Assembly: GCA_029940535.1 (NCBI GenBank)
Contig: JAPYUM010000032.1
Location: 1 to 42,591 of the forward strand
From: Vicinamibacterales bacterium
GTDB lineage: Bacteria; Acidobacteriota; Vicinamibacteria; Vicinamibacterales; UBA8438
DNA length: 42,591 bases
Direction: 5' to 3'
Part shown: one piece after another, positions 1 through 42,591 of the stretch
Layout: every line of letters starts with the position of its first letter
How positions within the stretch are numbered: position 1 is the stretch's first letter
Position numbers and translations under genes: made by a program
Notes under the pieces: generated by a model
Told to the model about the DNA's origin: nothing
The model's input: only the letters and a program-made list of their open reading frames with translations
Databases searched by the model: none

Positions 1-876
1 GAAACGGGTGATCGTCTGCTTCAACCAGTCGCCAAAGGGCGTACCTGTGACACGTGCCTTGTCGAGCTTGACCTCGAAACGTGAAAATCCCTCGGTGCCG
101 ACCGGCACCCCGGCGAAACCGTCGTCGCCCTCGTCGAACGCGTAGTGGGTCACGCGGGTATCGAGGGTCGCCCGGAACAGATCGCGGTATTCGTCGGTGC
201 GACCCACGAAGTGCGTGCGCTCGTATTCGGTGCCGATGACGGGCAGCCAGCGAAAATCTTCGAACGCGCCGACCGTTTCGAGCAGATAGACGTAGAGGGG
301 ATGGTCGATGGTCCGCTGTTCGGCTTTGGGGTTTCCGATGATGCGGGTGATGTCCGCGAGCGACAGCCGCGGCCGGCGTTGCTTCGACTTGTGCGTGTCT
401 CGGCCAAGAATCGCGTCAGACAGCCGAAGAATCTCCACCATCGTGTCACGCGTGTCCGGTTTCGTCCGGCGGCGGCGGGGGCTCTTCCGCTTCGGCGAGG
501 TCTGGCTCGGGTCTGAGTCGACGGTTCTCTTGATCTCCAGCAGTTCGAATTCGGTCTCACGAGTCAGGTCCCATCGACCGGGCAGCCGCTCACGCTCGTA
601 GCCGCGGGCCTTGACCGAGAGCCCGGGTGGGAGCCCGCGCGCGACATCGCCAAAATAGACGGTGCGGGTCACCGGCGTGTCTGGAAACGCGAGTTGCTTC
701 GTGTGCTGCTCGAGCTCCTCGATGAGTTCGCGCGTGTCACGAATGTAGACGACGAAGCGATCTTCTCGTCGCTCGAGGTCCACGCGGCGGGGTGGGGGAG
801 CGTCCGGGGTGATCTCGGGGGAGCCGTCTGGCAACATATTCATCATCACGTGTGCGAGAAGGAGCGTGCCGTCCAT
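1..876 (-). CDS. VTC-domain protein, 3' end missing
   Basis: The minus strand is open from an ATG at 876 to the left edge (292 codons, no stop), so the C-terminus lies outside the window. The product resembles VTC-domain proteins, the catalytic fold of yeast polyphosphate polymerase. After a basic start (RREDRFVVYIRDTREL) there is a strand ending in RTVYFGD, then SVKARGYER, the typical ELLEIKR strand, and further right RATLDTRVTHYAFD and FSRFEVKLDKA. These alternating basic and acidic strands would line a tunnel binding nucleotide and polyphosphate. A Lys/Arg/Pro-rich loop (about residues 110-125) interrupts the domain. In-frame ATGs at 843-848 are alternative starts; none has a clear ribosome site. 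It is divergent from the downstream lipoprotein gene. The polyphosphate link is family knowledge; many bacterial VTC proteins are untested. Confidence 0.6.
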   Translation of the reverse strand, partial: MDGTLLLAHVMMNMLPDGSPEITPDAPPPRRVDLERREDRFVVYIRDTRELIEELEQHTKQLAFPDTPVTRTVYFGDVARGLPPGLSVKARGYERERLPGRWDLTRETEFELLEIKRTVDSDPSQTSPKRKSPRRRRTKPDTRDTMVEILRLSDAILGRDTHKSKQRRPRLSLADITRIIGNPKAEQRTIDHPLYVYLLETVGAFEDFRWLPVIGTEYERTHFVGRTDEYRDLFRATLDTRVTHYAFDEGDDGFAGVPVGTEGFSRFEVKLDKARVTGTPFGDWLKQTITRF

Positions 877-969
877 CTTATCCCGCGCCGTGCGGGGCGG
901 TGACACCCCCCAACCGACCGGCGCGAGTTAGAATTTCAGCACACACCCCCGAGGCAGAAAGGCAACGAC

Positions 970-1869
970 ATGGACATTCGACGAGGACTGGTCATCAGTG
1001 CGGCGGTCACGGCATGCACGTTCGGGCTCGGATGCGCGACGCCAGAAGAGGCCGAGGCCCCCACGGCGGCGTCGGAGGCTGTGCCAGAGCCGATGCCGAT
1101 CGCGCCCGCGCTGCCACCAACCGAGGCCACCGCGCCGGATCACCTGAACAGCTCACCGCGCCACGGCGAATGGGTCGACGTCACGCTACCGGGCAGCGAC
1201 GTCCCGGTCAGCACGTGGGTGGTCTATCCGGAGCGGGCCGGCCCCGCGCCCATCATATTGGTCATTCACGAAATCTTCGGGCTGACCGATTGGGTCAGGA
1301 GCGTGGCCGACCAATTCGCGGCCGAAGGATTCATCGCGGTCGCGCCAGACCTGCTCTCAGGCATGGGGCCAGACGGTGGGGGGACCGCGTCGCTGGGCGA
1401 GCGGGACACGGTCGTCGCCACCATCCGGACGTTGGAACCGGACGAACGGGCCCGCCGCCTGGACGCCGTCCGACTCTATGCGCTCGACATCCCCGCCGGA
1501 AACGGCCGGATCGGCTCGGTCGGTTTTTGCTGGGGCGGCACGTCCAGTTTCGCCTACGCCGCTTCTCAGCCGGCGCTTGACGCGGCCGTCGTCTACTACG
1601 GAACATCGCCGGACTCGGCTGACGCGTTCGCCCAGATTACGGCGCCGGTGTTGGGCCACTACGGCGGAGACGACGAGCGGGTCAATGCGACCATCCCGCG
1701 CGCCGAAGAGGCGATGACCGACAGCCAATCGTTCGAATCCAACGTCTACGCGGGAGCGGGACACGGGTTCCTGCGGGCCCAAGACGACCGCGAGGGCGCA
1801 AATCTTCGGGCCTCGGAAGCGGCGTGGCCGCGCACCCTGGAATTCTTCCGCGAGCATCTGGAAGGGTGA
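970..1869 (+). CDS. Dienelactone hydrolase family lipoprotein
   Basis: A 299-residue alpha/beta hydrolase of the dienelactone hydrolase family. The N-terminus is a lipoprotein signal with the lipobox LGC at about residues 19-21, so the protein should be exported and lipid-anchored. A Pro/Ala/Glu-rich linker leads to the catalytic domain from about residue 65. The family triad is visible: Cys in GFCWGG (about 185), Asp in GGDDERVN (about 235) and His in GAGHGF (about 265). HEIFGL after the first strands is also typical. A ribosome site (AGAAAGG) lies 7 bases before the ATG, and a TAGAAT box at 929-934 could be the -10. Cytoplasmic relatives open lactone rings of chlorocatechol breakdown; the substrate of this exported form cannot be told. 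Confidence 0.85.
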   Translation: MDIRRGLVISAAVTACTFGLGCATPEEAEAPTAASEAVPEPMPIAPALPPTEATAPDHLNSSPRHGEWVDVTLPGSDVPVSTWVVYPERAGPAPIILVIHEIFGLTDWVRSVADQFAAEGFIAVAPDLLSGMGPDGGGTASLGERDTVVATIRTLEPDERARRLDAVRLYALDIPAGNGRIGSVGFCWGGTSSFAYAASQPALDAAVVYYGTSPDSADAFAQITAPVLGHYGGDDERVNATIPRAEEAMTDSQSFESNVYAGAGHGFLRAQDDREGANLRASEAAWPRTLEFFREHLEG

Positions 1870-1936
1870 ACGGCGTGGGCCACTCGGGGTCCCCGCGGAG
1901 CGTCCGTGTGGGTATCTGGGCGTAGCCCCGTCTACA

Positions 1937-2311
1937 TCAGGACCCCGCGCGGAGCGCGCCGACCGCAAGCGCAACCCAGCCGGCAATGAAGCAAAGGCCG
2001 CCGATCGGGGTGATGGCGCCGAGCCAGCGGATCCCGGTCAGGGCAAGGAGGTAGAGGCTACCGGAAAAAAGCAGGATCCCGACTACAAAGAACCAGCCGG
2101 CCGAACCGGTCCAGGCGTTCGGCCATCGCGACGCGGCCCAGGCCACGGCCAGCAGTCCGAGCGCGTGGCTCAGGTGATAACGAATCCCGGTCTCGTAGAC
2201 GACCAGCATGTCGGCCGTCAGTCGGTCGCGAAGGCCGTGCGCGCCAAACGCCCCCAGTAGGACCCCGAGCCCACACAATGCCGCCCCTGTCGCGAACCAT
2301 CCTGCCACCAT
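1937..2311 (-). CDS. DUF423 small membrane protein
   Basis: A 124-residue protein with four hydrophobic segments and the family signature near the start, GAFGAHGLRDRL, matching DUF423 (YgdD/TMEM256-like) inner-membrane proteins. Length and helix number fit the family; the function is unknown. It faces the dienelactone hydrolase gene tail to tail. There is no Shine-Dalgarno sequence before the ATG; instead a TATGAT hexamer ends 8 bases upstream, suggesting a leaderless transcript. The region upstream is a decayed insertion, so the original promoter may have been altered. Confidence 0.85.
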   Translation of the reverse strand: MVAGWFATGAALCGLGVLLGAFGAHGLRDRLTADMLVVYETGIRYHLSHALGLLAVAWAASRWPNAWTGSAGWFFVVGILLFSGSLYLLALTGIRWLGAITPIGGLCFIAGWVALAVGALRAGS

Positions 2312-2327
2312 GATTCGGTATCATACC
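2311..2327 (+). repeat. Left copy of a 17-base direct repeat bracketing a decayed region
   Basis: TGATTCGGTATCATACC here matches TGATTCGGTGTCATACC at 4957-4973 in 16 of 17 positions, same orientation. The DNA between holds insertion-sequence scraps, pseudogenes and a tRNA-like 3' end, while the genes outside look intact. This is compatible with an old insertion, but the copy also overlaps the DUF423 start codon and promoter, so shared promoter sequence is an alternative. Confidence 0.35.
2320..2325 (-). promoter_or_regulatory. Candidate -10 box for a leaderless DUF423 transcript
   Basis: On the minus strand TATGAT is followed by exactly 8 bases and then the ATG at 2311, so transcription would begin at or next to the start codon. 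No convincing -35 hexamer is seen 17 bases upstream. The box lies inside the left copy of the direct repeat 2311-2327, within the palindrome GGTATcATACC. Confidence 0.4.
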
Positions 2328-2332
2328 TGACG

Positions 2333-2448
2333 GCGTATTTCGCGAAGGAGTCGCGGTGAGGTACACCTGGATCAACGCCCATGGCGACCAATTCAGTGTC
2401 AGCCGCATGTGCCGCCTGCTCGCAGTCTCGCGGACCTCCGCCGGATGA
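2333..2448 (+). mobile_element. IS3-family transposase remnant (orfA tail, orfB head)
   Basis: One frame reads AYFAKESR then stop (2333-2359), like the usual C-terminus of IS3-family OrfA. Overlapping that stop, a GTG at 2356 opens a 30-residue frame, WINAHGDQFSVSRMCRLLAVSR, ending at 2448. This matches the OrfB N-terminus (F/WIDAH-x-x-x-F-x-V-x-x-MC-x-x-LGVSRSG). The GTGA overlap is also typical of this organisation. Everything after the first 30 OrfB codons is gone, including the DDE catalytic domain. The remnant ends within a few bases of the broken methyltransferase. Confidence 0.6.
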
Positions 2449-2454
2449 GCTGTG

Positions 2455-2715
2455 GACACCCCCGTCACCACGAAAGGCGGCCGTGACCTTTTCGATGTCC
2501 ATAAAGAACGACCCGATCGCGTTCATCGAGCGCGCCACGAAGGTCGGCTGCGTCTCGTCGGCGAGGACGGCGGCGCCCTCGTTGCTCAGCATGTAGGAGT
2601 CCGCCTTGTCGTCGTAGGCGACGAGCCCCCCGGAGGCCTGACCGTCGAGCCACTCGCGCACGAGACGCGGACGGCACTCCGTCCGCTGAGCGAGGTGCAC
2701 AGCGTCATGCTGCCG
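2455..2715 (-). pseudogene. Fragment of a SAM-dependent methyltransferase (winged-helix part)
   Basis: On the minus strand about 87 residues resemble the N-terminal winged-helix region of a class of SAM-dependent methyltransferases: LAQRTECRPRLVREWLDGQ, then GGLVAYDDKADSYMLSNEG and DIEKVTAAFRGDGGV. The usual upstream part (DRLGLYRAL-type helix) is only hinted at in shifted frames around 2715-2790. The SAM-binding Rossmann fold that should follow is absent: the similarity stops near 2455, next to the IS3 scrap. No start, ribosome site or complete domain remains, so this is a dead gene probably truncated by insertion or deletion. Confidence 0.55.
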
Positions 2716-3241
2716 GGGGCGACACCCCAACGGTCGTGAAGCATGGGCGATGAGCGGGACGAGCCCCGTGTCCCGGGAAGGGTGGTCCAGAAGCGGATCG
2801 ATGCGCACGCTCGGCGGTAGCGCACTCCGTCTCAACCACACGCCTCCCTTCCCTATCGGGAATCGAATCCACGTGCACAGTGCGCTCGCCAGTGCTTCGC
2901 CAGATCGGCGCCAGCCTTCTCCAGTATTTCTCCAAGACCGAGGTCGATTCGAGGGGACGCGAGGGGACTCGTTGTGATGGCGGAAGCCGCGTGATGTCAG
3001 CACTTAGAGCCAGAAGGCGCACGCCATCAATGCGTTAGGGGGATCGTTTATCTAGAATTCGACTCCCGCCGTGCCAGCGTCAGCATCCCAGACCGAATCG
3101 CCAGTTCTTGGAGGAGCGGTACACGTTGTTTAAAGCGGGATAGACACGTATCATCCAGGGCGAACCCCCGTTGCGGCGCTCTCCCGTCAGCGCAGGGACC
3201 ACCACGACCCGAGAGAAACTACGTGAAGGAGCGCAATTCGC
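2716..3241. other. No intact gene; degenerate DNA and upstream region of the repeat protein
   Basis: Apart from possible out-of-frame traces of the methyltransferase near 2716-2790, I see no conserved reading frame. Codon structure is poor on both strands and frames are broken. The last bases carry the ribosome site GAAGGAG for the gene starting at 3242. Confidence 0.5.
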
Positions 3242-3694
3242 ATGGCATCCTCGACGATCGATAGCCAGATCACTGCCGCCATCGCGGCCAGACACACCCA
3301 GATGGCGCAACTCCAGCGCGAGGTTGACGCCCTACAGAAAGCCGCCAACGCGCTCGGCAGGAAGACGACCGGCACACCCACGAACATGCCGAAGACTCCG
3401 TCCACGACCAAAACCGGACGGACGCCGATGAGCGCGGCCGCCCGGAAGGCGGTGTCCGTGCGCATGAAGGCGTCGTGGGCAAAGCGAAAGCAGGCGAGCC
3501 AGCCCACTCCCAAGGCCTCCAGTCAGTCCCAGACCGCGACCAAGACCGGACGCAAGCCGATGAGTGCCGCGGCCAGGAAGGCCGTATCCGTGCGGATGAA
3601 GGCGTCGTGGGCGAAGCGAAAGAAGACCACCCGTAATCCGAAGCCCAAGGCGACGCCCAGGCCCACAAGACGAAGACTGGACGGAAGCCGCTGA
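3242..3694 (+). CDS. Small basic protein with KTGR-SAAARK repeats, probably frameshifted
   Basis: A 150-residue, Lys/Arg-rich protein. Residues 1-40 are a helical, coiled-coil-like N-terminus (SQITAAIAARHTQMAQLQRE). Two nearly identical 27-residue units follow, at 3410-3490 and 3542-3622, each built as KTGR-x-PMSAAARKAV then SVRMKASWAKRK, joined by Pro/Thr/Lys linkers. A third unit (KTGRKPLSAAARKRM, then SEKLKAYWAQRRR and stop) is present at 3673-3759 but one frame away; the current frame ends at 3694. One indel between 3637 and 3672 explains this. A good ribosome site (GAAGGAG) precedes the ATG by 9 bases. I know similar basic repeat proteins only as hypothetical; nucleic-acid binding is inferred from composition. 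Confidence 0.6.
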   Translation: MASSTIDSQITAAIAARHTQMAQLQREVDALQKAANALGRKTTGTPTNMPKTPSTTKTGRTPMSAAARKAVSVRMKASWAKRKQASQPTPKASSQSQTATKTGRKPMSAAARKAVSVRMKASWAKRKKTTRNPKPKATPRPTRRRLDGSR

Positions 3695-3756
3695 GCGCCG
3701 CGGCTCGGAAACGCATGTCCGAGAAGCTGAAGGCGTATTGGGCACAACGCCGACGG
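3410..3756 (+). repeat. Three 81-84-base coding repeats
   Basis: Units lie at 3410-3490, 3542-3622 and 3673-3756, spaced by about 50 bases. Units 1 and 2 are almost identical in protein; unit 3 has diverged (RKRMSEKLKAYWAQRRR) and lies in another frame. Confidence 0.75.
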
Positions 3757-3840
3757 TGACGCTCCTGGGCCAAGCGGAAGGCGCGCGCATCAGCAGGTCG
3801 TCGACCCGCAGCGTCCGTCTTCCCTACGACCGAGGTCCTG

Positions 3841-4047
3841 CTAGTGGGATCCGGGGCGCGCTATGCGTTGACGATCTTCATTCACGACGTAGATTTTCAG
3901 ATACCTCTCGGGTGCGCCGTCTCGCCGAAGTTTCTCGGCGATCCGATCCGGCTCGGCATACGCCGCGTCCAGCGTCGCGTGGGTGCTGACCACTGTCGCC
4001 TGGCGGTACGTGTCTGGACCCGACGGTTGGACGAGGTGGAATGGCAT
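3841..4047 (-). CDS. Small hypothetical protein
   Basis: A 68-residue reading frame beginning MPFHLVQP. The middle reads VVSTHATLDAAYAE then DRIAEKLRRDG and APERYLKIYVVNEDRQRI, a pattern of strand, helix and strand that looks like a folded small domain. High third-position GC and a sensible hydrophobic pattern support coding. I do not recognise a characterised family. There is no clear Shine-Dalgarno sequence. It sits inside the decayed region and may be its only other intact gene. Confidence 0.5.
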   Translation of the reverse strand: MPFHLVQPSGPDTYRQATVVSTHATLDAAYAEPDRIAEKLRRDGAPERYLKIYVVNEDRQRIARPGSH

Positions 4048-4141
4048 TGGACGTAGACGGCCGTCGCGGCAGAGGTTGTCCAGCTGCCGAGCTATTGGAC
4101 GGGCACGAGGCGCTGGAGTTCGTCGAACTGACTACTGTTCC

Positions 4142-4213
4142 GACGCGGGCGTCCAGTTCTACCTTGAACTCATCGGTGTACTGCCGATTCGGAACCGACT
4201 CCTTCATGCCCAT
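4142..4213 (-). mobile_element. Transposase OrfA N-terminal scrap
   Basis: From an ATG at 4213 the minus strand reads MGMKESVPNRQYTDEFKVEL, the start of an IS3/IS911-type OrfA (usually RQYTDEFKAEAVRL). A ribosome-like GGACGAG precedes the ATG. Similarity is lost after about 24 residues. It is opposite in strand to the OrfA/OrfB remnant at 2333-2448, so the two could be pieces of one rearranged element or of two copies. Confidence 0.5.
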
Positions 4214-4448
4214 CTCGTCCTCCGTCCATCAAAAGTTATCAGCCATTTGATGTACGCGAAACCAGGGCAAGGGGTTAGACGCGGTGCCATTGTGTGCCGA
4301 GGGCGGCGGCACTCGACCCGGTGCCGCAGGGAGGACCTGCCAGCAGTGGGCTGGACTGCGCGCTCCGCCAGATCGATCGGGCGTTGAATCCAAAGGATCC
4401 GAGCGAGAGTTCGTTAGCTAGCCGTTAGCTTTTCGCTGCCCGAGACGC

Positions 4449-4469
4449 AAAAAAAATCAGCAAATGCTG
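4449..4469 (-). terminator. Weak rho-independent terminator after the tRNA-like end
   Basis: Read leftward, CAGCATTTGCTG (a 4-5 bp stem with a tight loop) is followed by A and a run of eight T. It lies about 15 bases past the CCA of the tRNA-like remnant, where a tRNA terminator would be. The stem is short, so strength is doubtful. Confidence 0.45.
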
Positions 4470-4483
4470 GCCTTTCTTAAGAA

Positions 4484-4517
4484 TGGTGCGGAAGGGGGAC
4501 TTGAACCCCATGTCCAG
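4484..4517 (-). pseudogene. tRNA (or tmRNA) 3'-end remnant
   Basis: On the minus strand the DNA reads CTGGACATGGGG, then the invariant loop TTCAAGT, CCCC, and CTTCCGCACCA. This is a perfect GGGG/CCCC T-arm with the conserved T54-T55-C56 and A58, an acceptor strand and an encoded CCA; the T-stem looks one pair short. A matching 5' GCGGAAG is absent upstream; GTGGAGG at the expected side could pair only with two wobbles and would leave about 60 bases in all. GGAC before the T-arm also recalls the tmRNA 3' end, but no tag-peptide region or tmRNA 5' end is visible. I read it as a decayed tRNA 3' end, possibly an old integration site. Confidence 0.45.
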
Positions 4518-4957
4518 CGTCACCGGCGACGAGTTCCCTCCACGGAGTCAGCGATTCGGATGGCGCCCTCGACCGAGCGCCCCTCCATGCTCGACGTCGA
4601 TCAGCGCGCCGTGCCACTGCCGGAAAGTGGTACAAGATGTTGTTTCCCGTTTGGGAACTCGAACCCGTGTCACGGGATGGACTGCCGCGATCCGACGGGG
4701 GCCGGTCGGACCGGTCGGACCGGTCGACGAGCGCCTATCGCGGCTCACTGCGGTACTCGACCTGTGGCGGCACAGTCCAGACAGGCGAGCGCGGTGTCCC
4801 TGAGCGAGATGTACTGCAGGTGCTCCTACACGCGGCGCGTGTGCAAACGCGTGCAAATAATTCGGAGGCGGTCGTCAACGGAAGCCAACGGCTGAGAAGG
4901 AGGACAAGGAAGGCCCACAAACCGGAGTGAGCCGCGATCCGGCCACGCTCCCCCCTT
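4518..4957. other. No gene found; short 9-base tandem repeat at 4703-4728
   Basis: No conserved reading frame or complete RNA is apparent on either strand. It contains about 2.9 tandem copies of CGGTCGGAC (4703-4728) and a poor T-arm-like stretch near 4649-4672. Confidence 0.5.
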
Positions 4958-4973
4958 GATTCGGTGTCATACC
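4957..4973 (+). repeat. Right copy of the 17-base direct repeat
   Basis: Same orientation as 2311-2327, differing at one position. It lies 14 bases past the stop of the leftward operon, where no leftward gene follows, so a promoter role is less obvious here than at the left copy. Confidence 0.35.
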
Positions 4974-4987
4974 GCCGGCGCGGCATC

Positions 4988-5482
4988 TCAGTGACGCAGA
5001 ACATGGAACGCCCCGGTCACGCCGTCCACGAGGACCCGGAAGCTCGACTGACGCCGCTTCCTCCCATCGACGATCCAGAACGGCTTGTGGACCAAACCCC
5101 GTTCCAGGACGGTCACGTCCGGCACGACGAGCGCCTTTCGCTTGTGAAGCACCGCGTGGGCACCGTATCGGTGGGCGATGCGGAGCGCGTCGTCCTCTGC
5201 GAGGCGTGACCCCAGCACCGCTCCGGCGTTGACATCGACGCGCTCGAGCTCGAATGGGTCGGTGGTCGATGTCAGCCCGGTGCGGGTATCGACGAGACAT
5301 GACAGCCGCACGCTACTGTTCCCCAGCAGCGTTCGGGTGGTGTAGCGGAGATGAAACCAGAAGTACGGATAGTAAATCTTTCTGTGGGCGCGGAAGGTCC
5401 ACCCCTCCGATGTCGACGCGACCACACTCTCCGCTTCCGCCAGCGTAAGGCCTCCGGCGATAGCCATTCTGTCGTGCGTCAC
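4988..5482 (-). CDS. Hypothetical protein, last gene of the symporter operon
   Basis: A 164-residue protein starting with GTG at 5482, overlapping the symporter stop by 4 bases (GTGA) and preceded by GGAGAAGAGGAG. An ATG at 5467 is the alternative. The sequence has an N-terminal helix (LTLAEAESVVAS), an aromatic strand (IYYPYFWFHLRY), then LSCLVDTRTG and, near the end, PFWIVDGRKRR and FRVLVDGVTGAFHVL. No transmembrane helix or signal is seen, so it is probably cytoplasmic. The two 'VD-x-x-TG' strands suggest a repeated beta structure of the kind seen in PepSY-like domains, but I do not assign a family. Translational coupling to the transporter suggests an accessory role. Confidence 0.7.
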   Translation of the reverse strand: MTHDRMAIAGGLTLAEAESVVASTSEGWTFRAHRKIYYPYFWFHLRYTTRTLLGNSSVRLSCLVDTRTGLTSTTDPFELERVDVNAGAVLGSRLAEDDALRIAHRYGAHAVLHKRKALVVPDVTVLERGLVHKPFWIVDGRKRRQSSFRVLVDGVTGAFHVLRH

Positions 5483-7050
5483 TGCTCCTCTTCTCCTCGG
5501 AGCAGCGACTCGATCTCCGTCGCCTCGGGTTCCAACGCGAAGTCGGACATCGCGATCAATCTCTCGGGGATAGGTCCGACGCGTGCCGTCTCCTCCATCG
5601 CCGCGAGGACATACGTCGGCACGGGTGAGCTTCGCCGGGTCGCCAGACTGACGACCACGATGGCCACCGTCGAGGCTGTGAGACCCACCGTCACCGGCGC
5701 GAGCGTCGTGGTCGCGGCCAGGCCCGCGAGCTCCCATAGCACTGACGTCACCGCTCCCGTCACCATCGACGCGATGGCACCGGGGGTGTTCGCCTTTTTC
5801 CACCAGACGGCACAGACGAACGCCGGCGCAAACGCGCTGCCCAGCACCGAGGTCGCAAAGATGACGACGAACGCCACCGCGGGCGGCTCAATGAGGGCCA
5901 CGAGATACCCGATGACCCCGATCGCCAGGACGAGCGCACGCGAGACCCACAGCATCTGCTGCTCCGACGCTCTCGGGTTGATGAAGCGTTCATAGAGATC
6001 GCGTGAGGCGATCGAGCCTGTCTGCAAGAGCAATGAATCCGCGGTGGACATGATGGCGGCCATGATCGCCGCCATGACGATACCGGTCACCGCGGACGGC
6101 AGCAGCGTCTGCGCCACCTCAAAGATCGCAAGCTCGGGATCGTCGAGGTTCGGAAGGATCAGGATGGCCAGAATGCCGACAAGATAGGGGGCGGAGACGA
6201 ACAAGAGATTCCAGGCCGTGGCGTACGCCCCGGCGAGCCGCGCTGTCGCGGGCCGCTTCATTGCCATATGGCGCGTGACCACGTGGGGCCAGCCCATGTA
6301 GCCAGCCGAGAACACGAGCACCGCTCCCGCCACCACGCCCCATTGCCCCTCGAACCCGAGACCCGTGCCCCAAATCGAGAGAATCGTCGGGTCGATCTCG
6401 GCCAGGGTCTGATTGGCTGCCGTGAACCCTCCGACGTGCACCAGGGCGGCACCGAGCACCCAGAGGACCCCCACGAGCATGATGAGGCTCTGGAAGAGAT
6501 CCGTGTAGGCGACAGCAAGATAGCCGCCGAGTAACGTGTAGATCGTGATGATGGCCAGAGCGATGAGAAGCGCCCATTCGTACTCGAGGCCCGTGACGAG
6601 CGCCATGCCCTTTCCACCGGCGATGAACTGAGCGAGCACGTAGAACGCGAGCAGGAACACGGTCAGACTCGCCGCGATCAGGCGTGTGACGGGTGACGGA
6701 TAGCGCGCTTCCAGATACTCGATCGACGTCAGTGAACCCATTATCTGGGACAGCTTGCGCATACGACGGCCGATAATCGACAGGTTGAGGACGCCGCCAC
6801 CGATGTCCCCGGCGGCGAACCACAAGGACCAGTAGCCGGTCGTATAGGCGAGCGAACCGGCACCCAGGAACATGTAGCCGCTCATCGACGTGCTCTGCAG
6901 CGTCAGCGCCGTGACGAGCGGCCCAACCTCCCGTCCTCCGAGGAAATAACCCTCCAGGTCGTCGGTCGCCCCACGCCGCATCGCCCACAGACCGATACCG
7001 AGCACGACGACGTAGTACAGAACAAGAAAGGCGAGGACGGTCGTGTTCAC
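5479..7050 (-). CDS. Sodium:solute symporter family transporter (PutP/PanF-like)
   Basis: A 523-residue membrane protein with about 13 hydrophobic helices, the usual length and layout of the SSS family. Signature stretches include GYFLGGREVGP near residue 34, a region around residue 55 rich in Ser/Thr (TLQSTSMSGYMFLG), the LGGYLAVAYTD stretch around 180 and the GVV/IMAAIMSTADS segment near 335, where the family places sodium-site Ser/Thr residues. It starts with GTG overlapping the stop of the 40-residue gene upstream. Family members import proline, pantothenate, sugars or amines with sodium. The neighbouring amine-oxidising flavoproteins make an N-methylated amine, betaine derivative or polyamine plausible, but the substrate is not readable from sequence. 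Confidence 0.88.
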   Translation of the reverse strand: MNTTVLAFLVLYYVVVLGIGLWAMRRGATDDLEGYFLGGREVGPLVTALTLQSTSMSGYMFLGAGSLAYTTGYWSLWFAAGDIGGGVLNLSIIGRRMRKLSQIMGSLTSIEYLEARYPSPVTRLIAASLTVFLLAFYVLAQFIAGGKGMALVTGLEYEWALLIALAIITIYTLLGGYLAVAYTDLFQSLIMLVGVLWVLGAALVHVGGFTAANQTLAEIDPTILSIWGTGLGFEGQWGVVAGAVLVFSAGYMGWPHVVTRHMAMKRPATARLAGAYATAWNLLFVSAPYLVGILAILILPNLDDPELAIFEVAQTLLPSAVTGIVMAAIMAAIMSTADSLLLQTGSIASRDLYERFINPRASEQQMLWVSRALVLAIGVIGYLVALIEPPAVAFVVIFATSVLGSAFAPAFVCAVWWKKANTPGAIASMVTGAVTSVLWELAGLAATTTLAPVTVGLTASTVAIVVVSLATRRSSPVPTYVLAAMEETARVGPIPERLIAMSDFALEPEATEIESLLRGEEEQ

Positions 7051-7169
7051 CGTTCATCTCCCTCGTTGTCCCAATTTCGCGTCAGGAGCAAGAACCCGAT
7101 GGTGTACAGGATCCAGAACAGGGGAAACCCCAGGACCAGCAAAGACGTGCTCAGGGGTAGACCAAACAT
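7047..7169 (-). CDS. 40-residue membrane peptide upstream of the symporter
   Basis: An ATG at 7169 opens a 40-codon frame ending at 7047, where its TGA overlaps the GTG of the symporter. The product starts MFGLPLSTSLLVLG, forms one or two hydrophobic helices (about residues 6-30, including FPLFWILYTIGFLLL) and ends in a charged tail (TRNWDNEGDER). Small hydrophobic proteins of this sort precede some SSS transporters (for example the DUF997/YhdT-type partner of PanF), so a subunit or assembly role is inferred. It lies 21 bases after the dehydrogenase stop, with AAGGGG at that gene's end as a possible ribosome site. Confidence 0.65.
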   Translation of the reverse strand: MFGLPLSTSLLVLGFPLFWILYTIGFLLLTRNWDNEGDER

Positions 7170-7190
7170 ATGTTGCGTTCGTTGACCCCT

Positions 7191-9611
7191 TCAGCTGAGC
7201 AGGCGCTCGTTCTTGGGGTCGTACAGCGGCTGTTCGACGACCCGCGCCGCTCGGCGCTCGCCGAGGATCTCCACTGCGAGTTCGGTGCCTGCCTCGAGAT
7301 ACGCGGACGGCAGGTAGGCCAGCGCAATCGTCTGCTCGACTGTGTGTCCATACCCGCCCGAGGCGACGTAGCCGACACGCGTTCCGCCGTCCAGAATAGG
7401 CTCGTAGCCGTAGGGATCGGCATCCGTGGCATCGACGACGAGGCAGGCGAGGGCACGCTCAAGTCCGCCCGCTCGCTGCCGGAGGAGCGCGTCGCGGCCG
7501 ATGAAGTCGCCCTTCTCGAAATCGACAAAGCGGCCCATTCCGGCCTCGAGGGGGGTGTAGTCCGCTGACATGTCGGCACCCCAGAGACGGTAGGCCTTCT
7601 CGAGCCGCATGGAATCGAGCGCGCGGTAGCCGAAGTCGACGATCCCATACTGGCGGCCGGCATCCATCAAGAGATCGTAGAGATACCGCTGATACTCCGT
7701 GGCATGGTGCAGCTCGTAGCCGAGCTCACCGACATACGAGACCCGAAGCGCCCGTACGGGAACCATCCCCGCGTACAGCTCCTGACAGCGGAAGAAGGGG
7801 AAGGCCGTTCGCGAGCAATCGGTGTCGGTAATCGTCTGCAACAAATCGCGCGCGCGCGGACCCGCGAGCGAGAGCACCGCATCCCGGTTCGTGACGTTCG
7901 CCAGTTTGACGCTGTCGCCATCCGGTAGATGGCACGCAATCCACTCGAAGTCGTGGCACTCGGTCGCGGCCGCGGACACCACGTAGAAGCAATCTTCCGC
8001 GAGTCTGGTCACGGTGACGTCGCACTCGATGCCGCCCCGTGGAGTGCACATCTGTGTCAGCGACATCCGTCCGACCGCGCCAGGCAGTGTGTTGGCGCAC
8101 AGGCGGTCGAGGAATTGCTCTGCGCCCGGCCCCGAGACTTCATACTTGGCAAAGCTCGTCTGGTCGAGCACCCCGACGGACGAGCGAACGGCAGCGCACT
8201 CCTCTCCAACGGACGTATGCCAGTTGCCTCGATGGAAGGAGTATTCGTCTCGTGCCGGGCCGGCGGGAGAAAACCAGAGCGGGCGCTCCCAGGCGAATCG
8301 GACACCAAAGACGGCGCCCTTGGCACGCAGTCGATCATAGAGCGGGCCCGTCTTCAGCGGCCGCCCGGCCGGAAGCTCCTCTTCAGGATAGTGAATGGCG
8401 TACTCGCGTCCGTACACCTCGCACGCGCGTGCCGCCACGTACTTCGTCGAGCTGGCGTAGCCGTCGAAGCGGCGTGCATCCAGCTCCCACATGTTGTCAC
8501 TCGTCTGTCCCTCCACGATCCACTCCGCGGCGTATTTGCCCGCGCCGCCACCGAAGACGATGCCGAAGATGCTGAAGCCGGCCAGGACATGGAAATTCGG
8601 GAGACCGGGTATCGGCCCCATCAAGCAGCGGCCATCCGGGGTATAGCCGTCGGGTCCGTTGATGATGCTCTTGATCCCCGCGTTCTCGAAGACCGGTACC
8701 CGCCTGGCGGCGGCCTCGAGCACCTCCTCGATCCGGCCGAGATCGGGTGAGAGCAGGCGGCTGTGGAAGTCGTCGGGAATGCCCTCGAGCGCCCATGGCT
8801 TCGTGTGGCGCTCGAAGGCGCCGACGAGCAGAGCGCCTACTTCCTCTCGAATATAGAAGGAGGCATCCGCGTCACGAAGCACCGGCAGCTCGACCTCCAG
8901 CGAGCTGAGCGCTTCGAGCTTCTCGGTGACGAGATAGTGGTGCTCGAGGGGCACGATCGGAAGATCGACCCCGACCATGCGGCCGACCTGCTTCGCCCAT
9001 TGGCCGGCGGCATTGACGACGATCTCAGCCCGGATCTCGCCCTTTGCGGTCGTGACGAGCCAGCTGCTGCCGGACCGCTCGATCGCGGTCACGGCCGTGT
9101 GCCGGTGGATCTCCGCCCCCATGGAGCGAGCGCCTTTGGCGAGCGCCTGGGTCAGGCCATTCGGATCGACGTGCCCGTCTGTCGGGAGGTGGGCGGCGCC
9201 GACGATGCCGTCCAGATCGATGAGCGGGAATAGCTGTTGGGCCTGCTGGGGAGACACGATCTCGAAGGGCACACCCAGCATGTCGGCGATGCCCTTCCGA
9301 TAACGAAACTCGTCGAGCCCATCCTGTGAGTGCGCAAGCCGGATACTTCCGCAGCGATGGAAGTCGATCTCTTGCCCGGTCTCGGCCTCGAGCGACGCGT
9401 ACAGATCGAGGCTGTACTGCAGCAGCTTCATCAGGTTGTAGCTCGCGATGAACTGTGTGCAGAGGCCCGCCGCATGCCAGGTCGAGCCGCTGGTGAGCTC
9501 GTTCTTCTCCACCAGGACGACGTCGTTCCACCCCAGCTTTGTCAGGTGATAGAGCAGGCTGCAGCCTGCCACCCCCCCTCCGATGATGACGACTCGCGCC
9601 TCGCTCCGCAC
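7191..9611 (-). CDS. Dimethylglycine/sarcosine dehydrogenase-like flavoprotein with GcvT domains
   Basis: An 806-residue two-part enzyme. Residues about 1-390 are a DAO-type FAD domain with VVIIGGGVAGCSL at the N-terminus and TSGSTWHAAGL near residue 45, where the His of this family carries covalent FAD. Residues about 430-806 are folate-binding GcvT-like domains (YELHHATEYQRYLYDLL, GYRALDSMRLEKAYRLWG, GFEKGDFIGRD-type segment). The family demethylates dimethylglycine or sarcosine, passing one-carbon units to tetrahydrofolate. I chose GTG at 9611 because AGGAGG lies 9 bases before it and the FAD motif follows at once; the frame is open further upstream to 9746 but that part overlaps the preceding gene. 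It has no export signal. Confidence 0.85.
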   Translation of the reverse strand: MRSEARVVIIGGGVAGCSLLYHLTKLGWNDVVLVEKNELTSGSTWHAAGLCTQFIASYNLMKLLQYSLDLYASLEAETGQEIDFHRCGSIRLAHSQDGLDEFRYRKGIADMLGVPFEIVSPQQAQQLFPLIDLDGIVGAAHLPTDGHVDPNGLTQALAKGARSMGAEIHRHTAVTAIERSGSSWLVTTAKGEIRAEIVVNAAGQWAKQVGRMVGVDLPIVPLEHHYLVTEKLEALSSLEVELPVLRDADASFYIREEVGALLVGAFERHTKPWALEGIPDDFHSRLLSPDLGRIEEVLEAAARRVPVFENAGIKSIINGPDGYTPDGRCLMGPIPGLPNFHVLAGFSIFGIVFGGGAGKYAAEWIVEGQTSDNMWELDARRFDGYASSTKYVAARACEVYGREYAIHYPEEELPAGRPLKTGPLYDRLRAKGAVFGVRFAWERPLWFSPAGPARDEYSFHRGNWHTSVGEECAAVRSSVGVLDQTSFAKYEVSGPGAEQFLDRLCANTLPGAVGRMSLTQMCTPRGGIECDVTVTRLAEDCFYVVSAAATECHDFEWIACHLPDGDSVKLANVTNRDAVLSLAGPRARDLLQTITDTDCSRTAFPFFRCQELYAGMVPVRALRVSYVGELGYELHHATEYQRYLYDLLMDAGRQYGIVDFGYRALDSMRLEKAYRLWGADMSADYTPLEAGMGRFVDFEKGDFIGRDALLRQRAGGLERALACLVVDATDADPYGYEPILDGGTRVGYVASGGYGHTVEQTIALAYLPSAYLEAGTELAVEILGERRAARVVEQPLYDPKNERLLS

Positions 9612-9624
9612 CGCGCTCGTCCTC

Positions 9625-11625
9625 CTATCTCGACGGGCTGAGGCTGGAGGTTGGGTGTCGGGCGCGGCTGCGAACGAGGAGCTGCTCGCGCACCGCGCGA
9701 TGCGCCTCGTCGATGGCCGAGTCGGTGTGGGTCGAGGCAGCCGCATCGGAGTTGGCGATGGAAATCCGACCGAAGCGCCGCCTCCCGATCACGCACGGGC
9801 GATCGTCGGGGGCGAACAGCGCCCACTCGATCGGATCGTCCAGGGTGTTGTAACTGTAGGCATAGCCATGCGGCCAGCGATTCACCGTGATCGCTTCGAT
9901 GTCCCGAGCCGCGTCGAACCCCCCACCCGCCAGGCTGCGACCGAGTTGGTCGCGGATGTTGCGCTCGAAGGTCTCAAAGGTCGTGGCCAACAGATCCGCC
10001 CGCCCGAGGCGATGCTGTTCCTTCTTCGGGTGTCCAGGCGCGCACGGCGTCCTGGTCATGTGCAGAATCATGGGCTCGTCAGGCGATGTCGAGGGCTGGT
10101 AGTCACCGAACTGCACCGACCGGCCCAGATTGACCCCGGTGTGATACATCCCCGGAGCGCTCACCCGTGAAATGCCCAGGTTCGTGAAGGCGGTCCAGTT
10201 TCGGATGAGGACGTTGGTGTAGACCAGCGGCATCTTGACGCCATACATCAGCGCCGCCTGCTGCTCGTTGGACAGCTCCGGGCACAGGTGCGGAATGACG
10301 CCGTTGTAGCACGCCATCACACAGTGATCCGCCCGTACCTTCTCAGCCTTGCCGTCGCGCACATAGGTGATCTCGACCCCACGCGCGGCGTCGGGATCGC
10401 CCAGGTGCCGGGCGGAGACCACCATGCTGTTGAGGCGAATCCGGGCGTCGGAGCCCGAGCGGTCGATCCGGTCGTAGGCCAGAGGCGAGGTCATCGAGTC
10501 GTCCAGCGACGTGCCGGGGAGTGCGTCGGGAATCAGGGCGCGGACGAGGAGCCGGGCCAACGTCGCGTTCCCGTCGGGAAAGTAGATGTCCGGACCTTCA
10601 TCCCACTCGTTCTCGCGACCGTGTTGTCCGCCCCCGATGTGGGCCAGAGGACCCACCGGGGAGAAGGGCCCGAGGTCCATTCCCTGGAAGCCGGGATAGC
10701 CCTGGGCCCACCCATAGAGCGCCGGATGACCGTCGATGCCCACGCAGAAGCTGCCCTTCGGTCGGTCGTCGAAGAACGCGATGACATCAGGGTGGACCTT
10801 GGCGAGGTCGAGGAGGAAGTCCCGATAGCTGATTCGGGCCAGACGGTCCTTCTTGTCCGCGTCCGACAGGCCGGGCAGATAGTCCGGGTTCGCGTCGTCG
10901 TCGTAGAGCCGCGCGATGTCGCGCTGCGCCTCCGGAGACATCGGGGTCTGTGCGAGCCACTCGGCCCATCCTCCGGACCGTCCTCCGCGCCCCATCACCA
11001 GCCGATCTTCGCCGAACACCTCCTTGGCGAAGAACGTGGCACTCCCGAGGCCCAGCGATCGGTAGAGCCGCCGACCCGCGGCACTGGTGGCGTTCGCGCT
11101 CTGGGTGTCGATACCGACCGCGGCGAGCAGCGTCTGGGACACGGCGCTGTAGTGATTCACAGACTCGAGGTAGGACGTGCCGCCGTTGAGCATCAGCGTC
11201 CGACCTCGGTAGGTCATCTCGTTGCGCTTGGCGTGGCCACCGAAGTCATCGTGGTTGTCGAGGACCAGCACACGTGCGCCGCGGCCGGCCGAGGTCAGGA
11301 AGAAGTAGGCGGCCGAGAGCCCGCTCAGCCCCCCACCGACCACCACCATGTCATAGTGCTCACCGGTGTCGGCGACATCGGAAAAAGTGGTGCCATCGCG
11401 GAGCGCATGGGCGACCTCGAAGGACCCGGGGTGACTGCCGCGCATGCCAGTCAGGGCCGGTGGATAGTAGTCCTGCGCCTGGGACGCAGCGGCCGCCCCC
11501 TCGCGTGCCGAGAGCCACCCAGGTGCGATGAGCGCTCCCCCCACAGCGACCCCCACGCCATTGACGAAGTCGCGTCGGGTGATAGGCCGGTGCATCCCGA
11601 GATCACGATCCCTGTTCGTAGACAT
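9625..11625 (-). CDS. Tat-exported FAD amine oxidase, spermidine dehydrogenase-like
   Basis: A 666-residue flavoprotein. The N-terminus carries a twin-arginine signal (ITRRDFVNG, then a hydrophobic stretch ending near AREGAAAA), so it is probably exported folded with FAD. The dinucleotide motif VVVGGGLSGLSAAYFF is at about residue 95, followed by LVLDNHDDFGGHAKRN, and the C-terminus reads RRRFGRISIANSDA, where the family closes the FAD site. Length and layout match SpdH-type spermidine dehydrogenases, which oxidise secondary amines. It is the first gene of the leftward operon, ending 13 bases before the dehydrogenase start. Start could also be the Met at residue 11, closer to the Tat motif. 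The substrate is inferred only from family and context. Confidence 0.75.
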   Translation of the reverse strand: MSTNRDRDLGMHRPITRRDFVNGVGVAVGGALIAPGWLSAREGAAAASQAQDYYPPALTGMRGSHPGSFEVAHALRDGTTFSDVADTGEHYDMVVVGGGLSGLSAAYFFLTSAGRGARVLVLDNHDDFGGHAKRNEMTYRGRTLMLNGGTSYLESVNHYSAVSQTLLAAVGIDTQSANATSAAGRRLYRSLGLGSATFFAKEVFGEDRLVMGRGGRSGGWAEWLAQTPMSPEAQRDIARLYDDDANPDYLPGLSDADKKDRLARISYRDFLLDLAKVHPDVIAFFDDRPKGSFCVGIDGHPALYGWAQGYPGFQGMDLGPFSPVGPLAHIGGGQHGRENEWDEGPDIYFPDGNATLARLLVRALIPDALPGTSLDDSMTSPLAYDRIDRSGSDARIRLNSMVVSARHLGDPDAARGVEITYVRDGKAEKVRADHCVMACYNGVIPHLCPELSNEQQAALMYGVKMPLVYTNVLIRNWTAFTNLGISRVSAPGMYHTGVNLGRSVQFGDYQPSTSPDEPMILHMTRTPCAPGHPKKEQHRLGRADLLATTFETFERNIRDQLGRSLAGGGFDAARDIEAITVNRWPHGYAYSYNTLDDPIEWALFAPDDRPCVIGRRRFGRISIANSDAAASTHTDSAIDEAHRAVREQLLVRSRARHPTSSLSPSR

Positions 11626-11714
11626 ACCCCCCCCGATTCTGGAACGCGCTGATGGTACTCCAACGGCAGGCTTTCGGCGTCCATGACGGAGTTCGGGGTA
11701 ACCTGAAAGGGCAG

Positions 11715-12209
11715 ATGCCGACGGCGCTCACCGTGTTGTCCGTCCTCGGGGCGGCCTTCTTCGGGGTCAAGATGCTCACTGACCCGATCGGCTGGCTGGC
11801 CTACGCGCTCGGCATCGCCGGCTGTCTCTTTGTCTGGACGCGCAATACCAATGTCCGTCACGCGAACCATAAGGTCTCGTCCATGAACGCTCTACACGAC
11901 ATCGACGACCGCCCTACACTGGACCGAGCCTTGGCCAGCGACCGAGCCATCCTCTACAAGCACAGCACGCGGTGCCCCGTCTCGTCCTACGTCATCGACG
12001 AGGTCCATCAATTTGCCGATACGCACCCCGACTGGAGCATCTACATCCTCAAGGTGGTGGAGCGACGCGCGTTGTCAAACGCGGTCGCCGACGAGCTTGG
12101 CATCACCCATCAATCGCCGCAGGCGTTCGTGATCAAGCAGGGCACGTGCGTGTGGCATGCGTCGCATTCCGACATCACGGCCGAACGGCTCGACGCCCAG
12201 GCGACCTGA
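11715..12209 (+). CDS. ytxJ: YtxJ-like monothiol bacilliredoxin with N-terminal membrane segment
   Basis: Residues about 57-164 match the YtxJ/DUF2847 family: an ILYKHSTRCPVSSYV stretch with a single Cys, then VVERRALSNAVADELGI, a THQSPQAFVIKQG strand and VWHASHSDIT. This family is thought to remove bacillithiol from proteins with one Cys. The family is normally about 108 residues, corresponding to a start at the ATG 11883. Here the same frame stays open upstream to an ATG at 11715 with GAAAGG before it, adding two hydrophobic helices (LTVLSVLGAAFFGVKML, LAYALGIAGCLFVW) with very high third-position GC. So either the redox domain is membrane-anchored or a separate small membrane gene has fused. 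I give the longer form. Confidence 0.7.
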   Translation: MPTALTVLSVLGAAFFGVKMLTDPIGWLAYALGIAGCLFVWTRNTNVRHANHKVSSMNALHDIDDRPTLDRALASDRAILYKHSTRCPVSSYVIDEVHQFADTHPDWSIYILKVVERRALSNAVADELGITHQSPQAFVIKQGTCVWHASHSDITAERLDAQAT

Positions 12210-12245
12210 ATCAGACGCCAGCGGCACAGTTCACCAGGACACACC

Positions 12246-12605
12246 ATGTCAGACGAGAACCCCAGCGTACCGGCCGATACGGCGCCACCCACCGAAACCA
12301 CGACGGCGCGTTTCTTTGTCGGTCAACTGGTTCAGCACAAGAAGTTCGATTACCGCGGGGTGGTGTTCGACGCCGATGCCACGTTTCGTGGCACCGACGA
12401 GTGGTACGAGGAGGTGGCCAAGTCACGGCCACCCCGAGACCAGCCGTGGTACCACGTGTTGGTCCATCGCGGCGATCGCACGACGTACGTCGCAGAGCGA
12501 CATCTCGCAGCCGACGACCGGGGACCGATCGAGCATCCGCTGATCGGGCAATTCTTTGACCGGTTCCGCGATGGTCGTTACGGCTTGAAGGGCGGGGTGC
12601 AGTAA
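12246..12605 (+). CDS. hspQ: Heat shock protein HspQ (hemimethylated-DNA-binding domain)
   Basis: A 119-residue protein with a disordered acidic N-terminus and then the YccV/HspQ domain from about residue 22: FFVGQLVQHKKFDYRGVVFD, DEWYEE, QPWYHVLVH, TYVAERHL and HPLIGQFF. In E. coli HspQ binds hemimethylated oriC DNA and acts as an adaptor for Lon and other stress proteolysis. It follows the YtxJ-like gene by 36 bases and both could be one stress-related transcript. Full length; nothing unusual. Confidence 0.88.
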   Translation: MSDENPSVPADTAPPTETTTARFFVGQLVQHKKFDYRGVVFDADATFRGTDEWYEEVAKSRPPRDQPWYHVLVHRGDRTTYVAERHLAADDRGPIEHPLIGQFFDRFRDGRYGLKGGVQ

Positions 12606-12631
12606 AACGGCACACCCATTTGGGGAGGGCC

Positions 12632-15307
12632 TTATCTGGACGTCCAGACCGTGGTCTTGATGGCGAAGATATTGTCGCCGCTCGCCGTCAACGATTCGAA
12701 CAGGTCGCCAAATCCCACGTGGGCGCCCTGCGCCTCCCGACTCTCCCGGTTCTGCTGCCACACCACGAAGAGGGTGCTTCCTGGTCGCCACTCCCAGCGC
12801 AGCACGACATTGCTCCGGAACGATCGGATGTTGAAGTCTCGATTTGACAGCCCGAACGTGTCCGCACCATCGGTCACCTGATAGCTGCCATCGTCCAGGC
12901 GCACGATGCTGGTGCCGTCCAATCCATAGACCCGCAAGTCTCGCGCGCCAGGCACCAGCGTCTCTCCGAACGCCAGATACCGGCCGCTCGCGGCGAACGG
13001 CTCGGCGTACACGTCCAGCGTCAGGTCCGGCTTGAAGGTGTAGCTGGCGCGAAACTGGGTCGAGAGAGTCGTGCGGTCGGGAAACCCGAACACGTAACGG
13101 TTCCCGAACGTCTCGGCCCGGCCGCCCGAGAGCGTCGTCAGATACTGCCGGTTGATCGGCCCGCTGAAGGTGCCCCGGGTGCCGCGCTCATTGCGGTAGT
13201 CGGGCCGGACCGACAGTTCGAGTGATGGCGTCGGGCGCGCCGACAACGCCGCGCCGAGGCGCCACGTGTAGTCGCCCAGTTCGTTGGACTGGTAGTTGGC
13301 CTGCCCGCTCCACTGGGTCTGCGAGCCGGCCCGATTACGGAGCGACCAGCTGGCCCCCCACCCAAGGGGCACCCCCATCACCGGCCCCCCACGCGTGAGC
13401 TGGGCATCGAACCCGCGCAGATAGCGGGTCAGGCTCACCCGAGTCGACCAGAAGTTCAGAAAGGTGGCGCTGGCGTTGACGCCCACGTTGTACCGGTTCC
13501 CCAACGTCCGGTCGTAGTAGGAATAGTGCGTGATATTGGGACCAATCGAGTAGGCACGCAGGAAGCGCCCCGGCACCGTCTCCCGGTAGTTCAGTTGCGC
13601 CCGCCAGGTGTAGTCGCCGGCGAAGTTCAACCGGCCAAAATCACTCGGCTCGAATTCCGGAGACTCGATCATGGCGCTGGCGTTCCAGATCCAGTGCCGT
13701 CCCGACAACTTGTTGATCCGCCCGGTGACCTGTCCGCCGTCCAGAGCCCGCCGGGACACATCCAGCAGGGGCACCGGCAGGTCGACCCGCTGAAACAGAT
13801 GCGAGTTACGTTGTTGAAACCCGGCAATCGCGTCTGGCTCCCCGTCGATGTGCGTGATCCCAACGTTGAAGGACGCCTCGTAGCCCTGGTCGGCGAAACG
13901 GATTCTCGTGTCGGCCCCGGCCGTCACCGCGTTGCGGCTGAACCCCGACGCGAGCGGGTCGTCCGGCGACATGCCGCGGTGCACCATCGTCAGGTGGCCC
14001 CCGACGGTCGAACCCTGGTCGCCGACCTCCTGGATGACCCGCGCCACGCCCCAGCCGGACCGCGGCGCCACCTGGGTTCGGCCCAGCACGCCGTCGGTCG
14101 ACGTCCGGGCCGACTCCGCGTCGGTCACCGCCGCGAGCAGTCCCAGCGACGTGCCGGATGAGAGTCGCCCGGTCAGTTTGGCCGCGGCAAGGATGGTGGC
14201 CGTGTCTGGCCGGTCCACATAGTCGCCCACCGCCGAGCCGGTCGGCCGCGCGCCGATCCGGCGCGAGTAGTAGTAGTTCCCGGTCCCAGCCGTGAGAACG
14301 TCGTTGCCTTCCAGGAAGAACGGGCGCCGCTCGGAGAAGATCGTCTCGAAGACGGTCAGATTCACTTCGGCCGGATCCGCCTCGATCTGGCCAAAGTCGG
14401 GATTGAACGCCACATCCAGCGTGAGATTGGACCCCACGCCGTATTTCACGTCGGCGCCACCCCGACCACCGAGGTTCTTACCGTCATCGAACGGGTCGTT
14501 CAGATCGCGGTCGCCGGTAAACCGCGCCGACCCGGAGACATAGGGCAGCAGTTCGAGCCGCAATCGCGGTTCGACGTCCACGATGCCACGCAGATCGCCA
14601 AAGCGTGACGCCCATCCGCTCTCGGTGCGTCGCACCAGCGCCCAGTAGTTCTCCTCGTTGAGCGCGGGAATGTCGCGCTTGATGTTCAGCCCGAACACTT
14701 GCTCGGCTCGGGCGTTGAACCGCAGCTGCGAGAACGGCAACCAGAGCTCCGCCGTCCACCCGTCGTCGGTCCTCGCGGTCCGCGCCTGCCAGACCGGGTC
14801 GTACTCGGTGTCTCTATTCCCCTCGTCGTCGCGCGAGTGATAGTGGTCGAGCCGCACCCCGGCCGCGGTCACCCCGAACATGTAGGCGGTGCGGCGGTCG
14901 AGGTAGGTGTCCAGCTCGATCTGAATCGACTCGGCCAGACCGCCGTCGTCGCGCCGGCTCAGCGGCGCCTGCACCGGAGCCGTACTGAACATTCTGGCGC
15001 CCACATACAACGCGCCATCGTCGTAGGCGAACCGCACCTCCATCCGATCGGTCGGCGGCTCGCCCTCGTCGGGCTCGGCCTGGATGAAGTCGGTCACCGC
15101 CGGCGCGGTGCGCCAGATCGGTTCGTCCAGCGTGCCGTCGATCCGGATGGCCCCTTCCGCCACCCGCTCGGCGCGTGCTTCCAGTCGGTCGTTGGGCTGG
15201 GCGTCGGCGAAGGCGGGAAAAACGAGTAGCCACGCCACGACGAGTCCGTATCGACATGCGTGTCCGAGCCAGGGCCTGCACCGAGGAGACACGCCGCGAT
15301 ACGTCAT
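12632..15307 (-). CDS. DUF5916 outer-membrane protein with CBM9-like domain
   Basis: An 891-residue exported protein. A signal peptide runs to about residue 36 (FADAQ). Residues about 43-230 form a CBM9-like beta domain (AIRIDGTLDEPIWRTA, YDDGALYVGARM, AELWLPFSQLRF), typically sugar- or ligand-binding. The rest, to the C-terminus (TTVWTSR), shows long alternating aromatic strands such as RAQLNYRETV and SLRNRAGSQTQW, as expected for an outer-membrane beta-barrel; the family contains ERRPFFLEG at about 320, also present here. These proteins are common in Acidobacteriota and Bacteroidota and their role is unknown. No Shine-Dalgarno sequence is visible; a TACGAT box ends 10 bases before the ATG. 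Confidence 0.85.
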   Translation of the reverse strand: MTYRGVSPRCRPWLGHACRYGLVVAWLLVFPAFADAQPNDRLEARAERVAEGAIRIDGTLDEPIWRTAPAVTDFIQAEPDEGEPPTDRMEVRFAYDDGALYVGARMFSTAPVQAPLSRRDDGGLAESIQIELDTYLDRRTAYMFGVTAAGVRLDHYHSRDDEGNRDTEYDPVWQARTARTDDGWTAELWLPFSQLRFNARAEQVFGLNIKRDIPALNEENYWALVRRTESGWASRFGDLRGIVDVEPRLRLELLPYVSGSARFTGDRDLNDPFDDGKNLGGRGGADVKYGVGSNLTLDVAFNPDFGQIEADPAEVNLTVFETIFSERRPFFLEGNDVLTAGTGNYYYSRRIGARPTGSAVGDYVDRPDTATILAAAKLTGRLSSGTSLGLLAAVTDAESARTSTDGVLGRTQVAPRSGWGVARVIQEVGDQGSTVGGHLTMVHRGMSPDDPLASGFSRNAVTAGADTRIRFADQGYEASFNVGITHIDGEPDAIAGFQQRNSHLFQRVDLPVPLLDVSRRALDGGQVTGRINKLSGRHWIWNASAMIESPEFEPSDFGRLNFAGDYTWRAQLNYRETVPGRFLRAYSIGPNITHYSYYDRTLGNRYNVGVNASATFLNFWSTRVSLTRYLRGFDAQLTRGGPVMGVPLGWGASWSLRNRAGSQTQWSGQANYQSNELGDYTWRLGAALSARPTPSLELSVRPDYRNERGTRGTFSGPINRQYLTTLSGGRAETFGNRYVFGFPDRTTLSTQFRASYTFKPDLTLDVYAEPFAASGRYLAFGETLVPGARDLRVYGLDGTSIVRLDDGSYQVTDGADTFGLSNRDFNIRSFRSNVVLRWEWRPGSTLFVVWQQNRESREAQGAHVGFGDLFESLTASGDNIFAIKTTVWTSR

Positions 15308-15317
15308 CAGGCAGGGA

Positions 15318-15323
15318 ATCGTA
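15318..15323 (-). promoter_or_regulatory. Candidate -10 box close to the DUF5916 start
   Basis: TACGAT on the minus strand is followed by 10 bases and the ATG at 15307. With no ribosome site between, the transcript would be leaderless or nearly so. No -35 is recognised. Confidence 0.3.
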
Positions 15324-15420
15324 GACTCGACAGGGCGCGGCGCACGTGGACCGGAGCGGGAATCTTACCGGTTCGGGCGGGTAATGAGAAGGAGCGAAGG
15401 ACCCGCCGCCTGCGCGAGGC

Positions 15421-17037
15421 TCACGGGTTGAGCTGTTCCCGCGGCGCCACATCCACCTGTTTGAGGAAGAACGCGAGGAAGCGCGCCATCCGTTCCAACC
15501 CCGGCACCGAGATCACCTCTGGCACCTCGCCGCTGGTGTGGTACAGCGGCGGTGCCTGCATGGTGGTGACAATGGCCACCTCGAGGCTGCGATAGCCGCC
15601 CCCCTCGCCGCTCGCCATCGTCGACGGACCGGACACAAAATTTGTGCCGTATCGTTCGACGCCGCGGCGAAACAGATTCTCCAGGAACGGCGCCTCGTTC
15701 GACACCCCGGCCACGATCGGCGCCTCTCCGGCGTCCGCCACGAACTCGCGATACCCGTCGTCGGCCACGCTGCGCGCCGGTGAAAGATTCCGCTGGGCGA
15801 CATGCTCGATGTTGAGCGCGAGCACCGCGGACTCGGCAAACGTCGGGTTCATGGCGACGAAGTTGCGGGGCCCGTTCATGCCAGGTGAGTGGTGACCGGC
15901 GCTGGCCACGAAGACGAGCGTACGCCGCGGCGGGTCCGCCTCCGTCGCGAAGTGCCGGGCCAGCCCCACCAGCACCGCGAGCCCGTCGCCGTTGTCGCCG
16001 GCGCCGTCGAACCAGGCGTCGGCGTGGGCGTTGACGATGATCGTTTCGTCCGGCCGCTCGGACCCCGGAATGACCGCGATGGCGTTGTGGGCCGAGAGGC
16101 CGGACCGACGGGTGGTCTCGAGCGACATCCGGATCCGCATCCGGTCGAGGGCGCCGGCTTCGGCCGCCCGGTCCATCACCGTCTCCAGGAACCGGCCGTC
16201 GCGGCCACCCAGGTTGAAGCAGGGTCCACCGCAGTTGCTGAAGTCGCGCGCCCGCTCGTTCCCGGGCAGATCGATCACGTTGATGACGCCGACCGCCCCC
16301 CGTTCGAAGAGCGCCCGCGCACGCGGCACCGCGGCGCCGCGCTCGAACACAAGGTGCCCCTGCGGGGTCACGTGCAACACGGCCACTTTGCCGCGCACGT
16401 CGATCTGAGCCAACTCCGCCGCGGTGCCGAAACCGACGTGGACGAGTGGCGCCACCAATCCCTCGGGAGGCACCTCGGAGGGCGCCAGCGGCATTGCGGT
16501 CGTCAGGACAAGATCTTGCGTGCCCGCCCCGAAGACCGGATCCCCCACCAGCCGCATCTCCCAAGAGAGCGGCAACCAGAACTCGGATCCGTCCGTCTGG
16601 TAGAACGGCTGGCGTCGGACGTCGTCGATGCCGGCATCCTCAAACTGCCGGGCGGCCCAACTCACGGTGTCGTGACCAGACGGGAACCCGGTGATCCGGC
16701 CCCAGAGCTGCCCCGACCCGAGCTCCCGTTGCTCGCGGCTCGTGCGCGAAAACTGGACGATCGCTCCGAGGTCGGCCCGAAGCGCGTCGCCGGTCAGAGC
16801 CGTGAACGCCTCTTCCCCGGGTGGCACGACCGCCGGGGCCACGCCCCGGTCGCCGACGATGACCGGAGGCACGTGTGGTTCGAACACCGGCGGCATCGTC
16901 ACCCCGAACCAGGGCGCGTCGTCCGACGGCTGCGCCGCCGAAGATGACGCCATCGCGCCCAGTCCGCACGCGAGCAGGAGCAGAACGCGAGTCGATCGGA
17001 TCATGCGGGCGGTGGCACTCTTACACTTGGTCGTCAT
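15421..17037 (-). CDS. M28-family metallopeptidase-like exported protein
   Basis: A 538-residue protein with an N-terminal signal (hydrophobic LLLLACGLGAMASSSAAQ, residues 18-36). Residues about 180-290 look like the PA insert, followed by an M28 zinc peptidase domain. The first metal motif is clear: NAHADAWFDGAGDNGDG (about 335), giving His and Asp ligands. The next strand, where most M28 enzymes have EE-GLLGS, reads VASAGHHSPGMNG (about 380), so the usual catalytic Glu pair is replaced by His-His. A late His is found in YHTSGEVPEV. It may be an altered peptidase or hydrolase, or inactive. The ATG at 17037 is supported by GGGAGG 10 bases upstream; Met at residue 12 is the alternative. It is divergent from the glycoconjugate operon. 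Confidence 0.75.
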   Translation of the reverse strand: MTTKCKSATARMIRSTRVLLLLACGLGAMASSSAAQPSDDAPWFGVTMPPVFEPHVPPVIVGDRGVAPAVVPPGEEAFTALTGDALRADLGAIVQFSRTSREQRELGSGQLWGRITGFPSGHDTVSWAARQFEDAGIDDVRRQPFYQTDGSEFWLPLSWEMRLVGDPVFGAGTQDLVLTTAMPLAPSEVPPEGLVAPLVHVGFGTAAELAQIDVRGKVAVLHVTPQGHLVFERGAAVPRARALFERGAVGVINVIDLPGNERARDFSNCGGPCFNLGGRDGRFLETVMDRAAEAGALDRMRIRMSLETTRRSGLSAHNAIAVIPGSERPDETIIVNAHADAWFDGAGDNGDGLAVLVGLARHFATEADPPRRTLVFVASAGHHSPGMNGPRNFVAMNPTFAESAVLALNIEHVAQRNLSPARSVADDGYREFVADAGEAPIVAGVSNEAPFLENLFRRGVERYGTNFVSGPSTMASGEGGGYRSLEVAIVTTMQAPPLYHTSGEVPEVISVPGLERMARFLAFFLKQVDVAPREQLNP

Positions 17038-17051
17038 CGATGCCGGTCCTC

Positions 17052-17099
17052 CCGCGATCGCGGAGCGGGAGCACTATGATACCGGCACCCGGGTGCCGG
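17052..17099. promoter_or_regulatory. Divergent promoter region with two perfect palindromes
   Basis: Between the M28 gene and the glycosidase-GT2 gene lie a 12-base palindrome (CCGCGATCGCGG, 17052-17063) and an 18-base palindrome (CCGGCACCCGGGTGCCGG, 17082-17099). TATGAT at 17075-17080 just before the larger one could be a rightward -10; its complement gives a weaker leftward box. The arrangement suits an operator controlling one or both directions, but GC-rich palindromes also arise by chance. Confidence 0.35.
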
Positions 17100-17212
17100 C
17101 CTCCGCTCCGACCTGAAGGCCATCCTGTCGCCGCCAGACCCAGACCCGTGAGCCGTTCACCCTGGTAAGATGCTAGTAGTGCGGTTTAGCCTCCCGGCCG
17201 CGCGAACCCGCG

Positions 17213-19861
17213 ATGACACGCAGTACGATCGACGGTAAGTTCCTGGCGGTCGAGGACGGACGCTTCCTCGTCCGCGGCGTGTCGTATGGCACGTTCGCTC
17301 CGGACCCTAGCGGCGTGCAATTCCCCCCCCTCGACCGGATCGAGTCCGATTTCGCTCAGATGGCCGCGTCCGACATCAACACGGTCCGCACCTACACCCC
17401 ACCTCCCGAGACCCTGCTCGACGCCGCGGCGCGACATGGCCTGCGCGTCATGCCCGGGCTGTCGTGGCCGCAGCACATCCCGTTTCTCGACGAGACCCGC
17501 ACCGCCAGACGGATCAGGACTGACGCCACGCGCGAGGTCAAGCGACTGGCCGCGCATCCGGCGGTCTTGGTCATCGCGGTCGGGAACGAGATTCCGGGTG
17601 GAATCGTCCGCTGGCACGGGCACCATCGGGTCGAGGCCTTCTTGGGGACCCTCTACGGCGACGTCAAGGCGGCCGCACCAGACAGCCTCTTCACCTACGT
17701 CAACTACCCGCCCACCGAGTTCCTCAACCTCGAGTGCTTCGATCTGTGTGCCTTCAACGTCTATCTGCATGAGGAGCAGGTGCTCCGCGGCTATCTGGCC
17801 CGACTGCAGCACATCGCCGGTCACCGGCCGCTCCTGCTCGCCGAAGCGGGAGCGGACAGCCTGCGGGAGGGGAGGGACGGCCAGGCGCGGATCACCGCGA
17901 CGCATCTGCGATGCGCGTTCGAAGAGGGCGCCTGCGGGGCCATTGCCTACGCCTGGACCGACGACTGGTGGCGCGGCGGCCACCAAGTAGACGACTGGGC
18001 GTTTGGCCTGGTCGACGCCCAGCGCCAGCCAAAGCCGGCGCTGGCGGCCGTCACCCGCGTATTTGGGGAGGTGCCGTTCCCGCCCTCGGCGGCGGCAGAG
18101 TGGCCGGAAGTGTCGGTGGTGGTCTGCGCCTACAACGCGGCCGACACCATCGACGACTGTCTCACCTCGCTGGAGGCACTGACCTACCCGCGCACGCAGC
18201 TCATCGTGATCAACGACGGTTCGCGGGACGCCACCGCCGCCATCGCCCGGCGCCACCCCGGTGTCCAGGTGATCGACCTGCTCAACGGCGGCCTCAGCGC
18301 CGCGCGCAACGCCGGTCTCGCCGTGGCGACGGGTGAGATCGTGGCCTACACCGACGCCGATTGCCGGGTGGACCCGGACTGGTTGACATATCTGGTGCAG
18401 CCGCTGGTGCGATCCGACGCCGTCGGTGCCGGCGGCCCCAACGTGGTGCCGGCCGACGACCCATGGATGGCACAGTGTGTGGCGCGGGCGCCCGGCGGAC
18501 CGACCCACGTCATGCTCGACGACCGGACGGCTGAACACATACCCGGGTGCAACATGGCGTTTCGACGTGACGCCCTGCTGGGCATCGACGGATTCAACCC
18601 GGTGTATCTGCGAGCCGGCGACGATGTCGACATCTGCTGGCGACTGCAGGCGAGGGGGCTCCGCATCGGCTTCGCCCCGGGCGCGCTCGTCTGGCACCAT
18701 CACCGAGACAGCATCCAGGCCTACTGGCGCCAGCAGGTCGGCTACGGTGAAGGTGAGACCTGGCTCGACGCGCACCACCCGGAGAAATTTCTGGCTGGCC
18801 ACATGGTCTGGCACGGCCGCATCTACAGCGCTCTCCCGTTCCTGCGCACGGCCGAGCGTCGGGTCAACACCGGCGTCTGGGGTACCGCCGCGTTCCCGTC
18901 GGTCTACGCGACCCAGACGCGACCGTGGCAATACCTGCCGCACACGCCGACGTGGATGGCAGGCACGGTGGTCTTGCTGCTGATTGGCAACATCGGGCCG
19001 CTAGCCGGGATGGACGCGGCCTGGCTTCCGCTGGTGGCTGGCATCCTCGCGCTCCTGACCACGCTGGTTCGCTGCGCGCGGTTCGCGCGCCGTTCAGATC
19101 TCTCCGGTCTGCCGCGTATCTGGTACTGGCCGCACACGCTGAGTCGTTGGTGCTACCGAGCGGTGATCGCCTGGCTCCATGTCATCCAGCCGTTGGCGCG
19201 GGCGCGCGGCCGCATCCGCGGTCTGTCGCAGCCGGAGGCGGTGACGCCGCAGCATGTCACCCGTCACCCGTGGAAAACGCCCGTGCCGGGTCCACGCGAT
19301 GCGCTCTCGGCGGCCCGGGCCTCAGCCCGAAGCGGCGCAAGACAGTCGTTCTGGAGCGAGACCTGGACATCCCACACGACCTTGCTCAGCGAGCTGGTCG
19401 GGGTGCTGCGCGCGTCGAGACCGGCCCTGCGAGTGGACGTCGACGAAGGCTGGAGACCCGATCGAGACCTGAGCCTCGCCATTGGCCGCTGGGGCTGGCT
19501 CCATGTGGGGATGCTGGTCGAAGAGCACGCCGAGGGCGCCTGTCTCTGCCGGGTCCGAACCCGGTTGAGACCCGGTCTGCACGGCACGCTGCGTGGCCTG
19601 GCGCTGGCGCTGCTGCTGGCCGGCGGCATCGCCGCCTCGCTGGCCCTCTACACGCCGCCCGTCGGCATCGTGGTGGCGGCGCTGGCCGGGGTCGGCATCG
19701 CGGCTCGGACGGCCTGGCAAGCGGCCCGCGCAACCGCGGTGCTCGACCGCGCCCTGACTCATGTCACCACCGCCGCGGGGCTCATCCGTCTACCGATGCT
19801 ACCGGCGGCGGCGCCAGCGCCCCCCCCGGCCGACACCACCGCATCCGACACGGTGCACTAG
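17213..19861 (+). CDS. Glycosidase-like domain fused to GT2 glycosyltransferase with membrane helices
   Basis: An 882-residue fusion. Residues about 1-290 form a TIM-barrel resembling clan GH-A glycoside hydrolases: FLVRGVSYG at the start, AVGNEIPGG near 125 (Asn-Glu acid/base) and LLLAEAG near 210 (nucleophile). Residues about 298-560 are a GT2 domain with EVSVVVCAYNAADTI, INDGSRDAT, GLSAARNAGLA, the DAD motif in YTDADCRVD and the acceptor-side motif GYGEGETW. Two helices follow (about 580-625) and two more near 790-840. Such membrane GT2 enzymes transfer a sugar from a nucleotide donor; a fused hydrolase could trim or sense the product. It heads a rightward operon, 12 bases before the ABC exporter. 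There is no clear ribosome site. Confidence 0.8.
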   Translation: MTRSTIDGKFLAVEDGRFLVRGVSYGTFAPDPSGVQFPPLDRIESDFAQMAASDINTVRTYTPPPETLLDAAARHGLRVMPGLSWPQHIPFLDETRTARRIRTDATREVKRLAAHPAVLVIAVGNEIPGGIVRWHGHHRVEAFLGTLYGDVKAAAPDSLFTYVNYPPTEFLNLECFDLCAFNVYLHEEQVLRGYLARLQHIAGHRPLLLAEAGADSLREGRDGQARITATHLRCAFEEGACGAIAYAWTDDWWRGGHQVDDWAFGLVDAQRQPKPALAAVTRVFGEVPFPPSAAAEWPEVSVVVCAYNAADTIDDCLTSLEALTYPRTQLIVINDGSRDATAAIARRHPGVQVIDLLNGGLSAARNAGLAVATGEIVAYTDADCRVDPDWLTYLVQPLVRSDAVGAGGPNVVPADDPWMAQCVARAPGGPTHVMLDDRTAEHIPGCNMAFRRDALLGIDGFNPVYLRAGDDVDICWRLQARGLRIGFAPGALVWHHHRDSIQAYWRQQVGYGEGETWLDAHHPEKFLAGHMVWHGRIYSALPFLRTAERRVNTGVWGTAAFPSVYATQTRPWQYLPHTPTWMAGTVVLLLIGNIGPLAGMDAAWLPLVAGILALLTTLVRCARFARRSDLSGLPRIWYWPHTLSRWCYRAVIAWLHVIQPLARARGRIRGLSQPEAVTPQHVTRHPWKTPVPGPRDALSAARASARSGARQSFWSETWTSHTTLLSELVGVLRASRPALRVDVDEGWRPDRDLSLAIGRWGWLHVGMLVEEHAEGACLCRVRTRLRPGLHGTLRGLALALLLAGGIAASLALYTPPVGIVVAALAGVGIAARTAWQAARATAVLDRALTHVTTAAGLIRLPMLPAAAPAPPPADTTASDTVH

Positions 19862-19873
19862 TCCCCTGTAACA

Positions 19874-21733
19874 GTGACGAGCCTGGTCTCCTGGACCCTG
19901 TCGTTTCTTCGACCGTATAAAGGTCGCAGCAGTGCCATCGTGGCGCTGACCCTGCTGGAGATCGGTCTGGCCGCCCTGGCCCCATGGCCGCTCAAGCTCG
20001 TGGTCGACACAGTGCTCGGCGACACTCCACTTCCCGCATCGATGGCGAGCCGGCTGCCGGCGAGCGTGGTGGCGAGCGCGGCGGCCCTGCTCGTCCTCAT
20101 CGTATTGACCGGGCTGTTGATTCAGCTCGGGGCAGAAGTGACCCGGATGCTGCACACGCAGCTTCAGGTGCAGATGGGCCAACGCATCGTCTATCACCTG
20201 CGCGAGACCCTGTTGGAGCACCTGCAGGCGCTGCCGCTGCGGCACCATCTCCAGTCACGGACGGCCGATTCGGTGTATCGGCTCGACGCCGACGCGCATT
20301 GCGTGGACGACCTGATCATCGGTGGACTGTTCCCACTGGCGCTGGCCGCCATCAACCTGACCGTGATGTTCGTCGTGTTGCTCTACGTCGACGCGCCCCT
20401 CGCCTGGCTGTCACTGACGGTGGCCCCGTTCCTGTTTCTGTGCCTGCGATATCACGCCGGCGCCATGGGCGAGCATGCCGAGCAGGTCAAGACCCTCGAG
20501 TCGTCGCTCATCGAGCGCACGTTCGAGATTCTGTCGTCGATCGCCGCCGTCAAGAGCTTCACCCGGGAACGCCACGAATTGTCTCGCTTCTCGCGGGACG
20601 GTCGCGCCACCATGGGCGCGCGGCTGTTGCTGACCTGGCGCGAGTCGCTGTTCTCGGTAGCGGTCACCGCCATCACCCTGTCCGGCACCGCGCTGATCCT
20701 GGTCATCGGCGGTCTGCACGTGCTCGACGGCCGAATCACCGTCGGCACGCTCCTGGTGGTGGTGGCGTATCTGGCGGCCGTCTACGAACCGATCTCGGAA
20801 ATCGCGCGGACGACCGGGTTGTTGCAGCAGGCCGTGGTCAGCGCGCGCCGGGTGCGGGAGATCCTGGGACTGGCGCCCGAGGTCATGGACGCGCCCGACG
20901 CCGTCGACGCATCCAACCTCCGCGGCCACCTGCGCTTCGAGGGCGTCGGGTTCAGCTACGACGACCATCGGACGGTGCTCGACGGCATCAGCTTCGAGGC
21001 CCGCCCCGGCGAACTGGTGGCCATCGTCGGCTTGACCGGCGCCGGCAAGACGACGCTCGTCAATCTCATCCCTCGGTTTTTCGAGCCACGGGAGGGGCGC
21101 GTGCTGATCGACGACACCGATGTGGCGCACTTCGCGCTCCGGTCGCTACGCGATCGAATCGCACTGGTCCCGCAGACCCCGGTGCTCTTCAGCGGTTCCA
21201 TCGCCGACAACATTCGATACGGCCGACTCGACGCCACCGACGCCGAAGTGGAGGCGGCGGCGCGTGCCGCGCACGTGGACGTGTTCGTGCGACGGCTTCC
21301 GCAGGGCTATGACACCCCGGTCGCCGAGGGGGGCGCCACCCTGTCGGGGGGAGAACGGCAACGATTGGGTATCGCCCGCGCGTTGCTGAAGCAGGCCCCG
21401 ATCCTGATTCTCGATGAACCCACCTCGGCCATCGATGCCATCTCCGAAGAGGCGGTGTTCGATGCGCTCAGGCGGCTGCGCCCGCGTCACACGACCCTGG
21501 TGATCGCGCACCGGCTGTCGACGATTCGCGACGCCAACCGGATCCTCGTCCTGGATGACGGGCGTCTGGTCGCGCAGGGTCCGCATGAGACGCTGCTGGC
21601 CACGAGCGAACTGTACGGACGCATGTGCGCCAGGTTGTCGGTCGGGCGATCACTCGACGAACCGGAATCGGTCGACGAGCTGCTGCGAGAGACCGCCGTG
21701 GACGCGACGCAGACAGCGGGTATCGAGGAATGA
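19874..21733 (+). CDS. ABC exporter, fused permease-ATPase (MsbA/LipA type)
   Basis: A 619-residue half-transporter starting with GTG. Six transmembrane helices occupy residues about 15-310 and the nucleotide-binding domain the rest. All catalytic motifs are present: Walker A GLTGAGKTT (about 387), Q-loop in VPQTPVLFSG, signature LSGGERQR (about 490), Walker B ILILDEPTS (about 513) and the H-loop in VIAHRLST. As a homodimer this class exports lipids, glycolipids or peptides across the inner membrane. Position between sugar-transferring enzymes suggests it exports the operon's glycoconjugate. The stop overlaps the next ATG (ATGA). Confidence 0.9.
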   Translation: MTSLVSWTLSFLRPYKGRSSAIVALTLLEIGLAALAPWPLKLVVDTVLGDTPLPASMASRLPASVVASAAALLVLIVLTGLLIQLGAEVTRMLHTQLQVQMGQRIVYHLRETLLEHLQALPLRHHLQSRTADSVYRLDADAHCVDDLIIGGLFPLALAAINLTVMFVVLLYVDAPLAWLSLTVAPFLFLCLRYHAGAMGEHAEQVKTLESSLIERTFEILSSIAAVKSFTRERHELSRFSRDGRATMGARLLLTWRESLFSVAVTAITLSGTALILVIGGLHVLDGRITVGTLLVVVAYLAAVYEPISEIARTTGLLQQAVVSARRVREILGLAPEVMDAPDAVDASNLRGHLRFEGVGFSYDDHRTVLDGISFEARPGELVAIVGLTGAGKTTLVNLIPRFFEPREGRVLIDDTDVAHFALRSLRDRIALVPQTPVLFSGSIADNIRYGRLDATDAEVEAAARAAHVDVFVRRLPQGYDTPVAEGGATLSGGERQRLGIARALLKQAPILILDEPTSAIDAISEEAVFDALRRLRPRHTTLVIAHRLSTIRDANRILVLDDGRLVAQGPHETLLATSELYGRMCARLSVGRSLDEPESVDELLRETAVDATQTAGIEE

Positions 21734-22851
21734 AAGTGGTGCTCGCCGGCATCATCGGACGCTACCCCTACGGCGGGGTGGCCTGGTGCTCGCTGATGTA
21801 TCTGCTCGGGCTGCGCGACCTCGGGCACGAGGTGCTGTATCTGGAAGACACCGGTGAGTGCGTCTACGACGCGGACCTCGACCAGCTCTCGACCGATCCG
21901 TCCTATGGCACACGCCACATCCAGGCGACCCTCCAGCCGTTCGACCTCGGCGACCGATGGTGCTTTGTGAACTACGACGGCACCTATCACGGGATCACGA
22001 GAGCGGCGCTCCGCGCGTACTGTGCGGACGCCGACCTCTACATCGACCTGTCCGGCGGTTGCTGGTTCTGGCGCGACGAATACCAGCGTATTCCACACAA
22101 GGTCTTTGTGGATTCGGACCCCGTCTTCACCCAGCTCGCCATCGCGAAGGGTGTCGAGTGGTATGTCGAGTTCTTCCACGGCTTCGACCGCCTGTTCACG
22201 TTCGGAGCCAACATCGGCACGCCGGCCTGCGATGTCCCGACCGGGGCGTTCACGTGGCACCACACGTGGCAGCCGGTCGTCACGACCCAATGGCGAACGG
22301 AGGCGCCGCCAGCCACGGACCTGACCACGACCGTCATGACCTGGAAGACGGAGAGCTTCACCGACGTCGACGGCAACAAAGACCGAGAGTTCGTCAAGTT
22401 CCTCGACCTCCCGGCCCGAACCGCCGCCCGATTCCAACTCGCGGTCAACGGCCCCCACGCGCTGCTCCGTGACCATGGCTGGGGACCGGTGGACGCGATG
22501 CAGATGTCACGCTCCCCGTGGGACTACCGCGACTTCATCCAGCGTTCGAGAGCCGAGTTCGGCGTCGCGAAGCATGCGTATGTCTCGCGTCGATCCGGCT
22601 GGTTCAGCGACCGCACCGAGTGCTACCTGGCGGCCGGCCGTCCCGCGGTAGTGCAAGAGACCGGCTGGAGCGCCCACCTCCCTTCTGGTACCGGTCTGCT
22701 CCCGTTCTCGACCGTCGAGGAGGCGGTGGAGGGTCTGGCCCGGCTCGACCGCGACTACGCGGCGCACGCGCGCGCGGCCCGCGAAATCGCCGAGGTGTGC
22801 TTCGCGGCCGAGCGCGTGCTGCCACCGTTCCTGGAGACGGCGTTGTCATGA
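21730..22851 (+). CDS. GT-B type glycosyltransferase-like protein
   Basis: A 373-residue protein starting with ATG at 21730, overlapping the ABC stop by 4 bases. The N-terminal Rossmann half starts MKVVLAGIIGRYPYGGVAW and has CSLMYLLGLRDLGHEVLYLED. The C-terminal half ends in a donor-site pattern, RSGWFSDRTECYLAAGRPAVV, then ETGWSAHLPSGTGLLPF and a helix at the end, as in group-1 glycosyltransferases. A Trp/His-rich linker lies between (FTWHHTWQP). The usual E-x7-E motif is only approximate, so the donor sugar is open. Its place in the overlapping chain indicates a committed step of the same product. Confidence 0.7.
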   Translation: MKVVLAGIIGRYPYGGVAWCSLMYLLGLRDLGHEVLYLEDTGECVYDADLDQLSTDPSYGTRHIQATLQPFDLGDRWCFVNYDGTYHGITRAALRAYCADADLYIDLSGGCWFWRDEYQRIPHKVFVDSDPVFTQLAIAKGVEWYVEFFHGFDRLFTFGANIGTPACDVPTGAFTWHHTWQPVVTTQWRTEAPPATDLTTTVMTWKTESFTDVDGNKDREFVKFLDLPARTAARFQLAVNGPHALLRDHGWGPVDAMQMSRSPWDYRDFIQRSRAEFGVAKHAYVSRRSGWFSDRTECYLAAGRPAVVQETGWSAHLPSGTGLLPFSTVEEAVEGLARLDRDYAAHARAAREIAEVCFAAERVLPPFLETALS

Positions 22852-23900
22852 GCCCTCTGCGTATCGCGATGGTGGCTCCGGTGGCCCAGGCTGTCCCACC
22901 CGCCCGGTCCGGTTCGGTCGAGACCGTCACGGCGTTGCTGACCGACGGTCTGGTCGCTCGCGGACACCACGTCACCCTGTTCGCAACCGGGACATCGACC
23001 ACCACGGCGACCTTGGCATCGACCCTAGAGCGCGGTTATCACGACGACACGTCTCTCTGGCCGTGGGAGCTGTGCGAGCTGTTCAATCTGGCCGCCGCGG
23101 CGGAGCGAGCCGACGACTTCGACGTCATCCACTACCAGGCGGAGTACGCACCGATCGCGCTCGCCTTCTCCCGTCTGACACCGACCCCGGTGCTGCAGAC
23201 GGTGCACCACGCGCCGTCGGCGGAAGAGGTGCGGCTCTGGTCGCGTTATCCGGATGCGCCGTTCGTCGCGGTCTCCAGCGCGCAGGCGAGGCTGCTCACC
23301 GGCCTCCGCGTCGCGGCCACGATTCACCACGCGGTCGACCCCGCGCGTCTGACGTTTCAGTCGACCCCAGACGACTATCTGGTGTTTCTCGGTCGGTTCA
23401 CACCTGGCAAGGGCGTGCTCGAGGCGATCGAGGTGGCCACACGAACCGGCCGGCGTCTGCTGCTGGCCGCGGCGGAAAACGACTACTATCGCGAGTCGGT
23501 CGCGTCGCACGTTGATGGCCACCAGATCGTCTATGTCGGTGAAGTGGACCAGGCCGCCAAGGCGGCCCTGCTGGGCGGGGCGCGGGCGCTCATCTATCCC
23601 GTCCAACAGGCGGAATCGTTCGGGCTCGTCCTGACCGAAGCGATGACCTGCGGAACCCCGGTGGCGGCCCTCGACCAGGGCGCGGTGTCGGAGTTGGTCG
23701 ACAACGGTGTCACGGGCCAGGTCAGCTCGTCACTCGACGCGCTCATCGCCACCCTGCCCGCCGTCGAGGCGCTCGATCGCCGTGCGGTCCGGACTCACGC
23801 CGTGACTCGGTTCGGTCCGGACCGAATGGTCGAGGCCCACGTCGCGGTCTACACGCGACTTGCCACCCAGGCTTCGGCTCCTCCGCCATGCCCGGCGTGA
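22848..23900 (+). CDS. GT4-family glycosyltransferase
   Basis: A 350-residue GT-B enzyme starting with ATG at 22848 inside the previous stop (ATGA). The N-terminus RIAMVAPVAQAVPPARSG is followed by SVETVTALLTDGLVARGHHV, the usual acceptor-side helix. The C-terminal half contains LVFLGRFTPGKGVLEAIE, then AESFGLVLTEAMTCGTPVAA with the E-x7-E pair and GAVSELVDNGVTG. GT4 enzymes are retaining transferases using UDP-, GDP- or ADP-sugars. It overlaps the deacetylase gene by 13 bases. Confidence 0.87.
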   Translation: MSPLRIAMVAPVAQAVPPARSGSVETVTALLTDGLVARGHHVTLFATGTSTTTATLASTLERGYHDDTSLWPWELCELFNLAAAAERADDFDVIHYQAEYAPIALAFSRLTPTPVLQTVHHAPSAEEVRLWSRYPDAPFVAVSSAQARLLTGLRVAATIHHAVDPARLTFQSTPDDYLVFLGRFTPGKGVLEAIEVATRTGRRLLLAAAENDYYRESVASHVDGHQIVYVGEVDQAAKAALLGGARALIYPVQQAESFGLVLTEAMTCGTPVAALDQGAVSELVDNGVTGQVSSSLDALIATLPAVEALDRRAVRTHAVTRFGPDRMVEAHVAVYTRLATQASAPPPCPA

Positions 23901-24730
23901 CGACCGCACGAACGGCGGGACGCCCCTCGCTGCTCGCGGTCTTCGCCCATCCCGATGACGAGTCGCTCGCCTGCGGTGGCCTCCTCTCCTGGTGCGTGGC
24001 GCTGGGTGTCCGCACATCGCTGCTGTGCCTCACGCATGGCGAGCATGCGGAGCACGCCCGGACGAAATCGTTACTGGCCACCGTCCGTGCGCGGGAGCTC
24101 CGGGCGGCGGCGGCCGTGCTCGGTCTCGATGACGTCACGCTGCTCACGCACGAGGACGGCATGCTGCCCTGGACCGACCCCGCCCGCCTCGAACGGGACA
24201 TCCTCGAGACAATCGAACGGACCGCCGCCGATATCGTCATCACGTTCGACGAAGACGGACTCTACTGGCACCCCGACCACATTGCGGTCCACGAGCGAAC
24301 CGTCGCCGCCATCGCCGCCATGGCGACGTCCCAGGCCGATGCGCCGGCACTCTATTACGTGTCGCTGCCGGCCGGAGCGATGCGGGCGGTGGCCGACCAC
24401 GCCGCCGAGCTGTCCGCCGCACGCGAGCCGGTCACGACGGCGCCCACCCACATTCTGGGCGTGGCGGACCCCGACGCGTTCGGGGCCGACGCCCCGCCGC
24501 CATCCCTGGTCCTCGACACCAGTGACTTCGCCCGCCAGAAGCTGCGGGCCCTGCGGTGCCACAATAGCCAGATCCGAGAGAACGACGCGCTCGCCCTGGT
24601 GACGCTCGAAACCGCGCCCCACTTGCTTGGGGTCGAACACTATCGGCGCGCCGAGGGGAGGGGGAGCACCGGCGAGACGTTCCTCGATCGCCTCACGTCT
24701 TCGCCCGTGCTTCCGCGCCCGGTAGACTGA
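23888..24730 (+). CDS. PIG-L/LmbE family deacetylase
   Basis: A 280-residue zinc-dependent N-deacetylase. The metal site is clear: AVFAHPDDESLACGG at about residue 16 and YWHPDHIAVHE at about 127. THGEHAEHART after the first motif is also family-typical. Members remove acetyl from N-acetylglucosaminyl groups (lipids, mycothiol or bacillithiol precursors, antibiotics). Here the overlap with glycosyltransferase genes favours a sugar of the exported glycoconjugate; a bacillithiol role (BshB) cannot be excluded, since a YtxJ-like gene is 11 kb away, but no BshA or BshC is nearby. Confidence 0.88.
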   Translation: MPGVTTARTAGRPSLLAVFAHPDDESLACGGLLSWCVALGVRTSLLCLTHGEHAEHARTKSLLATVRARELRAAAAVLGLDDVTLLTHEDGMLPWTDPARLERDILETIERTAADIVITFDEDGLYWHPDHIAVHERTVAAIAAMATSQADAPALYYVSLPAGAMRAVADHAAELSAAREPVTTAPTHILGVADPDAFGADAPPPSLVLDTSDFARQKLRALRCHNSQIRENDALALVTLETAPHLLGVEHYRRAEGRGSTGETFLDRLTSSPVLPRPVD

Positions 24731-24735
24731 ACGCC

Positions 24736-25989
24736 ATGCGCACGGCTCTACTCGACCAGCTTCGCTGTCCGTTCTGCGGCACTCGTCTGGCCCTCGTCGA
24801 TACCGGCGCAACCGTCAGCGACGATCACGTGGTCTCGGAGGGCGTGCTCGGGTGTGAGTGCTGCGCCTTTCCGGTGGTGGCGGGCATCCCGGTCCTGCTG
24901 GCCGATGAGGCAACGCGGACCGCCATGCACGCGCTGGAAGCGGGTCGGCGCGCCGACGCGCTCCAGACACTGTTGGGGCTTGACGGCGAACGTGCGACAC
25001 GGTTCCAGGCGCTCCAGGCACGCATATCGCCGGCGACCTACCGGGACATGCTCGACATCCTGAGTCCGGACGCGGAGGGCCGCTACTTTCTCTACCGATT
25101 CTCTGACCCGACGTTTGTGCCGGCCGAGGCGATCGTGCGGACGCTCGGACAGAGCCCGTCGGTCGCGGCCGGCCCGATCCTCGATCACTGCGGCGGATCG
25201 GGCCATCTCTCCGGCGTCCTGGCCGGGCTCGCACCCGGTGGCCCGCCGCGGCCCCACACGGTGGTCACCGACCTGCACTTCTGGAAACTGTGGCTCGCCA
25301 CCCAGTTCACCGCCCCCGCCGCTGACGCCGTGTGCTGCAATGCCGACGCCCCGTTGCCCTTCGTGCCCGATCTGTTCGCGATGACGGTGCTGATGGACGC
25401 GTTTCCGTATATCTGGCACAAACGGCTGTGCGCCGACGAGATGTCGCGGGTCACGCGTTCGGACGGGGTCGTCCTGCTGCCGCACCTCCACAGTTCACTG
25501 GGCGAGAATCCTTCGGCCGGCGACCCCCTGAGTCCCCTCGCCTACCAGGAGCTGTTCGCGGCGCACGCGCCCAGACTGTTCAGTGACCGCCGTGTGTTCG
25601 ACAGCCTGGTCGACGATGCTGTCGTCGATCTGGCGAGCAATCTGTCTTCAGACGCCCTCGGCGACGAACCGTCGCTGACGCTCGTCGCGTCCAGAGACGA
25701 CAGCCTGTTTCGCAGACACGAGGCACCCGATCCGCCGCAACCCGCCGAAGGAGTCATCGTCAATCCGTTGTACACGGTGGTCGCGCGCAACGGCCGGTCG
25801 GTGCTCACCCTCCAGTTCCCCACGCCGGAGTACGCTGAAGAGTTCGAAGACTGTCGACGCTACCTCCCGACCGAGGTCACGATAGACGCCGACCTCACCT
25901 CTCGGCTGGACCCGACGCTGATCGGACCCAGGTATGACGACCTCCGACGGCGCCGCATCTTGATTGACGCGCCGCCCCGGTATTGTTGA
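24736..25989 (+). CDS. SAM-dependent methyltransferase with N-terminal zinc ribbon
   Basis: A 417-residue protein. Residues 1-55 form a Trm112-like zinc ribbon: LRCPFCGTRL (C11, C14) and LGCECCAFPVVAGIPVLL (C40, C42/C43). From about residue 145 a Rossmann fold begins with PILDHCGGSGHLSGVLAGL as SAM motif I, then VVTDLHFWKLWLA and a later VLLPHLHSS strand. Substrate unknown; in natural-product and polysaccharide loci this architecture methylates sugars or peptide tails. It starts 5 bases after the deacetylase and is the last gene of the glycoconjugate chain. A long C-terminal part (about 300-417) is not recognised. Confidence 0.75.
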   Translation: MRTALLDQLRCPFCGTRLALVDTGATVSDDHVVSEGVLGCECCAFPVVAGIPVLLADEATRTAMHALEAGRRADALQTLLGLDGERATRFQALQARISPATYRDMLDILSPDAEGRYFLYRFSDPTFVPAEAIVRTLGQSPSVAAGPILDHCGGSGHLSGVLAGLAPGGPPRPHTVVTDLHFWKLWLATQFTAPAADAVCCNADAPLPFVPDLFAMTVLMDAFPYIWHKRLCADEMSRVTRSDGVVLLPHLHSSLGENPSAGDPLSPLAYQELFAAHAPRLFSDRRVFDSLVDDAVVDLASNLSSDALGDEPSLTLVASRDDSLFRRHEAPDPPQPAEGVIVNPLYTVVARNGRSVLTLQFPTPEYAEEFEDCRRYLPTEVTIDADLTSRLDPTLIGPRYDDLRRRRILIDAPPRYC

Positions 25990-26017
25990 TAGACGCACGC
26001 CTGGCTTGGATTGACAC

Positions 26018-26923
26018 ATGGACAAGAGACCGATCGGATTCATTGGACTCGGCCGGATGGGTGCGGCCATGGCGAGGAACCTCGCGAGCGCGGGCGTCCC
26101 GCTGACGGTGTACGACATTCGACCGGACCTCCCGGACGCCCTGATCGACCTCAGGGTGTCCAGCGCCACGACACCGGGTGATGTGGCGACTCGGGTCGAG
26201 CTGCTCTTTCTGTGCGTGCCGTCGGAGGTCGAGGCGGAGGCGGTGCTGTTCGGCGAGGCGGGCGTGAGCACGGGAGCACGGGGGCCGCTCCCGATCATCG
26301 ACACCACCACGATGAACCGCCGCGCGGCCCTGCGGCTGGCCGGCCAGGCCGCCGCGGTGGGGTTGTCCTACAGCGACTGCCCGGTGTCGGGCAAGCCGTT
26401 TCGGGCCGAGGACGGCACGCTGACGATGATGTTCGGCGGCACGCCCACGGCCTTCGCCGAGGCGACACCCTATCTCGACGTCATGGGCGAGTTCGTCGTC
26501 CATTGTGGCGACCTTGGCTCCGGTCAGCTGATGAAGGCGATCAACAACATCATCTACGACGTCAATATCGCGGCCCTGTGCGAAGTGATGCCCCTGGCGG
26601 TCAAAGCCGGCCTCGCGCCGGACACGTTGGCCAACGTGCTGACGTCGGGTAGTGCGCGCAGCTTCGCCAGCGAATACTTCATCCCCCGCATCCTCAGGCG
26701 GGAATTTGACGGCGACTTCTCGCTGCAGGCGGCGTTCAAAGACATCGTGAACGTGCAGGAAGTCGCCACCGAACTGCAGGCCTCCCTCCCGGTGGTCGAG
26801 GCGATGGTCGACACCTATCAGGCCGCCATCGACAGCGGGTTTGGCGACCAGGCCAAGAGCGCGATGATCAAGACCTACGAGGCACGACTGGGCCTGACGG
26901 TGAGCCTGCCCCCAAACCGGTGA
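26018..26923 (+). CDS. Beta-hydroxyacid dehydrogenase (3-hydroxyisobutyrate/tartronate semialdehyde reductase family)
   Basis: A 301-residue NAD(P)-dependent oxidoreductase. The N-terminal motif is FIGLGRMGAAMARNLASAG, followed by VYDIRPD at the end of the second strand. The substrate-binding motif DCPVSGKPFRAEDGTLTMM and the catalytic region GSGQLMKAINNIIYD with its Lys near residue 172 are intact. Family members reduce or oxidise 3-hydroxyisobutyrate, tartronate semialdehyde or glyoxylate. It begins 28 bases after the methyltransferase and could share its transcript. Confidence 0.87.
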   Translation: MDKRPIGFIGLGRMGAAMARNLASAGVPLTVYDIRPDLPDALIDLRVSSATTPGDVATRVELLFLCVPSEVEAEAVLFGEAGVSTGARGPLPIIDTTTMNRRAALRLAGQAAAVGLSYSDCPVSGKPFRAEDGTLTMMFGGTPTAFAEATPYLDVMGEFVVHCGDLGSGQLMKAINNIIYDVNIAALCEVMPLAVKAGLAPDTLANVLTSGSARSFASEYFIPRILRREFDGDFSLQAAFKDIVNVQEVATELQASLPVVEAMVDTYQAAIDSGFGDQAKSAMIKTYEARLGLTVSLPPNR

Positions 26924-26997
26924 CCGGCGCATATACTGGGTCGTTCGTGGGGCGTTTAATTTCGTAAGATCGCGTCGCAATTCTGCAACGCGCTCTA

Positions 26998-27004
26998 AGG
27001 AGGG
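26998..27004 (+). promoter_or_regulatory. Strong ribosome-binding site
   Basis: AAGGAGG lies a few bases before the ATG at 27008 (AAGGAGGGGACATG). It is the clearest Shine-Dalgarno in the window and fixes the esterase start. A TATACT box near 26930 could be the -10. Confidence 0.6.
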
Positions 27005-27007
27005 GAC

Positions 27008-27940
27008 ATGCGAACCAGATGGATGGTCGGCGTCATTGCCGCCGTGACAGTGACAGCCTTGTGCGCGCGACCTGGGGTTGCGCAGGCACAACTCAGCGAT
27101 ACGACAGCCTTTCTGGCCGACATATCGAACCAATACCGCGTGGTCCCGAACGTGACCTACCATGTCGCGAACAACCACGAGAACAAGCTCGACTTGTATC
27201 TGCCCGCCAACGCCAGCGGTCCGGTCCCGGTGCTGATGATGATCCACGGCGGGGGCTGGGTCGCGGGCACGAAAGAGTCGCAGTTCCTGCGCGCGATGCC
27301 GTATCTCGAGATGGGCTGGGCGGTCGTGAACGTGACGTATCGACTGGTCCAGGTGTCGCGGGCCCCGGCGGCGGTCGAGGACTGTCTCTGCGCGCTGCAG
27401 TGGATCGCACGCAACGCGGAGAACTACCGCTTCGACCTCTCACGCATCGTGACCACCGGGAACTCGGCCGGCGGACACCTGGCGCTGACGACCGGCATGG
27501 TCCCGGCGTCGGCCGGACTGGGGCGCGAGTGCACGTCCGGAAGCTTCACCGGTCCCCCGTCCTTGCCGTCGGTCGAGGTCGCCGCCATCATCAACTGGTA
27601 TGGCATCACCGATGTGGCTGACCTGATGCGCGGCCCGAATACAAAGGGCTACGCCGTCCAGTGGCTGGGTGGCCTCGCGAATCGCGCTGAGGTCGCGCGA
27701 CAGACGTCACCGTTGACCTATGTCCGTCCAGGATTACCGCCGGTGCTCACCATCCACGGCGATGCGGACCCGATCGTGCCCTACCAGCAGGGCGTCCGGT
27801 TACACCAGGCACTCGAGAGCGCGGGGGGCGCCAGCGAACTCCACACCGTGTCTGGCGGTGGCCATGGAGGATTCGACACAGCCGAAACGCTGGCGATCTA
27901 CGCGACGATCAAGCAGTTCCTGGCTCGCCACGGACTGTGA
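27008..27940 (+). CDS. Exported alpha/beta hydrolase (esterase)
   Basis: A 310-residue hydrolase with a signal peptide (about residues 1-27, ending VAQAQ). It has the carboxylesterase/BD-FAE pattern: LDLYLPAN, the oxyanion motif HGGGWVAGTKES (about 78), nucleophile Ser in TTGNSAGGHLAL (about 155), acid Asp in HGDADPIVPYQQG (about 258) and His in SGGGHGGFD (about 283). Small esterases of this type act on short acyl esters, including acetylated sugars, and here in the periplasm. It has its own strong ribosome site and is convergent with the next gene. Confidence 0.87.
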   Translation: MRTRWMVGVIAAVTVTALCARPGVAQAQLSDTTAFLADISNQYRVVPNVTYHVANNHENKLDLYLPANASGPVPVLMMIHGGGWVAGTKESQFLRAMPYLEMGWAVVNVTYRLVQVSRAPAAVEDCLCALQWIARNAENYRFDLSRIVTTGNSAGGHLALTTGMVPASAGLGRECTSGSFTGPPSLPSVEVAAIINWYGITDVADLMRGPNTKGYAVQWLGGLANRAEVARQTSPLTYVRPGLPPVLTIHGDADPIVPYQQGVRLHQALESAGGASELHTVSGGGHGGFDTAETLAIYATIKQFLARHGL

Positions 27941-27977
27941 GTGGTCGGTCCCTTCGGACACTGACCCCGAGGAGTGG

Positions 27978-28871
27978 TCAACGGATGAGGAGCCGGACGG
28001 CGACCGGGTAGTGGTCTGAGGGGTACCGTCCGTCCACGTTGTGGACGACGGTTTCCGCGCGATGCACGTCGATTGGACCGCCCACCAGAATCCAGTCGAC
28101 ACGTTCGGCCAGCGCCTCGTCCGGCGGCCCGAAGTCGCCATAGGTGGCGATCGGGCCGACGCGCTCGGCGGCCGCCACCCACGCATCGCGCAACCCACGG
28201 GCGGTGGCGACGCGCCAGGTGTCACTCGCCTCAGCGTCGTTGTTGAAATCGCCCATCACGATCGCGGCGGCGCCAGCCGGAAGGGCGGCGACCCGGTCGG
28301 CGATCAAGTCGGCCGAATCGAGCTGTGATTGGCCGCGCCGAAGCGTGAAGTGGGTATTGAAGACATACACCTGGCGGCCGGTGGCGCGGTGATAGAACCG
28401 AGCCCACGTGACGATGCGTCCGCCGCCCCGACGGCGTCGACCCTCAGTCCGCCGGACGGGCGGGGTGTCCGGGGTGTCGGTCAGCCAGAAGTTCCCAGAC
28501 TCGATCGGACTCAGCTCGGCGTACCGGTAGAAGATCGGCGTCGCTTCGCTCAACCCCACGCCCCCGTTGAGCCCACGGTCGATGCCAATCCACCGGTAGT
28601 CCGGTAATTGCTGATCCAGATACTCGATCTGCTCGCCCAGCGCCTCCTGCATGCCGACCACCTGGGGCGCATGGCGTTCAATGGTCTCGACGAGCAGCGC
28701 TTTGCGGTTCGGCCAGGCGTCGTCGCCGTCGCGCCCGGCCGCCGTCCGGATGTTGAAGGTCATGACGTCGAGCGACACCTGCGCCGACGCCGTCGACGGC
28801 CCCACCATCGCCGCGGCTGCGGTCACGACCGACGCCGTCATGAGCCGTCTCCCCCGCCTTCCCATCATCAT
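27978..28871 (-). CDS. Exported endonuclease/exonuclease/phosphatase-family protein
   Basis: A 297-residue EEP-fold metal phosphodiesterase with a signal peptide (basic MMMGRRGRR, hydrophobic run, ending near STASA). Motifs: VMTFNIR with the first metal-side Asn, VGMQEA with the Glu ligand, FNTHFTL, VMGDFNND and, near the C-terminus, PSDHYPVAVRL with the catalytic Asp-His. Members of this exported subgroup cleave phosphodiesters, sphingomyelin-like lipids or nucleic acid. ATG at 28871 overlaps the stop of the sulfatase-fold gene (TGATG), so the two are translationally coupled and may act on related lipid headgroups. A second Met at 28868 and a third at 28865 are alternative starts. Confidence 0.85.
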   Translation of the reverse strand: MMMGRRGRRLMTASVVTAAAAMVGPSTASAQVSLDVMTFNIRTAAGRDGDDAWPNRKALLVETIERHAPQVVGMQEALGEQIEYLDQQLPDYRWIGIDRGLNGGVGLSEATPIFYRYAELSPIESGNFWLTDTPDTPPVRRTEGRRRRGGGRIVTWARFYHRATGRQVYVFNTHFTLRRGQSQLDSADLIADRVAALPAGAAAIVMGDFNNDAEASDTWRVATARGLRDAWVAAAERVGPIATYGDFGPPDEALAERVDWILVGGPIDVHRAETVVHNVDGRYPSDHYPVAVRLLIR

Positions 28872-30499
28872 CACGGCCCCCCCCCGTCGCCGAACGCGTC
28901 CAGCAGAATTGGCAGCAGCGTGTCCATGCGAGCCACGGCCTGGTCGCCCGGCTGCAGCGTGTCCGTGAACTGATGATGCCGTGTCAGTCGGTCCAGCACC
29001 TCCGGCCGATTGGCAATCACATGCACGGGTACGTCCCACGATGCCCCGGCACCGCTGACCAGCGCCGGTGGCTGGTGGTCGCCGACCAACACCATCACGA
29101 GGTCGCGATCGGCGCGGAGACGGAGATAGCCACCGACATTGTGGAAGGCGTACTCGAGCGCTTCCACATAGCTGGGCCCCAGATTGGTCCAGTCCGGCCA
29201 GGCGGACCACGCGCGATCGAGCGCGTCGGCGTCATACGGGTTGGTCGTCAACACCCGGGTCCAATCGGCTTGATACGGCGGGGCCGGCACGAACGGCGCG
29301 TGGGTAGAGAGGGTGGTGAAGAACACGAACGCCGGCTGCTCCCGAGGCGGCTCGATTTCGAGGGCGTCGACACGAGCCAAGGCGTATTGATCGTTGATGT
29401 CCCACCAGCCGAACTGCGGACCCCGATAGCCGAGCCGCTCGTGATCGTAGATCTCGTCGAACCCGTAGAACGCGCCCTCGGGCCAGGCCACCAGCATGCC
29501 GGGCATGATCGCCACGGTGCGATACCCCCCTCGTCCAAAGAGCTTGACCATCGTGTCTCGCTCCTGCGCCATAAGTCGCACGTTGGTGGCGGGGTCGCGG
29601 ATCTCGGTGCCGGACAACAGGCTGACATGCGCCAGCCACGACTCGCCGCCAAACGTGGTGGACTCGACGAACGCGGAGGCCACGGAGCGACCGGTCTCGG
29701 CGATGTCCTCTTGCAGCCGCGCCATGGCCGGAACCAGTGGACCCGCCATCTCGGGACGGCGCCAGGCGACGGCCCCATACGACTCGAGAAAAATCACGAA
29801 GACGTCGGCGCCACCCAGACGGGTCAGATCGGAACGAAGCACCGGGGGCGGACCGAGGTCACGCACGCCGGCGCCACTCAGTTCGTAGGCCAGCTCGCCG
29901 AGTTCCCGGGCATAGGCGGCCGCGACCGGGTCCGCCACCCGGACCCCGGATGGCACACGCGCCCCCAGCGATTGGGCCAGACTCAGCCCGAGCACCGCCA
30001 CCGCCACCGTGCCGAGCACCGGTCGCGCCGGCGGCTGGCGGGTGACCGAGGCGACCACACCGAGCGCCCAGCGGGCGCCCAGGTAGAGCGAGGCCAGCCC
30101 GCCCACCAGCCCAAGCACGACGCCGGCCTTGATCCACGGATCGGCGACCACAGCGAACATGGCGCCCACGCTGGGCACATGCTGCAGATCCCAGTACAGG
30201 CTGATGTTCCGCCCATACAAGGAGGTCACGGTGACCTCGGCGTAGCGTCCGACAACCAGCAGGCACCACAGCCCGGCCAGCCACCGCAACGCGACCACCG
30301 ACGGCCCATGCCACCAACGGCGGGCCGCGAGCAAGGCGAGCACGCATACGGCCGCCTCCAGCGAGAGATCGGCGTTCAGACTGATACCGAGGGTGGGCCA
30401 GATGTTCGAGAACGTCAGTGAGACATTCAGCAGCAGGAGCGCCGCCACGAGCCTGACCAGCGCCGCGACCCGACCAGCCGAACGTTCCATGACGGGCAT
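28871..30499 (-). CDS. LTA-synthase-like membrane sulfatase/phosphotransferase
   Basis: A 542-residue protein with about five N-terminal transmembrane helices (residues about 8-200) and an external alkaline-phosphatase-superfamily domain. Seen motifs: VFVIFLESYGAVAW with the first metal Glu, AFVESTTFGGESWLAH containing the likely Thr nucleophile, FFTTLSTHAPFVP, and VLVGDHQPPALV with the Asp-His metal pair. The superfamily transfers phosphoglycerol or phosphoethanolamine headgroups, or hydrolyses sulfate esters. ATG at 30499 has GGAG 8 bases before it; the frame extends upstream but has no support there. It is coupled to the EEP gene and divergent from the FkbM gene. Confidence 0.8.
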   Translation of the reverse strand: MPVMERSAGRVAALVRLVAALLLLNVSLTFSNIWPTLGISLNADLSLEAAVCVLALLAARRWWHGPSVVALRWLAGLWCLLVVGRYAEVTVTSLYGRNISLYWDLQHVPSVGAMFAVVADPWIKAGVVLGLVGGLASLYLGARWALGVVASVTRQPPARPVLGTVAVAVLGLSLAQSLGARVPSGVRVADPVAAAYARELGELAYELSGAGVRDLGPPPVLRSDLTRLGGADVFVIFLESYGAVAWRRPEMAGPLVPAMARLQEDIAETGRSVASAFVESTTFGGESWLAHVSLLSGTEIRDPATNVRLMAQERDTMVKLFGRGGYRTVAIMPGMLVAWPEGAFYGFDEIYDHERLGYRGPQFGWWDINDQYALARVDALEIEPPREQPAFVFFTTLSTHAPFVPAPPYQADWTRVLTTNPYDADALDRAWSAWPDWTNLGPSYVEALEYAFHNVGGYLRLRADRDLVMVLVGDHQPPALVSGAGASWDVPVHVIANRPEVLDRLTRHHQFTDTLQPGDQAVARMDTLLPILLDAFGDGGGP

Positions 30500-30603
30500 T
30501 GTAGCGGCTCCGGTCCGATTCCGCCGGGGCCGGTCCGACGAGTCATCGGCCGGAGGGGCAATCCCGCCTCCAGACGCGGCCATCCGTCGAGGACCGTTCA
30601 GGA

Positions 30604-30609
30604 TACGAT
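30604..30609 (+). promoter_or_regulatory. Candidate -10 box for a leaderless FkbM transcript
   Basis: TACGAT is followed by exactly 8 bases and the ATG at 30618, the same geometry as at the DUF423 gene. No Shine-Dalgarno sequence and no good -35 are seen. Confidence 0.4.
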
Positions 30610-30617
30610 CAGTCGAC

Positions 30618-31418
30618 ATGAGCCAGCTTGGTCGAGCGGTCGGGCTTCTCCGATCGCTGGCCGTCTATCACGCCATCCCATTCAGACAACGTCGGCTCAG
30701 GCGCCTCTACGCCAGGTTCGTCGAACGCGGCGACCTCGCGTTCGATCTCGGCGCCCATGTCGGGAATCGGACGAGAGCCATGGCGGCGTTGGGATGCCGC
30801 GTGGTCGCAGTCGAGCCGCAGCCTCACATCGTACGACTGCTCGGCGCCTTATTCGCCCGACGACCAGACATCGAAATTGTGGAGGCTGGCGTGGGCGAGC
30901 ACAGCGGACGCGCCGCGTTGTCAATCAGCGACCAGACGCCCACGATGACCACGCTGACCACCGCGTGGCGGGACGACCGCGGGCGCGACCCGGTCTTTGC
31001 CGGCGTGCAGTGGAACCGACAGGTCGAGGTCGAGACGACGACCCTGGACGACCTGATTGCGCGCTTTGGTGTCCCGGTCTTCGTCAAGATCGACGTCGAG
31101 GGCGGTGAACCTGGCGTGCTGGCCGGGCTGACCCACGCGATTCCAGCGCTGTCGTTCGAGTATCTCCCGCACACCCTGGACTACACCGACGCCTGTGTCA
31201 CCCGTCTGAACGCGCTGGGGTCCTACCGCTTCAACTGGTCCCCCGGGGAGTCGTATCGATTGATGTCGGAGGACTGGCTGTCCGGCCACGCCTTGCTGAC
31301 CGCACTAAAGACGCCGATCGCGCGCCGGGGCTCCGGCGATGTCTATGCGCGTCTCGAGCCATCGAACACGACACGGGAGTCGCGCGAGGGGGACGCGGCC
31401 CGCCAGCACCATGGCTGA
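30618..31418 (+). CDS. FkbM-family methyltransferase
   Basis: A 266-residue SAM-dependent O-methyltransferase of the FkbM family. Motif I is DLAFDLGAHVGNRTRAMAAL (about 40), followed by VVAVEPQPHIVRLL; the family hallmark VFVKIDVEGGEPGVLAGL is at about 160. FkbM proteins methylate sugar or polyketide hydroxyls, often in cell-surface loci. It overlaps the next methyltransferase gene by 8 bases, so the pair is coupled and may decorate one product. The ATG is set by the family's usual N-terminal length. Confidence 0.85.
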   Translation: MSQLGRAVGLLRSLAVYHAIPFRQRRLRRLYARFVERGDLAFDLGAHVGNRTRAMAALGCRVVAVEPQPHIVRLLGALFARRPDIEIVEAGVGEHSGRAALSISDQTPTMTTLTTAWRDDRGRDPVFAGVQWNRQVEVETTTLDDLIARFGVPVFVKIDVEGGEPGVLAGLTHAIPALSFEYLPHTLDYTDACVTRLNALGSYRFNWSPGESYRLMSEDWLSGHALLTALKTPIARRGSGDVYARLEPSNTTRESREGDAARQHHG

Positions 31419-32256
31419 GTTCGACGCCGCCGATGTGCGGCGCTACTACGACCGGCATACGGACGACTTCGTCGCCCATGGGCAGGGCGGCGTGGTGGGC
31501 GCGCTGCATCGACCGGTCTGGAGCCCCGGCATCACGAATCGGGAGGCGGCCTTTCGGTATGTGGAAGACCGCATTCTCGACCACGCCCGGGCGCTGCCGC
31601 GCGGGACCGACCCGCTGCACGTGGTCGACCTCGGATGTGGCGTCGGGGCCAGTCTGTGCTACCTGGCCGAGCGACTGCCGATACGTGGCACCGGATTGAC
31701 GTTGAGCCCGGTGCAGGTGCGCCACGCCGACCAGCGCATCCGCCAGGCGGGACTCACCGAGCGCGTCCGGTGTCGCGAGGGCAACTTCTGCGCCCCGCCG
31801 CCCGAGGTGACGCCGGCTGACCTGGCCTACGCGATCGAGTCGTTCGTGCACGGACCAGACCCGACCCGTTTCTTTGCCGCCTGCGCACGGCTCGTGCGAC
31901 CCGGGGGGCTGCTGGTCGTGTGCGATGACTTTCGCCGAGAGGTGGACACGCCGGCCGCGACGCGGGCCATCGACCGCTTCCAGCGTGGATGGCACCTCAA
32001 CACGATGATTCGCGAAGACGAGCTGCGGCGCCTGGCCACCGACGCCGGCTTCGACCACCTGTCGTCGGACGACCTCACGCCCCACCTGCGGCTCGGCCGG
32101 CCGCGCGACCATCTGATTGCCTGGTGCATGGCGCTCTTCGGCTGGCTCCCGCTCGATGGCACCCGATTCGGTCACCTGGTCGGCGGCAACGCCCTGCGGA
32201 CCTGCCTGACACGTGGCTGGATCGGATACGATCTCGCCGTCTTCCGTCGACGGTAG
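31411..32256 (+). CDS. Class I SAM-dependent methyltransferase
   Basis: A 281-residue enzyme. It starts with YYDRHTDDFVAHGQGG, reminiscent of tocopherol/cyclopropane-type methyltransferases, then SAM motif I VVDLGCGVGASLCYLAERL (about 73), LSPVQVRHADQRI, and a post-motif strand AYAIESFVHGPDP. Later LVRPGGLLVVCDDF completes the Rossmann fold. The family methylates small molecules or lipids such as sterol-, quinone- or tocopherol-like rings. The ATG at 31411 lies within the FkbM stop region. Downstream, 85 bases precede the creatininase-like gene. Confidence 0.85.
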   Translation: MAEFDAADVRRYYDRHTDDFVAHGQGGVVGALHRPVWSPGITNREAAFRYVEDRILDHARALPRGTDPLHVVDLGCGVGASLCYLAERLPIRGTGLTLSPVQVRHADQRIRQAGLTERVRCREGNFCAPPPEVTPADLAYAIESFVHGPDPTRFFAACARLVRPGGLLVVCDDFRREVDTPAATRAIDRFQRGWHLNTMIREDELRRLATDAGFDHLSSDDLTPHLRLGRPRDHLIAWCMALFGWLPLDGTRFGHLVGGNALRTCLTRGWIGYDLAVFRRR

Positions 32257-32341
32257 CGGGCACGACACGAGACGGCGCGACCAGGGCTGCGTCATCGCCG
32301 CCAGTTAGCGGTCGGAGGAGACCGAGCAGACGCACACCACC

Positions 32342-33145
32342 ATGCCCGACACGCCGATCCCGTTCTGGCACACTCAGACGACCATCGATGTGGCCGCGCT
32401 GGCCCAGCGTGACCCCGTGGTCATACTGCCGCTCGCCGCGACCGAGCAACACGGGCCACACCTGCCGCTCTCCACTGACCTCGACATTGGCCTTGGCCTG
32501 CTCGCCGAGGCCTGTCGGCGTCTACCGCCCGACGTGCCGGTGTCGGTGCTGCCACCACAGACCATCGGCGTCAGCCGCGAGCACGCGCGCTTCCCCGGCA
32601 CGCTCAGCCTGGACCCGGACCTGGCGACCGACACGATCCGGCAGCACGGCGCCGCCGTCGCCGCCACGGGCATTCGGCGTCTCGTGCTCTTCAACAGCCA
32701 CGGCGGCAACAGTGCCGTACTCGATCTGGCGGCCCTCGCCCTCCGGGAGGCGCACGGCCTTCTGATTGTCAAGGCCAGCTACTTCGCGTTCTCCCGACCA
32801 CCGCAGGTGGCGCTGCCAGAGTCAGAATGGCGTCACGGACTGCACGGCGGGGCGCTCGAGACCGCGATGATGCTGCATCTACGACCGGACCTCGTCCGCA
32901 CAGACGCCATCCAGACGTTCGCGTCAATCGGACAAGAGTTGGAGAAATCGATGCGTCGACTCGGTCCGGAGGGCGAGGCCTCATTCGGGTGGCTAGCGGG
33001 CGACCTGAATGCGACGGGGGCGACCGGTGACGCGACGCTGGCCACGCCCGAGATGGGCGCGCAGCTCGTGCGGTACTACGGGGAGGTGTTGGCCGAGGTG
33101 ATCGCGGACGCCCGCGCGTTCCCACTCGAGGGCCTGCGCGAGTAA
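32342..33145 (+). CDS. Creatininase-family amidohydrolase (ArfB/MftE-like)
   Basis: A 267-residue metal-dependent hydrolase with the family's metal site: PLAATEQHGPHLPLSTDLDIG (E35, H37, D46), NSHGGNSAV (about 120) and a Glu in LETAMMLHLRP. Family members include creatininase, the mycofactocin peptidase MftE and the archaeal ArfB, which deformylates the formamidopyrimidine made from GTP on the riboflavin/F420 route. The immediate neighbour is a GTP cyclohydrolase II gene, so an ArfB-like step on a GTP-derived pyrimidine is the most economical inference. No good ribosome site: GGAGGAG lies 20 bases too far upstream. Confidence 0.83.
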   Translation: MPDTPIPFWHTQTTIDVAALAQRDPVVILPLAATEQHGPHLPLSTDLDIGLGLLAEACRRLPPDVPVSVLPPQTIGVSREHARFPGTLSLDPDLATDTIRQHGAAVAATGIRRLVLFNSHGGNSAVLDLAALALREAHGLLIVKASYFAFSRPPQVALPESEWRHGLHGGALETAMMLHLRPDLVRTDAIQTFASIGQELEKSMRRLGPEGEASFGWLAGDLNATGATGDATLATPEMGAQLVRYYGEVLAEVIADARAFPLEGLRE

Positions 33146-33180
33146 CGTGAGCGGGCCGGTGTCGCGACGAGACGGCTCGG

Positions 33181-34335
33181 CTACTTCCCGCGAATCGGCC
33201 CCGACAGCATCTCGGTGAGCCAGTGGCCGGCCCGGTCGACCTTGGCCTTGACGTAGGGCAGGTTGTGGCGATTCAGCGTGCCGTAGAGCGGCAGGCGGTC
33301 CGCCACGTCGATGCCGCCGGCTTGCAGGGCTCGCACCTTCTCCGGGTTGTTGGTGAGCAACTGAATTCGATTGATGTGGAGATACCCGAGCATCTCCACC
33401 GCGGCGTCGTATCGCCGCTCATCGGCGCCGAACCCCAGCGTGCAATCGGCGTCGACCGTGTCCAGTCCTTGCTGCTGGAGGGTATAGGCGCGCAGCTTGT
33501 TCCCCAGACCGATACCGCGCCCCTCCTGCGCCAGATAGAGCAACACGCCGCCGCCTCGAGCGGCGAACACCCGGAGGCTGCCGCGCAACTGCTGCCCACA
33601 GTCGCAGCGGAGACTCCCAAACAGGTCGCCGGTGAGACAGGCCGAGTGCAGCCGGACCGGCACCGGATCCGGCCAGTCTTCTCGCACGCCGAGCAGGATG
33701 GCGACATGCTCGAGGATGCCGTTGGCTTCACGAAAACAGACGAACCGGGCCTCTTCCGCCTCTTCCAACGGCACCGGCCCATCGCTGACGTAGGTGACCT
33801 CCACCCGGTTGTTGGCGGCCAGGGCCTGGATCTGGTCGGCGGTCACCGTGGCAATGCCATCCTCGGCAGACTCGCCGTCACGCGCGCCGTCCTGGCGAAG
33901 CGACACGCTCACGACCGCCGGCAACAGCTGTCCGAGCCGGGTCAGGGTCAGACCACCGATCTCGGCGATCGAGGCGGCCCCCATCGCCACGCGGTTCCGG
34001 TCCGCGTGGTCCAATCCGCTCGACAGACTCCACACCGCGTCCGGCGTCGTCTCACCGCTCAAGCTCAGACTGACGTCGCCCGTGTGCACGCCCGTGGTGC
34101 GATCGGCGATGTGGCCCATCGGCGGGGCCGGGGTCAGCCCCATCGCATGCGCACGATGATGGGTCACGGCGAGACGCAGCGGACGGCGTGCATCGCCCCG
34201 CAACTGGCCCAGCGTCGCATGGGTGAGCCCCTCGACCGCCGCGAGCAACACGGTCTCGTCAGACGACGGGCCTCCCGTCACCCGGATGGGACGACCACGT
34301 CGAAGGTCGAACAGCCCTCGCTCTGCCTCGTGCAT
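33181..34335 (-). CDS. ribA: GTP cyclohydrolase II with N-terminal extension
   Basis: A 384-residue protein whose C-terminal half (about 178-384) is GTP cyclohydrolase II. Zinc ligands are C233, C244 and C246 (SACLTGDLFGSLRCDCGQQ); GTP contacts and catalysis fall in YLAQEGRGIGLGNKLRAY and GFGADERRY. The enzyme opens GTP to a diaminopyrimidine ribosyl phosphate, formate and pyrophosphate. Tyr284 corresponds to E. coli Tyr105, whose change to Met in a Streptomyces paralogue yields a formylated product as I recall; Tyr is kept here. Residues 1-177 have no DHBP synthase motif; they may be the GTP_CH_N-type domain, not certain. Gene orientation is opposite to both flanking pathway genes. Confidence 0.85.
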   Translation of the reverse strand: MHEAERGLFDLRRGRPIRVTGGPSSDETVLLAAVEGLTHATLGQLRGDARRPLRLAVTHHRAHAMGLTPAPPMGHIADRTTGVHTGDVSLSLSGETTPDAVWSLSSGLDHADRNRVAMGAASIAEIGGLTLTRLGQLLPAVVSVSLRQDGARDGESAEDGIATVTADQIQALAANNRVEVTYVSDGPVPLEEAEEARFVCFREANGILEHVAILLGVREDWPDPVPVRLHSACLTGDLFGSLRCDCGQQLRGSLRVFAARGGGVLLYLAQEGRGIGLGNKLRAYTLQQQGLDTVDADCTLGFGADERRYDAAVEMLGYLHINRIQLLTNNPEKVRALQAGGIDVADRLPLYGTLNRHNLPYVKAKVDRAGHWLTEMLSGPIRGK

Positions 34336-34376
34336 GCTACCGTCCAGCCTGAACTCCGATCCGCCTCGCGATACAG

Positions 34377-34397
34377 TTACTCATCATTTACTCATCA
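34377..34397. promoter_or_regulatory. Tandem 10-base repeat in the ribA/ribD-like divergent promoter
   Basis: TTACTCATCA occurs at 34377-34386 and again at 34388-34397, one base apart, giving an 11-base period equal to one helical turn. It lies in the 85-base gap between the divergent GTP cyclohydrolase II and RibD-like reductase genes. Two sites on one face of the helix suggest a regulator binding cooperatively and controlling both directions. The stretch is much more AT-rich than its surroundings. No FMN riboswitch is seen. Confidence 0.5.
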
Positions 34398-34420
34398 ATG
34401 GCGACCAGGGAGACCACCGC

Positions 34421-35305
34421 GTGCCGACTCAGATGACCGATTCCAGCGCGTGGAGCCTGATTCGAGCCGTTCCCACTGCCGATCCCGGCCCTCAACTGTC
34501 TCGGATTGCCCATCATAGTGCAACCGAGCCTATCTCGCTGGAAATAGACGCCTCCGGCGAATGGAGCGCGTCGGCCCCACTCAGCGAGGCGGCCACTGCG
34601 CTCATTGATCTGTATCTGCCGCTCCAGTTGGACGCCGACCTCGTGATCGGCCAGATTGGACAGAGCCTGGACGGCCGGATCGCCACAGAAATTGGACATT
34701 CGCACTACATCACCGGCCCAGCGGACATTCTCCGTCTGCACCGGCTGCGAGCCCTGGTTGACGCGGTGGTCGTCGGGGCTGGCACCGTCGCCGCGGACGA
34801 CCCGCGTCTGACCGTGCGGGAAGTCGAAGGCACCAACCCGGTCCGCGTGGTGCTCGACCCGGACGCACGGCTCTCACCCCAACACGCCGTGTTCAACGAC
34901 GGCGCAGCCCGGACACTGGTGGTCCGCCGAGCATCCGCCGGTGGATCGATCCCTGACCATGACTCTGACGCGGACGTGATCAGTCTTCCTGTCGCCTCCC
35001 TGGACCCGCCTGCCGCCCCCTCCGAGCGTCACCCGCCCGGATTCGCCCCCGTCCTGGTCGTCGAGGCGCTGCGCGCGCGGGGCCTCCGGCGCCTCCTGAT
35101 TGAAGGCGGTGGCATCACCGTCTCCCGGTTCCTCCAGGCGGGGGCGTTGACCCGGCTTCACGTCGCGGTGGCGCCACTGCTGATCGGTTCCGGACGCCCG
35201 GCGCTCACGCTCCCCCCGATTGACTCCCTGGACCAGGCGCTCCGGCCACCGTGCCGCACGTTCCACCTGGGCGAGGACGTCTTGTTTGATTTCGACCTGC
35301 GATAG
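34421..35305 (+). CDS. Stand-alone RibD C-terminal (reductase) domain protein
   Basis: A 294-residue protein of the RibD_C/dihydrofolate-reductase-like family. After an unrecognised N-terminal 70 residues, the domain shows IGQSLDGRIATEIGHSHYIT, HRLRALVDAVVVGAGTV, DDPRLTVR, RVVLDPDARL, then RRLLIEGGGITVSRFL and VAPLLIGSGRPAL. This domain reduces the ribosyl ring of 2,5-diamino-6-ribosylaminopyrimidinone phosphate or its deaminated form, with NADPH. The RibD deaminase domain is missing and no deaminase is nearby. I chose GTG at 34421 because GGGAG lies 8 bases before it; ATG at 34433 is possible. The stop is 6 bases before the octaheme gene. Confidence 0.8.
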   Translation: MPTQMTDSSAWSLIRAVPTADPGPQLSRIAHHSATEPISLEIDASGEWSASAPLSEAATALIDLYLPLQLDADLVIGQIGQSLDGRIATEIGHSHYITGPADILRLHRLRALVDAVVVGAGTVAADDPRLTVREVEGTNPVRVVLDPDARLSPQHAVFNDGAARTLVVRRASAGGSIPDHDSDADVISLPVASLDPPAAPSERHPPGFAPVLVVEALRARGLRRLLIEGGGITVSRFLQAGALTRLHVAVAPLLIGSGRPALTLPPIDSLDQALRPPCRTFHLGEDVLFDFDLR

Positions 35306-35311
35306 CGACCC

Positions 35312-36541
35312 ATGCCTTTCAAATCAATCTTCATCGCCTGTGTCATCGGGGGCAGCCTGATGGTGGCGGCCCTGATGATCAACCGCGCCCGACCGCCAGC
35401 CGACACGTCCGGGAGCACGCCCACGTTCACCCAGGCCACGGGGCGATGCGCGCAATGCCACCGGGAGGAGACGGCCGCGGTCGTCCACCAGTTCGAGCGC
35501 AGCGCGCACAGCCAGGCCAACATCACGTGCTACGACTGTCATCAGGCACTCGACGGACAGGAATCGAACGAACACTACAACTTTACGCTCGCGGGCGATG
35601 TCACCTCGCTGAACTGCCAGGCGTGTCACCGCACGGAATACGACCAATTCGCCCGCAGCCGGCACGCGCTGCCCGCCTGGGGAGCGGTGCGCGGCGCCGC
35701 CGAGGTCTCGGCCGATCTGCTCGCCGAGAGCGAGCAGCATCACCCAGGCGCCGTCGATCGCCCGGCCAACGCGCTGGCCCTCCTCGAGGGCCCCGCGGCC
35801 ATGCAGACCGGTTGTCTGGCGTGTCATGCGATCGGCGCCCCAAATCAGGACGGATCGATCGGCACCTGTACCGAGTGTCACTCCCGGCACTCGACCTCGA
35901 TCGCCCTGGCCCGCGAGCCCCAAACGTGCGGACAGTGCCACATGGGCCCCGACCACTCGCAGATCGAGATCTACAACGAATCGAAACATGGGGCGCTGTT
36001 CAACGCGCAACGCCCAGCGCTGGACCTCGGCGTCGACCCGAAGCGGCTGACGACGGCCGACATGCCGATTCCGACCTGCGCCACCTGTCACATGAGCGGG
36101 CTTGATGGACTGAAAGTGACGCACGACACCACCGAGCGGCTGTCGTACTGGTTGTTCGCGGAAGTCTCCGAGCAGCGGCCCGGCTACCTCGCGGGTCAGA
36201 CGGAGATGAAAGAGACCTGCCTGAAGTGCCACGCGTCCACGAGCGTGAACGGCTTCTACGTAGAAGCCGAGGCGGTCGTGGCGGCCACCAACGAGCGTGT
36301 GGGAGCGGCGCGGGATCTGATGGCAGGCCTGCGGTCCGACGGGCTCCTGACACCAGAGCCGTTCGACGAAGCCATCGAGTTTCTCTATTTCGACTTCTGG
36401 CACTATTTCGGGCGCACGGCCAAACATGGCGCGTTCATGGGTGGCGCCGATTTCGTGCAATGGCACGGCAACTACGAGCTGCTCCTGAAGATGACCGAGC
36501 TCGAAGAAATGGCCTCGGCCCTCAGATCCGCCGGTGACTGA
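35312..36541 (+). CDS. Octaheme c-type cytochrome, hydroxylamine-oxidoreductase-like
   Basis: A 409-residue exported or anchored cytochrome with one N-terminal hydrophobic helix (residues 5-23) and eight CxxCH haem sites at 46-50, 73-77, 102-106, 168-172, 186-190, 206-210, 256-260 and 303-307. After the last site comes a haem-free helical tail with FWHYFGRTAKHGAFMGGADF and QWHGNYELLL. Eight haems with a helical C-terminus is the plan of the hydroxylamine oxidoreductase/hydrazine dehydrogenase family, slightly shorter than usual. Whether the Tyr that cross-links haem P460 is present needs an alignment, so oxidation versus reduction of N compounds is open. It is 6 bases after the RibD-like gene and overlaps the membrane gene. 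Confidence 0.85.
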   Translation: MPFKSIFIACVIGGSLMVAALMINRARPPADTSGSTPTFTQATGRCAQCHREETAAVVHQFERSAHSQANITCYDCHQALDGQESNEHYNFTLAGDVTSLNCQACHRTEYDQFARSRHALPAWGAVRGAAEVSADLLAESEQHHPGAVDRPANALALLEGPAAMQTGCLACHAIGAPNQDGSIGTCTECHSRHSTSIALAREPQTCGQCHMGPDHSQIEIYNESKHGALFNAQRPALDLGVDPKRLTTADMPIPTCATCHMSGLDGLKVTHDTTERLSYWLFAEVSEQRPGYLAGQTEMKETCLKCHASTSVNGFYVEAEAVVAATNERVGAARDLMAGLRSDGLLTPEPFDEAIEFLYFDFWHYFGRTAKHGAFMGGADFVQWHGNYELLLKMTELEEMASALRSAGD

Positions 36542-37349
36542 CCCGGACTGGTGGAACCGGCACAAGGCGGCGGTGCTGGACACCTTCGCCCTCTCGAACT
36601 ACGCGTTCCTGGTGCTGGACGTCTATCTCGCGCACTCCGTCAATCGCTTTCGGCACGGGGCCGAGTGGATGCCGCTCGGCTTTTCGCTCGCCGCGGTGCT
36701 GGTGCTGGCGCCGGCCATCGCGCTGCGGGCCCGGGGTCAGGGCCAGGCGTTCGTTCACGTCGGTGGGCTGGGGGTCGGATTCGCCTCGATCGCGCTGGGT
36801 CTGGCTGGTGTCGTCTATCACCTCGACAGCCAGTTCTTCTCGCAGTGGACGATCCAGAGCCTGGTCTACACCGCGCCGTTCGTCGCGCCACTCGCCTACT
36901 CGGGCCTCGGGTTCCTGCTGGTGTTGAACCGCCTGGTCCCACGCGCTGATGCGGAGTGGGGTCAGTGGATCGTCTTCTTCGCGCTGGGCGGCTTCGCCGG
37001 CAATTTCGTGCTCACGCTCTGTGACCACGCCATGAACGGGTTCTTTCACGCCACGGAATGGCTCCCGGTGGGCGCCAGCGCCGCCGCCGTCGGTTTCCTG
37101 GCCGTGGTGCTAATGGACCGACAGACCGCGATCATCCGCATCGCGTTCGCGATTCTTGCGCTGCAGGTCGTCGTCGGGCTGGCCGGCTTCTACTTCCATC
37201 TCGTCGCCGACGTCAACGGCCTCTCGTCAAGCCTGTTCGAGAATTTCGTGCACGGCGCGCCGGTCTTCGCGCCATTGCTGTTCGTGGACCTGGTGCTCCT
37301 GGCTGGTGTCGGGCTGTGGGACATGCGGGGCCAGTGCGAACCGGACTAA
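36534..37349 (+). CDS. Internally duplicated 8-TM His-rich membrane protein
   Basis: A 271-residue integral membrane protein starting with GTG at 36534, overlapping the octaheme stop by 8 bases. It consists of two homologous four-helix halves. Half A has H34, N37, H41, E44, W45, P47; half B has H165, N168, H172, E175, W176, P178, identical spacing. GLAG-x-x-YH-L (H96) and GLAG-x-x-FH-L (H222) match, as do YTAP-x-x-APL (112-120) and HGAP-x-x-APL (240-248). Paired His in membrane helices suggest b-haem or metal binding, so a quinone-side partner for the cytochrome is inferred. I do not recognise a named family. It converges on the flippase gene with a 16-base gap. Confidence 0.75.
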   Translation: MTDPDWWNRHKAAVLDTFALSNYAFLVLDVYLAHSVNRFRHGAEWMPLGFSLAAVLVLAPAIALRARGQGQAFVHVGGLGVGFASIALGLAGVVYHLDSQFFSQWTIQSLVYTAPFVAPLAYSGLGFLLVLNRLVPRADAEWGQWIVFFALGGFAGNFVLTLCDHAMNGFFHATEWLPVGASAAAVGFLAVVLMDRQTAIIRIAFAILALQVVVGLAGFYFHLVADVNGLSSSLFENFVHGAPVFAPLLFVDLVLLAGVGLWDMRGQCEPD

Positions 37350-37365
37350 ACGCGCGCAACCCTGG

Positions 37366-38280
37366 TCATCCACGCCGCCCACTGGCCAGCACCGCGGCGC
37401 CGGGAAGACTGCCGACGAGCACAATGAGACCGTAGGCGACCGAGACGGTGACCCCATCAGCCGCAGTCAGACCGACCGCGCCCCACAACAGGGCGGCGGC
37501 GCTTTCGCGGAGTCCCCATCCGGCGACGGTGACCGGAATCAGCATTGTCATCAGCACTGGGGCCACCAGGGGAAGGATGACGAGCAGCGGGGTCTCGACC
37601 CCGACGGCTCGGGCCGCGGCGACGTAGGTGGCCAGATAGGTGCCAACGATGAGCAGGCCGCTGGACAACTGGACCGCGAACACCGAGGGCGACAGATGCG
37701 CCCTGGCCAGTTCGGCCAGGACCCGGCCTGTCGGCGACTCGGCGAACGACTGGCGTCGCACCCAGATCAGGATGGTCACGACGATCACCGTGGCCGCCGC
37801 CACGCTGACGAAGACCAGCGTGCCGGACGTCCGGCCGACCGCCGCGGGCAGCACCAGCAGCGAGACCAGGGCCACCGTGGTCATGACCGCCTGGGCCGAC
37901 AGCCGTTCGAAGATCACCGCCCGCGCGGCCGGGCCGCCGGCGCCGTCCGACTCGGTCCCGGCGCGAGCCCGCGCCTGTCTCCACGCGCGAGACACGTCGC
38001 CCATGATGCCGCCCGGGAGCACCTGGTTCAGGAAAATCGACAGGTAGTACTCGCGCCACGCCTCGGGAAAGGACAGGGCGACATGCAGCCGGTGGGCCGT
38101 AAACCGCCAGCGCCAGGCGAGCGCCGCGACCTGCATCACCGACAGACCCAGCGCCAGCGCCACCCATCCGAGGCGCATCGCGACCAGACGAGCCGCCACG
38201 CCACGCAGATCGAACCACCACGCCAGCGCCAGCAGGAGGCTGACCGTCACCAGGACCCGCCACACGCTCGACCGTCTCAT
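37366..38280 (-). CDS. LPG-synthase-type transmembrane flippase (UPF0104 family)
   Basis: A 304-residue membrane protein with about eight helices, starting at ATG 38280, which overlaps the upstream methyltransferase stop (ATGA). Family marks are LNQVLPGGIMGDVSRAWR (about 90) and, near the end, PVTVAGWGLRESAAALLWG. The family is the flippase half of MprF and the AglD-like proteins, moving lipid-linked compounds across the membrane. No aminoacyl-transfer domain is attached. In this neighbourhood with a CDP-alcohol phosphatidyltransferase and GT4 enzyme, flipping of a decorated lipid is a reasonable inference. Confidence 0.85.
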   Translation of the reverse strand: MRRSSVWRVLVTVSLLLALAWWFDLRGVAARLVAMRLGWVALALGLSVMQVAALAWRWRFTAHRLHVALSFPEAWREYYLSIFLNQVLPGGIMGDVSRAWRQARARAGTESDGAGGPAARAVIFERLSAQAVMTTVALVSLLVLPAAVGRTSGTLVFVSVAAATVIVVTILIWVRRQSFAESPTGRVLAELARAHLSPSVFAVQLSSGLLIVGTYLATYVAAARAVGVETPLLVILPLVAPVLMTMLIPVTVAGWGLRESAAALLWGAVGLTAADGVTVSVAYGLIVLVGSLPGAAVLASGRRG

Positions 38281-39095
38281 GACCGTGCCGGGGGCAGCGC
38301 GAGCAGGTCGTGGTGGCCCACCATGAGCGACGAACGGCCGGTGGCGACCCCGGCCCGTCGTCCGTCGGCCCAGCCACGAATCCGGGCCACCTCGGCCGGG
38401 CGCACCGCGGAGGCCGCCTGCTCCCACCCGTCGATCAGCCGGCCCACGAGTGCACGATGCTGCGATACCTCGAGTCGCCAGGCGCTCTCCTGGAAGAGGG
38501 TCTGGTAGCCGGCCGCCCGAAAGCGCCGCTCCGCCAGCTGTCCGCCGGCAGGACCGAGGGCCGGCCCGAACCCCTTGTCGCCGGTTTGATGCACGTTGAC
38601 GGCGTCGCGGACGAAGCGATCGTCGGGATGTTCGTCGCCGCTCGCCCACTCGATGCGCCCGTCATAGCTCAACGCGCACAACACGCCGCAGTCGGACGCA
38701 ACGCACGCGGTCACGACCCGCTCGAGCCACCCCGCGGACGTGAGATCGAGCAACGCGGAGGCGGTGACGAGATCGGTGTCGGCGGCCTCCTCCAAATCCT
38801 GTGCGGCCAGGTTCTTGGGCGACACGGTCAGACTCTGAACCCGCTCGGGCCTGGCCATACCTCGTAGTGTGCGAACGTGCGCCGGATCGTGGTCCACCAG
38901 CACCCACGTCTGGCCGCTCGGCAGGCGTGGCGCCAGGTAGCGGAGGTTCGATCCGGTGCCGCTGCCCAGGTCCAGCACGCGCGACCACCCGCGGGTCTGC
39001 CAGGCCTGCACCAATCGCGGGATCAGGCCCTCGGCTCGCGACCGGTGGTCGACCGGCTCGCGCATCGCCAGCCAGTCGGCATCAAACGTTTCCAT
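38277..39095 (-). CDS. SAM-dependent methyltransferase-like protein
   Basis: A 272-residue Rossmann-fold protein. Motif I is VLDLGSGTGSNLRYLAPRL (about 40-58), followed by WVLVDHDPAHVRTLR with an acidic residue ending strand 2, and TDLVTASALLDLTSAGWLE as the post-motif region. The C-terminal part has RFRAAGYQTLFQESAWRLE and a long helix, suggesting a small-molecule rather than protein substrate. It starts directly after the GT4 stop, with no spacer, and overlaps the flippase start, so it belongs to one leftward transcript with GT4, PTPS-like and dehydrogenase genes. Confidence 0.8.
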   Translation of the reverse strand: METFDADWLAMREPVDHRSRAEGLIPRLVQAWQTRGWSRVLDLGSGTGSNLRYLAPRLPSGQTWVLVDHDPAHVRTLRGMARPERVQSLTVSPKNLAAQDLEEAADTDLVTASALLDLTSAGWLERVVTACVASDCGVLCALSYDGRIEWASGDEHPDDRFVRDAVNVHQTGDKGFGPALGPAGGQLAERRFRAAGYQTLFQESAWRLEVSQHRALVGRLIDGWEQAASAVRPAEVARIRGWADGRRAGVATGRSSLMVGHHDLLALPPARS

Positions 39096-40175
39096 CTAAT
39101 TTCCTGTAACCGCGGTCAGTGCCTGCACGGCCGCGGCGAAACCGACGGCGGCTTCGTCCCAGGTGGGGAGGGTCTCGGCGTGTCGCCCGGCAGCAGCAGC
39201 CAACGCCGCCCGGCGTCGCGCCCCCCCTGGTTCGGCCAGCAGGTCGCGAAGCGCGCCGGTCAGCGCCACAACGTCCCCGGGGGACACCAGCGCGGCGGCC
39301 TCTGACGGCACCGTGTGGGAAATCGCGCCGCCCGTGGTGCTGACCACCCCGAGCCCCCGCGCCAACGCATCGGTCAGCGCCATTCCGTACCCCTCGTAGT
39401 GGGACGGCAGCACGAACAACGACGCGTGATGATAGAGCGCGTCAAGCCGGCCCGACCCGCACTCCCCTGTCAACTCCACCCGGTCATCGAGCTGCGCGTC
39501 GCGGATGGAGGTGCGTACCGAGTCGGCGTAGCCAGGCGCCGAGGTGAGACTCCCGGCGCACACGCACCGCCACGGCACGTCTCGGAGACGGGCCAGGGCG
39601 CGTACCAGCACGTCGTGCCCTTTGCGAGGAGTCACGGACCCGACACAGAGCAACGCGGGAGGCGCGTCCCGCCCGGGCCCCGCGGCGGGCGGGCAACGAT
39701 CGGTGCCGGGGGGCACGACCCGCACACGCCCCGGCTCCACACCGTACGCATCGAGGCGCCGGGCCGTGAACGCACTGGTCACCACCACCCCGCCACAAGC
39801 GGTCAACGCCGCTCGCTCGAGCCCGGTGAACCGGTCGCGGGTGTCGGCGTCGAGCCCGGTCTCATCCGCCAGCGGGTGATGGACCAAAGCAAGCAGTCTG
39901 AGGCGACCCGCCTCGGCGCGCACCGGCTCCGGGAGCGCGCCCATCGCCAGTCCGTCGATGACGACGCACCGGCCGATCGGAATCTCGGCCAGCGTCGACA
40001 CCAGGCTGGATCGCGCGCGACGGTCTGGGTCGGGGAACACGCCCGCCAGCGAGTGGACGACGACGGACCAACCCAGCTCGCGCAACCCCGACACGACACG
40101 CGCGTCGTAGATATAGCCGCCGGTCCGTTGGTCGATCGGACCCGGTACCACGACATGCAGCTCACGCGATGTCAC
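39096..40175 (-). CDS. GT4-family glycosyltransferase
   Basis: A 359-residue GT-B enzyme. GTG at 40175 overlaps the PTPS-like stop (GTGA) and puts the first strand at once at [20 protein letters not shown]. The donor domain has [20 protein letters not shown] (about 190) and [21 protein letters not shown] with the E-x7-type donor site, then [19 protein letters not shown]. An Ala-rich helix ends the protein. Members use nucleotide-activated sugars with retention. The acceptor is likely the product of this locus, perhaps a lipid made by the neighbouring phosphatidyltransferase. Confidence 0.86.
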
Positions 40176-40570
40176 ACCTGGCCTTCGTAGCTCCCCCAGG
40201 CCACATGCGATTCGTTCAGCGTGACGCAAATCGCTGTCACCCCGCGCGCACCGTCGCCCAGCGACCCGTCCCGCGCCGCCTGCGCCAGACGATCGAAGAT
40301 GGTCTTAGCCAGGAACTCGGTGGTCGTGTTCTGCCCGGCAAACGCCGGCTCGTCATCCAGATTGCGGTAGGACAGCCCGGACAGAATCGAGCGGAGCTGG
40401 TCGCTCGCCCGGCCGATGTCGACCACCAGGCCGTCGCGGTCCAGTTCCGGGCGACGGAACGTCGCATCGACGACATAGGTGGCCCCATGCAGCCGCTGCG
40501 CCGGACCAAACACCTCTCCCTGAAAGCTGTGCGCGATCATGAAATGGTCGCGAACGTTAAGGCTGTACAC
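40172..40570 (-). CDS. PTPS/QueD homologue with altered zinc site
   Basis: A 132-residue T-fold protein of the 6-pyruvoyl-tetrahydropterin/6-carboxytetrahydropterin synthase family, started by GTG with GGGAGG just before it. H14 (MIAHSFQGE) fits the first zinc ligand, but the HGHNY motif reads LHGATYVV (H28-G-A30), losing one His ligand, and the catalytic Cys before it is absent (FGPAQRLHG). Downstream, [21 protein letters not shown] keeps the substrate-pocket pattern and [11 protein letters not shown] holds the pterin-binding Glu and a His. This matches a subfamily I recall from Streptomyces (SCO6650) reported to lack zinc and PTPS activity. Binding of a pterin- or pyrimidine-like compound is plausible; the reaction is unknown. 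Confidence 0.8.
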
Positions 40571-40597
40571 GTGCCCTCCCTGGTCTTGGGATACTGA

Positions 40598-41578
40598 TCA
40601 CCCGTAGCGTATCCGGTGGCACAGCGTGTCGCCCGGCTCTTCAGCCAAGGACGCCATCACGGCCGGCAGTTCGTCGAAGCGACTCTCCCCCGAGATCAAG
40701 ACATCGAGCTCATCGGCGCGCAATAGGTCCAGAGCGAGCGCCAATCGGCGGCCATGGGTCCACCGCGGCACGCGGGTCGGAGACAGCCGACCCACCTGGC
40801 TGCTCCGCAACGTGAGACGGCGCGCGTGAAACCGCTCCCCGAGCGGCAGCCGCACCTGCCGGGTCCCGTACCAGCTCGCCTCCACGATCGTGGCTTCGAC
40901 TCCGGCCACGCTCAACGCCGTTACCAACCCCTCGGGCTGGCCGCTCGCGTGCACCACCAGATCCGCGTCGGTGTCTACCGGCGGCTCGGTCACACAGCTC
41001 AGACCGAGCGCGTCGGCGACTTCGGCCCGCGCCGGATTCAGGTCAACGACCGTCAGGTCGATACCGGCCATGTGCCGAAAGAGCCAGGCCACGAGCAACC
41101 CCACCACCCCGGCCCCGACCACGACGACCCGGTCGCCGACCGAAGGTCCCGCGTCCCAGGCCACATTCACGGCGGTTTCCATGTTGGCGGCCAGCACCGC
41201 CCGAGGGGCCGGCACATCGGCGGGAAGCGGCGTGACGGCAGCGATGGGCACCCGGTATCGGTCCTGATGCGGGAACAGACAGAACACGGAGCGCCCGCGC
41301 CACTCGGCCGGTCCCTCGATCACGTCGCCGACGCTCGAGTAGCCATACTTCACCGGCCCGGGGAACTCCCCTTCCTGGAACGGCGCCCGCATGTCGGCGT
41401 AGAGCGACGACGGCACATCGCCGCGAAAGACGAGCGATTCGGTGCCACGGCTGATACCGGAGTAGCGGGCCGCCACCAGCACATCACCTTCACACGCTGC
41501 ACCCAGCGTGGCCTGGACGATCTCGCCGTGGCCCGGCGACTGAATCCAGAATTGCTGAGCGATAATGGGCTCGGACAT
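40598..41578 (-). CDS. Zinc-less MDR (alcohol dehydrogenase-like) oxidoreductase
   Basis: A 326-residue medium-chain dehydrogenase/reductase. The GroES-like N-terminal half contains YSGISRGTESLVFRGDVP where zinc enzymes have the ICGTD-type Cys; no catalytic-zinc Cys and no four-Cys structural zinc lobe are seen. The nucleotide-binding motif VVVVGAGVVGLLVAWLF (about 150) is followed by VVDLNPARAEVA, whose Asp favours NAD(H). KYGYSSVGDVIEG near 80 is typical of the subgroup. I prefer ATG 41578 to the GTG at 41593 on family length. It is first in the leftward transcript, 27 bases before the PTPS-like gene, and divergent from the CDP-alcohol gene. Confidence 0.8.
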   Translation of the reverse strand: MSEPIIAQQFWIQSPGHGEIVQATLGAACEGDVLVAARYSGISRGTESLVFRGDVPSSLYADMRAPFQEGEFPGPVKYGYSSVGDVIEGPAEWRGRSVFCLFPHQDRYRVPIAAVTPLPADVPAPRAVLAANMETAVNVAWDAGPSVGDRVVVVGAGVVGLLVAWLFRHMAGIDLTVVDLNPARAEVADALGLSCVTEPPVDTDADLVVHASGQPEGLVTALSVAGVEATIVEASWYGTRQVRLPLGERFHARRLTLRSSQVGRLSPTRVPRWTHGRRLALALDLLRADELDVLISGESRFDELPAVMASLAEEPGDTLCHRIRYG

Positions 41579-41693
41579 AACTGACTGGAACACGTTGAGT
41601 CGTGGTTGCCTCGGCGACGACCCACTGAACGTTACTTCAAACCGGACGCCGAAACAGATCTCGGCCCCGATCTCACGTCAGACCTGACACCCG

Positions 41694-42461
41694 ATGCTCC
41701 GCAACCCGACGCCCCGGCGAACCAGGACCGCCCCCTCCGGACGCCACGGCGCATTCCTCGATCTCGGCGTTGGGGCGATGCTTCTGCTGGCGGTGTCCGG
41801 TGGTATCGCGTGGGCGTTCAGCCTCCCCCCAACCTACCTGCTGCGAGCGGTAGCGCTGTTCGGGTTGACCTCGGCGCTGGTCCTTCGTCATCTGCCGGCC
41901 CAACGATCGGGGACCGGGCTCGGACCGGCCAATCAGGTCACGCTGGGCCGGGCCATCTTGATCGTGGCCCTGGCCGCGCTCGTGCCCCACCCCGAGGTGC
42001 AATTCGCCGGGGGCCACTGGTTCATCATCGGACTGTCCACCCTCGCCCTGAGTCTCGACGGGGTCGATGGCTGGGTTGCACGACGGACCGGCAGCGCCTC
42101 GGCGTTCGGCGCGCGCTTCGACATGGAGTTGGATGCGTTCTTGATGCTCATCCTCGCCGCACTGGTCTGGCGCAGCGGTCGCGTGGGCCCGTGGGTGCTG
42201 TTACTCGGATTGCCCCGCTACCTCTTTGTCATGGCCGGCTGGGGCCTGCCCTGGCTGCGCGCCCCGTTACCGCAACGAGTCAGGCGCAAGGCCGGGTGCG
42301 TGCTGCAGGGTATCGCGCTGCTGGTCGCCCTGGGACCGATCGTGCCGGTCCCGCTCGCCATCGGCGTGACCGGGGCCGCGCTCGCCCTCCTGCTCGCCTC
42401 ATTCGCCCTCGATGTCGTGTGGCTGTTCCGACAGAGACACACGCACGCGTCGGCGGGTTGA
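41694..42461 (+). CDS. CDP-alcohol phosphatidyltransferase
   Basis: A 255-residue membrane enzyme with about six helices and the complete CDP-alcohol motif: D122-x2-D125-G126-x2-A129-R130-x8-G139-x3-D143-x3-D147, in the cytoplasmic stretch LSLDGVDGWVARR and onward. The Asps bind two metal ions. The family swaps CMP of a CDP-activated alcohol (usually CDP-diacylglycerol) for an acceptor alcohol to form a phosphodiester. Basic residues at the start (about 1-18) are unassigned. The acceptor is probably a product of the neighbouring genes, separated by a 115-base divergent promoter region in which I see no clear operator. Confidence 0.85.
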   Translation: MLRNPTPRRTRTAPSGRHGAFLDLGVGAMLLLAVSGGIAWAFSLPPTYLLRAVALFGLTSALVLRHLPAQRSGTGLGPANQVTLGRAILIVALAALVPHPEVQFAGGHWFIIGLSTLALSLDGVDGWVARRTGSASAFGARFDMELDAFLMLILAALVWRSGRVGPWVLLLGLPRYLFVMAGWGLPWLRAPLPQRVRRKAGCVLQGIALLVALGPIVPVPLAIGVTGAALALLLASFALDVVWLFRQRHTHASAG

Positions 42462-42500
42462 GGCCGCCTCCGGCAGAGGCGTCAAGATGACGGTGGAGTC

Positions 42501-42519
42501 GGCGCCTCGCCTCGGCGCC
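42501..42519. terminator. GC hairpin between convergent genes
   Basis: GGCGCC, a 7-base loop, then GGCGCC again can fold to a 6-bp stem in either strand. It lies 40 bases past the phosphatidyltransferase stop and 7 before the stop of the leftward gene. No T-run follows, so it is a weak candidate for a bidirectional terminator. Confidence 0.3.
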
Positions 42520-42525
42520 CAGACC

Positions 42526-42591
42526 TTACGGCGCGGCGTCGAGGACCCGGTGCCAGCGGAGGCGACCGAAGTTGGCGAACTCGCCGCCGTC
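42526..42591 (-). CDS. C-terminal end of a leftward gene (partial)
   Basis: The last 21 codons and TAA of a gene entering from the right edge: DGGEFANFGRLRWHRVLDAAP. High third-position GC and the open frame to the edge support coding. Too short to assign; the rest lies outside the window. Confidence 0.4.
   Translation of the reverse strand, partial: DGGEFANFGRLRWHRVLDAAP

Follow-up and report, generated by a model that had tools for sequence, protein, structure and literature searches.

Few protein families are known to connect the quinone pool with periplasmic enzymes that act on nitrogen oxides or oxidize sugars: cytochrome b, NapC/NrfH, NrfD, and multihaem c subunits. GMC enzymes of the gluconate 2-dehydrogenase type usually have a multihaem cytochrome c subunit. 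NrfD-like subunits consist of two four-helix repeats with a quinone site on the P side and no cofactor, and His residues are among the proposed quinone ligands (PMC8076601). In Kuenenia, HAO-like octahaem cytochromes are found in a Rieske/cytochrome b complex (PMC12954380, PMC12485887). The locus described here, from a Vicinamibacterales bacterium in the phylum Acidobacteriota, pairs an octahaem cytochrome c with a membrane protein that is predicted to have eight helices and is composed of two homologous halves. This protein is probably the membrane-integral part of a redox complex that is encoded by two genes and links the quinone pool and the octahaem, although the haem, the quinone, and the formation of the complex are features that we infer.

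The window, by which we mean the whole stretch of 42,591 nucleotides that was analyzed, contains the gene pair and its two repeated modules at the following positions:

35312 to 36541, forward strand: HAO-family octahaem cytochrome c of 409 amino acids, with eight CxxCH motifs and an N-terminal signal or anchor helix (Pfam and PDB matches).

36534 to 37349, forward strand: gene for the eight-helix membrane protein, with a GTG start codon at 36534 and a stop codon ending at 37349, 271 amino acids (translation).

36573 to 36941, forward strand: module 1, approximately residues 14 to 136, with H34 (end of helix 1), E44, P47, G89, G92, H96 (end of helix 3), and P115-x-x-A118-P119 (14-sequence and 49-module alignments).

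36963 to 37325, forward strand: module 2, approximately residues 144 to 264, with H165 (end of helix 5), E175, W176, G215, G218, H222 (end of helix 7), and P243-x-x-A246-P247 (same two alignments).

As read from the DNA, the membrane-protein gene shares 8 nucleotides with the 3' end of the octahaem gene. The initial annotation of this DNA does not mention the octahaem gene, which is located directly upstream. The reverse strand of the membrane-protein gene is broken by stop codons and is otherwise unremarkable. The pair (35312 to 37349) is flanked by riboflavin enzymes, a flippase-like gene, and a methyltransferase, and these flanking genes do not reappear at the loci of homologues. The riboflavin genes, between 32342 and 35305, are on opposite strands: GTP cyclohydrolase II, which bears a long N-terminal extension, at 33181 to 34335 (reverse), and a RibD_C reductase at 34223 to 35305 (forward). 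A creatininase-family gene adjoins them, and its top NCBIfam score, which is below the cut-off, is for mycofactocin MftE.

By sequence, the upstream protein is a member of the HAO family. It matches PF13447 (E 3.4e-23; 82.7 bits, with a cut-off of 21.9) and is the sole match to this family in its genome. Its best-matching relative of solved structure is 4qo5, the Ignicoccus octahaem, and it also matches the HAO structures 4n4j, 6h5l, and 1fgj (E from 1e-14 to 1e-49 for these relatives). Residues D214-H215, which follow the haem 6 motif, are invariant in 14 octahaems and align with D267-H268 of 1fgj; in HAO, this Asp-His segment is catalytic. An S-K-H-G segment likewise aligns with NeHAO (1fgj). 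In oxidative HAO, a Tyr is cross-linked to the catalytic haem, and this feature was used as a guide to the direction of electron flow. The candidate column for this Tyr, at residue 381, contains F in 12 of the 14 octahaems and Y in the other two, in alignments that stop short of the NeHAO C terminus.

The membrane protein lacks CxxCH motifs, and its eight helices, four in each half, come from a low-confidence prediction. The initial annotation held that the protein is made of two homologous halves, and profile self-comparison bears this out. When derived from the alignment of 14 sequences, the profiles of the N-terminal and C-terminal halves match in hhalign over 111 columns with a probability of 98.4%, an E value of 4.3e-15, and a score of 90.8. 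The top score among 30 column-shuffled controls is 16.4, so far below the real score that the duplication is evidently genuine and not an effect of composition. The details on which the claim had been based can also be read in the translation: H34, N37, H41, E44, W45, and P47 recur at a constant offset of 131 residues as H165, N168, H172, E175, W176, and P178, and the motifs GLAGVVYHL and YTAPFVAPL of the first half have counterparts GLAGFYFHL and HGAPVFAPL in the second.

Conservation among the 14 full-length homologues revises the choice of important His residues. Invariant in all 14 are H34, N37, E44, P47, G89, G92, H96, P115, A118, and P119 in the first half and H165, E175, W176, G215, G218, H222, P243, A246, and P247 in the second. 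Position 41 is occupied by H, R, K, V, Y, or P, and position 172 by H, Q, F, R, A, N, or T; this variability rules out H41/H172 as a conserved paired site. The expectation that homologues conserve the His residues thus holds for H34, H96, H165, and H222 and fails for H41 and H172. The initial annotation raised the question of whether H41 faces H172 and H96 faces H222. The invariant equivalents are instead H34/H96 and H165/H222, and the two His residues of a pair are therefore expected to come from the same half, one from helix 1 and one from helix 3 of the module.

The same pattern extends to distant relatives. All of 49 modules, including those from distant two-module and single-module proteins, have a His that ends helix 1, a G-x3-H motif within helix 3, and a P-x-x-A-P motif where helix 4 begins. 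In 10 of these modules, the half boundary was set with the aid of P-x-x-A-P, so this motif is not independent there; His was never a selection criterion. E44 is not retained across this wider family. The Gly residues 4 and 7 positions before the His of helix 3 fall on the same helix face, and a Gly face beside this His would be a common feature next to a porphyrin. Across the 14 homologues, loops on the side of the N terminus contain 145 Lys and Arg residues, and the His-bearing loops contain 64. Taken with the low-confidence helices, this positive-inside count suggests that all four conserved His residues are near the periplasmic face of the membrane. AlphaFold2 yielded a pLDDT of 44.8 for the full protein with one homologue, which is too poor to place side chains, and 59.5 for a single module with four halves as input, which is too poor for His geometry. 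As expected from so poor a model, a Foldseek search with the module found no match at E < 0.001.

The octahaem and membrane-protein genes are tightly linked. A gene encoding eight CxxCH motifs is directly upstream, on the same strand, of all 14 full-length homologues, and in 12 of these 14 pairs the two genes overlap or are within 20 nucleotides of each other; start codons are uncertain in the other two. The octahaem-linked form was surveyed within one phylum (396 genomes), and in viral and plasmid records. Among the 396 Acidobacteriota genomes, the octahaem clade (645 to 753 bits) and the full-length membrane protein (322 to 428 bits) are present in the same 13, and a gap of 645 versus 366 bits separates this clade from sister octahaems. 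Octahaems paired with the membrane protein form one clade in the octahaem tree (support 99/98), and evolutionary distances among the octahaems closely parallel those among the membrane proteins (Mantel r 0.987, 0 of 999 permutations). The host families of the pair are scattered, which suggests that the genes have spread by transfer as a two-gene cassette. No relative was found in viral contigs, and a search of plasmids with the window protein found no octahaem-linked form. One genome (G386) has, in addition to the intact pair, a frame-broken copy of the membrane-protein gene at a distance of about 14 kb (L064:4200-4700, reverse strand), and another (G345) contains an 89-residue C-terminal remnant of the gene with no octahaem alongside (L067:5949-6215, forward strand).

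Sister octahaems in the 396 genomes are without the eight-helix protein. A recognized membrane redox gene adjoins 18 of the 40 sister octahaems whose surroundings were read, and these 18 loci comprise 8 with Rieske and cytochrome b genes, 6 with NapC/NirT, and 4 with NorB, a cupin, and an Rrf2 regulator. Pfam was used to check examples of the cytochrome b, Rieske, NorB, and NapC genes, and the cupin and Rrf2 genes were named by eye. Loci L104, L106, and L128 are among the sister loci with such neighbors, and some sister octahaems also adjoin a molybdopterin oxidoreductase. These associations suggest that the sister-octahaem loci are nitrogen-oxide respiration modules.

Distant two-module relatives, which are homologous to the octahaem-linked form by profile comparison (E 8e-12), have another kind of partner. 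In Acidobacteriota, these relatives immediately precede genes for Gluconate_2-dh3 and a GMC oxidoreductase, and the operon additionally encodes TPP and enolase-like enzymes; Gluconate_2-dh3 adjoins the relative in six acidobacterial genomes. Relatives were also detected by tblastn in 27 plasmid records, where they are annotated as 'hypothetical protein' or 'putative membrane protein'. Ten plasmid regions, from Pseudomonadota, Deinococcota, and Actinomycetota, were read, and the annotation names GMC in 8 of them. A gene annotated only as 'putative oxidoreductase' matches the position and length of GMC on the Komagataeibacter plasmid, and Deinococcus D7000 has a single large subunit-3 protein that is long enough to contain the GMC part. 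Among the GMC operons examined, only that of Methylocystis has an adjacent multihaem gene.

The relatives in Deinococcus and Frondihabitans are single modules of 156 to 157 residues, and such forms suggest a fusion origin for the double module, from a four-helix unit that forms dimers. Single-module forms of 141 to 157 amino acids were seen at three loci (L162:3507-3980, L166:3432-3902, and L068:5775-6197). The two from Deinococcus and Frondihabitans adjoin Gluconate_2-dh3/GMC, and the third, from the order to which the window belongs, is without a recognized partner. Two divergent two-module relatives on the reverse strand (L065:6661-7665 and L066:6732-7739) keep both His pairs; the sequence around them contains no octahaem or GMC partner, and a gene for an Rce1-like CAAX protease is adjacent.

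The view that the protein belongs to no named family stands: neither the octahaem-linked nor the GMC-linked form has a Pfam or NCBIfam match above cut-off, and a PDB sequence search with the octahaem-linked form also found none. Matches below the cut-off to the Pfam families Rhomboid (E 0.0039), RDD, HlyIII, and holin are not common to family members and were taken as chance. Comparison by hhalign revealed no homology to NrfD (E 0.18) or to cytochrome b (E 0.21), and no Pfam match to PF03916, PF00033, PF01292, or PF14358 was found. Our literature search, whose coverage excludes subscription journals, found no published description of the module, so an earlier account is possible.

In the mechanism that we propose, the eight-helix protein would anchor the periplasmic octahaem cytochrome c to the inner membrane, and electrons would pass through it between the quinone pool and the octahaem. 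Each module would hold one haem b with bis-His ligation, placed between its first and third helices and beside a quinone site on the P side. The P-x-x-A-P motif that starts helix 4 and the Gly residues at His-4 and His-7 would line the His pair. The module is of general use: in other bacteria, it is encoded, single or double, alongside a GMC dehydrogenase of the periplasm and the gamma subunit of that enzyme. Because the octahaem and the flavoenzyme both need periplasmic-face exchange with the quinone pool, the module is probably a quinone-coupled membrane electron-transfer subunit. Flow from quinol to the reduction of nitrite, NO, or hydroxylamine would be slightly favored for the octahaem, and flow from substrate oxidation to quinone slightly favored for the GMC form. 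Counting against this mechanism, all four His residues are on one face, so that any bound haems would not form a transmembrane pair like that of cytochromes b of the bc1 and hydrogenase types; quinone motifs are not recognizable from sequence alone, and the profile comparisons show no homology to cytochrome b or NrfD. The initial annotation had already suggested a haem- or metal-bearing anchor in a duplicated bundle. An invariant His pair in each module, the pairing with an octahaem, and the lack of a named family agree with that suggestion, H41/H172 drops out of it, and the haem or metal itself we infer. Somewhat harder to accept, and offered as a tentative idea that could nearly as well be right as wrong, is that the four-helix module represents a novel b-type cytochrome class that shares no ancestry with those already known, each module bearing one haem at the periplasmic face; its single or tandem copies would then be interchangeable quinone-linked plugs for unrelated periplasmic enzymes, the octahaem HAO-like reductases or oxidases and the GMC sugar dehydrogenases, in at least four phyla.

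Alternately, the protein might be a haem-free quinone-binding anchor like NrfD/PsrC/ActC, in which the conserved His and Pro residues line one or two periplasmic-face quinol sites by the cytochrome. The predicted number of helices, the layout of the repeat, and the position beside the partner would all match those subunits, and the His residues would be near the membrane surface. However, neither the profile comparison nor Pfam connects the protein to NrfD, and the two invariant His residues at equivalent helix ends of each module, with Gly at -4 and -7, would exceed the needs of a quinone site and would be typical of haem b helices. A haem-free anchor is unlikely in our estimation, albeit one to be taken seriously.

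It seems quite improbable that the protein carries no electrons and is instead a structural anchor of the cytochrome or dehydrogenase, or a factor that assists their assembly, for example in haem handling or export. Conserved polytopic proteins beside secreted cytochromes can be maturation factors, and gene pairing by itself does not prove electron transfer. However, the module is also used in GMC operons, where, among those examined, only the Methylocystis example has a multihaem neighbor, and c-haem maturation is therefore not its specific task. Beside many of the sister octahaems, moreover, a membrane redox module stands in its place. Hardly credible is a binder or transporter of Cu, Zn, or Fe that is co-encoded by chance. 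Helix ends rich in His and Glu (H34, E44, H96, and their repeats) could ligate a metal, but E44 is lost in the wider family, the partners are redox enzymes, with no metalloregulators or chaperones, and no metal-transporter family is matched.

If the eight-helix protein is indeed a quinone-linked membrane subunit, then a widespread module that has no name constitutes a further quinone route, which serves two unrelated types of enzyme. Its presence would indicate which of the octahaem HAO-like enzymes are coupled to quinone, which bears on nitrite reduction versus hydroxylamine oxidation in Acidobacteriota. The module would also account for how GMC operons that lack a cytochrome subunit could function.

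The octahaem shares with the HAO family (NeHAO, 1fgj; Ignicoccus, 4qo5; Kuenenia, 6h5l) its eight CxxCH motifs and the D-H and S-K-H-G segments. It is shorter (409 versus 500 to 570 amino acids), is nearest to the Ignicoccus protein, and is co-encoded with a membrane partner that is undescribed for known HAO-family octahaems in the literature searched. In Kuenenia (kuste4569-4574), a membrane partner, a di-haem cytochrome b, is likewise encoded beside an HAO-type octahaem (PMC12954380, PMC12485887). In contrast to that Rieske/b system, the present locus has no Rieske gene, its membrane protein is not homologous (E 0.21), and its His residues are on one face, whereas the Kuenenia type has a haem on each side. 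NapC/NirT/NrfH proteins (PF03264) pass electrons from quinol on to multihaem enzymes of the periplasm and occupy the adjacent-gene slot of some sister octahaems. However, NapC and NrfH are c-type cytochromes with one helix, whereas the protein here has eight predicted helices and no CxxCH. NrfD/PsrC/ActC (PF03916) subunits have eight helices in two four-helix repeats, a site at the periplasmic face, and periplasmic multihaem or other redox subunits as partners (PMC8076601). The helices predicted here at low confidence would follow a similar plan, but there is no detectable homology (E 0.18). As further differences, the repeat can be recognized in the sequence, some relatives consist of one module only, and every module carries a pair of invariant His residues. 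Finally, three-subunit GMC dehydrogenases of the gluconate 2-dehydrogenase type share Gluconate_2-dh3 and GMC with the module operons; the place of their multihaem c subunit is occupied in those operons by the His module.
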